Shown here piece by piece: positions 1 through 64,000 of a stretch of DNA of 64,000 nt. Made by a program: the position numbers and the translations under genes. The stretch is from the NCBI RefSeq assembly GCF_030758935.1, contig NZ_CP132333.1:1922992-1986991 (forward strand), written 5' to 3'. This DNA is from Geothrix sp. PMB-07. Lineage in GTDB: Bacteria; Acidobacteriota; Holophagae; Holophagales; Holophagaceae. Within the stretch, counting starts at the first letter, position 1; each line of letters begins with the position of its first letter. The notes under the pieces are model-generated. The model saw only the letters and a list, made by a program, of their open reading frames with translations, made no database searches and had not been told where the DNA came from.

Positions 1-1422
1 GTCCGCTTCCAGGGGCGCGGTCTCGTAGACCAGCACATCCGGACGCCGGGATGCGAAGCGCTGATCCTCGGTCATGTAGCTGGGGGAAAACCCGGAGGTG
101 ATCTCCTGGGTGTGGGGCACAGGCCGGGCAGGATCGCTGATGAAAGCGTCGAAGGCTGAGGCGGCTCGAGGTCTGGCCGCAGTCAGGAGGCCCTGGGCTC
201 CGAAGTAGAAGGTGCGCGGCTTCACGGTCCGGGGTGGCCAGGTGTCGAAGGAGCGCCACTGGTTCTTCCCCGTCTCGAACATGGTGGCCTTTGGCAGAGG
301 TTGGCCCGCTTCTCCCTTCAGGTGCTGATTGAAGAATCGCAATTCCACGTCCCGTTGAAACCAGGCGGAAGTCTTCGCGCCGAATTCCAGCGGACCCAGG
401 CGGTCGCCCTCCCCGCGGGCCCAGAGGCCGTGGGACCAGGGCCCCATGACCAGGTGGCTGGCGGTGCTGGGGCTTTGCTGGGCCAGGGTTCGGGCGCAGG
501 CCAAGGCGCCGAAGAGATCCTCCGCGTCGAACCAGCCGCCCACCGTGAGCACGGCGGGCTGCACCTGCTTCAGGTGGGGCCGCAGGTCGCGGGCCTGCCA
601 GTAGGCGTCGTAGGTGTTGTGCCGAACGTATTCCTCCCAGATCGGTTCGGCGGGCTGGTTCATTTTCGGGAAGACGGCCTGAACCGATCCTGCCTCCAGG
701 AACCAGCGGTAGTCATCGGGAGGCCGTTGGGCGGGCGGTGCCACAGGTGGTGCAGTGGCTGGGGGCTGGGTGGGGGCTGCCGCTGGGCGGCTGTGGAAGA
801 ATGTGAAGAACTCCGCGTTGGCCAGCAGCTGGAAGGCGCCACGGTGGTAGCTGTCGTCGCCCTCCCAGAGGTCGATCATGGGCGCCTGGGGAGAGACGGC
901 CTTGAGGGCCGGATGCCCGCTGAGCAGGGCCTGGGCGGCATAGTGGCCGGGGTAGCTGATGCCCCATTGGCCCACACGGCCGTTGTGGTTTGGAACATTC
1001 GCCAGCAACCAGGCGATGGTGTCATAGGTGTCAGTGGCCTCGTCCGTATCGCGGGGGCCCTTGGCGGGGTTGAAGGGCCGGGTGTCCACGAACTGGCCTT
1101 CGCTGTGGGAACGACCCCGCACATCCTGATACACCACGATGTAGTCTTCCTTGGCGAAGGCGGGAGAGGGCCCCACGCCGCGCCGGTAGGCGTCGGGCCC
1201 ATAGGGGCCGGCCCCATAAGGAGTGCGGGACATCAGAATGGGATGGGGGCGGGTGGTGTCCTTGGGTTCGTAGATGGAGGTGAACAGCTTCACCCCGTCA
1301 CGCATGGGCACCATGACTTCCCGTTTCTGGTAGCGGACCTGCACTGGCTCCGGCGGTTCCGGCGCCTGGGCGCCAAGGATGAAGCAGGCCAGCGGGACCG
1401 GCAGGAACCGTTGCACGAACAT
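1..1422 (-). CDS. CocE/NonD-family alpha/beta hydrolase (X-Pro dipeptidyl-peptidase type), C-terminus cut off
   Basis: The 474 visible residues read as a CocE/NonD serine hydrolase, a family that cleaves acyl esters or N-terminal Xaa-Pro dipeptides. An N-terminal hydrophobic stretch ending GAQA looks like a signal peptide, so the enzyme is probably exported. The family motif GxSYxG is present as GISYPG with the nucleophile at Ser156, and the segment MRDGVKLFTSIY is typical of the start of the fold. The C-terminal jelly-roll domain begins near the window edge and is lost there. The start at 1422 was chosen because the signal peptide follows directly; an in-frame ATG at 1479 would add 19 residues. 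A proline/alanine-rich insert sits about 90 residues after the nucleophile. Substrate is not predictable. Confidence 0.88.
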   Translation of the reverse strand, partial: MFVQRFLPVPLACFILGAQAPEPPEPVQVRYQKREVMVPMRDGVKLFTSIYEPKDTTRPHPILMSRTPYGAGPYGPDAYRRGVGPSPAFAKEDYIVVYQDVRGRSHSEGQFVDTRPFNPAKGPRDTDEATDTYDTIAWLLANVPNHNGRVGQWGISYPGHYAAQALLSGHPALKAVSPQAPMIDLWEGDDSYHRGAFQLLANAEFFTFFHSRPAAAPTQPPATAPPVAPPAQRPPDDYRWFLEAGSVQAVFPKMNQPAEPIWEEYVRHNTYDAYWQARDLRPHLKQVQPAVLTVGGWFDAEDLFGALACARTLAQQSPSTASHLVMGPWSHGLWARGEGDRLGPLEFGAKTSAWFQRDVELRFFNQHLKGEAGQPLPKATMFETGKNQWRSFDTWPPRTVKPRTFYFGAQGLLTAARPRAASAFDAFISDPARPVPHTQEITSGFSPSYMTEDQRFASRRPDVLVYETAPLEAD

Positions 1423-1509
1423 GAACACCCCGGGAAAGGTCGATGCTCCCACAGGATTCGGATTCTTGGGAAGCGCCATGGGACAATGCCAGGGAAGGGG
1501 TTCTGCCGC

Positions 1510-2178
1510 ATGAAGTTCAAGGTCAACGAGGTGTTCCACAGCATCCAAGGGGAAGGTACGCGCATCGGCCGGCCCTGCCTCTTCATCCGACTTTCGGGCT
1601 GCCCTCTGCGCTGCGTGTACTGCGACACCGAGTACGCCTTTTATGATGGGGCGATGCGTGAGCTGGAGGATCTCCTGAGCGAGACGCGGGAGCGCCTCGG
1701 CCCTCCGCGCCGGGGGCCCAACGCACCCTTTGTCGAGTTGACGGGCGGTGAGCCCCTGGCCCATCCGATGGCGCCACAGCTGCTGCAGGCCCTTCTGGAG
1801 GAAGGCTACGAGGTGGCCCTGGAGACTGCGGGCAGCCACGATCTGGCCGTGGTGCCCAAGGCCGTGGTGAAGATCGTGGACCGCAAGACACCCGGCAGCG
1901 GAGAGGCGGAACGCTGGCTTGAAACCAACCTGGATCACATGGTGCCGGGCCAGGATGAGTTGAAGTTCGTCCTTTGCGATGAGGCGGACTACACCTGGGC
2001 CAAGGCCTGGTGTGCCGAGCGGGCCATCTGGGATCGGCTGGAGGTGCTCTTCAGCCCCGTGTGGGGAAGCCTCGATCCCGCCTGGCTGGCGGAACAGGTG
2101 GTGGCCGATGCGTTGCCTGTGCGCGTGCAGGTGCAGCTGCACAAAGTCATTTGGGGGGTGGATCGCACGGGCGTGTAG
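1510..2178 (+). CDS. queE: 7-carboxy-7-deazaguanine synthase
   Basis: QueE is a radical-SAM enzyme that converts 6-carboxytetrahydropterin to 7-carboxy-7-deazaguanine in the queuosine/preQ1 pathway. The 222-residue protein has the N-terminal signature FHSIQGEGT, the iron-sulfur motif CxxxCxxC at Cys31, Cys35 and Cys38, and the radical-SAM glycine motif ELTGGEPL. Length is normal for the family. Translation is taken from the ATG at 1510; an open frame extends about 400 codons upstream, but that part is antisense to the CocE-type hydrolase gene and has no homology-like features. The rest of the queuosine pathway (queC, queD, queF) is not in this window, so the gene stands alone. Confidence 0.93.
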   Translation: MKFKVNEVFHSIQGEGTRIGRPCLFIRLSGCPLRCVYCDTEYAFYDGAMRELEDLLSETRERLGPPRRGPNAPFVELTGGEPLAHPMAPQLLQALLEEGYEVALETAGSHDLAVVPKAVVKIVDRKTPGSGEAERWLETNLDHMVPGQDELKFVLCDEADYTWAKAWCAERAIWDRLEVLFSPVWGSLDPAWLAEQVVADALPVRVQVQLHKVIWGVDRTGV

Positions 2179-2327
2179 GCGGCCGTTACGCCCCGGTGCG
2201 CACCTTTGCACACCTCTGTTACACGGCATGGATAGCGTGTGAGTTGCCACGAATTCCCGGTGACAGCCCCCTCGCGACCATCGGACCTCGCGATGGGATT
2301 CCGCCGACTGCTCCGTGAGGCCCACCC

Positions 2328-3137
2328 ATGCCCGAGGCCAATCCCCTGATGTTCAGGTCCCTGGAGGAACCGGCGGTTCCGCCCCTGTTCGAGGGCCTGC
2401 GCTCCCGCAGCCTCCGGGATTCGGCTGCCGGGCGGTTGCTGCGAGTTCTGGCGGGCATCCTTCGGTACGACCGTCAGGGCGCCCGCTGCGAGGCCCGCCA
2501 TGGCGGGCGCATTCCGAGGGATGTGCTGCAGGGTCTGCTCACGGACTGGGCCTGGGAGGCCCAGGTCCAGCTCAACCTGGACGTCCGGCGCACAGGCGCC
2601 AGGCTGCCGCTCCAAAGCCCGGCCTTGTTCGTGGGGAACCACCTCAGCTACCTCGACATTCCGGTGCTGATGAGCCAGGTCCCCTTGGTGTTCCTGGGCA
2701 AGGAGGAGATTTCGCGGTGGCCGTTCTTCGGCGCGGCTGGCCGCCGGGCGGGCATGGTGTTTGTGCGGCGGGAGTCCGATGGCTCACGTCGGCAGGCCGT
2801 GAAGGCCATCAGTGAATGCCTGGAAACGCGGGGCATGAGCCTCGGGCTGTTTCCTTCAGGCACCACCTCGCTGGATGAAGCGCGGCCCTGGCGGGTGGGG
2901 GCTTTCCGCATCGCCAAAGAAGGCCGCTTTCCCATCCAGCCCTTCCGCTTGACCTACCAGCCGCTGCGGGAGGCTGCCTTTCTTGGGGCGGACGCGCTGC
3001 TGCCTCACCTGTACCGGCTGCTGAAGATGGGCCCTGTCCGGGCGCAGATCGAATTCGGCGAAGCGCGTTTGGTGGATGATCCCGAAGCCACCGCCCGGGA
3101 GCTTCAGGCCTGGTGCCGGGAGGGGCTGCGGCGCTGA
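2328..3137 (+). CDS. PlsC-family 1-acyl-sn-glycerol-3-phosphate acyltransferase-like protein
   Basis: This 269-residue protein belongs to the lysophospholipid acyltransferase (LPLAT/PlsC) family that transfers fatty acyl groups at the inner membrane. The catalytic HxxxxD motif is GNHLSYLD (His105, Asp110). The acceptor-phosphate motif, usually FPEGTR, is FPSGTTS at residues 175-181, so the conserved Glu is replaced by Ser. A hydrophobic flank before the HxxxxD motif would anchor it at the membrane. It is separated from queE by 149 bases and ends about 30 bases from a convergent gene. Because of the Glu substitution, the acceptor may differ from lysophosphatidate (for example an ornithine-lipid or other lyso-lipid), but this is inference. 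Confidence 0.82.
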   Translation: MPEANPLMFRSLEEPAVPPLFEGLRSRSLRDSAAGRLLRVLAGILRYDRQGARCEARHGGRIPRDVLQGLLTDWAWEAQVQLNLDVRRTGARLPLQSPALFVGNHLSYLDIPVLMSQVPLVFLGKEEISRWPFFGAAGRRAGMVFVRRESDGSRRQAVKAISECLETRGMSLGLFPSGTTSLDEARPWRVGAFRIAKEGRFPIQPFRLTYQPLREAAFLGADALLPHLYRLLKMGPVRAQIEFGEARLVDDPEATARELQAWCREGLRR

Positions 3138-3165
3138 CACCGGCTGCCCTGGGGGTGACCCAGGC

Positions 3166-4104
3166 TCAGCCGCCGAAGTGCCTCCGCACGGTGAGCACCT
3201 CGCCGTCAAAGCGGGTGTGCAGGGTGTCGCTCTGGCTGTCCCGGAAGGTCTGCACGCTGCCGTGGTGGCGGGCGCGGTCCAGGGTGGCGAGGTCGAGATC
3301 GGCCACGATGACCTGCTCCACATTGGCGGCTGCCTCGGTGGCGATGCCATCCATGGGGAAGGCCAGGTCTGCCGGCGTGAAGATGCCGCTCTGGGCGTAC
3401 TGGCTGGTGAGGTCGGTCATCAGGGGCAGGCTGCCCACCATCCCGGCTGTGACCGTGTAGATCTGGTTCTCCACGGCGCGGGCCCGGGCGCAGGTGGTGA
3501 CCCGGCAGGTGCCGCGGCGGTCGTCGGTCATGTAGGGCACCACCAGCAGCTCGACGCCATGATGGTTGCAGAGGATCTTCACCAGCTCGGGAAACTGCAC
3601 GTCATAGCAGATGGCCACGGCAAACTTGCCGAAATCCGTATCCACCACCAGCAGGTCCCGCCCAGGAGAGAACTTCCAGACGTTCCGCTCGGCCGGGGTC
3701 AGGTGGAGCTTGGCTTGGTGCACCGGCTCGGCATTCGGGAAGTAGACCGAGGCCACGTTCAGCAGGCGTTCCCCCTCGAGACGGGGCATGGTGCCACCCA
3801 CGATGATCCGCTCGTATTCCGTGGCCAGGCGCTTGAAGAGCGCGTCGAAATCATCGACATGCTCGGCCGCCAGGCGCCGCATGACCTCAGAGGGCTCGCC
3901 GCCGCCGCTGGTGGGGCCCATGAGCTGCACGCCGAGCAGTTCTGGGAAGACGATCAGGTCCGCATCGTAGTCGTCGGCCACATCCACGAAGGATTCCACG
4001 TGGGTGGCGAATTCCTCGAAGCTGGAAATGGTGCGCAGGGCGTACTGCACAGAGCAGACCCGCACTGGGCGCGACATGACGGGCTTGGGTGCCGAGAACC
4101 GCAT
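3166..4104 (-). CDS. carbon-nitrogen hydrolase (nitrilase superfamily)
   Basis: This 312-residue protein has the nitrilase-superfamily catalytic triad: Glu55 in FPELLG, Lys132 in QAKLHLTP and Cys166 in AICYDVQFPE. Members hydrolyse amides, N-carbamoyl compounds or nitriles. The start is the ATG at 4104, which overlaps the stop of the upstream GNAT gene as TGATG; a GTG one codon earlier is the alternative. The pair is therefore translationally coupled. In many bacteria a GNAT domain and a nitrilase domain of this type occur fused in a single protein; here they are two genes in the same order, which suggests one pathway. The substrate is unknown. Confidence 0.88.
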   Translation of the reverse strand: MRFSAPKPVMSRPVRVCSVQYALRTISSFEEFATHVESFVDVADDYDADLIVFPELLGVQLMGPTSGGGEPSEVMRRLAAEHVDDFDALFKRLATEYERIIVGGTMPRLEGERLLNVASVYFPNAEPVHQAKLHLTPAERNVWKFSPGRDLLVVDTDFGKFAVAICYDVQFPELVKILCNHHGVELLVVPYMTDDRRGTCRVTTCARARAVENQIYTVTAGMVGSLPLMTDLTSQYAQSGIFTPADLAFPMDGIATEAAANVEQVIVADLDLATLDRARHHGSVQTFRDSQSDTLHTRFDGEVLTVRRHFGG

Positions 4105-4766
4105 CACAGCTCCATGGAGATGAGGGCCGCGTTGTCGGCGCTTTCAGGGTCGGCGATGTAACCGGGCAGCAGGCCGCGGAGGCGGAACCCCAGGCGAAGC
4201 TGCTTCGACAAGGTGGGATCGTAGATGAGGCCGCGCTCCACCAGGGCGAGGTAGCTCTCGGGCGCGAGCAGGTCCGAGGCCAAGTGGTAGCCGGGCATGC
4301 GGGCCCCCGCCACGAAGATTCGGCAGCCCAGACTCATGGCCAGCGCGGTGCGGACGGCATAGAGGTGATGAGCCAGGCCCATGCCCTGGAATTCCGGATC
4401 GACCGCCAGATCGACGCCGTAGAAGGCATCGCCCTTCGGATCGTGGTGGGCCAGGGTTCCCCGGGCGGTGATCTCGGACCAGCGGTGGGGCCGCAGCGCG
4501 GTTTCTGACCGCACCACCATGGCGGTGGAATCGGCAATGAGCCGTCCTTGCCCATCCAGGATGGAGAGCTGACCTTCGGGAAACGTTTCGAAGTGCCGCA
4601 TGAGGGTGTCAGGGGGCCAGACGGCTTCGGGCCCGTGAGGTTCGGCGTAGACCCGCTTCATGAGTGCGATGACGCCGGGGATGTCCTCGGGCCGCCGGGG
4701 CCGGATGATCCAATCATCGGGAAAGGGGCGCAGGAGTGATGTGGCTGAGAGTGAGACCGGGGTCAT
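4104..4766 (-). CDS. GNAT-family N-acetyltransferase, partner of the nitrilase-family enzyme
   Basis: The protein is an acetyl-CoA-dependent GNAT transferase of 220 residues. The core segment GVDLAVDPEFQGMGLAHHLY contains the acetyl-CoA-binding Q/R-x-x-G-x-G/A loop (QGMGLA). The start at 4766 is decided by a strong ribosome-binding site, AAGGAGGG, seven bases upstream; longer frames starting at 4790 or 4919 are open but less well supported. Its stop codon overlaps the start of the downstream carbon-nitrogen hydrolase. In fused relatives, the GNAT part lies N-terminal to the hydrolase, matching the gene order here. Whether it acetylates a small amine or a protein is not known. Confidence 0.8.
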   Translation of the reverse strand: MTPVSLSATSLLRPFPDDWIIRPRRPEDIPGVIALMKRVYAEPHGPEAVWPPDTLMRHFETFPEGQLSILDGQGRLIADSTAMVVRSETALRPHRWSEITARGTLAHHDPKGDAFYGVDLAVDPEFQGMGLAHHLYAVRTALAMSLGCRIFVAGARMPGYHLASDLLAPESYLALVERGLIYDPTLSKQLRLGFRLRGLLPGYIADPESADNAALISMEL

Positions 4767-5003
4767 GGCCAATCCCTCCTTGGGCTTCATTCCAGCCCCT
4801 TCCTGGACCTGCCGCGTGAAAGGGGTGTGAAAGTGCTGGTCCTTGGCCGTTTCCGCGCGAAAGCGGGTGATCTTCCAGCCGGGGATCCTCGCCGTGCGGC
4901 TGGGGATGTACCTGACCACAAGGTTTTTTCCTGTGGGATGTCCGAACTTTCAGGGATCTGACTGGAGGCCGATACCAGGGTGTAGGCGTCCTGGGGGTGG
5001 ATC

Positions 5004-6623
5004 ATGCAGGTGTCATTCCTCGACCGGATATCTGTGCGTGCGAAACTCTGGCTGCTGGCGGGAAGCCTGATGGCGGCCGCGCTGGCCCTGGGTGGGGCCG
5101 GCTTCTGGGTGGCCCACCGGCTCACGGCCCAGTCCAGTGAAATGGCCGACACGCTCCTGAAGCTCAGCCAGGCGGGTGATACGGCGCGGGAAGCGCAGAA
5201 CGACTTCAAGACCCAGGTGCAGGAATGGAAGAACATCCTCATCCGCGGCCACGACCCGGAACAGATGGCGAAGTACAAGGCGGCTTTCAATGCCTCCGAG
5301 AAGGAGGTTGAAGGCGATCTGGCGAAGCTGCGGGGCCTCCTGACGGAACTGGAGATCTCCACGGTGCCCCTGGAGAAGACCCTGCAGGAGCTCCACACCC
5401 TCGGATCGAAATACCGCGAAGCCCTTGCTAACTGGAACCCCAGGGATCCTCTGGCCTATCGCACGGTGGATGGGCAACTGAAGGGCATCGACCGGCCCAT
5501 GAATGAGGCCATCAAGGCCCTGGCGGAAACAACCTTCACCGAAGCGAAGCGCATTGAGCTTCGCGAGAAGGCTGAAATGGCCGATCTGGTGCGATTCGGC
5601 ATGATCCTGAAGCTGATCATTCTGGCCATCAGCCTGATCCTGGGCATCTGGATTTCCGGCGCAGTCATGGGGCGCATCCGCAGATCGTTAAAGGAAGTGT
5701 CCGAAGGCATGGAGCGCATGGTGGCGGGCGATTTCAGGATGGGGGTCGAGGTCCACTCCGAGGACGAGTTGGGCCGCATGGCCAAGGATTTCAACGCCAT
5801 GCTCTCCCGCTTCCAGCAGTTCTTCGCGCAGCTTCGTGGGGCCAGCCTGCGCGTGGCGGAAGGCTCGACGGAATTGAGTTCCACGGCCAGCGAAGTCTCC
5901 CGCGCCACCAGTGAAATTGCCCAGTTCGCCGAGGGCCAGCGGGTGGCCTCAGAGCGCACCGCGGCAGCCATGACCGAGTTCTCCGCCTCCATCCAGCAGG
6001 TGGCCGGGAATGTCCGCAGCAGCCAGGCGGGCACCGAGACCATGGTGAAGGCCGCGCAGGAAGGAGCCCAGCAGGGCGAGGCCACGGTCATGGCCATGCA
6101 GGATATCCGCGAGGCCACCCAGGAAATGGTGAAGGCCGTGCAGGTCATCCAGGATCTGGCGCGGCAGACCAACCTGCTGGCCCTCAACGCGGCCATCGAA
6201 TCCGCCAAGGCGGGTGTGCATGGCAAAGGGTTTGCGGTGGTGGCGGAGGAGGTTCGGAAGTTGGCGGAGCGAAGCGCCGGGGCCGCCAAGCAGATCGGTG
6301 AGCTGATCCAGCGCACAGAGGATGCCATGGTGACGGGCGTGCGCACCGTGGAGGCCACGGACGCCACCATCCGCGTCATCCAGGAGAACATCAACGCCGT
6401 GGTGGTGGCTGCCCGTGAGATTGGGGCAGCCACGGAGGAGCAGGGCCGCACTTCCGAGGAAGTGGCGCGCCAGGTGGAGGAATCCGCCCAGTCCACGGAG
6501 CGCAGCGCGGCCGCCTCCACGGAACTGGCCCACACCGTGGAAGAGGTGAACCGCACGGCGGACCACCTGTCACGGATCGCCGAGGATCTGTCGGCCTCGC
6601 TGGCCCAGTTCAGAACGAACTGA
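5004..6623 (+). CDS. methyl-accepting chemotaxis protein
   Basis: This 539-residue transducer has the classical layout: a transmembrane segment near residues 13-35, a periplasmic four-helix type sensor of about 160 residues, a second transmembrane segment near 196-220, a HAMP domain, and a long coiled-coil signalling domain. The kinase-contact tip is canonical ([18 protein letters not shown] followed by [18 protein letters not shown]). It should report a small ligand or membrane state to a CheA-CheW complex, with the tip in the cytoplasm. It is transcribed alone, divergent from the GNAT gene; no che gene adjoins it. The 237-base upstream gap contains an inverted repeat around a T6 loop (4916-4936) of unknown meaning. 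Confidence 0.95.
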
Positions 6624-6711
6624 TCAAAGGGCATTAAAAGTTACCTCAAGGTCACCTTGTCGCACCCCCTGCGTTGAATGCACGGCCGATAAGAGACCTG
6701 GAGGTAGTGTC

Positions 6712-7158
6712 ATGTCTCGCCCTTTCCTTCCGTTTGATCGCCGGTTGTCAGCGCTCCTGGCTGCCACCCCCCTCTTCCTGGCGCCACAGGGCCTCCATGC
6801 CGAGGGGGTTCCTGTGCAAGATGCAGCCAAGTTCCTGCTCATCCTGGCCTCCAGCGCCGGTTCCGAGGGCCGCGTGGCCTGCAAGGAGCTGGACATGGTC
6901 ATCCAGCTGAAGAAGCAGGAGATTTCGGTGGATGCCAAAGCCCAGGTGGCCTGGTCCTTTACGCCGGAGCAGACCCGGTTCTACGCCGAGCAGGGCAAGC
7001 TGGTGGTGTGCAGCAGCCGGAAGCTGTTTCCGGAAGGCGGCATCATCGCCTTTGAGCGCATCGGAGGAAGGCTGACCATCTTCGTCCATCAGGCGAACCT
7101 GGGCCGGAGCGGAGTCAACCTTCCGGAGTCCTTCCTGAAGATGGCTGTGAAGATGTGA
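6712..7158 (+). CDS. small secreted protein resembling the YfiR/HmsC family (DUF4154)
   Basis: The 148-residue product starts with a signal peptide (basic start, hydrophobic core, cleavage after about LHA at residue 30). The rest ends in a segment, SSRKLFPEGGIIAFER then a Val/Leu-rich close with SFLKMAVKM, that resembles the C-terminus of YfiR-type periplasmic proteins, which control diguanylate cyclases in other bacteria. The similarity is recognised by pattern only, so the family call is tentative. The start is supported by GGAGG seven bases upstream. A perfect 13-base palindrome (CAAGGTCACCTTG, 6647-6659) lies between this gene and the chemoreceptor gene and could be an operator. Confidence 0.6.
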   Translation: MSRPFLPFDRRLSALLAATPLFLAPQGLHAEGVPVQDAAKFLLILASSAGSEGRVACKELDMVIQLKKQEISVDAKAQVAWSFTPEQTRFYAEQGKLVVCSSRKLFPEGGIIAFERIGGRLTIFVHQANLGRSGVNLPESFLKMAVKM

Positions 7159-7167
7159 GGCCAGGGC

Positions 7168-8052
7168 CTACTTTTGGGCCTTCCAGGCCGCCAGTTCCTT
7201 TTCCAGGTTGGCGGTGTATTCCTTGGGCGCGCCGCCGGGCCCGGAAAGATCGATGGCCTTCTGCAGGTGGGCCAGGGCCTCGGGCAGGCGCTTGGCATCC
7301 CGGAAAATGCGGGCGGCGGTTTCGTGGTTCCAGAAACTGTCACCGGCCTTGAGGCTCTTCTCGATCCAGAGGATCGCTTTTTGCGGTTCGATGCTCTGGT
7401 CCTGGCAGTACTTGGCGGCCTGGTACCAGGGCACCCAGTCCGTATCCGGTGCTTGCTTCAGCTTGTCCTCAAGGTGGGCCCAGTAGATGCCCTTGGTGTC
7501 GAAGGCCACCGGAAAACTTACGCGCAGCTTCTCCCAACCCAGCTCCACCACGGCGCTGCTGAGATCCTGGGGGATCACCCGGTAGTCCAGGTATTCGAGG
7601 AAGGGCCCGGCCTGGGGCGTGGCCTCCCAGCGCATCAGATCCTCCTCCGGCTTGTACTCGTAGGCACCCCACTGCTTGGCTTTCTTGTTGAGGATGAGGG
7701 TCCAGGTCTTTTCCTGGGGGATGACGAAGAAGCCGTAACTGCCCGCGGGCACGTCCTTCCCAGCCACCTTGGCGGCATGGCTGAAGGTGATGACCGTGGC
7801 GTTGTTGGCGCCAGCCCGCCACACCTCTTTGTAGGGCACGAGGCCGCCCCAGATGGCGCGTCCCTTCACGGCGGGCCGGGCGAAGGCGAGATCGATGCGG
7901 CTGATGCCGATCTCCTGCGAGAGCGTGGTCGCTGGACTCACGCGCAGGGGCGTGAGGCGCACGGGCGCTGGCATGGGCGTCGTCAGGGCGGCTGGCTTGT
8001 CCTGAGCCACCAGGGAGCAGGCGAGGAGGGCCGGAAGGAGCAGGTTACGCAT
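7168..8052 (-). CDS. DUF2911 family lipoprotein-like/secreted protein with TPR-like C-terminus
   Basis: The 294-residue protein has a short signal peptide and then the DUF2911 pattern: alternating beta-strand segments with VWRAGANNATVITFS, PAGSYGFFVIP and WTLILNKKAKQWG. About 90 C-terminal residues (YQAAKYCQ to LEKELAAWKAQK) form helical pairs like a tetratricopeptide repeat. The biochemical role of DUF2911 is unknown; it is common in exported proteins of Bacteroidota and Acidobacteriota. The start at 8052 has GGAG six bases upstream. It is the last gene of the minus-strand run that begins at 12687, only 32 bases after the SpecificRecomb gene. Confidence 0.82.
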   Translation of the reverse strand: MRNLLLPALLACSLVAQDKPAALTTPMPAPVRLTPLRVSPATTLSQEIGISRIDLAFARPAVKGRAIWGGLVPYKEVWRAGANNATVITFSHAAKVAGKDVPAGSYGFFVIPQEKTWTLILNKKAKQWGAYEYKPEEDLMRWEATPQAGPFLEYLDYRVIPQDLSSAVVELGWEKLRVSFPVAFDTKGIYWAHLEDKLKQAPDTDWVPWYQAAKYCQDQSIEPQKAILWIEKSLKAGDSFWNHETAARIFRDAKRLPEALAHLQKAIDLSGPGGAPKEYTANLEKELAAWKAQK

Positions 8053-8084
8053 GGGCATCTCCGGAATGGGGGGAGTCGAGGGTA

Positions 8085-9992
8085 TCACCCCTGGCCAAAG
8101 GCAGAAGGCTTGCTTGGGGGTAAGAGGAAGCGCCCCGGCTGGCGGTTGAAGGCCTTCAGAATGTTCCACCAGAGGTGGCGGCGGGCGGGGCCGTTGAAGG
8201 CCCGGGCGCGCAGGGCGGTCCACAGCGCCAGGGCGAAGGAGACGGTGAAGTTCAGGGTTCCGATGAGGGCGATGCCCAGCAACCCCCACAGGGCCTCAGT
8301 CCAGAGCAGGGCCCCCTGGGCCCAGAGGCTGGCGGAGGCCAGGGCCAGGGAGGCCGACTGAAGGGTGACGTGGCGCACTTCGAGGTGGATGCCCGCGAAG
8401 GCGAAGGCCATGGGCACGAAGACCAGCAGGGCGCCCAAGGCCAGGTAGCCCATGAAGCCTGAGATGTTCCGGTGGACGAACCGGCCCAGCCATTTCGAGC
8501 GGTGGGGGCCCAGCAGCGCCTGGATCCGGCGGCTGCGCGCCAGGGCCTCCGGCAGGTTCCGATAGGCGCTCCAGTTGGCGGCCCAGCCCGCAGCCAGACT
8601 GGAGATCCACAACAGCACGCCCGTGACTGCGGCGAATACGAGCGTCGAGGCATGAAGGGGATGGGTGCCGTGCAGGCTGTGGAGGGCGGTCTCCTGGCTC
8701 AGGGGGCCGTGCCCGGTGAGCCAGATCCAGAGGCCACAGACGGCGAGGGCCGTGGGCATGGCGGCGCAAACATTCCCGATGGTGGCGATGACCTGGGTGC
8801 GGGTGATGGCCGCCACCAGTTCGATTTCCTGTTCCTGGTCCTCACCGTTCTCCAGGGCCCGGGCCAGAGCCGAGGCGGTCATGGCCGGCTGCTTGGAGGC
8901 CAGGCTGAAACCCAGCAGCTGCATGAGGCAAAAACTGGCGGCGTAGTTGAAGGAAAGGAATAGCCCCATGATCAGGGGCGCCAGGGGCAAGGCTGAGCCT
9001 CCGTATTTGAGGAGAGCGGTGCCCGCGGTCAGCAGGCCGCCGCCCGCTGCCGCCCAGCCCGTGGCCTTCCATTCCTGGCGGTTCCGGGCGATGTAGTGTT
9101 CACCGGTGTCGCCGGTGTGCTCCACCATCTTGCGGGCCAGGCGCTTCAGGCTGGTGTTCAGCAGCGTGCCGAGGCTGTGCTGTTCCGCGCTGCCCCGCAC
9201 GAGTTCCAAGGTAAAGGCCGCTCCGTCCCCCTCTCCGTTGGCGAAGGCCAGCAGCTGTTCGATGCGCCGCAGCTGCGCTTCGAGCAGTTCCAGGCGGAAC
9301 ACCAGGTCCGTGGATACGCCTCGGTCATCCAACCGGTCGTGGGCCTGGGACAGGGCGCGCAGGCAGTCGGCATGGCAGCGTTCCCAGGCTGCGCGGACCG
9401 AGGGATTTCCTGGATCGTCGCCGTAGGCCCGTGTCGCGTGAGTGAGGTTGAAGAAGGGCGAATCGGCATCCGTGCCAGCGGCATCCAGGTTCAGGAGATC
9501 CCGCGAAAGCCCCACGGCCGAGGCGCGGTGTGAGAGCAATCGCGCCGCGTGGACCCAGATCTCGCGGGGGGGGGAGAGCACCTGGCCCCAGGCGGCTTTG
9601 ATATCAACAGGCAGGCCCTCGACCCACGCTGCGTCCGAGTCGTGGAGTTCAAGGCGGTCGAGGAGGGCATAAAGATCCCCCTCGGGATCCAGGCGCGGAA
9701 TGACGCGGTCCACCACCCGGAGAAAGCCTTCTCCCAACAGGGAAGTGCGGTCTGGCAGCCCCGTTTCCGCCAGCAGTCGGATGGCCGAGGCGTGGTTCCA
9801 CTCTTCAGATAACGAACCGAGCAGTCCCCGCTCCACCAGGGCCTTGTGAAGCCGCCGCAGACGGCTGGTCCGCCGGGCCTCGCCATCCACGGAATCGAGC
9901 GGGGAGGCCTCCAGCAGCCAGCGCAGGAGCCCCTCGAGCTTTGGGCCTGTGCTGGTGAGCAGGTCATCCAGCCTGGGGTCGGGCAGCGGCAT
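8085..9992 (-). CDS. SpecificRecomb-family membrane protein (often named Gcr, site-specific recombinase)
   Basis: The 635-residue protein matches the family labelled 'site-specific recombinase' (Gcr/SpecificRecomb). The recognisable segments are GEHYIARNRQEW near residue 300, and a following membrane region with FNYAASFCLMQLLGFSLA and SKQPAMTASALA. The N-terminal half is soluble and helical; the C-terminal half has about seven hydrophobic segments. No tyrosine- or serine-recombinase catalytic motif is visible, so the recombinase name rests on family history and an integral membrane function is more plausible. It is the fifth gene of a six-gene run, downstream of an unknown small protein. Confidence 0.82.
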   Translation of the reverse strand: MPLPDPRLDDLLTSTGPKLEGLLRWLLEASPLDSVDGEARRTSRLRRLHKALVERGLLGSLSEEWNHASAIRLLAETGLPDRTSLLGEGFLRVVDRVIPRLDPEGDLYALLDRLELHDSDAAWVEGLPVDIKAAWGQVLSPPREIWVHAARLLSHRASAVGLSRDLLNLDAAGTDADSPFFNLTHATRAYGDDPGNPSVRAAWERCHADCLRALSQAHDRLDDRGVSTDLVFRLELLEAQLRRIEQLLAFANGEGDGAAFTLELVRGSAEQHSLGTLLNTSLKRLARKMVEHTGDTGEHYIARNRQEWKATGWAAAGGGLLTAGTALLKYGGSALPLAPLIMGLFLSFNYAASFCLMQLLGFSLASKQPAMTASALARALENGEDQEQEIELVAAITRTQVIATIGNVCAAMPTALAVCGLWIWLTGHGPLSQETALHSLHGTHPLHASTLVFAAVTGVLLWISSLAAGWAANWSAYRNLPEALARSRRIQALLGPHRSKWLGRFVHRNISGFMGYLALGALLVFVPMAFAFAGIHLEVRHVTLQSASLALASASLWAQGALLWTEALWGLLGIALIGTLNFTVSFALALWTALRARAFNGPARRHLWWNILKAFNRQPGRFLLPPSKPSAFGQG

Positions 9993-10028
9993 CAGGACTC
10001 CGGGGGGAGCCTTCAGGGTGCCACACTC

Positions 10029-10535
10029 TTAGGAAGTCGCACCAAACCGGCGGGATTGGTTCTTCCGGGTGCCATTGAGGAACTGTTCGACCGCCACCGG
10101 ATCCACCGTGGCGGGTGTGCCTGACCACCGCTGGGAGGGCTTCAGCATGATCAGCATGTCCTCGGGGCAGCCGACCTGTTCGTACAGGCGCTCCACGCTG
10201 CGGGCCAGCTGATCCGCGGTGGTTTCCGTGGCCAGGGCTTCGCGCAGCAGGGCCTCGCGCCAGCGGTCCTGGGCCTGGGACCAGCGGGAGCTGCCGGGGC
10301 GGGGGGTCTTGCCCACGGCCTCGGCGCAGGCGGCCCAGAGGTGCGCTTCGAAATTCTTCAGGGCAGAGCCTTCCAGGGCCCGCAATCGCTGGACGGCCAG
10401 GCCGTCTCCGGTGGCGGTCACCTGGATTTCTAAGGAAGTGAGAAACCCGAAATCGTAGCCCGTGACGAGGTCATCCCAGGTGAGGGGGCCGATGTGGTTC
10501 TCGAAGGCTTCAAGGGGGGAGCTGGCGGGCGTCAT
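10029..10535 (-). CDS. hypothetical protein in the agmatinase-SpecificRecomb operon
   Basis: A 168-residue soluble protein that I do not recognise. It has no signal peptide or membrane segment, is mostly helical in composition, and ends with a basic tail (NGTRKNQSRRFGATS). The start at 10535 is chosen for the GAGG five bases upstream, which overlaps the stop of the preceding agmatinase-like gene (seven bases apart). The open frame extends upstream to 10616 but that part is antisense-like and proline-rich. Its position between an agmatinase-type enzyme and a membrane protein suggests co-expression; function is not inferable. Confidence 0.7.
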   Translation of the reverse strand: MTPASSPLEAFENHIGPLTWDDLVTGYDFGFLTSLEIQVTATGDGLAVQRLRALEGSALKNFEAHLWAACAEAVGKTPRPGSSRWSQAQDRWREALLREALATETTADQLARSVERLYEQVGCPEDMLIMLKPSQRWSGTPATVDPVAVEQFLNGTRKNQSRRFGATS

Positions 10536-10542
10536 GGGAACC

Positions 10543-11481
10543 TCAGGCGAGAAGGTGGAGGGCGAGGTGGACGGCCACGCGGGCGCTGGCTTCGGCGCCA
10601 TCCAGCGTGGGAGCAAGTTCCATGAGATCGGCGCCCACCCAGGGCTCGGCCCATTGGCGGGTGCCGTGGATGAGGCGGATGGTTTCGGGCAGGCTCAGGC
10701 CGCCGGGCACGGGCTCAGCCACTGCGGGCACGAGCATGGGATCCAGTGCATCCAGGTCGAGGCTCAGGTAGGCAGGGCCCTGACCCACGGCGGCGAGATC
10801 CTCTTTCAAACGCAGGGACAGCAAGGGATCGCGCAGATCCGCGGGGGTCCACATGCGCACGCCCACGGCGGACAGGAAGGCCAGTTCGTCGTCGTCGAAG
10901 CGTGGGGCCCGCAGGCCCGCCTGCATGGTGCGCTCGGGAGCCACCAGCCCCTCTTCGATGGCCTGCCGGAGCCAGGTGCCGTGATGGATGTCCGTGCCCC
11001 AGGCGGCGCCATCGGCGGCATCAGGATGGGCATCCACGTGCAACAGGCCCAGGGGCCCGTGTTGGCGCGCCAGGGCACGCAGGGCGCCAAGGGTGAGCGA
11101 GTGGTCACCGCCCAGCATGAGGGTGCGGCAGCCGTTCATGGCCCAGGCGCCGATGGTGGCCTGGACGGTTTCCAGCGCCTCCTTCAGGGAGAAGGGCAGA
11201 GCGGGGATGTTGCCGCCATCCAGCCAGCCCTGGGCGGCGGGGGATCCGAAGACGGGCCGTCCTTCCCGAAGTCGGTCAGGCATGGGATGCGAGCCCACGC
11301 CCATGGAGGCGGCACGCATGGCCCAGGGGCCCAGGCGCGCGCCAGGACGGTTGATGACGCCCGCATCGCAGGGCGCGCCCAGCACCACGCCCGTGGCACG
11401 GCACGGATCGATGCAGAGGGGCAGCCCCAGAAAGGGCGTCAGCCCCGTGCGGAGGCCCTGGAACAACACATCAGCGGACAT
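10543..11481 (-). CDS. agmatinase/arginase-family ureohydrolase
   Basis: A 312-residue ureohydrolase with the binuclear manganese ligand motifs GGDHSL, HVDAHPD and SLDLDALDP in the normal order. These enzymes hydrolyse guanidino groups (agmatine, arginine, formiminoglutamate and others) to release urea or a related product. The sequence lacks a feature that would decide among substrates, although the Asp-rich last motif is agmatinase-like. The start at 11481 has CGGAG six bases upstream and overlaps the preceding acyltransferase gene by 11 bases, so the two are coupled. An upstream extension to 11634 is open but lies in the acyltransferase gene. It could supply putrescine from agmatine. Confidence 0.85.
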   Translation of the reverse strand: MSADVLFQGLRTGLTPFLGLPLCIDPCRATGVVLGAPCDAGVINRPGARLGPWAMRAASMGVGSHPMPDRLREGRPVFGSPAAQGWLDGGNIPALPFSLKEALETVQATIGAWAMNGCRTLMLGGDHSLTLGALRALARQHGPLGLLHVDAHPDAADGAAWGTDIHHGTWLRQAIEEGLVAPERTMQAGLRAPRFDDDELAFLSAVGVRMWTPADLRDPLLSLRLKEDLAAVGQGPAYLSLDLDALDPMLVPAVAEPVPGGLSLPETIRLIHGTRQWAEPWVGADLMELAPTLDGAEASARVAVHLALHLLA

Positions 11482-12151
11482 CGGAACTCCGGGGAGCGAG
11501 GGCGGTCTTGAAAGCGGCAATCCAGGCTTCGGCATCCTGGAAATCCGACGGATGCAAAGGATCTTCGGCGGTGACGGTGACGGGTGTGCGGTGGGCGAAG
11601 AGGGTCCGGATGTGCGGCACCAGGGTTTCGTCACCGGTCCAGGGATAGTGCGGCGCCGGGCTGCTCAGGCGCAGGGGCTGGGAAGGAAGGCCCAGGTGGA
11701 AGGCCAGGCGCAGACCGCCTTCGTAGAACGCCGCCAGCCGCTCGCCACGGGTGGTGGTGCCTTCGGGGAAGAGCAGCATGGGGCGGTCCTTGCGCAGCGA
11801 GGCCATGAATGCGGCCAGGGCTGCGGCGCGGCTGGTGGGATCTTCCCGCTCGACGAAGTGGATGCCCGATCGTTGGGCCAGCCGCCCGATGAGGGGATAG
11901 CCCGCCACTTCGCCCTTCGAGATGGTGCCCATGGGCCGCAGGCTCATGAGCACCACGGGATCCACCCAGCTCACGTGGTTGGCCACCCAGAGGGGGAGAT
12001 CCGTCCGCAGGTGCCCTTCGACGTGGAGATCGACGCCCAGCGCCGGCAGCAGACGCCGCGCCCACCGGTGCAATCCGGGTTGCGGCTCCGCTCCGGCGGC
12101 CAGGCGTGGCAGAAGGGCGAAGGTGGGCCAGAGGACACCGGCCCAGGACAT
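11471..12151 (-). CDS. PlsC-family lysophospholipid acyltransferase
   Basis: This 226-residue protein has both LPLAT motifs intact: HxxxxD as ANHVSWVD and the acceptor motif FPEGTTT. A hydrophobic N-terminal segment (WAGVLWPTFALLPRLAAG) would seat it in the inner membrane. It is distinct from the 2328-3137 paralogue, whose second motif is altered. The start at 12151 overlaps the upstream GNAT stop as TGATG, and its own end overlaps the next gene by 11 bases. The GNAT-PlsC pairing recalls acyltransferase pairs that make acylated amino-acid lipids (OlsB/OlsA type), which is worth testing but not shown by the sequence. Confidence 0.87.
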   Translation of the reverse strand: MSWAGVLWPTFALLPRLAAGAEPQPGLHRWARRLLPALGVDLHVEGHLRTDLPLWVANHVSWVDPVVLMSLRPMGTISKGEVAGYPLIGRLAQRSGIHFVEREDPTSRAAALAAFMASLRKDRPMLLFPEGTTTRGERLAAFYEGGLRLAFHLGLPSQPLRLSSPAPHYPWTGDETLVPHIRTLFAHRTPVTVTAEDPLHPSDFQDAEAWIAAFKTALAPRSSDVR

Positions 12152-12687
12152 CACGAAACCAGCTTGAGGCGGGTGTAGCGGGCCCGCACGCGCTCCAGGT
12201 CCTCGCGGGTGATGGCGGACCAGAGGCGGGTGTCGCCGGGGGCGTAGAAATCGTTCACTTCTTCCACCACCCGGGCGCCCAGAGCGTTGTGGACGCTGCG
12301 GGCATCGGTGTTGCCGGGCTCCACGAGGAAGCGGCATTCGTCCACGTTCTCGTTGAGCAGCTTGGAGACCATGGCGCGGATGAGCAGGTAGTTCACCCGG
12401 CCCTTCTGGTATTCAGGATGTACGGCCAGGGTGGCGCAGTAGACCGTGGTGCCCGCCACGAAATTCAGCACATAGCCCACGGGCCGGTCGCCGTCGAGGG
12501 CCAGGAAGCACCAGTCGCGGTAGAGCTCGGTGCACAGCCGCAGATAGTGGGGGCAGAGCTCGCCGGTGCCATCGCCGGACCAGATTTCCGATTCCAGCCG
12601 ACGCAGATGGACGAAGTCCGAACTGCTCAAGGGGCGCACGGTGTAGCGGGCGCCTTCGGGATGGGGCGTGAGGGTCTCGATCGTCAT
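12151..12687 (-). CDS. GNAT-family N-acyltransferase, first gene of a six-gene run
   Basis: A 178-residue GNAT protein. The central strand-helix segment YCATLAVHPEYQKGRVNYLL occupies the acyl-CoA-binding place, with QKGRVN in the position of the usual Q/R-x-x-G-x-G/A loop. A GGGAG lies nine bases upstream of the ATG. It begins a minus-strand run of six tightly spaced genes (GNAT, PlsC, ureohydrolase, unknown, SpecificRecomb, DUF2911) with overlaps at the first junctions. The substrate is unknown; the adjacent PlsC gene allows an acyl-lipid role, but an acetyltransferase for small amines is equally possible given the ureohydrolase. Confidence 0.82.
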   Translation of the reverse strand: MTIETLTPHPEGARYTVRPLSSSDFVHLRRLESEIWSGDGTGELCPHYLRLCTELYRDWCFLALDGDRPVGYVLNFVAGTTVYCATLAVHPEYQKGRVNYLLIRAMVSKLLNENVDECRFLVEPGNTDARSVHNALGARVVEEVNDFYAPGDTRLWSAITREDLERVRARYTRLKLVS

Positions 12688-13113
12688 GGTCGTGTCTCCC
12701 TGGTTCTGAAACCAGGGTCGGTCACGGTGATGACGGCCTCATGGCGGCGTTGGCAATTCCGCGGGAAAAGGGTGAGACCAAGCGGTGACGGGCATCCGCG
12801 GGGCAGGGACGACAAGTGTCGGGCTCGGATGTGACGGAATGATGCGCGCGCCGTCACCGCGGTGGAACATCTTTCGCACCGTTTTGTCTGCGCTTGTCAA
12901 AGGATCCACCACGGAAGCACGGAGCATGGGCACTTCGCAGACGCCAGGTTCGGATCCTCCTCAGGGCATCCGAGCCTGCGCCTGCGAAGGCTTCCGGCCC
13001 TGCCGGAAGCGGCCTTCGGCCTGCCCATGCGGGAGGAACGCGGAGGCCTCCGTGCCACCTCCGTGATTTCAGTGTCTCCGTGGTGGATCTCTATCGCTGA
13101 TGGCGATCTGGCC
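12688..13113. other. gene-free, hairpin-rich spacer between pit and the GNAT operon
   Basis: No convincing coding region lies here; the short open frames on both strands have no start signal or recognisable product. The stretch should contain the promoter for the minus-strand run starting at 12687. It holds an inverted CCACGGA-type array (12902-13089) and, inside it, a perfect 9-base stem GCTTCCGGC/GCCGGAAGC with a CCT loop (12990-13010), followed at once by GGCC-TTC-GGCC. The multiple stems lie directly downstream of the pit stop codon and may end its transcript. Confidence 0.6.
12902..13089. repeat. inverted CCACGGA/TCCGTGG array after pit
   Basis: The left arm (12902-12924) reads GGATCCACCACGGA followed by AGCACGGAG. 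The right arm (13046-13089) contains the reverse complement, TCCGTGGTGGATC, preceded by further CTCCGTG units. The arms flank about 120 bases that contain shorter perfect hairpins. The unit structure (CACGGAG repeated with short spacers) is the same style as the arrays at 16241-16317 and 54035-54151. A role in transcript end formation is inferred from position only. Confidence 0.55.
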
Positions 13114-14109
13114 TCAGAAGAGGGGCGCCACCAGTTTTAGGAAGGCTGCGGCCAGGAGGGCGCTGATGGGAATGGTCAGCACCCAGGCCACCAGGATGTT
13201 CCCGGCCACGCCCCAGCGCACGGCGGACACGTTCATGCTGGCGCCCACGCCCATGATGGCGCCGGAGATGACGTGGGTGGTGCTCACGGGAATGCCCAGG
13301 TGGGCGGTGGTGAAGAGGACGATGGCCGCGGAGGTCTCCGCCGCGAAGCCGTGGATGGGCCGCAGCTTCACGATCTTGGTGCCCATGGTGCGGATGATCT
13401 TCCAGCCGCCGGACATGGTGCCCAGGCCCATGGCTGTGGCGCAGGCCAGCTTCACCCAGATGGGCACGTCGACCTTGGCCCCGTGGGCGGCCAACTTCCC
13501 GTAGGTGATGAGGGCCAGGGCGATGATACCCATGGCCTTCTGGGCATCATTGGTGCCGTGGGTGAAGGCCATGGCCCCAGCCGAGACAAGCTGCAACTTG
13601 CGGAAGGCGACGTTGACGCGGTGGCCCGCCATGCGGCGGCAGATCCAGAGCAGGAGGATGATGATGGCCATGGCGATGAAGAAGCCCACCACCGGCGATA
13701 CCACCAGGTAGGTGGCCACTTCCTTCAGCTTGGTGGTGTGCAGGGCGCCGAGGCCCGCCTGGGCCACCACGGCGCCGGAGAGGCCGCCCACGAGCGCATG
13801 GCTGGAACTGGAGGGAATGCCGAACCACCAGGTGATGAGGTTCCAGACGATGGCTGCCAGCAGGGCCGCCACAATGACGGCGGGAACCACAAACTGGCTG
13901 TCGGCGATGCCTTTGGCGATGGTGGTGGCCACCTGGGTGCCCAGCAGGGCCCCGCCGAAGTTCAGCACTGCGGCCATCATGATGGCGTTCCGGGCGGACA
14001 GCACTCCCGTGGATACCACCGTGGCGATGGCATTGGCGGTGTCGTGGAACCCGTTGATGTAGTCGAAAACCAGGGCCAGCAGGACGATCAGGGCAAGCGC
14101 GAGAAACAT
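13114..14109 (-). CDS. pit: PiT-family inorganic phosphate transporter
   Basis: This 331-residue integral membrane protein is a PiT-family (low-affinity) phosphate/cation symporter. The two inverted family repeats are visible: FDYINGFHDTANAIATVVST near the N-terminus and the second copy with THGTNDAQKAMG near the middle, plus about ten hydrophobic segments. Length is on the short side, typical of bacterial PiT that pair with a DUF47 protein. It sits nine bases downstream of the DUF47 gene and is surely co-transcribed. Together with the nearby pst operon, the cell has low- and high-affinity phosphate uptake encoded within 10 kb. Confidence 0.95.
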   Translation of the reverse strand: MFLALALIVLLALVFDYINGFHDTANAIATVVSTGVLSARNAIMMAAVLNFGGALLGTQVATTIAKGIADSQFVVPAVIVAALLAAIVWNLITWWFGIPSSSSHALVGGLSGAVVAQAGLGALHTTKLKEVATYLVVSPVVGFFIAMAIIILLLWICRRMAGHRVNVAFRKLQLVSAGAMAFTHGTNDAQKAMGIIALALITYGKLAAHGAKVDVPIWVKLACATAMGLGTMSGGWKIIRTMGTKIVKLRPIHGFAAETSAAIVLFTTAHLGIPVSTTHVISGAIMGVGASMNVSAVRWGVAGNILVAWVLTIPISALLAAAFLKLVAPLF

Positions 14110-14118
14110 GGACCGTCC

Positions 14119-14766
14119 TCAGGCGTTGCGCATGACGGTGGAACCCACAACCTTGGCCACCAGCTCGATCTTGTCCGTCGCGTCTTCGATCTGTTCCAGG
14201 AGCTCCTTCCACTTGATGAGTTCAATGGGATCCTTCGGGTCTTCGAACACCTGGGCCAGGGCCGCATGGTAGATGGAGTCGGCCTTGTTCTCCAGGGTGT
14301 GCACGCGCCGGATGCGGTCGCGGATGTCCTTCTGGTTGGACATGTTCCGCAGGGAGCGGATGAGGTGCAGGATTTCCCCGGCGCCTTCCACGATGATGGA
14401 GCTGATCTCGGTGACGGCGGGCATCACGGGCCCGATGCGGTAGAGGATGAGGCGCTCGCAGACCGCGTGGATCTTGTCCACCACGTCATCGAGGGCATGG
14501 GCGAGCGCCATGATGTCTTCGCGCTCGATGGGGGTGACGAAGGTCTGGTTCAAACGGTCGAGGATTTCGCGGGTGATGTCATCGCCGATGTGTTCAAGAT
14601 CCTTCATCTGTCGGCGCAGTTCGGCGAAGCGGGCGGCATCACCGGTGCGGATCTCGCGGTCAAAGAGCTGGGAGGCCTGGTAGGCATTGCCGGCGGCGCT
14701 CTCCAGGAGATCGAAAAACACCATCTCCCTGGGTTTCAGCCAGCGCATCAGGGCATTCAAGGACAT
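14119..14766 (-). CDS. DUF47 (PhoU-like) Pit accessory protein
   Basis: The 215-residue all-helical protein belongs to the DUF47 family, distant relatives of PhoU that occur next to pit genes and are thought to regulate or support the transporter. The acidic/His pattern MKDLEHIGDDITREI and the later HTLENKADSIYH are the family's paired metal-binding E/DxxxD motifs. It is the first gene of a two-gene operon with pit (nine-base gap). Its start lies about 110 bases from the divergent phoR-like gene, so the shared gap holds both promoters. Confidence 0.92.
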   Translation of the reverse strand: MSLNALMRWLKPREMVFFDLLESAAGNAYQASQLFDREIRTGDAARFAELRRQMKDLEHIGDDITREILDRLNQTFVTPIEREDIMALAHALDDVVDKIHAVCERLILYRIGPVMPAVTEISSIIVEGAGEILHLIRSLRNMSNQKDIRDRIRRVHTLENKADSIYHAALAQVFEDPKDPIELIKWKELLEQIEDATDKIELVAKVVGSTVMRNA

Positions 14767-14880
14767 TGGGTTCTCCCGCGATCAACCTTCAACTGTACTG
14801 GGTCTAGCCGGGTAACTGGAGCGTAAATTCAGCACCTGACGGCTGGGCGGAGAGCTTGTGACCGTGTATGGTCGGAGCAC

Positions 14881-16236
14881 ATGGACCAGCTCGACTCACC
14901 GCGCCACGATGGAAATGGAATGCCTGTCTTTCTTGGCCGCGCCATCATCTGCCTGATATCCATGCTGTTCCTTGGCTTCGGCTTGGGCATGAGCGTTCAC
15001 CAGGGCGTCTCTCTTTTGTGGGCTGCCGGTCTGCTGGGCACTTTGGCCCTGGTGCTGGTGCTCATGGCCCGCTGGCAGGTGCGGGCTGTGGCTCAACCCC
15101 TCGATTCTTTGGAACGGGATACGCCACCCAAGGCCCTGCAGGAACTGCCCCGGGCCTGGCTCGCCCTGCAGCGTGAAAACATCGAATTGAAAGAAAAGGT
15201 CGGCCGGGAGGATCGCCTCCTGCCTGGCATCATGGCCCGCTTGGAAGAAGGCGTGCTGCTGTTCGGGGCCCGTGGCGATCTGGAGCAGTTCAATCCTGCG
15301 GCCCAACGGCATCTGGGCTTGGGCGCGCCGCTGGCCAAGGGCATGGCCGTGGGCGATGTCCTCCGGGGACAGGAGGGACTGGATCTGGTGCAGAAGGCCT
15401 ATGGCGGAGTCCCCGGGGAATGGCGCCTGGCGCGGGCCGGGCGCACGCTGAGGGTTCGGGCCATTCCCTTCGCGCCGCATGGCTCGGTGAGCGGGGTGCT
15501 GCTGACCCTGGACGATGTGACCAGCCAGGAGGCGTTGGAGACCACCCGGCAAAAGTTCATCTCCAATGTGAGCCATGAACTGAAGACACCGGTGACGGCC
15601 ATCCGCATCGCCGCCGAGAACCTTCAGGAGGAGAATCTGGACGAGGCCTCCCGGTCCAGCGCCCAGTCCATCATGCGGTCCGTGGACCGCCTCACCCTGC
15701 TGCTGGGCGATCTCTCCGAACTGAGCCGGATCGAGAGCGGCGCCCTTCATCTGGCCCCGGTCCAGCTCGATCTCGCTGCCTTCCTGGATGGGCTCATGAA
15801 GGACTTGCAGCCCCGTGGCGAGGCGCTGGGCGTGGTCCTGGCCCTGGAGGTGGATGCCCCCCAGGGCGCCACCATCCTCGCCGATCCGCTGCGGCTGCAT
15901 CAGGTCATCGAGAACCTGGTGTCCAACGCCCTGAAGTTCAGCCCGGCGCAGGGCCGGGTGAATCTCAGGGTCCGGGTCACCACCCACGGTCAGATCTGGG
16001 AGGTGCAGGATCAGGGCCCCGGCATCCCCGAAGCGGAGCAGGGCCGCATTTTCGAGCGCTTCTACCGCGCCAAGGCTTCCATGGCCAAACCTGGCACGGG
16101 CTTGGGCCTGGCCATCGTGAAACACCTTTGCCGCCTCATGGGCGGAGAAGTGTCCGTGTTCAGCGTTCCGGGCGAGGGCGCCACCTTCAAGGTGATCCTG
16201 CCCCCGCAGATCGAGACTCAGGAACGGCCCCAGTAA
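14881..16236 (+). CDS. phoR: PhoR-like sensor histidine kinase
   Basis: The 451-residue kinase has two N-terminal transmembrane segments (about 18-40 and 44-64) with almost no periplasmic loop, a PAS-like region (about 110-215), a dimerisation/phosphoacceptor domain with SHELKTP (His232) and a HATPase domain with NLVSNALKFS, DQGPGIP and GTGLGLAIV. This is the PhoR design. The gene is on the opposite strand from phoB, pstSCAB and phoU and converges with phoB, an unusual separation. The call as phoR rests on architecture and neighbourhood; an in-frame ATG 13 codons downstream is an alternative start. It probably responds to the Pst-PhoU complex. Confidence 0.82.
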   Translation: MDQLDSPRHDGNGMPVFLGRAIICLISMLFLGFGLGMSVHQGVSLLWAAGLLGTLALVLVLMARWQVRAVAQPLDSLERDTPPKALQELPRAWLALQRENIELKEKVGREDRLLPGIMARLEEGVLLFGARGDLEQFNPAAQRHLGLGAPLAKGMAVGDVLRGQEGLDLVQKAYGGVPGEWRLARAGRTLRVRAIPFAPHGSVSGVLLTLDDVTSQEALETTRQKFISNVSHELKTPVTAIRIAAENLQEENLDEASRSSAQSIMRSVDRLTLLLGDLSELSRIESGALHLAPVQLDLAAFLDGLMKDLQPRGEALGVVLALEVDAPQGATILADPLRLHQVIENLVSNALKFSPAQGRVNLRVRVTTHGQIWEVQDQGPGIPEAEQGRIFERFYRAKASMAKPGTGLGLAIVKHLCRLMGGEVSVFSVPGEGATFKVILPPQIETQERPQ

Positions 16237-16240
16237 AACG

Positions 16241-16317
16241 GGTCCACAGATTTCACAGATTCACACAGATTCCCACTGGGGTTGGATCTGTGGAATCGGT
16301 GGAATCTGTGGATCAAG
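16241..16317. terminator. long imperfect hairpin of CACAGAT units between convergent phoR and phoB
   Basis: The left half (16241-16275) is TCCACAGAT repeated as TTTCACAGAT and TCACACAGAT. The right half (16285-16313) is GATCTGTGG, AATCGGTGG, AATCTGTGG. The two halves are reverse complements over about 30 bases with a few mismatches and a G-rich loop. The element fills the gap between two converging genes, so a two-way terminator is the natural reading. The minus-strand side lacks a long U tract, and the plus side is followed by TTTTGG. Confidence 0.6.
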
Positions 16318-16327
16318 CACTTTTGGT

Positions 16328-17032
16328 TTAGGACCCCGCCGGGCCGCCCAGCCGGTAGCCGACACCCACCACGGTTTCGATGAACTCGGCAGCGGCCTCG
16401 CCGATCTTGGCGCGCACGCGACGCACGTGGGCGTCAATGGTGCGGCTTTCACCGAGGTACTCCAGGCCCCAGACCTGCTGGAGGATCTTCTCGCGGGTGA
16501 GGACACGCCGGGGGTTGGCCAGGAAGTAGGCCAGCAGCTCGAATTCGCGGCGGGTCAACTCCACCAGTTGTCCGTCCACCCGGGCGGTGTGCATGTCCAG
16601 GTCCACGGCGATGGGGCCGAAAGCGAGCTGGCTGGTTCGCTCCGAGCCTTCAAAGGGTGTGGAGCGGCGCAGGATGGCCCGCAGCCTGGCGGCCAGTTCC
16701 CGGGCGGAGAAGGGTTTGGAAATGTAGTCGTCGGCGCCCAGTTCCAGCCCCAGCACGCGGTCGATCTCCTCGCTGCGGGCCGTGACCAGGAGCACCGGCA
16801 GGCTGCGCAGGGTGGCATGGGTGCGGATGGCGCGGAGCACGTCCAGTCCATCCATGTCCGGCAGGCTGAGATCCAGCAGGGCGGCGTCCAGCTTGGGCCC
16901 GGAGGCGTTGAGGGCCAGCAGGGCGTCCTTGCCCGTGCCCACAGGGATGAGGCTGAAGCCTTCGCGGCGCAGGTGCTGTTCCAGGCCCAGGCGGATTTCG
17001 GTGTCGTCTTCGAGGAGGAGGATGCGCGTCAT
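16328..17032 (-). CDS. phoB: PhoB-like response regulator (OmpR/PhoB family)
   Basis: A 234-residue regulator with an N-terminal receiver domain (acidic pair Glu8/Asp9, phosphoacceptor Asp54 in LLDLSLPDMDG, Lys in SKPF) and a C-terminal winged-helix DNA-binding domain (RREFELLAYFL, RVLTREKILQQVWG, DAHVRRVRAKIG). It is the last gene of the pst run, 20 bases after phoU. With the adjacent phoR-like kinase it should switch on genes under phosphate starvation through Pho boxes. Because it lies downstream of pstSCAB-phoU, it would be under its own control. Confidence 0.88.
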   Translation of the reverse strand: MTRILLLEDDTEIRLGLEQHLRREGFSLIPVGTGKDALLALNASGPKLDAALLDLSLPDMDGLDVLRAIRTHATLRSLPVLLVTARSEEIDRVLGLELGADDYISKPFSARELAARLRAILRRSTPFEGSERTSQLAFGPIAVDLDMHTARVDGQLVELTRREFELLAYFLANPRRVLTREKILQQVWGLEYLGESRTIDAHVRRVRAKIGEAAAEFIETVVGVGYRLGGPAGS

Positions 17033-17052
17033 GGAGCCCTTTTCTCAGTTCC

Positions 17053-17718
17053 CTATTCTGCCGTACCGCCCTGGAGATAGGTGTGCTTGGCACTCCGCCC
17101 CTCCAGGATGAACAGCACTTCTTCTGCGATGTTGGTGGCCTGGTCGGCGATGCGCTCCCAGTTCTTGATGACCAGGATGAGGTGGCTGGCCCGCTCGATG
17201 GACAGGGGGTCGGACATCATCAGGCGCAGCAGCTCCCTGTAAATCTGGCCATAGAGCTCGTCCACGGAATCATCGGACTGGATGACCGTGCGGGCGATGC
17301 CCGCATCACTGCCGATGAAGGCATCCACGGCCATTCGCACCATGCCTCGGGTTTCCTGTCCCAGCCGTTCCAGCGACCCCGTGGAAAGAATGGGGGGATG
17401 GACATAGGTGGCGCGGCGCGCGATGTTGCAGCAATGGTCGCCGATGCGCTCCAGCTCGGGCACGATCTTGAGGCTGGAGGCGATGAGGCGGAGATCCCCC
17501 GCGGCGGGGGCTCGCAGAGCCAGCAGGTCCACGCAGAGGCGGTCCAGCTTGAGCTCCCACTCGTCCAGGCCGCGATCCAAGGTCATGACCTGATCGGCCT
17601 TGACCTTGGAGCGCTCGGTGAGGGCCTGAATGGTGAGATCGATCATCTCTTCGGCCAGCCCGGCCATGGACAGGATGCCGTCCCTGAGATCCCTCAGTTC
17701 CTGGTCGAATTGACGCAT
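17053..17718 (-). CDS. phoU: phosphate signalling complex protein PhoU
   Basis: The 221-residue all-helical protein has two tandem PhoU repeats, with the metal-binding signatures ELERIGDHCCNIA and NWERIADQATNIAE at the expected positions. PhoU links the Pst transporter to PhoR and keeps the regulon off when phosphate is plentiful. Its start overlaps the pstB stop as TGATG, indicating translational coupling, and phoB follows. The conserved order pstSCAB-phoU-phoB makes the assignment secure. Confidence 0.96.
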   Translation of the reverse strand: MRQFDQELRDLRDGILSMAGLAEEMIDLTIQALTERSKVKADQVMTLDRGLDEWELKLDRLCVDLLALRAPAAGDLRLIASSLKIVPELERIGDHCCNIARRATYVHPPILSTGSLERLGQETRGMVRMAVDAFIGSDAGIARTVIQSDDSVDELYGQIYRELLRLMMSDPLSIERASHLILVIKNWERIADQATNIAEEVLFILEGRSAKHTYLQGGTAE

Positions 17719-18629
17719 CAGCCGAACCTCCCCGTGATGTAGTCCTCGGTCATGCGCTGCCCGGGATTGGTGAACATTTTCTCTGTGAGCCCCGACTCGA
17801 TGAGTTTGCCCATCCAGAAGAAGGCGGTGTGGTCGCTCACACGGGCGGCCTGCTGCATGTTGTGGGTGACGATGACGATGGTGAACTCGCGCTTCAGCTC
17901 AAGAATCAGTTCTTCCACCCGAGCGGTGGCGATGGGATCCAGCGCTGAGCAGGGCTCGTCCATGAGAATGACTTCAGGCCGAACGGCCAGGGCGCGGGCG
18001 ATGCAGAGGCGCTGCTGCTGGCCGCCGGAAAGGCCCTGGGCTGAATCCTTCAGGCGGTCCTTCACTTCCTCCCAGAGGCCAGCGCCTTGCAGGCTGCGTT
18101 CCACGGCCTCGTCGAGCACCGTGCGGTCGCTCTGGCCCTGGATGCGCAGGCCATAGGCCACGTTCTCGTAGATGGATTTGGGGAAGGGGTTGGATTTCTG
18201 GAACACCATGCCCGCCCGTTTGCGCAGGGCGATGACATCGGTCTCGGGAGCGTAGATGTTCGTATCACCGAGCAGGACGCGCCCTTCGATGCGGACATTG
18301 TCGATGAGATCGTTCATGCGGTTGAGGCAACGCAGCAGGGTGCTCTTGCCGCAGCCCGAAGGCCCGATGAAGGCCATCACCGAGTTGCGCGCCACCTGCA
18401 GGTCGATGCCGGTCAGGGCCTGCTTCTGCCCGTAGAAGAGATTGAGCCCTTCCACCTGCAGCATGGTGGGCGCCGACAGCACCGAGGGGTCGGTGAGAGG
18501 CAGGTCCGGCTGGGCGAAGGCCGTGGGGCGAAGGCCCGTGGCGGCGGACGGTGGCGGCGTCTGGAGGAGCGCGGGCTCCGTCACGGGACGGGGGTCGTCG
18601 ATTTCCATGTCGATGGCTCCGGGTTTCAT
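17718..18629 (-). CDS. pstB: phosphate ABC transporter ATP-binding protein
   Basis: PstB is the ATPase of the high-affinity phosphate importer. Its motifs are intact: Walker [10 protein letters not shown], the Pst-specific NRMNDLI segment, signature LSGGQQQR, Walker B VILMDEP and the switch His in VTHNMQQA. The protein has about 45 extra N-terminal residues, rich in Pro and Ala, ahead of the ATPase core. The start at 18629 lies two bases after pstA; an in-frame ATG at 18608 has GGAG eight bases upstream and is a good alternative. Further upstream the open frame is antisense-like and not used. Confidence 0.94.
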
Positions 18630-18631
18630 GT

Positions 18632-20230
18632 TCAGAAAGTGCTCCCCCCCAGACGCTCCCGCAGCTTGCGCCGGAGGTTCAGGGCAAACAGGTTCAGGAC
18701 CACCACCACCAGCAGCAGCAGGAAGGAGGCCATGAAGACCATGGGCTTGGCCGCCTCGGAGTTCGGGCTCTGGAAGCCCACATCGTAGATATGGAAGCCC
18801 AGGTGCATGAACTTGCGGTCGAGGTGGAAGAAGGGGAAGGTGCTGTCCAGAGGCATGGCGGGGGCCAGCTTCACCACGCCCGTGAGCATGAGCGGTGCCA
18901 CCTCGCCCGCGCCCCGGGCGATGGCCAGGATGAGGCCGGTGAGGATGCCGGGCGTGGCGCTGGGGAGCACGACATTCCAGAGGGTCTGCCACTTGGTGGC
19001 ACCCATGGCCAGGCTGGCTTCGCGCTGAGAACGGGGCACGGCGCCGAGGGATTCCTCTGTGGCCACCACCACCACGGGTACCGTGAGCAGGGCCAGGGTG
19101 AGCGAGGCCCAGAGGATGCCGCCCGTGCCGTAGGTGGGCGTGGGCAGGCTATCCGCGAAGAAGAGCTTGTCGATGCTGCCGCCCAGGCCGTAGACGAAGA
19201 AACCCAGGCCGAAGACGCCGAACACGATGGAGGGCACACCCGCCAGGTTGTTCACGGCCACCCGCACGGCTCGCACCAGCCAGCCCTGCTTGGCGTACTC
19301 CCGCAGGTAGAGGGCGGTCACCACACCCAGGGGCACCACCAGTACGGACATGACCAGCACCATCATCACGGTGCCGAAAATGGCCGGGAAGATGCCGCCC
19401 TCGGTGTTGGATTCGCGCGGGTCATCAGCAGCGAATTCCCAGAGGCGGGAGAGGTAGACGCCCAGCTTGTCGAGGGGGCCCATGGCGTTGGCGGGCACCA
19501 TGCGCACCACAGCGCCCAGGGAACATTCCTTGGTTTGGCCGTCGGCGGTCTGCAGGTTGAGGGTCCAGGCCTTCGCTTCGGTCCGGCTCTGTTCCAGGCT
19601 GCCCTGCAACTGATCATAGGCGGCCTGCAGGTCAGCGGCCTTGGCGTCGAGAGCGCTCAGGCCAGCGGCCTCGCCCTTGGTCTCCAGTTTCTTCCGGGCA
19701 AGGCGGACCTGTTCAATGCGCCGGTTGAGATCACCGACCTGGCCCTTCTCGATGGAATGGATGTGGCGCCTCAGGCGGCTGGCTTCGGGCAGGCGCCTTA
19801 GCGCTTCCCCCAGAGCCGCGGGCCCTGTGGCAACCTGCTGGCCGTCATGGCTCAGCGAGGCGATGCGGCCGATGAAGGGGCCGTATTCCAGGCGCTCGAT
19901 GAGGACGGCGTCCTTCGGGCGTTCCTGGGGCCCCAGTCCCGTGGTGGGCACCCAGCGGAAATCCTGGCCGTAGACATCGCGGTTGCCCACGCGGAACTGG
20001 ATCTTCTCGGTTTCTTCGCCGCGAGCGGGCTCGTGGGCCGTGATTTCACCCAGCAGGGGACCATCCGTGGTCTGCACCTGAACCAGCGGGCTCGGCCAGA
20101 AGTAGCCCATGCCCTTGGCCACGATGAAGCCCACGAGGCTGATGATCATGGCAAGGCAGAAGGCCAGCAGGGCTCCGGAGAACCACACAAAGATTCCACC
20201 TTGTCGGATGCGGTCGGCCAAGCGGCTCAT
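18632..20230 (-). CDS. pstA: phosphate ABC transporter permease PstA, large form with inserted domain
   Basis: At 532 residues this is almost twice the length of the classical PstA (about 290). A first transmembrane segment (near 15-40) is followed by about 250 extra residues, predicted to lie outside the membrane and containing a charged helical coiled-coil stretch ([17 protein letters not shown] to [10 protein letters not shown]). The permease core then follows with five or six membrane segments and the EAA-type loop [20 protein letters not shown]. The start overlaps the pstC stop as TGATG. Large forms of PstA paired with large PstC occur in several proteobacteria; the role of the insert is not established. 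Confidence 0.93.
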
Positions 20231-22407
20231 CAGATGGACTCGTAGCGGCGGCGCAGGCGCTGGCGGACCAGCTCGGCGACAGTGTTGAGGATGAAGGTGA
20301 GGACGAAGAGCAGGAAGGCCGCCAGGAACAGCACCCGATAGAGGGTTCCATGCAGCGGGGCTTCCGGCACTTCCACAGCGATGTTGGCGCTGAGCGTGCG
20401 CATGCCGTTGAAGGGGCTCCAGTCCAGGATGGGCGTGTTGCCCGTGGCCATGAGCACGATCATGGTTTCCCCGATGGCGCGGCCCAGGCCCACCATGGTC
20501 GCGGAGAAGATGCCCGGGCTGGCCGTGGGCAGCACGATGCGCCAGGCGGTCTGCCAGGGGCTGGCGCCACAGGCGAGACTGGCGGAGGTGAGGGACTTGG
20601 GTACGCTGGACAGCGCATCCTCACTGATGGTGAAGATGATGGGGATCACGGCAAAACCCATGGCGAAACCCACCACCAGGCTGTTGCGCTGATCGTAGGT
20701 GACGCCCATGGCGGTCTGAAGCCAGGTGCGGTAGCTGCCGCCCATGGCGACCCGCTCCACCCAGGGGCCCGCCAGGCTGGTGATCCAGACGCCCAGCAGC
20801 AGCACGGGGACCATCCACAGCACCTCCCGTCCCGTGCCGAAGGCATTGCGGAAGGGCAGGGGCAGCCGGCCCCAGAAGGGTGTGGCCAGGAAGGCCAGCA
20901 AAAGCACCACGAAGGGGAAGATGAAGACCTCGACAGCCATCTTTTCCAGCAGGGGCGCCATCACGAGACCGGCCAGGAAGCCCAGCACCACCGAGGGCAG
21001 AGCCGCCATGATTTCCACGGCGGGCTTGATGGTGTTTTTCAGGCGGGGCGTGGCGAATTGGGAGGTGTAGAGGGCGCCCAGCACCGCCAGTGGAAAGGCG
21101 AAGAGCATGGCGTAGAGGGTGCCCTTGAGGGTGCCGAAGACCAGCGGCACCAGGCTGAACTTGGGCTCGAAATCATCCGTGCCGCCGGTGCTCTGCCACA
21201 CGTATTCAGGCTTTTCGTAGCCCTCGTAGTGTGTCTTGCCCCAGAGGAGGCCGAAGCTCACTTCGGGGTGGGGCGCGTCGAGGCTCCAGACCTTCAGGGC
21301 GCCCGTGCCCTCGCTGGCGTGGACGATGAGGTCACCGCGCGGGGCCAGGGCGGCGGAGCCGCGGCCATCCAGGCGGGCGGACATCATCCGGCGTTCGGTG
21401 GTCAGGTGATCCACCACGGCTTCGGTGGGGGTCCAGGCGAGGAAGCGCTTGTCGCGCTGGCTGGCCTGGAAGCCAAGCACGGGGCCGCTCAGGCGGGGAA
21501 AGGTGTGGAAGGGCTGCAGGGCGAAGACTTCATTCACCCGCACCCGCTGGTACGCCGCCAGCTTCCCTTGTGCGCCGCCCACCAGGAGGCTGGACTGGCC
21601 CAGGGCGAATCCCAAGGACTCCACGGGCTCACCGAAGTCGGCTTGAGATGTGACTTGATTGGCTTCGGGATCGAGGATGAGCAGGCGCCCTTCGCGGGTG
21701 CCCAGAAAGAGGTTCTTGCCATCCGAACTCCAAAGCGCCGCCGTCGCGTGCAGTGAGGTGTCGAGCGGAAGGGGTTTCCAGGCGAGGGGGGTGGGGGCAT
21801 CCAGCGAGGCTTCCGACCAGACCAGGCCGCCCTCGGTGCGAGCTACCACGCGCAGCGTGGTGCCACCGCCAAGGCCACCCGCCTCGAGAAGCCGGAAGTG
21901 CAGCAGCTCGTTCGGGACCTGATCCATGGCGAGACCGCCTTGCCAGCGGGGTTCCAGGGTCCACTGGGCCGGATCGTTCTCCCCGGCGGGTTTGGACCAG
22001 TTCAGCCGGGCGAGGAAGAGGCGGCCGTCGGCACCGGTGATCAGGGATTCTCCGCGGGCATTCAAGGTCGTGAAGGCGCGCCAGGGCAGGGCCGGGCCTT
22101 CCGCGGGACCAGGCGCGGCCAGGGCCGTGCCTTCGGGGAACCGCAGGGCCTTCAGTCCTTCCGTGCGGGACAGCAGCACCACCGCTTTGCCGGATTCGTC
22201 TACCCAGACTCCCCCGGATGGGGGCGCCTGGACGGTGGCCAGGAACTTGGACTGGGGCGGCACGAAGAGCGGGATGGATTCCTTCATGATGAAGACGAGC
22301 ATGGCCAGGACGGCGGCGATGATCGTAAGGCCGCCGCCGGAGATGGCGAAGGCCATGAACCGGTCCATGCGCTGGGCTCGTGCCTGCTTGGAAGGGATGC
22401 TGGGCAT
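20230..22407 (-). CDS. pstC: phosphate ABC transporter permease PstC, large form with a propeller-like domain
   Basis: The 725-residue protein has one N-terminal transmembrane segment (about 20-45), then about 370 residues of repeating beta-strand segments (such as GSDGKNLFLGTREGRLLILD-type strands) that look like a WD40/beta-propeller facing the periplasm, and finally a permease core of about 300 residues with six membrane segments and the EAA loop SLACGASPWQTAWRIVLPTA. Classical PstC is about 320 residues. The propeller could bind the phosphate-binding protein or sense the envelope; that is inference. It forms the channel with PstA and is coupled to it by overlapping stop/start codons. Confidence 0.93.
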   Translation of the reverse strand: MPSIPSKQARAQRMDRFMAFAISGGGLTIIAAVLAMLVFIMKESIPLFVPPQSKFLATVQAPPSGGVWVDESGKAVVLLSRTEGLKALRFPEGTALAAPGPAEGPALPWRAFTTLNARGESLITGADGRLFLARLNWSKPAGENDPAQWTLEPRWQGGLAMDQVPNELLHFRLLEAGGLGGGTTLRVVARTEGGLVWSEASLDAPTPLAWKPLPLDTSLHATAALWSSDGKNLFLGTREGRLLILDPEANQVTSQADFGEPVESLGFALGQSSLLVGGAQGKLAAYQRVRVNEVFALQPFHTFPRLSGPVLGFQASQRDKRFLAWTPTEAVVDHLTTERRMMSARLDGRGSAALAPRGDLIVHASEGTGALKVWSLDAPHPEVSFGLLWGKTHYEGYEKPEYVWQSTGGTDDFEPKFSLVPLVFGTLKGTLYAMLFAFPLAVLGALYTSQFATPRLKNTIKPAVEIMAALPSVVLGFLAGLVMAPLLEKMAVEVFIFPFVVLLLAFLATPFWGRLPLPFRNAFGTGREVLWMVPVLLLGVWITSLAGPWVERVAMGGSYRTWLQTAMGVTYDQRNSLVVGFAMGFAVIPIIFTISEDALSSVPKSLTSASLACGASPWQTAWRIVLPTASPGIFSATMVGLGRAIGETMIVLMATGNTPILDWSPFNGMRTLSANIAVEVPEAPLHGTLYRVLFLAAFLLFVLTFILNTVAELVRQRLRRRYESI

Positions 22408-22453
22408 GTCGTCTCTTCGAGGGGCTCAGGTGGTGGAGGGGATCGCTTCAATA

Positions 22454-22490
22454 CACAGCCGTGCCGGAGGAGCTCCCCGGCACGGTTGTG
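22454..22490 (-). terminator. hairpin between pstS and pstC (probable partial terminator)
   Basis: The arms CACAGCCGTGCCGG (22454-22467) and CCGGCACGGTTGTG (22477-22490) pair at 13 of 14 positions around a 9-base loop. It lies 11 bases after the pstS stop codon in the direction of transcription. There is no long U tract. A hairpin at this point would let pstS be made in excess over the membrane components, as is usual for binding-protein-dependent transporters. Confidence 0.6.
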
Positions 22491-22500
22491 GCATGGATTC

Positions 22501-23475
22501 CTAGTTCAGCTTGGCGAGTTCGTCGGCTTCCATCTTGGCGGTGAGGGGCAGGAAGCCGTCCTTGACGACGATCTCCTGGCCTTCCTTGCTCAGCACGAAC
22601 TTGAGGAATTCGCGGGTGAGGGGATCGATGGCCTTCTTGGGATCCTTGTTGATGTAGATGTAGAGGTAGCGGGACAGGGGATACTTGCCGCTGAGGGCGT
22701 TGGCGTAGGTCGCCTCAAACACGGCGCCGCCGTTCTTGGTCTCATCGGACATGGGGACGGCGCGCACGCCGGAGGTGGCGTAGCCGATGCCGCTGTAGCC
22801 GATGGCGAAGCGGTCGGAACCAACGCTCTGCACCACGGAGGAGGAACCGGGCTGCTCCTTCACGGAATCCTTGTAGTCACCCTTGAAGAGCGCGTGTTCC
22901 TTGAAGTAGCCATAGGTGCCGCTGGCGCTGTTGCGGCCGTAGAGGCTGATGGGCTTGTTGGCGGCTTCGCCGGTCAGGCCCAGATCACCCCAGGTCTTGA
23001 TCTCCTTGGCGTAACCGCCCTTGCGGCCCTTGGAGAAGATGGCATCCACCTGCTGCATGCTGAGCGACTTGATGGGGTTGTTCTTGTTCACGAACACCGC
23101 CAGGGTGTCGATGGCCACAGCCACCTTGGTGGGCTTGTAGCCGAACTTCTTCTCGAACTTGTCCGCCTCTTCGCTCTTCATCTCGCGGCTCATGGGGCCC
23201 AGCTGGCTGGTGCCTTCAATGAGGGCCGGAGGCGCGGTGGTGGAACCCTTGCCTTCCACCTGGATCTTGACGTTGGGGTATTTTTTGTTGAAGCCCTCCA
23301 CCCAGTAGGCCATGAGGTTGTTCAGGGTGTCGGAACCAATGGAGTTCAGGTTCCCGCTGATGCCAGACACCTTCTTGTAGGTGGTGACCTTGGGGTCCAC
23401 CTTGACGTTCTGGGCGGTGGCGGTCACTCCCACCAGGGCGGCCAGCAGGGTCTGGGCCAGGATTCGGATCCTCAT
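22501..23475 (-). CDS. pstS: phosphate ABC transporter substrate-binding protein
   Basis: The 324-residue periplasmic protein begins with a signal peptide (basic MRIR, hydrophobic core, cleavage after ATAQ). The mature part shows phosphate-binding loops: IGSDTLNNLM near the start, GTSQLGPMSREM and GRNSASGTYGYF. The start at 23475 is set by AAGGAGG five bases upstream; the longer frame to 23559 has no such signal. It is the first gene of the pst operon and is followed by a hairpin. Pho-box-like repeats occur about 50-75 bases upstream. Confidence 0.95.
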   Translation of the reverse strand: MRIRILAQTLLAALVGVTATAQNVKVDPKVTTYKKVSGISGNLNSIGSDTLNNLMAYWVEGFNKKYPNVKIQVEGKGSTTAPPALIEGTSQLGPMSREMKSEEADKFEKKFGYKPTKVAVAIDTLAVFVNKNNPIKSLSMQQVDAIFSKGRKGGYAKEIKTWGDLGLTGEAANKPISLYGRNSASGTYGYFKEHALFKGDYKDSVKEQPGSSSVVQSVGSDRFAIGYSGIGYATSGVRAVPMSDETKNGGAVFEATYANALSGKYPLSRYLYIYINKDPKKAIDPLTREFLKFVLSKEGQEIVVKDGFLPLTAKMEADELAKLN

Positions 23476-23524
23476 GGATGCCTCCTTCAAGGCTTTGATC
23501 CTGAGACCCGGAGGTGAAGCGCCT

Positions 23525-23551
23525 TGTGATGGGCTGTGACATCGTTGTAAC
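23525..23551 (-). promoter_or_regulatory. Pho-box-like direct repeats upstream of pstS
   Basis: Read in the pstS direction, three copies of a GTTACA/GTCACA/ATCACA hexamer occur at 23546-23551, 23535-23540 and 23525-23530, spaced 11 and 10 bases apart. Tandem hexamers on one DNA face with this period are the known layout of Pho boxes bound by PhoB/PhoP dimers. A clear -10 hexamer at the expected distance was not found. The 323-base gap between pstS and the RNase E/G gene otherwise contains only the divergent leader of the latter. Confidence 0.45.
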
Positions 23552-23798
23552 TTCCCCATCGATCAAGCTTGCCCTCCCGAGAATAAGTGGGTTTAATGCT
23601 TGAAGATCCTGCGGGTCGATCGAGGCACCGCCCGTTCCCGGGGATCACGACCATTCCGATTTTCACAGCGGGTGGCCGAAGTCAGGGCAGGGCCCCCTTC
23701 GGTTTCCCCATCTCCCATCCCAAGCCATCCAACCCCAGGGCCGCTGAGCCTGCCGGGCGTAAGCCGCAGCCAGGACCTGGGCCCCGAGAGGAGCCTCC

Positions 23799-26027
23799 TT
23801 GAATTCCAAGAAGACCATGCTGATCAACGCCACCGATCCCGAAGAGATCCGGGTGGCCACTTTGATCGACGGGGTGCTGTTCGACTACGACGTCGAGTTC
23901 CTGCACAACGAAAAAATCAAGGGCAACCTGTACAAGGCCAAGGTGGTCCGGGTGGACACCAGCCTCCAGGCCGCCTTCGTTCATTTTGGAGGCCAGAAGA
24001 ATGGCTTCCTCCCCCTGGGCGAGCTGCCCCGGGATCTGAGTGGCGATGGCCGCCGGGCCCGCATCCAGGACGTGCTCCAGCGGGACCAGGAGATCCTGGT
24101 TCAGGCCGTGCGTGAGGAACTGGGCAGCAAGGGCGCCATGATGACCGGCCAGGTGAGCCTGGCGGGCCGCTACCTGGTGATCACCCCCGGCAATCCGGTC
24201 AACGGCATCAGCCGGAAGATCGAAGCCACCGAGGAACGGCGCCACTTCAAGCAGCTCATCGATACCCTGGACATCCCCGAGGACATCGGCGTCATCGTGC
24301 GAACGGCCAGCCTGGGCGTGACCAAAGAAGACTTCGAGCGCGACCTGGAATACCTGCTCGACACCTACAAGGAAGTGCTCAGCCGCTACAAGCACCGCCA
24401 CGGTGTGGGCTTGGTGTGGCAGGAGGATGACGTCGTCACCCGCACCCTGCGCGACACCTTCAGCGCCGATGTGGAGGAAGTGCAGATCGACGATCTGGAC
24501 ACCTTCCACGCCGCCCAGTCCTTCTTCAAGCGCACCATGCCGCAGCACTTGGATGTGCTGAAGCACTACACGGGCAAGAAGCCGCTGTTCTCCCGCCATC
24601 AGCTGGAAGAGCAGATCGACCGAGTTTATGGCCGCAAGGTGGGCCTGCCCAGCGGCGGCGCCCTGGTGCTGGATCAGACCGAGGCCCTGGTGGCCATCGA
24701 CGTGAACAGCGGCAAGACCTCTGGCGACGGTGTGGAGGACATGGCCTTCAAGACCAATATGGAGGCCGCGGAAGAAGTGGCCCGCCAGCTGCGGCTGCGC
24801 GACCTGGCTGGCCTCATCGCCATCGACTTCATCGACATGAAGCGCGACACCCACATTCGTGCCGTCCAGGATCGACTGGTGGATTGCCTTAAGGCCGACA
24901 AGGCCCGCATGGAGGTGGGGAAGATCAACCGCTTCGGCGTGCTGGTGATGACCCGCCAGCGCATCCGTCCCAGCCTGCAGCACGTGAACCACGAGAGCTG
25001 CCCGGCCTGTGCCGGAACGGGCAAGGTGAAGACCATCGAGGCCATGGCCCTGTCCGTGGTGCGCAAGCTGCACGGCATCCTGGCCAAGGGCGGCATTGGC
25101 GAGATCCGCGTGAAGCTGGCCCCGGCCATTGCCACGGCGGTCCTCAACCAGAAGCGCCGTGAGCTGACTCAGATGGAAGAGGAGAGCGAGGCGAAGATCT
25201 CCATCCAGGCCGACTGGTCCATGAGCTACGGGGAGATGTCCGCCGAGATCGAGCGCAGCGAAGAGGTTCCCGTCGAGAAGCCCGCCCCCAGGCCCCATCG
25301 GGAGAAGGGCGCTCCTGAAGACGAGACCGTGGTGCTGGGCGGCGATAGTCCCATTTCCTTCGACAAGGCCCTGGGTGTGCATGGCGATGGCCCCAAGGAC
25401 GCCAAGAAGGAAGCCTTCAAATACGATCGCCGCGACCTCCAGCGGGCGGCCCTCGATGAGCGTGAGCGCCTGCGTGCCCTCTTTGAAAGCGCCAAGCCCG
25501 AGGATGATGAGTCCGAGGAGGGGGCCGAGGAGGCTGGCGAGGATGTCAAGGGTGAAGGTGCCAAGCGCAAGCGCCGTCGTCGTCGTCGCAAGGGTGGAGC
25601 GGATCGCGGCGCCGAGGCCCAGGTGCAGACCGGGGGCCTGGAACCGCGCCCCGAGCCCAACCAGCGTGCTGTTGAATCTCAGCCCGAACCTCCCAAGGCC
25701 ACGCCGGATCTGGTCGCCAGCCTGCTGACGCCCAATCCCCGGCCGAAGTTCGGCCAGGCCCAGGCCGCTCCGGCGGTGGAGGAGGTTTCCAAGCCCAAGC
25801 GCACCCCGCGCGCCAAGGTGGCTTCCGCGCCTGAGGCTGCTCCGGCTCCGCAGGTCGCTGCCGTGGTTGAGGCCCCTGTGGCCGAAGCTCCCGAGAAGAA
25901 GAAGGCTGCGCCCAAAGCGAAGGCCCCCAAGACCCCGGCTGTGAAGAAGGCCAAGGCCGAGAAGCCCGCCCCTGAGGAGGCCCCGAAGGTTAAGGCCACC
26001 CGGGCGAAGAAGGCGAAGGTCGAGTAG
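23799..26027 (+). CDS. ribonuclease E/G family endoribonuclease
   Basis: This 742-residue protein cuts single-stranded AU-rich RNA in mRNA turnover and rRNA/tRNA maturation. It has an S1 RNA-binding region (about 38-125), the catalytic aspartates Asp301 in IDVNSGKTSG and Asp343 in IDFIDMKR, and the zinc-link CPAC (Cys401, Cys404) that joins the dimer of dimers. The C-terminal 250 residues are disordered: acidic, then a run KRKRRRRRR, then Ala/Lys/Pro-rich repeats. The start is a TTG with GAGGAG five bases upstream; an ATG six codons in is the alternative. Length lies between RNase G (about 490) and RNase E (about 1060). The roughly 240-base leader could serve autoregulation, as in E. coli rne. 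Confidence 0.93.
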   Translation: MNSKKTMLINATDPEEIRVATLIDGVLFDYDVEFLHNEKIKGNLYKAKVVRVDTSLQAAFVHFGGQKNGFLPLGELPRDLSGDGRRARIQDVLQRDQEILVQAVREELGSKGAMMTGQVSLAGRYLVITPGNPVNGISRKIEATEERRHFKQLIDTLDIPEDIGVIVRTASLGVTKEDFERDLEYLLDTYKEVLSRYKHRHGVGLVWQEDDVVTRTLRDTFSADVEEVQIDDLDTFHAAQSFFKRTMPQHLDVLKHYTGKKPLFSRHQLEEQIDRVYGRKVGLPSGGALVLDQTEALVAIDVNSGKTSGDGVEDMAFKTNMEAAEEVARQLRLRDLAGLIAIDFIDMKRDTHIRAVQDRLVDCLKADKARMEVGKINRFGVLVMTRQRIRPSLQHVNHESCPACAGTGKVKTIEAMALSVVRKLHGILAKGGIGEIRVKLAPAIATAVLNQKRRELTQMEEESEAKISIQADWSMSYGEMSAEIERSEEVPVEKPAPRPHREKGAPEDETVVLGGDSPISFDKALGVHGDGPKDAKKEAFKYDRRDLQRAALDERERLRALFESAKPEDDESEEGAEEAGEDVKGEGAKRKRRRRRRKGGADRGAEAQVQTGGLEPRPEPNQRAVESQPEPPKATPDLVASLLTPNPRPKFGQAQAAPAVEEVSKPKRTPRAKVASAPEAAPAPQVAAVVEAPVAEAPEKKKAAPKAKAPKTPAVKKAKAEKPAPEEAPKVKATRAKKAKVE

Positions 26028-26033
26028 CCACCC

Positions 26034-26756
26034 ATGTCCCTCTACTGGCTGGCACCGCTTGCGTCCCTGGCCACCCTCCTGGGTGGCTGGGGCGTGGTGC
26101 GTTTTCTTCAGGGCCGCGCGCAGTTCATGCGCCTGCTTTCGGGCGTGGCGGCAGGCTACCTGCTGTCGGTCACCCTGGTCCGCGTCATCCCTGAATGCCT
26201 GGAAGCCAAGGGCGGCGAGACCAACGCCCTCTGGGTGCTGGGGGGCTACCTGCTGGTGCATGTCATGGAACACGGCATCACCCTGCATTTCCACTACGGT
26301 GAGGAAACCCACACCGATGGCTCTCCCCTCAGTGGCGTGCTGGCGCTGGTGGGCCTGTCGTTGCACAGCCTCATGGATGGCGTGGCCATTGCCGCCGCGC
26401 TGGCCACGCACAGCAACCTGGGGCCATTGGTGCTGCTGGGCATCCTCTTCCACCGCATCCCGGAAGGCGGCACCATCGCCTCGATCTTTCTGGTGCGGGG
26501 CTTCGGCAACCGCGGCGCGCTCATGGCCGCTGGCACCCTCGCCCTGGCGGCCCTGCTGGGTTCGGCTGGGCAATCCCTGCTGAGCCTTCCCACGGGCCCG
26601 ATCCTGGGCCTCACCGCTGGTCTGGCGCTGTACGTGGCCAGCTCCGATCTGCTGCCCGAAGTGCAGAAGGTGTCAGGGTTCCGCAGCACCATTGCCCTGC
26701 TGTCCGGTGTGGGGATCTTCCTGATCAGTGCGCGGCTGCTGCCGCACCATCACTGA
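26034..26756 (+). CDS. ZIP-family metal transporter
   Basis: The 240-residue membrane protein has about eight hydrophobic helices and the ZIP signatures: HSLMDGVAIAAAL in helix IV and HRIPEGGTIASIF in helix V, whose His, Glu and Asp side chains line the metal path. A His-containing loop (HFHYGEETHTDG) precedes helix IV, and the protein ends in HHH. ZIP proteins carry Zn, Fe or Mn inward; the metal here is not determined by sequence. It starts six bases after the RNase E/G stop, so is probably co-transcribed with it. Confidence 0.9.
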   Translation: MSLYWLAPLASLATLLGGWGVVRFLQGRAQFMRLLSGVAAGYLLSVTLVRVIPECLEAKGGETNALWVLGGYLLVHVMEHGITLHFHYGEETHTDGSPLSGVLALVGLSLHSLMDGVAIAAALATHSNLGPLVLLGILFHRIPEGGTIASIFLVRGFGNRGALMAAGTLALAALLGSAGQSLLSLPTGPILGLTAGLALYVASSDLLPEVQKVSGFRSTIALLSGVGIFLISARLLPHHH

Positions 26757-26763
26757 GCCATTC

Positions 26764-29082
26764 ATGGGGCGGAACCGTTCCTTGGGGCGTCATCTGCTGT
26801 TGGCCGCCTTGCCGGCCTGGCTGGTGGCCCAGGAACTGCCGCGCACACCCAGCCTGGACCCGCTGGAGGCGCCAACGCCAGCAGAGCTTCTGCCGCTGCG
26901 GCCCTTCCAGATGGAAAGCGGGCCGGGGCATTCACGCGTGCCCTTTACCTGGCGTGGGGAGCGGGTTCGGGAGGAGGGCGACCTCTGGATTCTGGAGCAA
27001 GGTGCCATTCAGGCCGAGGGACTCCTGCTGCTGGCCGACCGCATCGTGTACCGGATGTCTGAAGGTGAGTTGTCTGCCGAAGGGCACATCCGCCTGGAAG
27101 GGCCCGATCTGCGCCTCCGCTGTGAGCGCCTGCGGATGGCCTGGCGGCAGCGCTCCGGCGAGGCCTGGGCTCTGCAGATGGATCTGCCTCCCAGCTGGAC
27201 CCTGCGTTCCGGCCATGTGGCTTTTGCCACCCTGAGGACCTGGTCCTTCGATGCGGTGGAACTGAGCCCCTGTCCCGAAGAACGGCCAGGCTGGAAGTCC
27301 AAGCTCTCGAGCCTGAAAGTGGATCTGGATGGTTTCGCCACCCTGCGCAACGCGCACATCTATCTGGGCTCCATTCCCACGCCCTACTTCATTCCCTGGG
27401 CGGTCTACCCGGCCCAGATGGAGCGCACCTCGGGCCTGCTCCCCCCCAAGCTGGGCTACTCGAACACCTTTGGGGCCACCGTCGGGCTTTCCCATTACCA
27501 GGTGTTCGGCGATGCGCTGGATGCCACCTTCTCGCCGGAATATTTCAGCAAGGAGGGCATGCTCTGGGGCGGCGAGGCTCGCTGGAACCCGGACCTCACC
27601 CACCAGGGCAGCTTCTCGGGGGAGACCATTCATCAGCGCAGCCTGGATACCCGGCGCTACCGCTTCAACCTCAAGGAAGTCTGGCAGCGGGAGGATGGCT
27701 GGCAGCTCACCGCTGATGTGAACCAGGCATCGGACAACTTGGTGGATGCGGATTTTGGCAAGGGGCTCGGCAACCTTGGCGCCACCAGTTTCGATTCGGC
27801 CCTCTATCTGGGCCGCAGCTTCACCTTTGGGAGCCTCAGCCTGTCCGCGGCGGAACAGCGCAGCTTCTTCTTCACGAAAGATCAGGGTGATCCCTTCTAC
27901 AGCCCCGAATTCCCAGCCTCCCTGCGGCGGCAGACCCTTCCCCAGGGGGAATTCCGCTTCTTTCCGGTGGCTGTGCTGGGGCCGCTCTACCTTGACGGTG
28001 GCGTCCGCCTTGGCCGTTTCGCCTACCGAATTGAGGGCAGCGCGGAAGCGCCCGAACGCAGCTACAGCTGGGATCGCCAGGATGCCAATACCCGGCTTCA
28101 TGGGCGTCTCGGGCAATGGGGGCCCTTCAGGGCCGATTTGGAAATGATGGGGCGTGCCACGCACTACAGTTCCAGCCTGGAGGCGCCGGTCTTCGATCCG
28201 GCGGCCGGGGTCGATGGCGCCGTGGTGAACCCTGCCACCAGCCCCTTCCAGGTGGATGGCGCCGCCGCCACAAGATACCTCTTCTCCAGCCACCTGCGTT
28301 TCTCCGGCCCCCAGGTGGGCCGCAGCTTCAAGGATGTGTCCTTGCTGGGCTACACGGGTGAGCTGAAACATGTGGTGGAGCCCTATTTCGGCTTTACAGA
28401 GACCAGCCGCTACGGGGAGGCCGGCACCCTGCCGCGCTTCGACATTCTCGATTCGTTCCCGGGTGTCAACGAAAGCGCCTCCGGCGAGCGCAGCTTCGAA
28501 GTGGGCTTTAAGCAGCACATTCTGGGACGCGGAATGTCGGGGAGCAGTTTTGCTGACCTTGCGCGGTTGCGCATCGCCACCCGGTACCACGCCACGCCCA
28601 TCATCCTCAGCGATGGCCGCTACAAGAAGGGCTGGTCCTCCGTGGACACGGACCTGGATGTGGAGCCGGATGAAACCTGGCGCCTTAGCCTGCGGCGCTC
28701 TTCGGAGGTGGGGAACGGCGGCTCTGACAATGCCCTCAGCGTGGACATGAAGGCGCAGGAAGGAGGCCGGTTCAACCTGGCCTATTTCTCGACCGGTATC
28801 AACCGCTTCCTGGTCCGCCAGCAGGGCTTGCAGGTGGGCGGACTCCAGCGGCTCTGGGACGACCGGGTGCGGCTGGAATTCAGCGCCAACTATGACTTCA
28901 AGTTCAAGGGCTTCGCTTCCAGCCAGGTGGCCTTGGCTTATGTCCGGCCCTGCGTGGCCTACATCCTGAAATACACCCACGTGGCCCTGAACACTGCCCT
29001 GGTTTCAGGAGGCAGGGAAGACCGCGTGGACTTCACCTTGACGCTGCGGGGGCTGGGGGATCTCTTCAGTTACCGCTACTAA
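26764..29082 (+). CDS. lptD: LPS-assembly outer-membrane protein LptD
   Basis: This 772-residue protein is LptD, the outer-membrane barrel that inserts lipopolysaccharide in the outer leaflet. A signal peptide ends near AWLVAQ. An N-terminal OstA/jellyroll region (about 60-160, with repeated strand segments such as GELSAEGHIRLEG) is followed by the LptD C-terminal barrel of about 550 residues, starting near GSIPTPYFIPWAVYPA. Only one cysteine occurs in the barrel linker region visible (SPCPEE), so the classical disulfide pattern is not conserved. It begins eight bases after the ZIP gene and has a weak ribosome-binding site. Confidence 0.9.
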   Translation: MGRNRSLGRHLLLAALPAWLVAQELPRTPSLDPLEAPTPAELLPLRPFQMESGPGHSRVPFTWRGERVREEGDLWILEQGAIQAEGLLLLADRIVYRMSEGELSAEGHIRLEGPDLRLRCERLRMAWRQRSGEAWALQMDLPPSWTLRSGHVAFATLRTWSFDAVELSPCPEERPGWKSKLSSLKVDLDGFATLRNAHIYLGSIPTPYFIPWAVYPAQMERTSGLLPPKLGYSNTFGATVGLSHYQVFGDALDATFSPEYFSKEGMLWGGEARWNPDLTHQGSFSGETIHQRSLDTRRYRFNLKEVWQREDGWQLTADVNQASDNLVDADFGKGLGNLGATSFDSALYLGRSFTFGSLSLSAAEQRSFFFTKDQGDPFYSPEFPASLRRQTLPQGEFRFFPVAVLGPLYLDGGVRLGRFAYRIEGSAEAPERSYSWDRQDANTRLHGRLGQWGPFRADLEMMGRATHYSSSLEAPVFDPAAGVDGAVVNPATSPFQVDGAAATRYLFSSHLRFSGPQVGRSFKDVSLLGYTGELKHVVEPYFGFTETSRYGEAGTLPRFDILDSFPGVNESASGERSFEVGFKQHILGRGMSGSSFADLARLRIATRYHATPIILSDGRYKKGWSSVDTDLDVEPDETWRLSLRRSSEVGNGGSDNALSVDMKAQEGGRFNLAYFSTGINRFLVRQQGLQVGGLQRLWDDRVRLEFSANYDFKFKGFASSQVALAYVRPCVAYILKYTHVALNTALVSGGREDRVDFTLTLRGLGDLFSYRY

Positions 29083-29089
29083 ACCAGCG

Positions 29090-30457
29090 CTACCGGGCCC
29101 GAGGCGGGTACTCGCCTTCGTTGGCGACCACCACCCGGTTCCGGCCCAGGTTCTTGGCTTGGTACAGGGCCTTGTCCACCTGGGCCATGAGGTCCTCGAT
29201 GCTGGAGGGCCCCGGTCCGCAGACTCCGAAGCTCATGGTGGGGAAGATCGTCTGTCCCGAGGGAAGGTGGAGGGGCTCTTCGTCGATGCATTTCCGCAGC
29301 TTGTGGGCCACCTCAGCCCCGCCCTTGAGCGTGGTTTCCGTCAGCAGCACGGCGAATTCCTCGCCGCCGATGCGAAAGGCCAAGTCGGATTTGCGCAGCG
29401 CTTCATGGAAGCGGGCGGCCATCTGGCGAAGCACCTCGTCGCCCACGGGATGGCCGAAGCGGTCGTTGATGAGCTTGAAATGGTCCACATCGCCCAGCAC
29501 CAGGACGAAGGCCCGTCGGTGGCGCTCCCACTGCCGCACCGCGTGCTCCAGGTTCTGGTCGAAGGCCCGCCGGTTGAGCAGCTCCGTCAGAGGATCCGTG
29601 AGCACTTCGTTGCGCAGGGCCGCCGCCTCGATCTCCAGCATGGCGCGACGTTCCCGCAGGTCGTGGATGGCGGATTCGTATTCGGTCTGGATGCGCTTGG
29701 CGTGCACCCACTCGATGGCGCGTTTGCAGGCGTGGATCAGGCGCGGGCCGGAAAGGGGCAGGGGCACCCAATCGGAGATGCCCGCGAGGATGAGGCGGCG
29801 CTGCGAAGCTTCATCCTTCACTTGCCCGAGGAGGATCGTATAGGGGAGGCGGTTCTGTTCCCGCAGCTGGGCCAGCAGGGCCAGGGCGCCGTCCACACCC
29901 CCCGAGGAAAGCCCCAGGATCAGCACGGGGGCCTTCAACACCCGCTGGGCCTCGCTGGCATTGCGAGCTGGCGGGGTATGCACCTCCATCGCGTAGTGTT
30001 GCAGCAGGTCCCGCGTCCGTTGGGCCAGGCTCGCGTGGAGGCCCACGGCCAGGACAGGCAGGTGCTGGCCCTCATCCCGGGACCGGCCTCCGGCCATGAC
30101 GGGGCCCAGGTGGTTGAGCAGCTGCTGGATGCTGTAGCCCGCCAGAATGTAACCATCGGCTTCGGCGGCGTGTAGGGATCGGGCGTCTTCATCCGTCACC
30201 GAGTGATCGTGGATGAGGAAGATGGGCAAGTTCCGGAACAGCACCCGGGCTTCGGTACGCAGTAGGCGGCAGAGACGGTAGCCGTCCATGGGATCGCCGC
30301 TGGCGTCCACCAGCAGCACCTGGGTCTCGCCCCAGGAATCCATGGCCAGGGCTTCCAGGGGATCGTTGGCGTGGAGAATGCGGTGCCCCGCCCCCTCGAA
30401 CGCCATGCGCAGACGCTCAACAAGGTCGACATGTTGGGAGATGACCAGCAGGTTCAT
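29090..30457 (-). CDS. diguanylate cyclase with N-terminal receiver-like domains
   Basis: The 455-residue protein makes cyclic di-GMP. Residues 1-115 look like a receiver domain (VLLVDASGDPMDGY, with Asp51 in the phosphoacceptor place), residues 130-250 a second receiver-like fold lacking obvious catalytic residues, then a short coiled coil and a GGDEF domain. The active-site motif is GGEEF (364-368) and an RxxD inhibition site (Arg355, Asp358) sits five residues before it, so product inhibition is expected. No membrane segment is present. It ends seven bases from the convergent lptD gene. Downstream targets are not identifiable here. Confidence 0.92.
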   Translation of the reverse strand: MNLLVISQHVDLVERLRMAFEGAGHRILHANDPLEALAMDSWGETQVLLVDASGDPMDGYRLCRLLRTEARVLFRNLPIFLIHDHSVTDEDARSLHAAEADGYILAGYSIQQLLNHLGPVMAGGRSRDEGQHLPVLAVGLHASLAQRTRDLLQHYAMEVHTPPARNASEAQRVLKAPVLILGLSSGGVDGALALLAQLREQNRLPYTILLGQVKDEASQRRLILAGISDWVPLPLSGPRLIHACKRAIEWVHAKRIQTEYESAIHDLRERRAMLEIEAAALRNEVLTDPLTELLNRRAFDQNLEHAVRQWERHRRAFVLVLGDVDHFKLINDRFGHPVGDEVLRQMAARFHEALRKSDLAFRIGGEEFAVLLTETTLKGGAEVAHKLRKCIDEEPLHLPSGQTIFPTMSFGVCGPGPSSIEDLMAQVDKALYQAKNLGRNRVVVANEGEYPPRAR

Positions 30458-30503
30458 GGAGGAGCCAAGAGGGTCCTCAATGGTAGTGCAGAACGCGCGT
30501 GGT

Positions 30504-31643
30504 TTAGGAAAAATAACGCCGAGTGATGCGTCGATGCAGGGCGCAGGTCAGTTCGTAGGGGATGGTGTTCAAGGCCTGGGCCAGCCTTTCCACGCTGTGG
30601 GGTTCGGAGGGATCCGCGCTGAAGAGGGTCATGGGGTCCCCTGGGGTGACCGGCACCTCGCCGGGCAGCGCCACGGTGAGGTAATCCATGGACACCCGAC
30701 CCACCACTGGGAAGGTGCGTCCTTTGAAACCCACGACAGCCCGGTTGCCCAGGTCGCGGCGGTACCCATCCGCGTAGCCGCAAGCCAGGGTGGCGATCTG
30801 CATGGGCTGCGGGGCCACAAAGGTGCGGCCGTAGCCCACGGTGGTGCCTGCAGGGACAGTCTTCACCCGGGCCACTTCGGCCACCAGGGCCAGGGCGGGC
30901 TCCAGACCCAAGACTCGGCCTTCGGGCACCGTGGTGAGGCCGAAGAGGGCCAAGCCCGGCCGGATGTGGGTGTCCCGGTCCAGCAGATTGCGCAGGCAGG
31001 CGTCGCTGTTGCCATGATGGCGCTGGGGCGGATGGATGCCGGCATCGGACAGCTGAGACAAGCAGGCGTCGAAGACCCGCCGTTGCCTCAACGCGAAGCC
31101 TTGGTCGGGATCGTCGGCAGTGGCGAAGTGGCCCATGACGCCGTCCGTCCAGGGCGAGAGCTGGCGCAGGTCCTCCAGGCACTCACTCAACTCCGAAGGC
31201 AGCAGGCCGAAGCGGCCCATGCCCGTGTCCAGCTTCAGGTGCAACCGCACGGGATGGGAAGACAGGGCTCGGGCGTAGTCGCGCAGGTGCTCAGGGCCCA
31301 CCACGGCGATGCTGAGGCCTTCGGCGCTGGCGGCGGGCAGGGCTTCGGGGCGCAATCCACCCAGCACGAGGATGGGACATTCGATGCCGCCTTGGCGTAG
31401 CTCAAGGCCTTCTTCCAGATTGGACACAGCCAATCCATGGGTCCCGGCGGCGGCCAAGGCGCGCCCCACATGGACGGCTCCGTGGCCGTAGGCATTGGCC
31501 TTGACCACGGCCCACACCTCTCGCCCCCCGGCGGCGGCGCGGATGCGGCCCAGGTTCCGCCCGATGCGGCCCAGATCCACCTCCGCCCGGAGGGCCCGGC
31601 CCTCGGGATGCCGCTTCAGGGGTTCGAGGTGTTCTTCGTTCAC
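30504..31643 (-). CDS. alr: alanine racemase
   Basis: The 379-residue PLP enzyme interconverts L- and D-alanine for peptidoglycan. The PLP lysine is Lys48 in VVKANAYGHG and the second catalytic base is Tyr271 in VGYGRTF; the carboxylate-contact segment RVSMDYLTV is present too. Length is normal. The start is a GTG that overlaps the stop of trxB by one base (TAGTG), so it is coupled to thioredoxin reductase, an uncommon pairing. A downstream partner is absent on this strand. Confidence 0.94.
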   Translation of the reverse strand: MNEEHLEPLKRHPEGRALRAEVDLGRIGRNLGRIRAAAGGREVWAVVKANAYGHGAVHVGRALAAAGTHGLAVSNLEEGLELRQGGIECPILVLGGLRPEALPAASAEGLSIAVVGPEHLRDYARALSSHPVRLHLKLDTGMGRFGLLPSELSECLEDLRQLSPWTDGVMGHFATADDPDQGFALRQRRVFDACLSQLSDAGIHPPQRHHGNSDACLRNLLDRDTHIRPGLALFGLTTVPEGRVLGLEPALALVAEVARVKTVPAGTTVGYGRTFVAPQPMQIATLACGYADGYRRDLGNRAVVGFKGRTFPVVGRVSMDYLTVALPGEVPVTPGDPMTLFSADPSEPHSVERLAQALNTIPYELTCALHRRITRRYFS

Positions 31644-32611
31644 TACTCGGCCAGGCCCTTCTCCGCCAGCCAGCGCTCGGCGTCGATGGCCGCCATGCAG
31701 CCGCTGCCCGCGGCAGTGATGGCCTGCCGGTAGGTGTGATCCTGCACGTCGCCGCAGGCGAAGACGCCTTCGATGGCGGTGCGGCTGGAGCCCTTCTCCA
31801 CCAGCAGGTAGCCGGTCTCGTCCATGGGCAGCTGGCCCTTGAAGAGGCTGGTGTTCGGCTCGTGGCCGATGGCGACGAAGAGGCCTTCTACCGGAAGCTC
31901 GGATTCCGTGCCGTCCACGGTGTCTTTGAGCTTCAGGGCGCGGATCTTCTCCACCTTTTCCCCCATGGGGGTCTCATGGGTGGCGGTAATGACATCCAGC
32001 ACAGCCTTGTTCCACACGGGCTGGATTTTCTCGTTCTTGAAGGCCCGCTCCTGCATGGCCTTGGAGGCCCGCAGCTTGTCCCGGCGGTGGATGAGGTGGA
32101 CCTTCGTGGCGAACTTGGTGAGGAAGGTGGCCTCTTCCACGGCGGTGTCGCCGCCGCCCACCACGGCGATCTCCTTGCCGCGGAAGAAGAAGCCATCGCA
32201 GGTGGCGCAGGCGCTGACGCCGCCGCCGGTGCGCGAGAGCTGTTCATCCTTGCCGATGCCCAGCCACTTGGCGGAGGCGCCGGTGGCGATGATCACGGCG
32301 TCGGCGGTGTATTCGCCCTTGTCGGTGGTGAGTTTGAAGGGGCGGCTTTGGAGGTCGGCCTTGAGCACGGTCTCGGATTTGATGGTGGTGCCGAAGCGCA
32401 GCACTTGCTCGCGCATTTCGTCCATGAGGGCCGGGCCTTCGATGCCCTTGCGGAAGCCTGGGAAGTTCTCCACCTCGGTGGTGATGGTCAGCTGGCCGCC
32501 GGGCTGGGCGCCTTCAAAAACCAGGGGGGCAAGGTTGGCGCGCGAGGTGTAGAGGGCGGCGGTGTAGCCGGCGGGGCCGGTACCGATCACGACGACTTTG
32601 TGGTGGCTCAC
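31643..32611 (-). CDS. trxB: thioredoxin-disulfide reductase
   Basis: This 322-residue flavoprotein passes electrons from NADPH to thioredoxin. It has the FAD-binding GTGPAGYTAA at the N-terminus, the redox pair CATC (Cys135, Cys138), the NADPH-binding GGGDTAVEEA and the C-terminal FAD motif GVFACGDV. The start is a GTG at 32611 with AGGAG five bases upstream; the longer frame to 32677 lacks such a signal. The TrxB stop overlaps the alanine racemase start. No thioredoxin gene is present in the window. Confidence 0.95.
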   Translation of the reverse strand: MSHHKVVVIGTGPAGYTAALYTSRANLAPLVFEGAQPGGQLTITTEVENFPGFRKGIEGPALMDEMREQVLRFGTTIKSETVLKADLQSRPFKLTTDKGEYTADAVIIATGASAKWLGIGKDEQLSRTGGGVSACATCDGFFFRGKEIAVVGGGDTAVEEATFLTKFATKVHLIHRRDKLRASKAMQERAFKNEKIQPVWNKAVLDVITATHETPMGEKVEKIRALKLKDTVDGTESELPVEGLFVAIGHEPNTSLFKGQLPMDETGYLLVEKGSSRTAIEGVFACGDVQDHTYRQAITAAGSGCMAAIDAERWLAEKGLAE

Positions 32612-32689
32612 AACATCTCCTGGCAGGGAACGGGCGCGGGGCCCAGCCCGATAGTCTAGCGCGACCCTGGTTCCCAAAAACGGCGGCTC

Positions 32690-33484
32690 CTAGACCGCGA
32701 GCCCCCGTTCCCGAAGGAGCGCCTCGGCGGCAGCCACATCAGCGGGCACATCCACACCCAGGCTGAGAAAAGGCGTATGCGCCACGCCGATGGGCATGCC
32801 TGAAGCCAGGGCCCGCAATTGCTCCAGCATTTCAAACTGTTCGAGGGGGTGGGGCGGCAGCTGGGTGAAGGCCCGCAGGGCCTCGGGTCGGTACGCGTAG
32901 ATGCCCAGGTGACGCTGGAAGAAGGCCAGCTGCTCAGGCTTCAGCCAGGGCCGGAAATCCGGCTCGAAGACTGTGGAGTTCCGCAGGTAGGGAATGGGGC
33001 TGCGGCTGAAGTACAGGGCCCGGTGCAGGTCGCTGACCACCACCTTGACGGCGTTGGGATTGAAGAGTTCATCCACCTGGGCGAAGGGGCAGGCGGCGGT
33101 GCCCATGGGCAGATCCGGCTGGTCGCGCATAAGCGCCACCACGGCGGCCACGGTCTCGGGATGCATGGCCGGTTCGTCTCCCTGGATGTTCAGCACGCAA
33201 TCGAAGGATTCCCCCCGCTCCACAAGGGCTTCCAGGGCCGCCGCGGCGCGGTCGGTGCCCGAGGGCAGGGCGGGATCCGTCATCACAGCCTCGCCCCCGA
33301 AGCCCGTCACGCAGGCGGCGATGCGGTCATCATCCGTGGCCACCACCACCCGATGCACGCCCTCGGCCCGGCGGGCGGCCTCGTAGACCCACTGGATCAT
33401 GGGTTTCCCGGCGATGGGTGCCAGGGGCTTGCCCGGAAAGCGGGAAGCCTGGAAGCGGGAGGGGAGCACGGCGAGGGTTCGCAT
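32690..33484 (-). CDS. kdsB: 3-deoxy-manno-octulosonate cytidylyltransferase (CMP-Kdo synthetase)
   Basis: KdsB activates Kdo with CTP for the inner core of lipopolysaccharide. The 264-residue enzyme carries the N-terminal nucleotide site LPSRFQASRFPGKPL, the segment VATDDDRI, SGTDR and the QGDEP loop that binds the metal and CTP. Length and motif order are typical. The start at 33484 begins the canonical KdsB N-terminus; the open frame continues to 33691 but is antisense to the CheA gene. It supports an LPS-bearing outer membrane, as does lptD. Confidence 0.95.
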   Translation of the reverse strand: MRTLAVLPSRFQASRFPGKPLAPIAGKPMIQWVYEAARRAEGVHRVVVATDDDRIAACVTGFGGEAVMTDPALPSGTDRAAAALEALVERGESFDCVLNIQGDEPAMHPETVAAVVALMRDQPDLPMGTAACPFAQVDELFNPNAVKVVVSDLHRALYFSRSPIPYLRNSTVFEPDFRPWLKPEQLAFFQRHLGIYAYRPEALRAFTQLPPHPLEQFEMLEQLRALASGMPIGVAHTPFLSLGVDVPADVAAAEALLRERGLAV

Positions 33485-33549
33485 GGGGCCAGTGTAAAGC
33501 AGCGGATGCTCCCGGATTCCAGACCCTCGGGACCTGTGCCGATGCCACC

Positions 33550-35601
33550 ATGACCGGGGGCACCCTTTTGGACCAATCCTTCGATGATGTCTGGGCAGAG
33601 TGTGAGGACCTGTTCGCGCAGGCCCGGAAGACCCTTGTCGGCCTGAAGGAAACGCAGCCCGCCCACGTGGTGCAGGCCTCGGTGAACGCATTGTTCCGCA
33701 CCACCCATACCCTCAAGGGCATGGCGGGCATGCTGGGGTTCCCCAGCTTCAGCCGCGCGGCCCACCGCATGGAGGATATCTTCGACCTCATGCGCCAGGG
33801 GCGGCTACGCTCCACAGATTCCCTGGTGGAAACCCTCGAGGCCGGGATGATGGCCCTGGAATCGGGTTTGAACGGCCTGCGCCGGGGACGCCCAGAGCCC
33901 GAGGACTACTTGTCCCCTCTGCGCAAGCAGCTGGGGGAACTGGAGGCCCTGGCCCGCCCCACGGAAGGGGGTGCCCAGGATCTGACCTCCATGCTGGATC
34001 TGCCGCCGGAGGCGCTGAAGGCCCTTTCGGAGTATGAGCGGACGCGGGTGACGGCCCTGCTCATGAGCGGCATGCCCATCCACGGAGCCACCATCTGCCT
34101 GGAGTTCGCCACCTTCGATGAGCGTCTGCGGGTTCTGAACGAGGCGCTGGCGGGTTTGGGGGAACTCATCTCCACGCTGCCCTGCGATGCGCCGGAGGAC
34201 CGCGAGGGCATGGGCTTCCTCCTGCTGGCCGGTTGTCCCGCCCTCGATCCGGCCATGCTTCCCACCCTTGAAGGGGAACTGGTCGGCACCGCCCTGCTGG
34301 CCGATCCCAGCCGGGTGCCGGACAGCCTGAGGAATCCACCCACCCTTGCGGTGGAGGAGGTTGTTCCGCCGATTCCGGTGGTGGAACCCGAGTCTGCCGC
34401 TCCGCAAGCGCCCCATGCCCAGGAAGTGGAGATCCTCCGTTTGCCGGCCCATCGAGTGGAGGCCTTGGAAGCCCGGCTGATGGCCGTGGGCCAGCTGCGG
34501 GATGCGGCCAGCCAGCTGCTGCACAAGGGCATGGATATCCGCGATGACCGTCCTTCAGCCCTCATGGCCCAGATCCAGGACGGCCTCCTGGAGGTTCAGA
34601 AATCCCTGCTGCAGATGCGCATGCTCCGGGTCGAGAGCCTCTTCGCCCGTATTGAGCCCATGGTGAAGAGCCTCAGCCGAGACACGGGCAAACCCGTGAA
34701 ACTGACTTTTCAGGGCAGCGATCTGGAGTTGGAACGGGGCCTGCTGGGCAGGCTCACCGACCCCTTCCTGCATCTGGTTCGCAATGCGGTGGACCATGGG
34801 CTGGAGACACCTTCCGAGCGCCTGGCCTTGGGAAAAAGTGAGGCTGGTTCCATCCGCATTTCCGCCTCCCAGCGGGGGCGAAACATCCGCTTCGACATCC
34901 GTGATGATGGGCGGGGCTTCGATCTGGCGCGCATCGAGGCCCGTGGTGTGGCGCTGGGTCTGCTGAAGGCCGGGCAGGCGCACACGCCTGAACGGCTGCA
35001 CCGACTGACCTTGGAACCCGGGTTCTCCACCCAGGAGCGGGCCTCTCAGATTTCCGGACGGGGCGTGGGCATGGATGTGGTCAGGGCGGAGATCGAGGCG
35101 CTGGGCGGAGAGATCCACCTTTCCAGCGAAGCGCGGCGGGGCAGCCTCATCCGACTGAGCATCCCCCTCAGTCGGGCGGTGGCGAGTTGCCTGAAGGTGC
35201 GCTGCGACCGCCAGTCCTTCGGCATCCCCCTGGTGAATGTGGTTCGGGTGCAAGCAGGCGATCAGGTCCACCGGGGTGGGGATCAAGTGCAGGTGTTCGG
35301 CAATTCCATTCCCCTGGAATCCCTTCAGGCGTGTCTGGGGCTGCCAGAACCGGATGGCCAGCGTTCCTTCGTGGTGTTGAGCACCCAGGGGGCCTCGGCT
35401 CGGAGCGTGGAAGTGGCCATCGGCGTCGATGCCATCCTGGGGCGCGGGGAAGTCCTGCTAAGAAGCTTGCCTGAACTGGCCCACGCGGCGGGCATCATGG
35501 GAGGCAGTCCCCAGGAGGATGGCATCCTCTGGGTGCTGGATCCGGAGGCCACGCTGAGCCTGGCCATGAACTCCCTCATGCGGCGGGTGGCCAATGTCTG
35601 A
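33550..35601 (+). CDS. cheA: CheA-type chemotaxis histidine kinase
   Basis: The 683-residue kinase has an N-terminal HPt (P1) domain with phosphoacceptor His53 in HTLKGMAG, a P2-like middle region (ICLEFATFDERLRVLNEAL), a dimerisation domain, the HATPase with LVRNAVDHGLE, DDGRGFD and GRGVGMDVV, and a C-terminal CheW-like P5 domain. There is no C-terminal receiver. It transfers phosphate to a response regulator that is not encoded nearby. Its stop overlaps the start of the cheW-like gene by eight bases. The P2 style resembles kinases of non-flagellar clusters, but I cannot assign it to motility, pili or another output. Confidence 0.92.
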   Translation: MTGGTLLDQSFDDVWAECEDLFAQARKTLVGLKETQPAHVVQASVNALFRTTHTLKGMAGMLGFPSFSRAAHRMEDIFDLMRQGRLRSTDSLVETLEAGMMALESGLNGLRRGRPEPEDYLSPLRKQLGELEALARPTEGGAQDLTSMLDLPPEALKALSEYERTRVTALLMSGMPIHGATICLEFATFDERLRVLNEALAGLGELISTLPCDAPEDREGMGFLLLAGCPALDPAMLPTLEGELVGTALLADPSRVPDSLRNPPTLAVEEVVPPIPVVEPESAAPQAPHAQEVEILRLPAHRVEALEARLMAVGQLRDAASQLLHKGMDIRDDRPSALMAQIQDGLLEVQKSLLQMRMLRVESLFARIEPMVKSLSRDTGKPVKLTFQGSDLELERGLLGRLTDPFLHLVRNAVDHGLETPSERLALGKSEAGSIRISASQRGRNIRFDIRDDGRGFDLARIEARGVALGLLKAGQAHTPERLHRLTLEPGFSTQERASQISGRGVGMDVVRAEIEALGGEIHLSSEARRGSLIRLSIPLSRAVASCLKVRCDRQSFGIPLVNVVRVQAGDQVHRGGDQVQVFGNSIPLESLQACLGLPEPDGQRSFVVLSTQGASARSVEVAIGVDAILGRGEVLLRSLPELAHAAGIMGGSPQEDGILWVLDPEATLSLAMNSLMRRVANV

Positions 35602-36025
35602 GCATCGCACCTGGCTGCACGCCAAGGCCGCAGGCATGGATCTGCTCATTGCCACGTCGGATCTGCGGGAAGTGGTCGCCTCCGCGCCCATTTCGCCCCT
35701 GCCGGGCCGACCCGCAGGCATCGCGGGGGTGGTGGTGTACGAGGGCGAATTCCTGCCTGTGTTGGCCTGGAATGAACTCCCGGGGTGCGCGGCACCCCCG
35801 GGCCAGCCCGTGGCCTTGGCCGTGCTGCGGCCCCGGCTGGGCATTCCGCTGGAGCGCCTCATCGGCACCACGGATCTGCCTCACGGCATTCTGCGGGAGC
35901 CGGAAGAAAGCGACCCGGCACTTCCATGGCTGGGGGGCATCGCCCAAGAGGAAGATCAGATTTTCCGCCTGCTGGATGCGGACCGCCTCGTGGCGCTGCT
36001 GCGTCGCTTCAGGGGTGAACACTGA
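35594..36025 (+). CDS. CheW-like coupling protein
   Basis: The 143-residue protein has a CheW beta-barrel pattern: LLIATSDLREVVA, PAGIAGVVVYEGEFLPVLAW and a Leu-rich end RLLDADRLVALL. CheW bridges chemoreceptors to CheA. It overlaps the cheA gene by eight bases, so the two are made together. Several charged residues typical of the receptor-binding face differ, so it may serve only the unusual receptor encoded at 37580. No cheR, cheB or cheY gene is present in this window. Confidence 0.82.
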   Translation: MSEHRTWLHAKAAGMDLLIATSDLREVVASAPISPLPGRPAGIAGVVVYEGEFLPVLAWNELPGCAAPPGQPVALAVLRPRLGIPLERLIGTTDLPHGILREPEESDPALPWLGGIAQEEDQIFRLLDADRLVALLRRFRGEH

Positions 36026-36074
36026 CGGGCCGGGCTGGTCTATGAGATGATCGGGGTTTCGTACCGGAGGCCCC

Positions 36075-37076
36075 TTGAACCGTCGTCTTTCCGCCCCCGT
36101 TGGCATCACCGCTACCGGCCAGTGTTTTCCTCCCCGGGTGGTCACCAATGATGATCTGTCCAAGATCATGGAAACCAATGACGAGTGGATCCGCAGCCGC
36201 ACGGGCATCGGCCAGCGCCGCTGGGTCGAGCCGGGCGTCGGGGCTTCCCATCTCGGCGCTCCGGCCCTGCAGATGGCCCTGGACAACCGCGGCATCAAGG
36301 CCTCTGAGCTGGACATGATTCTCGTCACCACGGTGACGCCCGATACGCTCTTCCCGGCCACGGCCTGCCGCATCCAGCAGATGGTTGGCGCCGAGAACGC
36401 CTTTGGCTTTGATCTGAACGCAGCCTGCTCGGGCTTCCTCTTTGCGCTCACCACCGCCTGCAGCCTGGTCGCCGCGGGTGGCGTAAAACGCATCGGCATT
36501 GTCGGCGTGGACATCATGTCCACCATCATCAACAAGGAAGATCGCGCCACGGCCGTGCTGTTCGGCGATGGCGCCGGAGCGGTCATCGTAGAGCGCGTGG
36601 AGGAGGGCCTGGGCATTCTGGATTTCGAGCACCGGATCGATGGCTCGGGCGGCTGCTTCCTCTACATGCCAGCGGGTGGCTCGCTGAAGCCGGCCACCGC
36701 CGAGACCGTGGCGGCCAAGGAGCACTATGTGCACCAGGCCGGCAGCGAGGTCTTCAAGAACGCCGTGCGCGAAATGGCGGACAACAGCCGCATGCTCATG
36801 GACCGGAACGGCTTCACGGGCGACCAGCTCAAGCTCTTCGTGCCCCACCAGGCCAACATCCGCATCATGGATGCCGCCGCCAAGCGGCTGGAACTGGATC
36901 CCTCCCGTATGATGGTCAACATCGACAAATACGCCAACACCACCACGGCCACCATCCCCACGGCCCTGCACCAGGCCTTCGAGCAGAAGCGCATGGCCAA
37001 GGGCGACCTGGTGGCGCTGGCGGCCTTCGGCGCCGGATTCACCTGGGGAGCCACACTCCTCCGCTGGGCCTACTGA
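36075..37076 (+). CDS. fabH: 3-oxoacyl-[acyl-carrier-protein] synthase III
   Basis: FabH starts fatty-acid synthesis by condensing acetyl-CoA (or a branched acyl-CoA) with malonyl-ACP. The 333-residue protein shows the catalytic triad Cys118 in NAACSGFLF, His258 in VPHQANIRI and Asn288 in KYANTTTA. The start is TTG with GGAGG four bases upstream. It is about 50 bases after the cheW-like gene and 10 bases before rsmD, so sits in a mixed run. Members of this family also make alkenes or other products, but the motif spacing is standard FabH. Confidence 0.93.
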   Translation: MNRRLSAPVGITATGQCFPPRVVTNDDLSKIMETNDEWIRSRTGIGQRRWVEPGVGASHLGAPALQMALDNRGIKASELDMILVTTVTPDTLFPATACRIQQMVGAENAFGFDLNAACSGFLFALTTACSLVAAGGVKRIGIVGVDIMSTIINKEDRATAVLFGDGAGAVIVERVEEGLGILDFEHRIDGSGGCFLYMPAGGSLKPATAETVAAKEHYVHQAGSEVFKNAVREMADNSRMLMDRNGFTGDQLKLFVPHQANIRIMDAAAKRLELDPSRMMVNIDKYANTTTATIPTALHQAFEQKRMAKGDLVALAAFGAGFTWGATLLRWAY

Positions 37077-37086
37077 AGCCCCGCCC

Positions 37087-37617
37087 ATGCGGGTGGTGGC
37101 TGGAACCCTGAGGGGGCGCCGGTTGGCGGCGCCCCCCCCAGGGGATTTGCGCGTCCGCCCCACGGCGGACCGAGCCCGGGAGGCCCTCTTCTCCATCCTC
37201 CAGAGATGGCCGAGCGGCGCCTTCCTGGACCTCTGTGCAGGCACCGGGGCCGTGGGAATCGAGGCGCATTCCAGGGGGTACGCCCCCGTGGTGTGCGTGG
37301 AGGCCGCCGAACCAGGCTGGTCCTGCCTTCGTAAAAACCTGGGGGATTTGCCCGTGAAGGCGGTCCAGGCCGACCTCCGGAAACTGGCCGCCGGGGCATT
37401 CCAGGATCAGGCGGTGATCTTCCTGGATCCGCCCTATGAACTGGCCCCGTCCTTCTGGACCCGGCTGGCTCCGGTGCTGCGGGCCTGGATGGCCCCCGAT
37501 GGGATCCTTGTTTTTGAAACGGACAGGAATACTGCGCTGGAATTACAGCCCGGGTGGACCCTGGCCGAAACACGCGAATATGGCGCTGCCCGATTCCATC
37601 TCTGGATCCCTGCCTGA
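37087..37617 (+). CDS. rsmD: 16S rRNA (guanine966-N2)-methyltransferase
   Basis: RsmD methylates G966 of 16S rRNA using SAM. The 176-residue protein begins MRVVAGTLRGRRL, has the SAM-binding DLCAGTGAVGIEA and the N6/N2-methyltransferase motif DPPY (114-117). The start is the ATG at 37087, with the ribosome-binding site buried in the end of fabH. The next gene begins inside its last 38 bases. Motif order and length are standard. Confidence 0.92.
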   Translation: MRVVAGTLRGRRLAAPPPGDLRVRPTADRAREALFSILQRWPSGAFLDLCAGTGAVGIEAHSRGYAPVVCVEAAEPGWSCLRKNLGDLPVKAVQADLRKLAAGAFQDQAVIFLDPPYELAPSFWTRLAPVLRAWMAPDGILVFETDRNTALELQPGWTLAETREYGAARFHLWIPA

Positions 37618-40129
37618 ACTTAGGGCAAACGCCCCTGTGCGGTTGGACAGGGATGGACGGGAGTTGATTCTCTCCCGCCTCCGGAAGGGGGTGGGCCTCA
37701 TCTGGGTGGTGGGGTTCACCGTGGCAGGGATCCTCTTCCTGCTGACGTCCCCTCCGGGCTTCCACCTCACGGTCAAGGGGATGGTCGGCCTGCTGGTGTT
37801 GCTGAGCTGCATTCTTTGGGTCAGCTTCTACAACATCAACCAACTCGGGAAGATCCTATCGGAACAGGCCCTGGGCCCCGATCTCTACCGCCCCATCACG
37901 CGGTTCCCGCAATCGTCGTCCATCCTCTTCTTCCTTCTGGCCTTCGGCCTTAGCGCCGCATCTTACCTATGGGTGAAGCTCTACCTCGCTCAGAGCCTGT
38001 GGGTGAGCTTCATCACCATGGCCATGTTCATGCTGCTGGCCGGGCTGGGCGGCATCTGCCACTACTTCGTGGCCAAGCAGAGCCTGATGAAGGTCTTCCG
38101 GATCCTCGCAGGGCAGCCGGGCTTTGCGGATTCCATGGCGCGGTTCACCACCAGCCTGAGGGCCAAGTTCGGCTTCGGCATCCTGGGCATTACGGGGGGG
38201 GTGCTGCTGCTCTCCATCCTCGTTTCCGGCCTGACGCTGCAGTCATCGATCCGCACCAAAGTCACCAGCTATGCCAAGAACGAGCTGGCCAACCTGGCGG
38301 ATTCGGTCACCTTCGTCACCGAGATGAACACCACGCCAGAGGACCTGGACGCCTTCCTCGGCACCCTGAAGCTGGGAGCAGGCGGGGGCGTGTCCCTCAA
38401 ACTGCCCGCCTCCAAAGGGGGTGCCATCCTTGGCTCCAAGATCCAGCCTGGGGGCGGAGGCGACATCCTGGTGATTCAGTCGCTGCCGGATGGATCAGAG
38501 CTGAGGGCGGTCATCCTGGAGGGCGAGTACGCGGACGCCATCTGGAAGGCGCTGCGGCCCAATCTCGCCATCCTGGCGCTGGCAGCGATCTTCCTCACCT
38601 ACTTCATTCCCCACATCCTCCGGGACGTCCAACATCCTCTGGTGCTCCTGAGCCGGAACACCCAGGAAGTGGGGGAAGGGCGCATCGACCGGCTTGAGCC
38701 GGTCTACAGCGACGATGAGGTGGCCTCCCTGGTCAAGGGCTTCGGGCACATGGTGGGCAGCCTCCGGGGCATGGTGGTTCAGATCCGCTCCGCCAGCCGC
38801 GACCTGGCCAAGGCCTCGGCCCTCATCCGGGAATCCGGAGACGGCGTCCGTCAGTCGAACCAAGGCCAGCGGGAGCTCATCGAAGCCTTCCACCAGGAGA
38901 TCAACGAGCTGACGGACACCTCCATCGGCATCAGCGCCAGTTCCATGGAACTCAGCCTGGCTTCGGAAAGCACCAACACCACCATCGTGGAAATGGCCGC
39001 CAGCGTTCAGCAGATCAACCTGAGCATGGACGAGCTGTTGATGGTGGTGGAGGGCATCACCTCCGCCATCCGGGATTTCGACATCGCCATCAAGAACGTG
39101 GGCAAGAACGTCGATCACCTCGCCGGGCATGCCGAGCACACCAAGGAATTTGCCGAGAACCTGGAGCAGAGCACCTCGGCCATCGACGACAGCGTCAAGA
39201 TCGCCCAGCGGTACACCAAGAAGGTGATCCACAACGCCAGCCGTGGCATGGAGCTGGTGGCCCGGAACCGCGAGAAGATCCAGGTCATCGAGCGGGTGGT
39301 GCAGGATTTCCACGGAACGACCCGCACCCTGCTGCAGCTGGGCGCCGACATCGCCAAGATCCTCGATTACATCGGCGATCACGCCCAGCAGACCAACCTG
39401 CTGGCCCTCAACGCCGCCATCATCGCCTCCCAGGGAGGTGGTGTCGGGGATGGCCAGGCCCGGGGTTTCTCGGTGGTGGCCGATGAAATCAAGCAGCTCT
39501 CCGAGCAGACCTCGAGGTCCACCCAGGAGATCCAGCAGATCATAGGAACCCTGCAGTCCGAGATCCGGAAGGCCTACCAGCAGGTGGAGCTGGGCCTCGA
39601 TGCAGTGCGGGATGGCGCCGAGTCCGTGAGCCAGAGCCAGGAGGCGCTCCAGGCCATCCTGGAGTCCGTGAGCGAGACCGACAGCGTGGTGGAAAGCATC
39701 CTCAGCGAGACCATTCAGCAGGCGGGGCAGGCCTCGCTCATCCATGAGGCCAACCGGAACATCCACAACCAGGTGGAGACCATCCGCTCCGTCATCGCCG
39801 AGCAGCAGCAGACCAGCAATTACATCCTGTCCCTGGCCATGAACGTCCAGCAGGCCACGGCGGTGGTGCGGGATTCCACGAAGGAACAGAGCATCGGCAG
39901 CGACGAGATTGCCAAGGCCACCGAGCAGGTGCGCGCCCTCGCAAGCAACCTGCACGAGATCCTGGCCCGGCAGGAGGACCACGTCATCTCCCTGAAGGAG
40001 ACCATGAACCGGGTGCTGGGCAAGGCCATGGAAAGCGAGCGGGCCATTGAGGCCTCCAGCGGGGCCGTGGAGCAGCTGGGTGCCCAGGTCCACATGCTCA
40101 ACCGCGAGGTCAACCTCTTCAAGCTCTAG
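37580..40129 (+). CDS. multi-pass chemoreceptor (MCP) with an atypical signalling tip
   Basis: The 849-residue protein has about six hydrophobic segments in the first 350 residues (four near 40-180, one near 205-230, one near 330-350), with a small extracytoplasmic region between the last two, then a HAMP-like segment and a long MCP coiled coil. The tip begins normally ([12 protein letters not shown]) but continues IASQGGGVGDGQARGF, about four residues longer than the usual EAARAGEQGRGF, and lacks the EAA glutamate. It continues with SVVADEIKQLSEQTS. The start at 37580 overlaps rsmD by 38 bases and has a weak ribosome-binding site; a start at 37436 lies in rsmD and is unlikely. Probable partner is the CheA/CheW pair at 33550-36025. 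Confidence 0.88.
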   Translation: MALPDSISGSLPELRANAPVRLDRDGRELILSRLRKGVGLIWVVGFTVAGILFLLTSPPGFHLTVKGMVGLLVLLSCILWVSFYNINQLGKILSEQALGPDLYRPITRFPQSSSILFFLLAFGLSAASYLWVKLYLAQSLWVSFITMAMFMLLAGLGGICHYFVAKQSLMKVFRILAGQPGFADSMARFTTSLRAKFGFGILGITGGVLLLSILVSGLTLQSSIRTKVTSYAKNELANLADSVTFVTEMNTTPEDLDAFLGTLKLGAGGGVSLKLPASKGGAILGSKIQPGGGGDILVIQSLPDGSELRAVILEGEYADAIWKALRPNLAILALAAIFLTYFIPHILRDVQHPLVLLSRNTQEVGEGRIDRLEPVYSDDEVASLVKGFGHMVGSLRGMVVQIRSASRDLAKASALIRESGDGVRQSNQGQRELIEAFHQEINELTDTSIGISASSMELSLASESTNTTIVEMAASVQQINLSMDELLMVVEGITSAIRDFDIAIKNVGKNVDHLAGHAEHTKEFAENLEQSTSAIDDSVKIAQRYTKKVIHNASRGMELVARNREKIQVIERVVQDFHGTTRTLLQLGADIAKILDYIGDHAQQTNLLALNAAIIASQGGGVGDGQARGFSVVADEIKQLSEQTSRSTQEIQQIIGTLQSEIRKAYQQVELGLDAVRDGAESVSQSQEALQAILESVSETDSVVESILSETIQQAGQASLIHEANRNIHNQVETIRSVIAEQQQTSNYILSLAMNVQQATAVVRDSTKEQSIGSDEIAKATEQVRALASNLHEILARQEDHVISLKETMNRVLGKAMESERAIEASSGAVEQLGAQVHMLNREVNLFKL

Positions 40130-40173
40130 GAAGCGTAGCTGGTAGGCTGGAGGCTGGTTTCCAGGCTTCGCCC

Positions 40174-41843
<1,670 letters not shown>

Positions 41844-41847
<4 letters not shown>

Positions 41848-43661
41848 ACGCGGCACCGGCGCGCATCCTCTGCATCGAAGACAACCCCATGAACTGGCGC
41901 CTGGTCCAGCGCCTGCTCTCCCAGGCAGGTTACGAGATGCATTGGGCGGAGGATGGCCTCAAGGGTTGCGAGCTGGCCCTGGAGCTCAAGCCCACGCTCA
42001 TCTTGTTGGACATCAACCTGCCGGGGCTGTCCGGCTTTGAGGTGGCCACCAAGCTGCGCCAGAACACCAGCATGGATGGCACCCTCATCGTGGCGCTGAC
42101 CGCCAAGACCATGAAGAGCGACCGGGAGACCGCCCTGGTGACCGGTTGCGATGGCTTCATCTCCAAGCCCATCGATCCCTTCCTGTTCGTGAGCCAGGTG
42201 GAAGGCTACCTGGGCGGCCAGCGGGACCGGCTTGAAAAGGGCAGGGAGGGCGCGGCCCTGCGCCAGTTCAGCCAACAGGTGGTGGTGCATCTGGAAGCCC
42301 AGCTGCGGGAGGCCCAGGAGGGCAACCGGAAGCTGACCGAGGTTCAAGCCGAGTTGGAGCAGCGGAGCCAGCATCTCTCCCGCCTGCTGTCGCTCAGCAA
42401 GGACATCATTCCCATCCGCAGTGATCTGGAAATCTTGTCCAAGGTGTTGGGTCAATTGACTGAGGAACTCCAACTGGACCGGATCCGGGCCTACCGGGTT
42501 CATGAGAGCGGCGTGTATTTCCAGGGCCTGGCGGCCGTCGCCGGGGGATTCGAGGAAACCCCCGTGTTGCCCATGACCCATCCCCTCGTGGCCTGGGCTG
42601 AATCACTCGCCCCCGGCGCAGTGCTGTGCGGAAGCGATCTCCACCAGTCCTCGCCTTGGGAACAGGGCATCGACCTTGGCTTGTGGGCGCCCCGAAACCA
42701 GGCCTTGATGCTGCCGCTGGGCAGCCGTTCCGAGGAGGGCAGGCTGTGGGGATTCCTGGCGGCGGATCGAGCCGAGCGCCCCTTCCAACCCTTTGAAGCG
42801 GAACTGGCGGCACTCCATGGCGGCATCCTGCAGGTCAGTCTGGAGAATGCCGGCCTGATTGCCCACCTTGCGGAGACCAGCCAGGCCCTGGCCACCAGCT
42901 ACGAGGGCCTGGAGACGGCTTATGAGGCCCTGAAGGAAGCCCAGCGGGCCCTGGGCACCCAGAATCAGAAGACGGCACTGGGCGGCCTGTTCATGAACAC
43001 GGCCAAGCGGTTGCAGGGCCCTGTGCGGGTTTTGAAGGAGGAGAGCGTCGCGCTGTCCCAACTCCTGGATCAACCCGGGCCGCCTCAGGGCGAGGAACGC
43101 TCGGCGAGCCGCCAAGCCATGGATCAGATCCGTCATGCCACCGCCCAGGTGGATGGGTTGGTGCGGTCTCTGCTGCGCCGGGCCGGGCGGGGCGAGGCCA
43201 GCGCACCGGAGTGGATCCACCTCCACGAGCTGATGGCCGAGGAGTTGAACCTCCTGCGGGCAGAGGAGGCGCTGCCCGAGGATCTGCCCGTGGAATTGAA
43301 TTTCCAGGCCCCCAGGGACCTCCTGTTCGGGGTGCATTCGGATTTTGCGGAAGTCTTGGGTCACCTGGTCGCCCACGCCGTGGAAGGACTGCCCCGGCAC
43401 CTGATACTGCGGACCTGGGGCGGGAACAGCCACTTCCGAATCGAACTCGAAGACGATGGGGCGCCCATCGAGGCAGAGCTGCTCGTCAATGCCCTGGAGC
43501 CCTTCAAAGACCTTCGCCCCGTGAAGGGCGAGGGCGGCGGGCGCACGCCGGGCCAAGGGCTTTCGGCCTGTGCCCAGCTCATGAATGCCTATGGTGGCAG
43601 CGTCCAGATCGTGCCCCTGAAGCAGGGTTCTCTGGTGCGTCTCAGCCTTCCCATGGATTGA
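41844..43661 (+). CDS. receiver-GAF protein with a degenerate histidine-kinase core
   Basis: The 605-residue protein opens with a receiver domain (Asp56 in LLDINLPGLSGF), followed by a coiled coil, a GAF-like region (about 190-350) and a kinase-like C-terminus. In that C-terminus the phosphoacceptor His is absent (GGLFMNTAKRLQGPV where AHEIN/NPL is usual), the N box is EVLGHLVAHAVEG rather than NLLxNA, and the G1 box is DDGAPI, while the G2 box GQGLSACAQLMNAYGG remains. So ATP binding may be weak and autophosphorylation unlikely. The TTG start has GGAGG six bases upstream and overlaps the kinase stop (TTGA). It is probably an output or scaffold of that kinase. Confidence 0.85.
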
Positions 43662-43756
43662 TCTGATCTCTCTTTTGGCGGGCCGGAGGGCTGGGAAGGG
43701 TTGTGACTTTATATTTCGGACAAATCGGTATGATTTTATGTTCCGACGGAGTTCCC

Positions 43757-44128
43757 ATGACCGCCCTTCGCCTTCTCCCAGCCCAATTTTCGCTCCTCCT
43801 GCTGGCCGCCCTGTTCATGCGGGTGGGGGTTCCCCTGATCCTCATCGTGCCGCTCACCCTGATGCTCATGGGGGCGCTGCTGGTGCCCTGGCCCGAAGTG
43901 CGGGCCTTGATGACAGCGGCGCTGGGCTTCGGCGCCCTCATCTGGGGTTTCATGACCTGGCTGCGGGTGCAGGAACGCCTGGCCTACGGCGAGCCCTGGT
44001 CCCGCCTGGCGGTCATCCTTGCGGGGGTGGCGCTGTTCACGGCCTGGTCGGCCTGGCTGGTGTGGGGCAACCGCAAGCGGGATATGCAAAGGCTGCAAGA
44101 GAATTCCCCCGCGGAGCCCTCAGCTTGA
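43757..44128 (+). CDS. small integral membrane protein, unknown
   Basis: A 123-residue protein with about four hydrophobic helices (from FSLLLLAALFMRVG to VILAGVALFTAWSAWLVW) and a short basic, charged C-terminal tail (NRKRDMQRLQ). It does not match a family I know. The start at 43757 has GGAG five or six bases upstream. The approximately 95-base gap upstream is unusually AT-rich for this genome (runs such as TTTATATTTCG and GATTTTATG), suggesting a strong or alternative promoter. It converges with the CoA-transferase gene. Confidence 0.65.
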   Translation: MTALRLLPAQFSLLLLAALFMRVGVPLILIVPLTLMLMGALLVPWPEVRALMTAALGFGALIWGFMTWLRVQERLAYGEPWSRLAVILAGVALFTAWSAWLVWGNRKRDMQRLQENSPAEPSA

Positions 44129-44151
44129 ACCCGACGCGACTCCGCTGCCTT

Positions 44152-44844
44152 TCAGCGGGTCACCACCTTTTCGATGCGCTTTTCGTATGCGGTTCCGAGC
44201 ACCAGGCGATGCACGAAAATGCCGGGGGTATGGATGGCGTCCGGATCGAGATCGCCCACTTCGACGATCTCCTCCACCTCGGCGATGCACACCTTTCCGC
44301 AGGTGGCGACCATGGGGTTGAAGTTGCGAGCGGTTTTGCGGAACACCAGGTTGCCCAGACGGTCAGCCTTCCAGGCCTTCACCAGGGCGAAATCCGCGAA
44401 GATACCCGCTTCCAGCACACATTCTTTTCCGCGGAAAAGACGGGTCTCTTTGCCTTCGGCCACCTTGGTGCCCGCCCCGGTGGGTGTGAAGAACGCGGGG
44501 ATGCCGGCTCCGCCGGCGCGCATGCGTTCGGCCAGGGTGCCCTGAGGCACCAGTTCGACCTCCAATTCGCCACTGAGGTATTGCCGCTCGAACTCGGCGT
44601 TCTCGCCCACGTAGCTGCTGACCATTTTCTTGATCTGGCGGTTCTGGAGCAGGATGCCCAGACCGAAATCATCCACGCCGGCATTATTGGAGTAGCAGGT
44701 GAGATGCTTCACGCCGGTCTGGGCCAGCGCGGCGATGAGGTGCTCGGGAATGCCGCAAAGGCCGAAGCCGCCCACGGCCAGATGGGCGCCTTCCGGGATG
44801 TCCTTCACGGCTTCCAGGGCTGAGCTGACGCGCTTGTCGATCAT
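44152..44844 (-). CDS. 3-oxoacid CoA-transferase subunit A, without an adjacent subunit B
   Basis: The 230-residue protein is the alpha subunit of a succinyl-CoA:3-ketoacid (or acetate:acetoacetate) CoA transferase. Diagnostic segments are [26 protein letters not shown] and [15 protein letters not shown]. The active-site glutamate in this enzyme class sits on subunit B, so A alone cannot work. The neighbouring genes on both sides are on the opposite strand and unrelated; no B subunit is present in the window. It may act with a subunit encoded elsewhere. Confidence 0.88.
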
Positions 44845-44861
44845 GGCGGAGGACCTCGGGA

Positions 44862-44889
44862 TGTGCCATCAGTGTGCCATCTCTGGCAT
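44862..44889. promoter_or_regulatory. 11-base-period direct repeat in a divergent promoter gap
   Basis: TGTGCCATC occurs twice, at 44862-44870 and 44873-44881, exactly 11 bases apart, and is followed by an inverted TGGCA (44884-44888). The site lies in the 85-base gap between the divergent CoA-transferase A and TolB-like genes. The helical period suggests an operator. No transcription factor gene is adjacent. Confidence 0.3.
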
Positions 44890-44929
44890 TCTGCTTCAGT
44901 TCCTGTTTGTACTTTGAAGGGAGTTGCCC

Positions 44930-46000
44930 ATGAAACGTTGGCTCGTGGCGGCCATGTGCCCCTTGATGCTTGGAGCGCAACCTGTTTCACCCCAGCCCGC
45001 CCAGGTGCCTCGGCCCGAAGGCCTGTGGGATGCCCGGGAAACCCACCTCAAGCACGTGAAAAAGCTGACCGGTGTGGGCTCCAATGCCGAGGCCTACTGG
45101 TCGAATGATGGCAGGAAGATCATTTTCCAGAGCACCCGGGATGGGTATCCCTGCGACCAGCTCTACACCATGAACGCCGATGGTTCCGATCAGAAGCGGG
45201 TCAGCAGCGGCAAGGGCCGTGTCACCTGCGGCTGGTTCCTGCCCGGCGACAAGAAAATCATCTTCGCCAGCACCCATGGGGCCGGGCCGGAATGCCCAGA
45301 AGGCCCGCCCTTCACGCCGGGGAAGTACCAGTGGCCTGTCTTCCAGGGCTACGATCTCTACACCGCCAATGCCGATGGCAGCGACGCCAAGCCTTTCCTG
45401 GCCTCGCCAGGTTATGACGCGGAGGCCACGGCTTCGCCCAACGGCAAGTGGATCGTCTTCACCAGCGAGCGCAGCGGCGATGTGGATCTCTGGCGCGTGG
45501 ATCTGGACGGCAAGAACCTTCTGCGCCTCACGGATGGCGTGGGCTACGACGGCGGGGCTGTGTTCAGTCCCGATTCCAAGCTCATTGCCTGGCGCACCAA
45601 CTACCCCAAGGGTGAAGCGGCCACCGCGAAGTACAAGGAACTCCTCAAGCAGCATCTGGTCGAGCCCATGGAGATGGACATCTGGGTGATGAACGCCGAT
45701 GGCAGTGCCAAGCGCCAGGTGACAAAACTTCCCGGGGCGGCCTTCGCACCCATCTTCACGCCGGATGGCAAGGGCCTCGTCTTCGCCACCAACCATCACG
45801 ACAACGAGGGAAAGGGCAGGAGCTTCGACCTTTTCCGTGTCAATCTGGACGGTACCGGGCTGGAGCGCATCACTTGGACGGGCGTCTTCAATTCGTTCCC
45901 CCATTTCAGCCCTGACGGGAAGAAGCTTTTGTGGGTCAGCGGCCGCAGCCCCCGCGGTTCGCGCCAGTTCGATGTCTGTGTGGCGGAGTGGATTCAGTGA
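44930..46000 (+). CDS. exported TolB-like beta-propeller protein
   Basis: The 356-residue protein begins with a signal peptide (MKRWLVAAMCPLMLGAQP) and then has several WD40-like (PD40) blades, each with an SPDGKKI-type turn: NDGRKIIFQS, SPNGKWIVFTS, SPDSKLIAWR, TPDGKGLVFATN and SPDGKKLLWVSG. This is the TolB C-terminal propeller architecture. It probably lies in the periplasm and binds a protein or peptidoglycan partner, but tol/pal genes are not adjacent. The start at 44930 has AGGGAG six bases upstream; a TTG two codons before it is too close to that site. Confidence 0.88.
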   Translation: MKRWLVAAMCPLMLGAQPVSPQPAQVPRPEGLWDARETHLKHVKKLTGVGSNAEAYWSNDGRKIIFQSTRDGYPCDQLYTMNADGSDQKRVSSGKGRVTCGWFLPGDKKIIFASTHGAGPECPEGPPFTPGKYQWPVFQGYDLYTANADGSDAKPFLASPGYDAEATASPNGKWIVFTSERSGDVDLWRVDLDGKNLLRLTDGVGYDGGAVFSPDSKLIAWRTNYPKGEAATAKYKELLKQHLVEPMEMDIWVMNADGSAKRQVTKLPGAAFAPIFTPDGKGLVFATNHHDNEGKGRSFDLFRVNLDGTGLERITWTGVFNSFPHFSPDGKKLLWVSGRSPRGSRQFDVCVAEWIQ

Positions 46001-46070
46001 GCATGAATCAGGAGAGAAGTGCCACTTTGGCGAAGCCGAAGCCCGAAGGGTGCGGCATAGGATGTGCCGC

Positions 46071-46628
46071 ATGAGCATGAAACCAGCGGTCTTCCTCGAC
46101 CGCGACGGCACCCTCAATGAAGAAGTGGATTTCCTGTGCGACCCGGACGAACTGGTCATGATCCCCGGAGCGGCCGCTGCCGTGGCTCGGCTCAACGCCA
46201 AGGGCATCCCGGTGGTGGTGGTAACCAACCAGAGCGGCATCGGCCGTGGCAAATACGATTGGACGGATTTTGCCGCCGTGATGAGCCGCATGGGCACCTT
46301 GTTGGCGATGGAGAATGCGCGCATCGACGCCGTCTACGCCTCTCCCCACCACGAACAGGCCCTGGGCGAGTACGCCGTGGCGGACCATCCCGAACGCAAG
46401 CCGAACCCTGGGATGCTGCTGCGGGCGGCAGAAGAACACGGTCTGGACCTGTCCCGCTCCTGGATGGTGGGGGACAAGGCCCTCGACATTGAGGCGGGGC
46501 TCCGCGCCGGCTGTAAGGTGGCGCTGGTGCGCACGGGCTATGGTGCCTCCGTGGATGGCTCCCGGGCAGACCTGGTCGCCGACAGCCTGCCAGACGTGGT
46601 GGATCACATCCTGTCCCACTGGCCATGA
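46071..46628 (+). CDS. HAD-family phosphatase of the heptose-bisphosphate phosphatase (GmhB) type
   Basis: The 185-residue protein has HAD motif I FLDRDGTLN (Asp10 nucleophile, Asp12 acid/base), motif II VVVTNQSG, and motif III/IV KPNPGM with GDKALDIEAG. The sequence fits histidinol-phosphate or D,D-heptose-1,7-bisphosphate phosphatases. The zinc-binding loop of GmhB (CxHx and CxCRKP) is mostly lost: the segment reads ASPHHEQALGEY and DHPERKPNPG with no cysteine. So gmhB is only a class label. The start at 46071 has AGGA eight bases upstream; the next ATG is two codons on. It overlaps sfsA by four bases. Confidence 0.8.
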   Translation: MSMKPAVFLDRDGTLNEEVDFLCDPDELVMIPGAAAAVARLNAKGIPVVVVTNQSGIGRGKYDWTDFAAVMSRMGTLLAMENARIDAVYASPHHEQALGEYAVADHPERKPNPGMLLRAAEEHGLDLSRSWMVGDKALDIEAGLRAGCKVALVRTGYGASVDGSRADLVADSLPDVVDHILSHWP

Positions 46629-47365
46629 TCCTCATCGAGAAAAAGGGGCTGGTGAGCGGCTTCCTGATCCAGCGCTACAAACGATTCCTGGCGGATGTGC
46701 GCCTGGAGGATGGCAGCGTCGTCACGGCTCACACCACGAACACAGGCTCCATGAAGACCTGCTGGGAGCCCGGAGATCGCGTCTTGCTGGAGCCCGCCAC
46801 GAACCCTGAGCGCAAGCTCAAGTTCACGTGGCTGGCTGTGGAACGCCCCGGCGGCTGGGTGGGTGTGGAAACGGGCATGCCCAACCGCGTGGTGGCCGAA
46901 GCGGCGCGCCGTGACGTGCTACCTGGCCTGACCGGTCTGCGCGAGGTTCGTACCGAGGTGAAATACGGGGCTGAACGCAGCCGCATCGACGTGTTGGCCC
47001 AAGATGCAGAAGGTCGGCAGGTGTTCATCGAGGTGAAGAACACCACCTTGAAAGAGGGGAACTGGGTGCTGTTTCCGGATGCGGTGACCGAGCGGGGAAC
47101 CAAGCACCTGCGTGAGCTTCAGGCCATGGTTCGGGAAGGTCATTGGGCCGCCATCGCCTTCTTCGTGCACCGCACGGATGTGGATCGCTTTGATGCTGCG
47201 CGGGACATCGACCCGGCTTACAGTGCCGAACTGGATCGCGCTGCGCAGGCCGGGGTGGCTGTCCTGCCCTTGGCTGTGCATCTGGTCACAAGGCAGGAAA
47301 CAAGTGGGTTGTGGGCCCTTGGCTGGGAATTACCGGGCCTTCTGCCCTGGGCTCCCCGCCGCTAG
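46625..47365 (+). CDS. sfsA: SfsA-family DNA/RNA nuclease
   Basis: The 246-residue protein matches SfsA, once described as a regulator of sugar-fermentation genes and now considered a nuclease fold. The N-terminus has the OB-like domain (FLADVRLEDG, TAHTTNTGSM). The catalytic part has the PD-(D/E)xK-like segment RIDVLAQDAE then VFIEVKNTTL and a final GHWAAIAFFVHR. Its ATG overlaps the stop of the HAD phosphatase (ATGA), so these two are coupled. Function in this organism is not shown. Confidence 0.9.
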   Translation: MILIEKKGLVSGFLIQRYKRFLADVRLEDGSVVTAHTTNTGSMKTCWEPGDRVLLEPATNPERKLKFTWLAVERPGGWVGVETGMPNRVVAEAARRDVLPGLTGLREVRTEVKYGAERSRIDVLAQDAEGRQVFIEVKNTTLKEGNWVLFPDAVTERGTKHLRELQAMVREGHWAAIAFFVHRTDVDRFDAARDIDPAYSAELDRAAQAGVAVLPLAVHLVTRQETSGLWALGWELPGLLPWAPRR

Positions 47366-47390
47366 ACTGGGGGTTCATGCCGGAGCAACC

Positions 47391-48506
47391 ATGTCGACCG
47401 CCGCATCAGAATTGATGAAGACGCCTCTCAACGCCGCCCACCGGGCCCTGAACGCCAAGATGGTCGACTTCGGCGGCTGGGACATGCCGGTGCAGTACCC
47501 GGCGGGCATCATTGCTGAGCACGAGGCCGTGCGCACCAAGGCGGGTCTGTTCGACGTAAGCCACATGGGTGAGATTCGCGTGAAGGGCCCAGGCGCGCTG
47601 GCCCTGGTGGAACACCTCACCCCCAACGCCGTGTCCAAGCTGGCCATTGGTCAGGTGCATTACACGGCCTTCCTCTACGAGAACGGCACCTTCGTCGATG
47701 ACCTGCTGGTCTACCGCGAGGGCGAGCAGGAGTTCCTCCTGGTGGTGAATGCGGGCAACTCCGACAAGGATTTCGCCTGGGTGCAGCAGCACGCCAAGGG
47801 GTACGACTGCACCGTGGTGAACGAAAGCCCCATCACTGGCCAGATCGCCCTGCAGGGACCGCTGGCTGTGGAGATCCTCCAGCCCCTCACCGCGACTCCG
47901 CTGGATCCCATCGGCTACTACTTCTACACGCACGGTGAGGTGGCTGGCATCAAGTGCATCATCAGCCGCACGGGCTACACCGGCGAGGATGGCTTCGAGC
48001 TCTACTGTGCCGCTGGCGACACGGAGAAACTCTGGAACGCCGTGATGGCCGCCGGGACGCCCAAGGGCCTGCTGCCCGCGGGTCTCGGCTGCCGCAACAC
48101 CCTGCGCCTGGAATGCAAGATGGCGCTCTACGGCCACGAGATCGACGACACCATCCACGCCCTGGAAGCGGGCCTGGGCTGGATCGTGAAGCTGGATCAC
48201 AGCGACTTCATCGGCCGCGATGCGCTGCTGGCCGCCAAGGCCGCCCCCGCGCCCCGCAAACTGGTGGGCTTCAAGACCCACGAGAAGCGCGACATCGCCC
48301 GCGACCACATGCCCGTGGTGCAGGATGGCAAGCAGATCGGGTTTGTCACCAGCGCGGCGCCTTCGCCCACCTGCGGCTTCAACCTGGGTCTGGCCTACGT
48401 GCCCACAGAGCTGGCCAAGGTCGGCGGTACCATCCAGATCGAGATTCGCGGCCGCGCCGTCAACGCCGAGATCATCCCTACGCCCTTCTACAAGCGGACC
48501 AAGTAG
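47391..48506 (+). CDS. gcvT: glycine cleavage system aminomethyltransferase (T protein)
   Basis: The 371-residue protein carries the aminomethyl group from lipoylated GcvH to tetrahydrofolate. It has the N-terminal GGWDMPVQYPAGI, the folate-site FDVSHMGEIRV and the C-terminal domain with TSAAPSPT-type and NLGLAYV segments. The start at 47391 is close to sfsA (25 bases), so no glycine riboswitch can fit between them. gcvH follows after 148 bases with hairpins. The decarboxylase genes (gcvP) are not in this window. Confidence 0.95.
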   Translation: MSTAASELMKTPLNAAHRALNAKMVDFGGWDMPVQYPAGIIAEHEAVRTKAGLFDVSHMGEIRVKGPGALALVEHLTPNAVSKLAIGQVHYTAFLYENGTFVDDLLVYREGEQEFLLVVNAGNSDKDFAWVQQHAKGYDCTVVNESPITGQIALQGPLAVEILQPLTATPLDPIGYYFYTHGEVAGIKCIISRTGYTGEDGFELYCAAGDTEKLWNAVMAAGTPKGLLPAGLGCRNTLRLECKMALYGHEIDDTIHALEAGLGWIVKLDHSDFIGRDALLAAKAAPAPRKLVGFKTHEKRDIARDHMPVVQDGKQIGFVTSAAPSPTCGFNLGLAYVPTELAKVGGTIQIEIRGRAVNAEIIPTPFYKRTK

Positions 48507-48516
48507 CGAATGCTGG

Positions 48517-48559
48517 CCGGGGGGACCGCCTGCTCGCGTGGCTCGCGATGTCCCCCCGG
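48517..48559 (+). terminator. strong hairpin between gcvT and gcvH
   Basis: CCGGGGGGAC (48517-48526) and GTCCCCCCGG (48550-48559) are perfect 10-base inverted arms about 23 bases apart. The loop contains two GCTCGCG copies, and a second small stem CCCGCC/GGCGGG follows. There is no U run, so it may be a processing, stabilising or attenuating structure rather than a simple terminator. It sits 11 bases after the gcvT stop. Confidence 0.5.
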
Positions 48560-48654
48560 ACCCCCGCCGTCCGGGCGGGATGAACCCACCCTGACCGGCC
48601 ACAAGTAGCCACCTGTTCACTGCTCACACCACCTACCGCCTCAAAGGAGGAACC

Positions 48655-49038
48655 ATGTTCCCTGCCGATCTCAAGTACACCAAGGACCACGAGTGGCTGA
48701 AGCCCGCTGGCGATGGCACCGCCCTGGTGGGCATCACCCACTACGCGCAGGATGCGCTCGGCGACGTGGTCTTCGTGGACCTGCCCGAGACGGGTGCGAC
48801 CTTCGCTGAGGGCGAGGAGTTCGGCACGGTGGAATCCGTGAAGACCGTGTCCGAACTGAACATGCCCACCGCTGGTGAAGTGCTTGAGGTGAACGAGGGC
48901 CTGGGCGATCATCCGGAAGCTGTGAACGAGGATCCCTACGGCAAGGGCTGGCTGGTGAAGATCAAGCTGAGCGGCGACCTCGCCGGGCTGCTCGATGCCA
49001 AGGCCTACGAGGCCCTGGTGAGCGCCGAAAGCCACTAG
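48655..49038 (+). CDS. gcvH: glycine cleavage system H protein
   Basis: The 127-residue lipoyl-carrier protein shuttles the aminomethyl intermediate between the P, T and L proteins. The lipoylation site is Lys63 in VESVKTVSEL and the surrounding fold (GDVVFVDLPETG, NEDPYGKGWLVKIK) is standard. AAAGGAGG lies six bases upstream of the ATG. Its stop is four bases before the lytic transglycosylase gene, so the following gene is probably co-transcribed. No gcvP or lpd gene is adjacent. Confidence 0.96.
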   Translation: MFPADLKYTKDHEWLKPAGDGTALVGITHYAQDALGDVVFVDLPETGATFAEGEEFGTVESVKTVSELNMPTAGEVLEVNEGLGDHPEAVNEDPYGKGWLVKIKLSGDLAGLLDAKAYEALVSAESH

Positions 49039-49042
49039 GCTC

Positions 49043-51013
49043 ATGTCGGTTCAGATCCTGGCCACCCTCCTCTGGGGGACAGCGACCGTGCATGCTCCGG
49101 CGCAGACTCCCCAGGCCTACGTGGCCACGGCTCCCATCCGAGCCGCTGAATCCGACAGTGTGCGGATTCAGCGGCTCCGCGTCTTGGTGGAGGCTGCCGA
49201 AAAGGCCCTGGAGGCCGAGGATGAAGACGGGGCCGAGGCCCGTTCCGACGAAGCCGATGTCCTCACCGCCGACTGGTCGCTGGACCTTCTGAAACAGCCT
49301 GAGGTTCAGGGATTGCTCCAGCGCCTGAAAGAAGTGCAGGACCAGCTGTCTGAGGAGGAAGAACCAGAGCCGGAACCAGGCCTCAAGGCCCCGGAAGAAG
49401 TGGTCTCCATCAGCGGCGAGGAACTGCGGGCGGAGTTGGAATTGGTCCGCAGCGCCGAGCAAGGCGCCACGTATGATTTCCCCATCGATCTCAATGACAA
49501 GGTGCTCACCTGGGTGAGCCTGTTTAGCACCACCAAGCGCGGCTTCATGGAGAACGCGCTGGGGCGGGCTTCCCAGTACATGCCCATGATCCGCCAGGTC
49601 TTCGCGGAGGAAGGCATCCCCTCCGATCTGGCCTACCTGGCGGTCATCGAATCCGGTTTCCGGAATGAGGCCAAGAGCCGAGCGAAGGCCGTGGGCATGT
49701 GGCAGTTCATCCGCTCCACCGGCCGCATCTACGGCCTCAGCGGCAACGCCTGGGTGGAAGAGCGCCGCGATCCGGTGAAGGCCACGCGCGCCGCAGCGCG
49801 CTACCTGAAGCGGCTCTACGAAATCACCGGCGACTGGTACCTCGCGGCATCCAGCTACAACGCCGGCCCCCTCACGCTGGATCGGGCCATCCAGAACCTG
49901 GGCACCCGGAATTTCTGGGATCTGGCGCGCTCGCGCTGGCTGCGCACCGAGACGAAGAACTACATTCCCGAGCTCTGCGCCGCCATCCTCATCGGCCGCA
50001 ACCCCGAACGTTATGGTGTGCACATTGTTCCTCTCACGCCCTACACCTACGAAACGGTGAATGTGGCGAGCATGACCAGTCTCTCGGTGCTGGCCCGTTG
50101 CGCCAATACCGATGCCGCCACATTGAAGGCGCTGAACCCGGAGCTGCTTCGAGGGTCCACACCTCCTGGGGCATACCTTCTGCGTGTGCCCCCGGGGAAG
50201 GCACTGGAATGCCTGCGGCAGCTGGCCAAGATGCCCGCCGGGAAGCGGCTGGATTTCCAGACCTACACCATTCGCAAAGGCGACACTCCGGCCAAGGTGG
50301 CCAAGCGCTTCAAGCTGACCCCAGAGGATCTGCTGGAGGCCAACGATCTCGCGGCCAAGCAATTCAAGCCGGGCAAGCGGATTCTGCTGCCGCCGCCGCC
50401 GGTACTGGCCCTGGAGGATCGCGACCTGGGCTCCACACCCGAGCGTGCCAAGGCCCTGGGTGACCGGCCCCTGGCCCCACTCCCAGCGGCACCCCGCGAG
50501 GTGGATGAGCCGACGCCCCGCGTATCCGCCGAACCTGCCGCTGCTGCGCCCGTTCCAGCATCTGCGGTCCAGATCCCGGTGACCACTCCTCAGGTGCAGA
50601 ATCCCGTTCCGCCTGCGAACAAGCCGGAGTCGAACCACGCGGAGTCGGTTGCGGCCAAACCCATTGCGCCCGAACCCACCAAGGAGGCGACCGTCATCCG
50701 CGCCAAGAAGGGCGACACCTTGGCCAGGCTGGCCCGTGCCCATCAGGTTCCCTTGGGAGAACTCCTGCGGCTGAATCCAGAGGCCCGGAAGGCGCTGCAC
50801 CCCGGCGATGAGGTCCGTCTCCCTGGATCCGCGCCCCGTCTCGCGAAGGCGACAGCCCCTGCCGCAGCCACCCTGCACCGGGTCCAGAAGGGTGAGACCC
50901 TGGCTTCCATCGCCCGCAAGTACGGCGTGGATCCCAAGGATCTCAAGGTCTGGAATCGGCTGAAGGGCGACCGGATCCTCCTGGGCCAGAAGATGCGCGT
51001 CACACCTCCGTGA
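49043..51013 (+). CDS. membrane-bound lytic murein transglycosylase with LysM repeats (MltD-like)
   Basis: The 656-residue protein has a short N-terminal export-type segment, an acidic helical stretch (40-140), a family-3-type transglycosylase domain with catalytic Glu203 in YLAVIESGFRNEA followed by GMWQFIRSTGRIYGL and YLAASSYNAGP, and three LysM motifs (about 410-455, 550-600, 610-655), each starting YTIRKGDT-, VIRAKKGDT- or HRVQKGET-like. It would cleave peptidoglycan with anhydromuramyl ends in the periplasm. No lipobox is evident. Linker segments between LysM repeats are Pro/Ala-rich. Coupled to gcvH only by position. Confidence 0.93.
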   Translation: MSVQILATLLWGTATVHAPAQTPQAYVATAPIRAAESDSVRIQRLRVLVEAAEKALEAEDEDGAEARSDEADVLTADWSLDLLKQPEVQGLLQRLKEVQDQLSEEEEPEPEPGLKAPEEVVSISGEELRAELELVRSAEQGATYDFPIDLNDKVLTWVSLFSTTKRGFMENALGRASQYMPMIRQVFAEEGIPSDLAYLAVIESGFRNEAKSRAKAVGMWQFIRSTGRIYGLSGNAWVEERRDPVKATRAAARYLKRLYEITGDWYLAASSYNAGPLTLDRAIQNLGTRNFWDLARSRWLRTETKNYIPELCAAILIGRNPERYGVHIVPLTPYTYETVNVASMTSLSVLARCANTDAATLKALNPELLRGSTPPGAYLLRVPPGKALECLRQLAKMPAGKRLDFQTYTIRKGDTPAKVAKRFKLTPEDLLEANDLAAKQFKPGKRILLPPPPVLALEDRDLGSTPERAKALGDRPLAPLPAAPREVDEPTPRVSAEPAAAAPVPASAVQIPVTTPQVQNPVPPANKPESNHAESVAAKPIAPEPTKEATVIRAKKGDTLARLARAHQVPLGELLRLNPEARKALHPGDEVRLPGSAPRLAKATAPAAATLHRVQKGETLASIARKYGVDPKDLKVWNRLKGDRILLGQKMRVTPP

Positions 51014-51063
51014 TCAGTGCTTGCAGAAGTGCGGAAGGAGTGTGATACTGGTTCTTCCCCATT

Positions 51064-51139
<76 letters not shown>

Positions 51140-51142
51140 AAC

Positions 51143-51175
51143 AGAAGGCCACCGCAAGGTGGCCTTCTTGCTTCA
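51143..51175 (+). terminator. rho-independent terminator after tRNA-Ala
   Basis: AGAAGGCCACC (51143-51153) and GGTGGCCTTCT (51158-51168) form a perfect 11-base stem around a GCAA tetraloop, followed by a short T-rich end (TGCTT). It begins four bases after the CCA end of the tRNA and 20 bases before the next gene, so the ABC-F gene would need its own promoter or read-through. Confidence 0.8.
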
Positions 51176-51193
51176 AGCTGAAGGTTTCCGGAC

Positions 51194-53173
51194 ATGCTCG
51201 CATCCCTGAACCACGTGGATCTTCGATTCGGCCCCCAAGAGGTGCTGAAGGACGCCACCTGGGCCATCCAGGAGGGCGAGTGCTGGGGTGTCATTGGCCG
51301 CAACGGCGCGGGCAAGAGTACGGTGTTCAAGCTGCTTCTGGGCCAACTGGAAGCCGACAGCGGCACCGTGGTGCGGCCCACCAAGGAACGCGGCATTCGC
51401 ATGGGCCACTACGCCCAGGATCTCGTTCCTGAAACCGATGGCAGCGTGCTGGAAGAAGCCCTGGCGGCCTTCGGCGATGTGGAGCGCTTGCAGCACGAGA
51501 TGCGCGAACTGGAACACCGCATGAGCGAGCCTGGCGTCGCGCTCGATGACGTCATGGAGCGCTACCAGAGGGTCACGGAAGCCTTCGAGCACCTGGATGG
51601 CTTCAGCATCCGCGCGCGGGCCGAGAGCATTCTTCAATCCCTCGGTTTCAGCGCCGCCGACTTCGAGCGTCCCGTGGAAACCCTGTCCGGCGGGCAGAAG
51701 AGCCGCGTGATGCTGGCCAAGGCCATCCTCCAGGGCCTGGATCTGCTGCTGCTCGATGAACCCACGAACCACCTGGATCTGCCCAGCCTGCGCTGGCTGG
51801 AGGATTTCATCCAGGGCACCGATGCCACGGTGGCCGTCATCAGCCATGACCGCTACTTCCTGGATAAGATCGCCACCGAAATTCTGGAGCTGGAGCTAGG
51901 CCGTTCGCGGGTCTACGAGGGCAACTACTCCGAATTCATGGAGAAGAAGGAACAGGAGCTGGAACTGCTGGAGCGCCACTACGAGCAGCAGCAGGCCTAC
52001 ATCAAGAACCAGGAAGAATACATCCGCCGCAACATCGCCGGGCAGAACACCAAGCAGGCCCGCGGCCGCCGCACGCATCTCGCCAAGTTGGATCGCATCC
52101 AGAAACCCCTGCGCGACGGCCGCAAGGTGAAGTTCACGTTCCCGGAAACCCAGCGCGGCGGCGACGTGGCCCTGGTGCTGGAAAAGGCCAGCGTGGGCTG
52201 GGGTGGGAAGCCGCTCTACGAACCGTTGGAACAGCTGCAGATCAAGCGCGGGCAGAAGGTGGGCATCGTGGGCCTGAACGGTACGGGCAAGTCCACCCTG
52301 CTGAAAGCCATCGCAGAGGAGATCCCATTCATCACCGGCCAGGCACGGCTGGGCAGCCAGGTGAAACTGGGCTATTTCGATCAGCACCACAAGAACCTCG
52401 ATCCCCGCAACACGGTCTTCCAGCAGATCCACGGCGTGAATCCGCAAGCCCTGAAGCAGGATGTGCTGGGCTTCCTGGCCAAATTCCAGTTCCGTGGCGA
52501 TGAGGTGGACAAACCCGTCACGGCGCTCTCTGGCGGTGAGCGCGCGCGCCTCAGCATCGCCACGCTCATCCGTCAGGGCGTGAATCTGCTGCTGTTGGAC
52601 GAGCCCACCAACCACATGGACATCCCCAGCATGGAGGCGATGGAGGACACCATCCTCAGCTTCACCGGGGCGGCCATCGTGGTGACCCACGACCGCTACC
52701 TGCTGGGGCGTGTGGCGGATTCCCTGCTGCGCATCCACGAGGGCAAGGCTGAGTTCCGCGAAGGCGGCTACGAGGATCACCAGGCCTGGGTGGATCTGGA
52801 CCTCGGGGCTGAGGATGAAGCTGGCAGCGCCGAGCCTGAAGCCCCAGCCAAGAAGCCCGCTTCGCCCCAGGCCAAACCGAGCTCTGCGGTGAAGCCGCAG
52901 AGCCAGCCGCCGGTCAAGCCCGTGGCCATCGACAAGGACAAGCAGCGCGCCATCAAGCGCTACGAAAAACAGGTGGCCGAAGCCGAGGCCAAGGTGACCG
53001 AACTGGAAGCAAAACTGGCCGCAATCCAGCAGGAGATGGCCGCCATGGACCCCGCGGACTGGCAGGCCTTCAGTGCCAAGCTGGATGCCCAGAAGGCCCT
53101 GGAAGCCGATCTGGCCTACGCCATGAGCGATTGGGAGGCCGCGCAGGGCGCTCTGGAGGAAGCTCAGCGTTGA
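51194..53173 (+). CDS. ABC-F family ATPase (Uup/EttA-like translation factor)
   Basis: The 659-residue soluble protein has two ABC nucleotide-binding domains: Walker A GRNGAGKST and GLNGTGKST, signatures LSGGQKSR and LSGGERAR, Walker B LLLLDEPTNH in both. No membrane domain is present. The linker (about 235-320, EYIRRNIAGQNTKQARGRR) is the P-site-tRNA interaction motif region of ABC-F proteins. A C-terminal extension has a Pro/Lys/Ala-rich segment and a coiled coil (about 570-655), as in Uup. Such proteins act on the ribosome; a resistance role is not indicated by sequence. Confidence 0.92.
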   Translation: MLASLNHVDLRFGPQEVLKDATWAIQEGECWGVIGRNGAGKSTVFKLLLGQLEADSGTVVRPTKERGIRMGHYAQDLVPETDGSVLEEALAAFGDVERLQHEMRELEHRMSEPGVALDDVMERYQRVTEAFEHLDGFSIRARAESILQSLGFSAADFERPVETLSGGQKSRVMLAKAILQGLDLLLLDEPTNHLDLPSLRWLEDFIQGTDATVAVISHDRYFLDKIATEILELELGRSRVYEGNYSEFMEKKEQELELLERHYEQQQAYIKNQEEYIRRNIAGQNTKQARGRRTHLAKLDRIQKPLRDGRKVKFTFPETQRGGDVALVLEKASVGWGGKPLYEPLEQLQIKRGQKVGIVGLNGTGKSTLLKAIAEEIPFITGQARLGSQVKLGYFDQHHKNLDPRNTVFQQIHGVNPQALKQDVLGFLAKFQFRGDEVDKPVTALSGGERARLSIATLIRQGVNLLLLDEPTNHMDIPSMEAMEDTILSFTGAAIVVTHDRYLLGRVADSLLRIHEGKAEFREGGYEDHQAWVDLDLGAEDEAGSAEPEAPAKKPASPQAKPSSAVKPQSQPPVKPVAIDKDKQRAIKRYEKQVAEAEAKVTELEAKLAAIQQEMAAMDPADWQAFSAKLDAQKALEADLAYAMSDWEAAQGALEEAQR

Positions 53174-53208
53174 GGCGGTGCTAGCATCAGGAAACCCCTG
53201 AGGCTTTC

Positions 53209-54018
53209 ATGACTGCATTCCGTGGCGCCCACGTCCTCATCACCGGTGCGGCCAGCGGCCTGGGCCGTCTCATGGCCCTGGATGCTGTGCAGCGCGGGGC
53301 GCGCGTGACCCTGCTGGATCGGGATGCGAAAGGGTTGGGCCTCGTCTGCGACGAGATCCAGGCGCTGAAGGGCGACGCCGAAGGCTTCGTGGTGGATCTG
53401 TCCAGCCGCGAGGCCATCCAGGCCACCTGCGCCGAGGTGCTGCAATCCCGCGGCCCGGTGGGCATCCTCATCAACAACGCGGGCATCGTGTCGGGCAAGC
53501 CGCTGTTGGAATGCAGCGATGAAGCCATCGAGCGCACCTTCCAGGTGAACACCCTGGCCCTGTTCTGGATGGTGCGGGCCTTCCTGCCCGCCATGATGGC
53601 GGCGGGCGGGGGGCATGTCGTCACCGTGGCTTCCGCGGCAGGTCTGGCGGGCACCTCGCGCCTGGTGGACTACAGCGCCTCCAAGTTCGCCGCCGTGGGC
53701 TTCGATGAGTCCCTGCGCATGGAACTGAAACGCCTCGGCAGTCCGGTGCGAACCACGGTGGTATGCCCTTTCTTCATCGACACGGGCATGTTCGAGGGCG
53801 TGAAGACCCGCTTCGCCTGGCTGTTGCCCATCCTCAAGCCCGATTATGTGGTGCGCCGCGTCATGGGGGCCATCGCCAGCAACCGCGCCCGGCTCATCCT
53901 GCCGCGCTTCGTGTGGACCGTGCCCGTGGTGCGCGCCCTGCCGCCCTTCCTTTTCGACGCGGTGCTGAGCTTCTTCGGAGTGAACCGCAGCATGGACGAG
54001 TTCGTGGGAAGGCACTGA
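53209..54018 (+). CDS. short-chain dehydrogenase/reductase
   Basis: The 269-residue SDR has the cofactor motif TGAASGLG, NNAG in INNAGIVSG, a catalytic Ser in VASAAGLAG and the YxxxK pair in YSASK. The Asp in LLDRDAKG after the second strand suggests an NAD(H) preference. The C-terminal segment PPFLFDAVLSFFGVNRSM is hydrophobic, as in lipid- or retinoid-type SDRs associated with membranes (17-beta-HSD11-like group). The substrate is unknown. An aldehyde dehydrogenase gene lies convergent, 138 bases downstream, so a role in fatty-aldehyde or alcohol metabolism is possible. Confidence 0.88.
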   Translation: MTAFRGAHVLITGAASGLGRLMALDAVQRGARVTLLDRDAKGLGLVCDEIQALKGDAEGFVVDLSSREAIQATCAEVLQSRGPVGILINNAGIVSGKPLLECSDEAIERTFQVNTLALFWMVRAFLPAMMAAGGGHVVTVASAAGLAGTSRLVDYSASKFAAVGFDESLRMELKRLGSPVRTTVVCPFFIDTGMFEGVKTRFAWLLPILKPDYVVRRVMGAIASNRARLILPRFVWTVPVVRALPPFLFDAVLSFFGVNRSMDEFVGRH

Positions 54019-54034
54019 TCCGGCGGGCCTCGAC

Positions 54035-54151
54035 AAGCGGGAACACAGAGAACACGGAGTTCCCACAGAGATCACAGAGGAAAGCGGAGCGCTTGTCGAT
54101 GTCTTCTCTGCGTCCTCTCTGCGGCTTCTGTGTCCTTTGTGTTCCGCTTTT
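54035..54151. terminator. long inverted array of CACAGAG units between convergent genes
   Basis: The left half (54035-54079) has GGGAACACAGAG, AACACGGAG, CCCACAGAG and ATCACAGAGG in series. The right half (54105-54149) has the reverse-complement style units TCTCTGCG, CTCTCTGCGG, CTTCTGTG and CTTTGTGTTCCGCTT. Over about 45 bases the arms pair with a few mismatches and bulges, with AAGCGG at the outer end of both. It fills the gap between two converging genes, so a bidirectional terminator is likely. The unit resembles the elements at 12902 and 16241. Confidence 0.6.
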
Positions 54152-54155
54152 AGCT

Positions 54156-55559
54156 TCAGAAATAGCGCAGGGTCAGGTCGATCATCCGCCGCACGAAGCC
54201 GGTGTAGGGCGGGTACATGAGCTGGATGGCGGAGAAGCGCGTCCGCTGGCGCAGGAGGCCCCGTGCGTTGGAGAAGGCCTGGAAGCCGTGGACGCCATGG
54301 GCCTTCCCGAATCCCGACGTGTTCACGCCTCCCGTGGGCAGGCCGGTGTGCGCGAAGTGCAGCACGGTGTCATTGATGCACCCGCCACCAGCTGTGGTGC
54401 GGGCCATGAGGGCTTCGGCTCGGCGGCGATCACCACTGAAGAGGTACATGGCCAGGGGCTTGGGCCGGGCGTTCACGAAGGCCACGGCCGCCTCCATGTC
54501 CGGCACTTTGAGGATGGGCAGGAGGGGGCCGAAAATTTCTTCCTGCATGATGGGCGTGGTCGGGTCGACCGCGGTCAGCACCGTGGGGCTGATGTAGCGG
54601 GTGGCCGCATCCGTCTCGCCCCCGAAGGCCACCGTGGCGTCGCTGGTGCTCAGCAGAGACTGGATGCGGTCGAAATGCCGATCATTGATGATCCGTGCCA
54701 GGTCCGGGCTGGCCATTCTCTGGGCTGGGTTGTCCCCGTAGAAGGACGTCAGCGCCGCCTTCAGTTCCGAAACCAAGGCATCGTGAACGCGCTCATGGAC
54801 CAGCACGTAGTCCGGTGCCACGCAGGTCTGGCCGCCGTTCAGGCACTTGCCCCACGCGATCTTGCGGGCGGCTTCCTGCACGTTGGCGTCCGCATCCACC
54901 AGCACTGGCGACTTGCCGCCCAACTCAAGCGTCACCGAGGTCAAGTGTTCGGCCGCAGCCTTCATGACCGCCTTGCCCACGGTGGGGCTGCCCGTGAAGA
55001 AGATGTGATCGAAGGGCAGGGCCAGCAGGGCCTGGGCGGCTTTGGCATCGCCTTCCACCAGGGCCACCTCGTCTTCAGGGAAGAGTCCCGCCAGCAGCTT
55101 GCGGAGAAAGGCCGTGGTGTGCGGCGTGAATTCCGAAGGTTTGAGAACGGCGCAATTGCCCGCGGCGAGGGCGGACACGAGGGGCCCCAGCGTGAGGTAG
55201 ATGGGGTAGTTCCAGGGGCTGATGATGAGCACCACGCCCTTGGGTTCGTGGCGGATGGAACTGGCCGCGCCGAAGAATCCCACGGGCGTCGCCACTTTCC
55301 ATGGTTTCATCCAGCGCGGCAGATGGCGCAGGGCATCCTTGATTTCAGAGATGACGGGATAGAGCTCCGTCAGGTCGACTTCTTCCGGCGCCTTGCGGAA
55401 ATCCGCCGCGAGGGCTGTCTGGGCCTCTTCCCTGTGGGCCATGAGCGCTTCCAGCAGGGCCTGCAGCTTCGCCCGCCTTTGATCGGCCGACGTTGCGGCC
55501 ACGCGCCAGCGGGCGGCCTGCTGGCGGGCGAACAGGGCATCGAGGTCGGGAGTGGCCAC
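54156..55559 (-). CDS. aldehyde dehydrogenase (class-3/fatty-aldehyde type)
   Basis: The 467-residue enzyme oxidises an aldehyde to a carboxylate with NAD(P)+. It has the cofactor loop FFTGSPTVGKAVM, the general base Glu in LELGGKSPV and the catalytic Cys in NGGQTCVAPDY. Length and the lack of an extended N-terminus place it in the class-3 group that acts on fatty and aromatic aldehydes (AldH3-like); the C-terminal hydrophobic residues (MYPPYTGFVRRMIDL) may allow membrane contact. It faces the SDR across the inverted array and is separate from the tryptophanase gene by 56 bases. Substrate is inferred only at class level. Confidence 0.92.
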   Translation of the reverse strand: MATPDLDALFARQQAARWRVAATSADQRRAKLQALLEALMAHREEAQTALAADFRKAPEEVDLTELYPVISEIKDALRHLPRWMKPWKVATPVGFFGAASSIRHEPKGVVLIISPWNYPIYLTLGPLVSALAAGNCAVLKPSEFTPHTTAFLRKLLAGLFPEDEVALVEGDAKAAQALLALPFDHIFFTGSPTVGKAVMKAAAEHLTSVTLELGGKSPVLVDADANVQEAARKIAWGKCLNGGQTCVAPDYVLVHERVHDALVSELKAALTSFYGDNPAQRMASPDLARIINDRHFDRIQSLLSTSDATVAFGGETDAATRYISPTVLTAVDPTTPIMQEEIFGPLLPILKVPDMEAAVAFVNARPKPLAMYLFSGDRRRAEALMARTTAGGGCINDTVLHFAHTGLPTGGVNTSGFGKAHGVHGFQAFSNARGLLRQRTRFSAIQLMYPPYTGFVRRMIDLTLRYF

Positions 55560-55615
55560 AGGAACTCCGATGAGCAGAGGGGTCTGCCCATCTTAGGCTC
55601 CTGTTCATTCGCCTC

Positions 55616-56986
55616 CTAGGCCCAGGCCATCTCGGCGGTGAAGTGGCGCAGATACTTGCTCTGCTTGACGATCTTCACGCCGCGGATCTCTTTGGCCTTG
55701 GCCTTCACTTCGGCGATCACCTCGGCGGCGAAGTCGAAGTGGCTCTGGGTGTACATGCGGCGGGGGAAGGCCAGGCGGACCAGCTCCATGCTGTGGTAGG
55801 TCTCGGTGCCATCGTCCATGCGCTTGCCGAACATGACCGAGCCGATTTCCACACCGCGGATGCCACCTTCCAGGTAGAGGGCGTTGCAGAGGGCCCAGGC
55901 TGGGTACTGCTCCACGGGCATGTTGGGCAGCACCGTCTTGGCGTCGATGTAGACTGCGTGGCCGCCCGTGGGCTTCACGAAACCCACGCCCGCGGCCTCC
56001 AGCTTCTCGCCCAGGTATTCCGCAGTGCGCAGGCGATAGCGCAGGTAGTCCTCATCCATGCCTTCCACCAGGCCCACGGCCAGGGCATCCAGGTCACGTC
56101 CGGCCAATCCGCCGTAGGTGGGGAAGCCCTCGGTGAGGATGAGCATGTTGCGGACGGCATCCAGCCATTCGTCGCTGCGCAGCATGATGAAGCCGCCGAT
56201 GTTCACCATGCCGTCCTTCTTGGCGCTCATGGTGCAGCCGTCGGCGTAGCTGAACATCTCCTGGCAGATGGCCTTGATGGACGTGTTCTGGTAGCCGTCT
56301 TCGCGCTGCTTGATGAACATGGCGTTCTCGGAGAAGCGGCACACGTCCATGATGAGGGGCTTGCCGTATTTCTTGAGCAGCTGGGAGTAGGCGCGGATGT
56401 TGGCCATGGAGACGGGCTGGCCGCCGCCGGTGTTGTTGGTCACCGTGATCATGCCGAAGGGAATGCGGTGCGCATCCTTCTTGAGGGCCTCTTCCACGCG
56501 GACGAGGTCGATGTTGCCTTTGAAGGGGTGGATGAGGCTGGGCTGCAGGCCCTCGGCGATGACCAGATCCGCGGCTTCGACGCCGTTGAATTCCAGGTTG
56601 GCGCGGGTGGTGTCGAAGTGGCAGTTGTTGGGCACGTAGTCGCCGGACTTGCACACGGCGCTGAACAGCACCTTCTCGGCAGCGCGGCCCTGGTGGGTGG
56701 GAATGAAATGTTCCATGCCCGTGATGTCCTTCAGCACCGACTCCAGGCGGAAGAAGCTGGGCGAGCCTGCGTAGCTTTCGTCGCCGATCATGATGGCGCC
56801 CCACTGGGCGGAGCTCATGGCGCCCGTGCCGGAATCTGTGAGCCAATCCAGAAGCACATCCTCGGCGCGCAGCTTGAACACGTTCAGCTTGGCGTCCTCC
56901 AGCATGCCCAGGCGCTCCTGGGCAGTGGTCATGCGGATGGGCTCGATGGATTTGATGCGGAATGGCTCGATCAGGGTGCGAGGCAT
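55616..56986 (-). CDS. tnaA: tryptophanase (tryptophan indole-lyase)
   Basis: The 456-residue PLP enzyme belongs to the beta-eliminating lyases that contain tryptophanase and tyrosine phenol-lyase. The PLP lysine is Lys257 in MSAKKDGM and the arginine-rich PRRMYTQ is present. Two substrate positions favour tryptophanase: the C-terminal LRHFTAE has His where tyrosine phenol-lyase has Phe, and GVEIGSVMFG has Ile where tyrosine phenol-lyase has Arg. So the reaction is most likely L-tryptophan to indole, pyruvate and ammonia. No leader peptide or tnaB-like permease is visible in the 119-base gap upstream. Confidence 0.86.
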   Translation of the reverse strand: MPRTLIEPFRIKSIEPIRMTTAQERLGMLEDAKLNVFKLRAEDVLLDWLTDSGTGAMSSAQWGAIMIGDESYAGSPSFFRLESVLKDITGMEHFIPTHQGRAAEKVLFSAVCKSGDYVPNNCHFDTTRANLEFNGVEAADLVIAEGLQPSLIHPFKGNIDLVRVEEALKKDAHRIPFGMITVTNNTGGGQPVSMANIRAYSQLLKKYGKPLIMDVCRFSENAMFIKQREDGYQNTSIKAICQEMFSYADGCTMSAKKDGMVNIGGFIMLRSDEWLDAVRNMLILTEGFPTYGGLAGRDLDALAVGLVEGMDEDYLRYRLRTAEYLGEKLEAAGVGFVKPTGGHAVYIDAKTVLPNMPVEQYPAWALCNALYLEGGIRGVEIGSVMFGKRMDDGTETYHSMELVRLAFPRRMYTQSHFDFAAEVIAEVKAKAKEIRGVKIVKQSKYLRHFTAEMAWA

Positions 56987-57105
56987 GGGGGCTCCATAGA
57001 GAACCTCAGAGTATCTAAGGTGGGCAGGATTCGCATCACAACGGATTCGGGGGGACTGGCGGCGCAGACCGCATCCGGCGATGCTGGAAGGCTTGGAGCT
57101 TGCGC

Positions 57106-57900
57106 ATGAGTCTTCTGCTGGCAGTGGATGTTGGAAACACCAACGTGGTGCTGGGGATCTTCGACCTTTCCAAAGGACCCGATTCGCCGCTGGTCTGTTC
57201 CTGGCGCTTGGCTACCAGCCGCGAGCGCACCGTCGATGAATACGGCCTGTCGGTCCTGGCGCTCATGCGCCACCAGGGGATTGAAGCCAGCCAGATCAAG
57301 CACGTGGCGATATCGTGCGTGGTGCCGCCCCTGCATCCCGTGCTCATGAGCCTGGCCAAGAGCTTTTTCGGGGTGGAGGCCTTCTACGTCGAACCGGGTG
57401 TGAAGACCGGCGTGAAGGTGCTCATCGATAATCCGGCGGAGCTGGGCGCCGACCGCCTGGTGAACGCCGTGGCAGGCATCGAGAAGTTCGGCGCGCCGCT
57501 CATCGTGGTGGATTTCGGTACCGCCACCACTTTCGACGTGGTGAACGCCAAGAAAGAGTACCTGGGCGGTCTCATCTGCCCCGGCCTCAAAATCAGCGCC
57601 GACGCCCTTTTCCAGCGGGCCAGCCGCCTGCCGCGGGTGGAGATTGCCGAGCCCGAGCGCCTGGTGGGCCGCAACACCGTGCAGGCCATGCAGTCGGGCA
57701 TCTTCTACGGCTACGTGGGCATGGTGGATGGCATCCTGGACCGCCTGCTGGAGGAGAGCCCGGAGGCCAAGGTCGCCGCCACCGGAGGGCTGGGCCGGGT
57801 GATCGGGCCCCACACCAAACACATCAAGCACATCGCCCCGGATCTGACCCTGGACGGCCTGCGGATCCTTTGGTTCCGCAATCAGGGCGGAAAGAAATAA
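57106..57900 (+). CDS. coaX: type III pantothenate kinase
   Basis: CoaX phosphorylates pantothenate in coenzyme A synthesis; the type III fold is not inhibited by CoA. The 264-residue protein shows the ASKHA motifs DVGNTNVVLG near the N-terminus and VVDFGTATTFD, plus GLICPGLKISADAL. The start at 57106 has TGGAG seven bases upstream; a TTG two codons before is less likely. It is followed by a biotin ligase gene, the reverse of the common birA-coaX order. Confidence 0.95.
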   Translation: MSLLLAVDVGNTNVVLGIFDLSKGPDSPLVCSWRLATSRERTVDEYGLSVLALMRHQGIEASQIKHVAISCVVPPLHPVLMSLAKSFFGVEAFYVEPGVKTGVKVLIDNPAELGADRLVNAVAGIEKFGAPLIVVDFGTATTFDVVNAKKEYLGGLICPGLKISADALFQRASRLPRVEIAEPERLVGRNTVQAMQSGIFYGYVGMVDGILDRLLEESPEAKVAATGGLGRVIGPHTKHIKHIAPDLTLDGLRILWFRNQGGKK

Positions 57901-57905
57901 GCAGC

Positions 57906-58577
57906 ATGGAACGGCGCCTGATCCACCTGCCTGTGGTGGATTCCACTCAGGCCTTCCTGCGGCGAAATCCCCACCTCGGGTTTTGTACGGTGCTGGCGGA
58001 TCGCCAGACCGAAGGGCGGGGCCGCCAGGGCAATCGCTGGGAAAGCGCCGCCGGGGCCGGGTTGTGGATGTCGGCGGCGCTTCCGGCATCCAGCGGCGTG
58101 GCGCCGGGCGTGCTGCTGCAGCGGGCCATGGCCGCGGCGGCTCAGGTGCTAGATCCAGAAGGGCAAACCTTGGGCCTGAAATGGCCCAATGATCTGGTGG
58201 CCCGGCGCGAGGCAAAGCTGGTGAAGCTGGGGGGCATCATCGGCGAGCAGGTGGCGGGTCGGCTCATCCTCGGGCTGGGCGTCAACCTGAGTGCTGCCCC
58301 GCACCTTCCGGAGCGAACCTTTGCCCCAGCCTGCCTGGAGGACGTGGGATTGCAGGCGCCCTCGGCGCCTGCATTGGCCCTGCGCATCGCGGGGCTTTGG
58401 GAACACCTCGATGCGGATTTCCGGCCGCTCTTCCGCTGGCCGGAGGCAGGCCTGGCGATCCATTGGGAAGAGGGCCAGGGCACCGCCCTCGGCTGGGAGT
58501 TCGACGGCCGCCTCAAGGTGGCCACTTCCGAGGGCATCCGGCGCCTGAGCGTCGGCGAAGTGCGGGGCCTGGGCTAA
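57906..58577 (+). CDS. birA: biotin-[acetyl-CoA-carboxylase] ligase, short form
   Basis: The 223-residue enzyme attaches biotin to carboxylase carrier proteins. It has the biotinoyl-AMP loop GRGRQGNRWES and the KWPNDL strand, and ends in a short C-terminal domain. There is no N-terminal helix-turn-helix, so it is a monofunctional ligase without repressor activity (group I). It starts five bases after coaX and ends in a 4-base overlap with the convergent LeuA-like gene. The ribosome-binding site is weak. Confidence 0.92.
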   Translation: MERRLIHLPVVDSTQAFLRRNPHLGFCTVLADRQTEGRGRQGNRWESAAGAGLWMSAALPASSGVAPGVLLQRAMAAAAQVLDPEGQTLGLKWPNDLVARREAKLVKLGGIIGEQVAGRLILGLGVNLSAAPHLPERTFAPACLEDVGLQAPSAPALALRIAGLWEHLDADFRPLFRWPEAGLAIHWEEGQGTALGWEFDGRLKVATSEGIRRLSVGEVRGLG

Positions 58578-59791
58578 CGGCTGGCCGACTCAGACACGGC
58601 GCGGATTTCGGCTTCGCTGAGAATCCTGGCGCTGTTCTTGGCAGCGTTCAGAATGCGGTCCACGCGGTCGGGGCTGGGATCGTAGCCATTCATTTCGAGC
58701 CAGTAGACCACGTTGCTGTGACCCGCCAGAGGGCCGATCTCGATCTCTTGGCGGCGGCCCACCAGGGCGGCGGGGACGCCAGAGTAGACGGCATCCGCCA
58801 GTTCCACATCGCCGCGGTGGAGGGCCTTCACGATGGCGGCGGCGTGAACACCCGTGCCGGTGCGGAAAGCATCGCGGCCCAGCACGGGGTAGTTGGCGGG
58901 GATCTCCACATCGCACAATTCGGCCACCCGTTCCGCCAGGGCGGGCAGGTCGGAGAGATCGCCCTTCGGGAAACCCATGAGATGCAGGTTGATCATGAGC
59001 TGATCCATGGCCACGTTGCCGCAGCGCTCGCCGATGCCCAGGATGCTGCCGTGCAGGCGGTCGGCACCGGCCTCGAAAGCGGCAATGGCATTGGCCACGC
59101 CCAGGCCGCGGTCGTTGTGTCCGTGCCAGTCGATGCGCACGGAGCGATCCTTGACGACCTCCTCTTTGATGAACCGCACCAGGCGCCGGGTGCCGTCGGG
59201 GGTGGCGTGGCCGCAGGTGTCCGACAGGCAGATGGATTGGGCGCCTTCGTCCAGCGCTGCGGCGTAGATGGCTTTCAGCACGTCGGGCCGGGCTCGCGTG
59301 CTGTCCTCGGTCACCATCATGACGGGCACCTCGTGGCGGCGGCAGAAGGCCACGGCCTTGCGGGCGGTGTTGACGAGGAAGGCCAGATCCCAACCCTCCA
59401 CGTCCATGCGGATGGGGCTGGAGCCCAGGAAAGCACCAGCCTCCAGAGGCATGCCAGCGCGCTGCTGGATCTCGGCCACCTGGGCCAGGTCGGCCTCCAC
59501 GGTGCGCACGGCCACATTGGGCGCTATGGCCAGCCGATGGTCGCGGATCTCCACCATGAGCGCCCGCACGGCAGCCAGGGCCTTGGGCCCGGCGCCGGGC
59601 ATGCCCAGATCCAGGGCATCCACGCCAAGGCGCGCCAGCCGGTGGGTGAGGTCGCGCTTGGCCGCGATATCAGGATCGCGGACGGAGGGGCTCTGCAGGC
59701 CGTCACGCAGCGTCTCATCGTTCAGGAGGGGAATCCGGTCGTCCTTGGGGGGAAGGCCATTCCAATCGTTGATGAGTTCGTCCAGGGTCAT
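58574..59791 (-). CDS. LeuA-like DRE-TIM aldol/Claisen condensation enzyme
   Basis: The 405-residue protein belongs to the DRE-TIM metallolyases that include 2-isopropylmalate, homocitrate and citramalate synthases. The N-terminal signature is DETLRDGLQSP (rather than DTTLRDGEQ), with metal ligands in WHGHNDRG and GIGERCGNVA. The C-terminal allosteric LeuA domain is absent, so feedback control by leucine is not expected. It lies seven bases downstream of the ppx/gppA gene and its stop overlaps birA on the other strand. Which 2-oxo acid it uses cannot be told; a leu or lys pathway gene is not adjacent. Confidence 0.8.
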   Translation of the reverse strand: MTLDELINDWNGLPPKDDRIPLLNDETLRDGLQSPSVRDPDIAAKRDLTHRLARLGVDALDLGMPGAGPKALAAVRALMVEIRDHRLAIAPNVAVRTVEADLAQVAEIQQRAGMPLEAGAFLGSSPIRMDVEGWDLAFLVNTARKAVAFCRRHEVPVMMVTEDSTRARPDVLKAIYAAALDEGAQSICLSDTCGHATPDGTRRLVRFIKEEVVKDRSVRIDWHGHNDRGLGVANAIAAFEAGADRLHGSILGIGERCGNVAMDQLMINLHLMGFPKGDLSDLPALAERVAELCDVEIPANYPVLGRDAFRTGTGVHAAAIVKALHRGDVELADAVYSGVPAALVGRRQEIEIGPLAGHSNVVYWLEMNGYDPSPDRVDRILNAAKNSARILSEAEIRAVSESASR

Positions 59792-59797
59792 GAAGCC

Positions 59798-61294
59798 CTA
59801 GGCTACGGTAACTTCGATCCTGCGGTCCAGCAGGGTGCCCAGCAGCGAGCCTTTTTCGAGGAAGGCCGCCATTTCAGGTTCCACGTCCCCGGCGGCATCG
59901 ATGATCAGATTGAGGCGCGATTCGTCGACCTCCACCGCCAGGTGCCGCACCGACTGCCTCCTGCGGCGATCCAGGGCATCGGCGCCCCGGAGGATGGCGG
60001 CCAGCTTCCTCACCACCTGGCGGTGCCAGGGGGCCAGGGCGCGGAAGGCCTCATGCTTGGTGTGGTGGGGCGCCTTGCCACGGTGGAAGCGCACCACCTG
60101 GGCCAGCAGATCCACTTCCTCGGGCCAGAAGCCGGGCAGGGCGGCGTTGCGGATGAGATACTCGCCGTGCTTGTGATGACCCTTCTCTGAAATGGAGAAG
60201 CCGATGTCGTGCAGCCGCGCGGCGTAGGCCAGCCACTGGCGCTCGGTGTCGCCCAGCTCGAAGTGGGGCTGCAGCGAAGTGAACAGTTCATCCGCCAGGC
60301 GGGCCACATGGCGGCTGTGGCCAGGATCGGGGTCCAGGCGCGAAGCCAGCTGTTCGATGGAGGCCTTGCGCCGGTCTGCCAGGGGCGGAATGGCCGCGCC
60401 GCCGTGTTTGAGGGCCTCCCAGATCATGCCCTCCCGCAGACCCACGGGCAGGTGGCGCAGGGGAGGGCAACCCAGCCATTCCATGAGGGAGAGGGCCCAG
60501 ATGGCGCCCACGTGCAGCACCTCGGCGCGCTTGGGGTCCACCCCCAGGCGCTCGATCCGGTGCTGGGCATCGGCACGCCACAGCTTGAGCGCGAAGTCCC
60601 GGAGCTGTTCCGCCGAAAAGGCCTGGCCCGCTGCGGCGCCCTTGGCAAGATCCTCCAGGGTGCCGGAGGTGCCCAGGATCAGCCGGGGCTCCGGCAGTTC
60701 CGAAGGCAAATCTTTGCGTGCCTTCTTGAGGATGCGGCGGATCATCTTGCGCAGCCGCTTGAGGTCGTGGGCGGTGGGCGGGTTGGCCGTCTGGGCCGCA
60801 TCCGCCAGCCGCTGCAGGCCCCAGGGCAGGGAGATGCTGGCGGCCACCCGCCCGCCCGCCACCCAGGTCAATTCGGTGCTGCCGCCGCCGATGTCCACCA
60901 GGGCGACCGGCTCGGGGGGGAAGGGGATGGCGTGGGAGACGGCCTGATGGATGAGGCGCGCCTCTTCTTCACCGGAGATCACCTGGATGGGGATGCCCAG
61001 TTTTTCGGCTCCCAGCACAAATGCCTGCGCGTTCTTGGCATCCCGCAGGGCGGCCGTGCCACAGGCCATGAGCGTTTCGCATCCGAAATCACTGATGGTT
61101 TTGGCCATCTGGGCGAGGGCGTCCAGGCCGGCGCGGAAGGCTTCGGGCCCGATCTCGCCGGACTTGGCCTCGCCCCGGGCCAGCCGCACCATGGCCTTGT
61201 CGCGGGCGAGAACACGCTGTCCGCCGATGGCATCGGCCTCCACCACCACCATGTGGATGGAGTTGGAGCCGACGTCAATGGCAGCAATGCGCAT
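59798..61294 (-). CDS. Ppx/GppA exopolyphosphatase/pppGpp phosphatase
   Basis: The 498-residue protein has the N-terminal ASKHA domain with AAIDVGSNSIHM and LVDIGGGSTELT, followed by a C-terminal HD-type domain with ARLHDIGFS and HHKHGEYLI. This domain pairing is that of Ppx/GppA enzymes, which degrade inorganic polyphosphate or pppGpp. The start at 61294 is the ATG before MRIAAIDVG; a longer frame to 61447 is open but lacks support. It precedes the LeuA-like gene in the same operon. The choice between polyphosphate and pppGpp activity is not settled by sequence. Confidence 0.92.
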   Translation of the reverse strand: MRIAAIDVGSNSIHMVVVEADAIGGQRVLARDKAMVRLARGEAKSGEIGPEAFRAGLDALAQMAKTISDFGCETLMACGTAALRDAKNAQAFVLGAEKLGIPIQVISGEEEARLIHQAVSHAIPFPPEPVALVDIGGGSTELTWVAGGRVAASISLPWGLQRLADAAQTANPPTAHDLKRLRKMIRRILKKARKDLPSELPEPRLILGTSGTLEDLAKGAAAGQAFSAEQLRDFALKLWRADAQHRIERLGVDPKRAEVLHVGAIWALSLMEWLGCPPLRHLPVGLREGMIWEALKHGGAAIPPLADRRKASIEQLASRLDPDPGHSRHVARLADELFTSLQPHFELGDTERQWLAYAARLHDIGFSISEKGHHKHGEYLIRNAALPGFWPEEVDLLAQVVRFHRGKAPHHTKHEAFRALAPWHRQVVRKLAAILRGADALDRRRRQSVRHLAVEVDESRLNLIIDAAGDVEPEMAAFLEKGSLLGTLLDRRIEVTVA

Positions 61295-61618
61295 GGCTCG
61301 ATTGTGGCCAAGCCGGGTCTCCTGGCCACAGGAATCTTGGAGATTCCTTGTGAATGAAACGGAATGCCTTGCTCCTTTCTCCGAATGTGCTGACCATGCG
61401 GTGAGGCGCACCCGGCCGGTTTGCTCCAAGTGAAGATGTGGTGCCATCGCTGTCTTCAGGCATTGATCAAATGCTGAAGCAGATTAGAATCGCGGAACGC
61501 CCTGTCGGGGAATCCCCTGCAGAGCCATTGATGAAAGCGCAGGGATAGAGACGCCTCCGCGGCCCGTCCCCACGCAGAAAAGCTCCACCAGGCGTGTGCT
61601 TCCAGCTGAGGGTCGTTC
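61295..61618. other. divergent spacer between ppx/gppA and the PglD-FemAB gene
   Basis: No gene is convincing in this 324-base stretch; short open frames lack start signals. It should contain the ppx/gppA promoter on the minus side and, on the plus side, the promoter at 61463-61490 described separately. A rather long leader of about 120 bases then precedes the gene at 61619. Confidence 0.5.
61463..61490 (+). promoter_or_regulatory. candidate sigma70-type promoter
   Basis: TTGATC (61463-61468) and TAGAAT (61485-61490) are separated by 16 bases; they match the -35 and -10 consensus at 4 and 5 of 6 positions. Transcription from here would start about 120 bases before the ATG at 61619. Confidence 0.4.
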
Positions 61619-63340
61619 ATGAGCGGATTACTGATTGTCGGCGCCGGCGGCCATGGCAAGGTCGTCGCAGACATCGCCTTGTCCCTGGGGCAATGGGAGA
61701 ACATCGCCTTTCTGGATGATCTCTTTCCGGAATTGACGCAGGTGGGGGACTGGAAGGTCATCGGGAAGACCCAGGATGCGAACCGGTTCCGGGAGGACTA
61801 TCCCGAAGCCATCGTGGCCATTGGGGCCAACGCGCTGCGCCTCGAGATGCTGAACCGGCTGATCCGGGATGGATTCAGGGCTCCGGTGCTGATCCACCCG
61901 CATGCTTCTGTCAGTCGCTTCTCCACCATCGGGGCGGGCACGGTCATCTGCTCCCAGTCCGCAGTCATCATCGGCTCCCGCATCGGCCGCGGGGCCATCG
62001 TCAACACAGGGGCCTCGGTGGGGCATGACGGCATCCTTGAAGACGGCGTTCATGTGGCCCCCGGCGTGCGGCTGGCGGGCGGTGTGTCGGTGGGGGAATG
62101 CAGTTGGGTGGGGATTGGCGCCGTGGTCAAAGAGTGTCTATCCATCGGCAGCGGCGTGATGATTGGGGCTGGTTCCACGATCATCACGGATGTTCCGGAC
62201 GGGGTGACCGTGGTGGGGTCTCCTGCGAAGGTCATCGGCACCCGGGCGCCGAAGGCGGGCTCTGGAAAGACCGAAGGGGTCATCCGGATTCTGGATGCTG
62301 CCCTGGCGTCGGATTTTGACGAATGGGTGGCGTTCTGGCGGCGCTGGCCGGATCGGGAAGTTTCGGCCCATCCGGCCTACGTGCGTCTGTTCACCCATGC
62401 CCATGACCGCGTGGTGGGCGTGGTTCGTGAAACGGAAGCGGGAGGCATCTTGTTTCCCCTCATCCTCAGGCCGATCGCTGCCGAATCCTGGGCTGGAGGG
62501 CAGGAGCAGGCCTGGGATGCCGTCACGGCCTATGGTTACGGCGGGCCATTCACCTGGGGCGATGGTCGGGCGGGTGCAGACGCGTTCTGGAAGGCCTTCT
62601 CTGGGTGGGCGATGGATCAGAAGATCGTGTCCACCTTTGCGCGGCTCTCACTCTTTCCCGAACAGTTGTTGGATGCGCCCATGGAAACTGTGGTGGACCG
62701 CAGCAATGTCGTGCGGGCCCTGCAGCTGGATGAATCAGCCCTGTGGATGGATTACGCGCACAAGGTGAGGAAGAACGTCAACAAGGCCCGGCAGCTGGGG
62801 GTCGAGATTCGCCTGGATCCCGAGGGGGCAGAACTGGATGCCTTCCTCAAGATCTATGAATCCACCCTGGATCGCCGGGAGGCCTCCGGCGGCTACTTCT
62901 TCGGCCGACCCTTCTTTGAATCGATCATTCGCGATCTCGAAGGCCAGTTCATGTTTTTCCATGCGTGGCTCGATGGGCAGATTGTGTCCACAGAACTGGT
63001 GCTGGTCGCGGAGCGAAACCTCTATTCGTTCCTGGGTGGAACCTTGGCCGAGGCCTTCCATGCCCGTCCCAATGACCTGCTAAAACACGCGGTCATCGAG
63101 TGGGGACGACAAACGGGCAAGTCCACTTTCGTGCTGGGCGGAGGCTGGCAGGAAGCCGATGGGATCTTCAACTACAAGCTGGCCTTCGCACCCCACGGGG
63201 CCGTGGATTTCCGGGTGGGGAAGTGGGTGCACGATGCGGAGGCCTATGGACGCCTCCTGAAACGCCGGAGCGAGTGGGAGTCAGCGCAAGGGCGTGAATG
63301 GGTGCCGAAGGCGGGATTCTTTCCGGAATACCGGGGGTAA
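61619..63340 (+). CDS. fusion of a PglD/NeuD-like hexapeptide acyltransferase with a FemAB-like GNAT domain
   Basis: The 573-residue protein joins two enzymes. Residues 1-215 read as a PglD/NeuD-type sugar O/N-acetyltransferase: a Rossmann-like start (LLIVGAGGHGKVVADIAL) and a left-handed beta-helix with hexapeptide repeats (VGHDGILEDGVHVAPGVRLAG), ending ITDVPDGVTVVGSPAKVI. Residues 225-573 form a FemAB/BioF2-type double GNAT region (KVRKNVNKARQLGVEI, a central acceptor core, and LGGGWQEADGIFNYKLAF) known from lipid-linked or peptidoglycan-linked aminoacyl transfer. The start ATG is at 61619. The next gene is an ArnA-dehydrogenase-like enzyme, so a surface-sugar or lipid-A-like modification is plausible. 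Confidence 0.78.
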   Translation: MSGLLIVGAGGHGKVVADIALSLGQWENIAFLDDLFPELTQVGDWKVIGKTQDANRFREDYPEAIVAIGANALRLEMLNRLIRDGFRAPVLIHPHASVSRFSTIGAGTVICSQSAVIIGSRIGRGAIVNTGASVGHDGILEDGVHVAPGVRLAGGVSVGECSWVGIGAVVKECLSIGSGVMIGAGSTIITDVPDGVTVVGSPAKVIGTRAPKAGSGKTEGVIRILDAALASDFDEWVAFWRRWPDREVSAHPAYVRLFTHAHDRVVGVVRETEAGGILFPLILRPIAAESWAGGQEQAWDAVTAYGYGGPFTWGDGRAGADAFWKAFSGWAMDQKIVSTFARLSLFPEQLLDAPMETVVDRSNVVRALQLDESALWMDYAHKVRKNVNKARQLGVEIRLDPEGAELDAFLKIYESTLDRREASGGYFFGRPFFESIIRDLEGQFMFFHAWLDGQIVSTELVLVAERNLYSFLGGTLAEAFHARPNDLLKHAVIEWGRQTGKSTFVLGGGWQEADGIFNYKLAFAPHGAVDFRVGKWVHDAEAYGRLLKRRSEWESAQGREWVPKAGFFPEYRG

Positions 63341-63427
63341 AGCCGCGGCTCCACTTGGAAGGGGACAAACCGGATGTTCAAGGGGCACCTCAGGCTATAA
63401 ACTGGAACGTTTGAGCTAGGAGCCTGC

Positions 63428-64000
63428 GTGAAAGTCCTCATTCTCGGTGTCAACGGATTCATCGGCTCCCATCTGGTGGACCGCATCATGGCGGATACGG
63501 ATTGGGAGGTCTACGGCCTGGATCTGGGCGCCCACAAGGTGTCGGACCATCTGGCCAACCCGCGCTTTCATTTCGTGGAAGGCGACGTGACCATTTCCAA
63601 GGAATGGATCGAGTACCACATCAAGAAGTGCGATGTGGTGCTGCCCCTGGTGGCCATCGCCACGCCCAAGATCTACGTGACCGACCCCCTGCGCGTGTTC
63701 GAGCTGGATTTCGAGGAGAACCTCCGCGTCGTCCGGCAGTGTGTGAAGTACAAGAAGCGCGTCATCTTCCCCAGCACTTCCGAGGTGTATGGCATGTGCC
63801 CGGACGAGGAGTTCGACGAGTACGAATCTCCCCTGGTCACCGGGCCCATTCCCATGAACCGCTGGATCTACAGCACCAGCAAGCAGCTGCTGGACCGCGT
63901 GATCTGGGCCTACGGCTTCCAGCAGGGCCTGAAGTTCACCCTCTTCCGCCCCTTCAACTGGATGGGCCCCAAGCTCGACAGCCTCAACACTGCCAAGGAA
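63428..64000 (+). CDS. ArnA-type UDP-glucuronate decarboxylase/dehydrogenase (partial, runs off the right edge)
   Basis: The 191 visible residues closely resemble the dehydrogenase half of ArnA, which makes UDP-4-keto-pentose from UDP-glucuronate. The cofactor loop is [14 protein letters not shown]; other family segments are [53 protein letters not shown] and FRPFNWMGP. It starts with GTG (AGGAG five bases upstream) directly at the domain start, so the formyltransferase domain of ArnA is missing from the N-terminus. It may belong to a UDP-xylose/4-keto-pentose or an aminoarabinose pathway, with the rest beyond the edge. Confidence 0.9.

Follow-up and report, generated by a model that had tools for sequence, protein, structure and literature searches.

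A rare NeuD/PglD-FemABX fusion in Geothrix, a candidate bifunctional N-acyltransferase for an undecaprenyl-linked amino-sugar pathway

In the window analysed here, i.e., the whole 64,000-nucleotide stretch of Geothrix sp. PMB-07 DNA introduced above, positions 61619-63340 of the forward strand form a single open frame of 573 aa, with an ATG at 61619, a stop codon ending at 63340, and no internal stop. The encoded protein combines an N-terminal acetyltransferase domain of NeuD/PglD type, made up of PglD_N and the hexapeptide repeats of a left-handed β-helix, with a C-terminal GNAT domain of FemABX type (Table 1). Its gene is flanked by ppx and by arnA-DH, which encodes a stand-alone bifunctional UDP-4-keto-pentose/UDP-xylose synthase.

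Table 1. Window coordinates of the parts of the fused gene and of its downstream neighbour
Feature	Position	Strand	Basis or remark
N-terminal NeuD/PglD-type acetyltransferase domain, residues 1-205	61619..62233	+	TIGR03570 and PglD_N above cut-off
Linker, residues 206-226	62234..62296	+	equal length in both species, poorly conserved
C-terminal FemABX-type GNAT domain, residues 227-573	62297..63337	+	PF13480; profile against FemX
arnA-DH neighbour, runs past the window end	63428..64000	+	NF008872; taken to lie outside the system of the fusion

The original prediction of two domains in one frame is borne out, with neither a frameshift nor a stop between them. A sequencing artefact can be excluded because a separately assembled second species, represented by an Acidobacteria groundwater MAG (JACPYP010000011.1; our locus L005, the same place as genome G028), carries the same 573-aa fusion without gaps, at 87% amino acid and 84% nucleotide identity; the fusion is thus genuine. 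Synonymous divergence between the two species is ~0.6, and dN/dS amounts to 0.126 over the whole protein, 0.123 in the NeuD half, and 0.108 in the FemAB half, as opposed to 0.674 in the 21-residue linker, where identity is 62%. Both domains are therefore kept by purifying selection, with a loose joint between them.

The N-terminal half matches TIGR03570 (NeuD_NnaD) over its full length (residues 4-204 against profile positions 2-202 of 202; 209.8 bits, curated cut-off 160.8), with PglD_N (76.2 bits) and Hexapep (38.7 bits) also above cut-off, in keeping with the PglD/NeuD-like identity first proposed for it. Its best match among solved structures is 4m98, a "pilin glycosylation protein" (1.5e-45) that we take to be from Neisseria, followed by perosamine N-acetyltransferase, VioB, and UDP-N-acetylbacillosamine N-acetyltransferase. 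An N-x6-H-D motif at residues 129-137 (N129, H136-D137) aligns with the N...HD of 4m98, making H136 and N129 putative catalytic residues by alignment; the equivalent of H136 is presumably the catalytic base in PglD. The full-length profile match and this motif place the half among the PglD/NeuD/VioB/perosamine N-acetyltransferases, from which the fusion differs in its extra FemABX domain and in its location away from pglC- and pglE-type genes, a common context for the family rather than a strict requirement. The nearest unfused NeuD proteins occur in a relative of the same genus (G033), where two tandem paralogues lie side by side in a polysaccharide cluster (L035 318-1689), with 71% and 60% identity to the NeuD half of the fusion. 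In a NeuD tree of 24 rows, none of them dropped, one of these copies groups next to the fused pair (support 98/92).

For the C-terminal half, the proposed FemAB/GNAT identity was upheld by profile searches, with matches to PF13480 (Acetyltransf_6; residues 381-510, 67 bits, cut-off 22) and PF02388 (FemAB; 25.9-27.4 bits, cut-off 24). As a single sequence, the half matches FemX at 4.9e-6; a 13-row profile of its FemAB subfamily does so at 1.3e-18, also matching aminoacyl-tRNA-dependent peptide synthase and lipid II:glycine glycyltransferase, with only the C-terminal GNAT of the putative tandem aligned to FemX. By hand count on the alignment, K520 corresponds to FemX K305 (residue 305 of 1xe4), and the equivalent Lys is invariant in all 13 aligned subfamily relatives. 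A passage in a GNAT review suggests that FemX K305 possibly stabilises the charge formed on attack of the aminoacyl ester (PMC4964394). Equally invariant (13/13) is F-P-x-Y-R, mostly FFPxYR, near the C terminus (residues 568-572 in the fusion). Homology to FemX/FemA and retention of this Lys assign the half to the FemABX family; it scores far below cut-off for the XrtA/PEP-CTERM FemAB family (TIGR03019; 32.3 bits against 260.35). An AlphaFold model of the fusion, computed from an input of two sequences, had a mean pLDDT of 39. The profile match and the K305 equivalent liken it to Weissella FemX and the FemABX aminoacyl transferases; it differs from these in lacking a peptidoglycan context, in belonging to a subfamily of polysaccharide clusters, and in its C-terminal FFPxYR. 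The nearest unfused FemAB proteins are those of G225 (49-50% identity), a partial copy in G171 (58%), and a Deinococcus proteolyticus plasmid gene (42-44%), and the two halves thus have different nearest relatives. Elsewhere in the PMB-07 genome, a second Acetyltransf_6 protein is encoded in a polysaccharide cluster (L117 11175-12143; match at C1:79267-79638) that also contains a DegT gene and one resembling a formyltransferase; within the window, a 195-aa frame on the reverse strand includes a weak Acetyltransf_6 match (12322-12546; 34 bits).

The fusion is rare and specific to its lineage, and draws its modules from a known pathway. Matches spanning the full protein were found in 2/47 genomes of the genus, with all candidates scored, and in 2/396 genomes of the phylum, whether the query was the whole protein (best 3 candidates per genome scored) or the FemAB profile (best 5 per genome). 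At 80% coverage, none occurred among 72,556 plasmid or 50,697 phage records; the fusion was thus not found to be widespread in these sets, whose chromosomes are mainly those of its own phylum. A peptide-pattern scan of genome contigs, which detects close relatives only, returned one fusion (L005). A 563-aa frame in G187 was set aside as a candidate, its translation looking like read-through of an upstream overlap. No unfused, side-by-side NeuD-FemAB ancestor was seen among the relatives found. That the fusion had seemed unfamiliar from established pathways fits the open-licence literature searched, in which no paper on a NeuD-FemAB or PglD-FemAB fusion was found; combined keywords for PGT-PglD acetyltransferase fusions and ATP-grasp keyword combinations likewise returned none, and nothing useful was found on Geothrix lipid A or aminoarabinose.

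The original prediction had further linked the fusion to the ArnA-like gene that follows it on the same strand after 87 nt, an order shared by both fusion-bearing species. The neighbour scores 532.9 bits against NF008872 (cut-off 294) and is homologous to the ArnA dehydrogenase domain, without the formyltransferase domain. Beyond position 64000 lie genes for an SGNH-like hydrolase and two proteins that resemble ArnT below its cut-off (183 and 112 bits; cut-off 567). ArnB, ArnC, ArnD, and a formyltransferase were not read among the genes of this block. Of 36 same-genus relatives, 33 have copies of arnA-DH that are at least 91% identical over most of the protein (in a single piece in 30, divided between contigs in 3); G026 shows a contig-end fragment only and G010 and G020 have none, all three genomes being incomplete. 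Among these 33 relatives only G028 carries the fusion, and the conserved arn association expected of an L-Ara4N (Arn) component was thus not found. Upstream flanks of up to 1.5 kb (three shorter) from PMB-07 and 29 relatives contain the fusion in PMB-07 and G028 only, and none of the 28 relatives other than G028 has so much as a piece of it. All eight relatives read across 15 kb have an arnA-DH - ArnT-like - ArnT-like block without NeuD or FemAB; in the four of them whose translations were read closely, arnA-DH is preceded by a corA-like gene in three and a quinone-oxidoreductase-like gene in one. At ~30 nt 5' of the start of arnA-DH, a hexamer rich in TA (TAAACT, TAGACT, TAGAAT, and similar) with a GTTTG-like stretch was recognised by eye in all 28 readable relative rows, one further row being blank; a consensus scan did not list this element. 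Since it is kept whatever gene lies 5', arnA-DH is probably transcribed from a promoter of its own, and its proximity to the fusion appears to be an arrangement particular to this lineage. The link between the two was accordingly not sustained, and an operon with arnA-DH was rejected as the main reading: the neighbour belongs to the genus core, mostly without the fusion and with its own upstream element. The genus-wide block itself (window 63428 to L003 17984) pairs the UDP-4-keto-pentose/UDP-xylose synthase with two ArnT-like genes, in the absence of arnB, arnC, and arnD; in PMB-07 the SGNH-like hydrolase gene is interposed.

Genes of Pgl type are present elsewhere in the same genome. At C1:2405662-2407550, a DegT aminotransferase gene (pglE, from C1:2405662) is directly followed by the sole PF02397 match in the genome (pglC), and a 762-aa PglF-like dehydratase is encoded ~20 kb away; neither NeuD nor FemAB adjoins any of these genes. 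In NCBIfam the aminotransferase is nearest PseC and the dehydratase nearest PseB, both below every equivalog cut-off; the sugar is therefore bacillosamine-like by inference only and could differ. Orthologues of this pglE occur in 7/36 same-genus relatives, and across PMB-07 and these 36, members of the FemAB subfamily are found in 4/8 genomes with the gene as against 1/29 without it (Fisher p 0.005). Next to pglE/pglC lie NeuD in G002 (and in G207, outside the 36), ATP-grasp in G025, FemAB in G007, and a FemAB-ATP-grasp fusion in G003; in G033 and G013 NeuD is on contigs other than that of pglE, and in G028 the fusion lies away from pglE, as in PMB-07.

A wider association emerged from stand-alone members of the FemAB subfamily, of which 13/17 loci have at least two PglC/PglE/PglF relatives within 9 kb, compared with 0/17 for weaker Acetyltransf_6 hits (Fisher p 5e-6). 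The subfamily loci comprised the ten strong unfused rows of the phylum search, two same-genus loci, and five among the 25 plasmid records listed of 97; G143a and G143b share one locus, giving 12/16 when merged. The controls were 17 of 22 weaker rows (leaving out the second G394, G304, G371, the second G261, and G327), four of whose stretches were short owing to contig ends. A Cetobacterium plasmid has the order PglF-type dehydratase - LegC aminotransferase - sugar transferase - FemAB, and the Deinococcus proteolyticus plasmid the order sugar transferase - GNAT - DegT - FemAB, with a similar arrangement in G225; a Priestia plasmid provides a further example. The Azospirillum locus has radical SAM genes instead of Pgl neighbours, that of D. 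actinosclerus has a PglF match only, and those of G005 and G187b have no Pgl genes, but both start at contig ends. NeuD at 60 bits or more was found within 9 kb of none of the 17 loci, although a weaker NeuD-like gene (51 bits) lies after pglC in the G160 cluster; FemAB may thus frequently take the place of PglD instead of following it. In G143, one pglC lies between two different genes of the FemAB subfamily (L113 10798-13687), with a third member elsewhere in the genome.

Taken together, we propose, at a probability of roughly 0.6, that the fusion is a bifunctional N-acyltransferase for a bacillosamine-type, undecaprenyl-linked amino-sugar pathway. A PglF-type 4,6-dehydratase and a PglE-type aminotransferase, encoded elsewhere, would make a UDP-4-amino-4,6-dideoxy sugar, which the only PglC-type phosphoglycosyl transferase detected would load on undecaprenyl phosphate. 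The NeuD/PglD half would acetylate the 4-amino group of the sugar with acetyl-CoA. The FemAB half would most likely transfer an aminoacyl or acyl group, as a second type of decoration, to an amino group on that sugar or on the one added next; its donor would most likely be aminoacyl-tRNA, otherwise acyl-CoA, and its acceptor would be carried on UDP or undecaprenyl. The fused protein would thus serve, or choose between, two N-acyl decorations. In its more specific form, i.e., that the FemAB half is a tRNA-dependent aminoacyltransferase that attaches an amino acid to the first sugar, the lipid-linked one, at its 4-amino group, the proposal is tentative. We infer that the fusion partners pglF/E/C in trans, and likewise the substrates of the two halves, what the FemAB half uses as donor, and the sequence of events. 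The absence of NeuD near FemAB loci favours the two activities being alternatives over their being partners or acting in sequence, and in this respect counts against the proposal. So do the ~420 kb between the fusion and pglE-pglC, the stand-alone FemAB loci with a single Pgl match or none, and the naming of PglE and PglF by similarity. A further counterpoint is G033, which has the same pglE-pglC locus (81% identity) and, on a different contig, two NeuD copies that are unfused and belong to the clade of the fusion, with no FemAB detected in a genome that is 77% complete.

The genes around the fusion invite a different assignment, i.e., that together with the ArnA-like enzyme and the ArnT-like transferases it acylates a UDP-4-amino-pentose or a lipid-A-linked sugar in a modified L-Ara4N pathway. 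The 87-nt gap, the shared strand, the order kept in both species, and the ArnT-like genes downstream are what such a pathway would lead one to expect; however, other members of the genus keep these neighbours while lacking the fusion, arnA-DH keeps its upstream element whatever gene precedes, and the block yielded no ArnB/C/D or formyltransferase, all of which makes this assignment unlikely. It is likewise doubtful that the halves act on different glycans, each with its separate function, the fusion being a neutral accident. The general lack of NeuD close to FemAB-subfamily loci, the loosely constrained linker, and the different nearest relatives of the halves would agree with such an accident, yet the families of both halves are found beside the same pglE/pglC pair, and the fused state has been kept in two species despite their synonymous divergence. 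Finally, the FemAB half might be a regulatory or membrane-tethering module devoid of acyltransferase activity, along the lines discussed for part of Caulobacter HfsK, a FemX-like double GNAT that, as described in sections of PMC5362036, is a c-di-GMP binder whose association with the membrane depends on its C terminus. Selection on the FemAB half as strong as that on the NeuD half, together with the invariant Lys aligned with FemX K305, renders this very improbable.

As a bifunctional N-acyltransferase, the fusion would have its closest precedent, by analogy, in the logic of Neisseria PglB and PglB2. According to sections of two reports, these are mutually exclusive acetyltransferase/PGT (PglB) and ATP-grasp/PGT (PglB2) fusions of the bacillosamine pathway that yield diNAcBac or GATDH, and their N-acylating domain can be swapped as a module (PMC11130364, PMC6959607). 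The pilin glycosylation protein, as top PDB hit for the N-terminal half, adds to this likeness; the difference is that the Neisseria proteins join the acyl-modifying domain to the PGT, whereas the fusion couples a PglD-type domain to a FemABX-type GNAT and leaves the PGT to a gene of its own elsewhere. Closer to hand, the G003 fusion (L038 6326-8341) joins FemAB of the same subfamily to another domain of acyl-ligating type in one 671-aa frame directly after pglE-pglC; its partner is a PylC-like/ATP-grasp ligase rather than PglD, and the order is reversed, with FemAB first. HfsK, for which sections of PMC5362036 give indirect evidence of action on a Gram-negative surface polysaccharide (holdfast), provides a Gram-negative FemX-like protein thought to modify such a polymer, although it stands alone, binds c-di-GMP, and is likened to the fusion by description only.

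The role in surface-glycan modification originally suggested for this protein is thus supported, in the form of amino-sugar or surface-glycan acylation. More broadly, our analysis connects the Pgl-type amino-sugar pathway with a FemABX-like subfamily that was seen in at least four phyla, with FemAB, PglD, and ATP-grasp proteins sharing one type of gene neighbourhood and being fused in pairs. This wider point, in which FemAB would serve Pgl loci as a module for acylation, may be useful to specialists, and the presence of both putative activities on one polypeptide makes the fusion a compact test object. If the more specific form of our proposal is true, FemAB would be a third N-acylating module of Pgl-type pathways, besides PglD (acetyl-CoA) and the PglB2-type ATP-grasp, and the fusion would hold two alternative decorations, hence two versions of one surface glycan. 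Should the FemAB half aminoacylate the sugar, the acyl group would become predictable from gene content, and aminoacyl-tRNA would feed surface-glycan diversity outside peptidoglycan.
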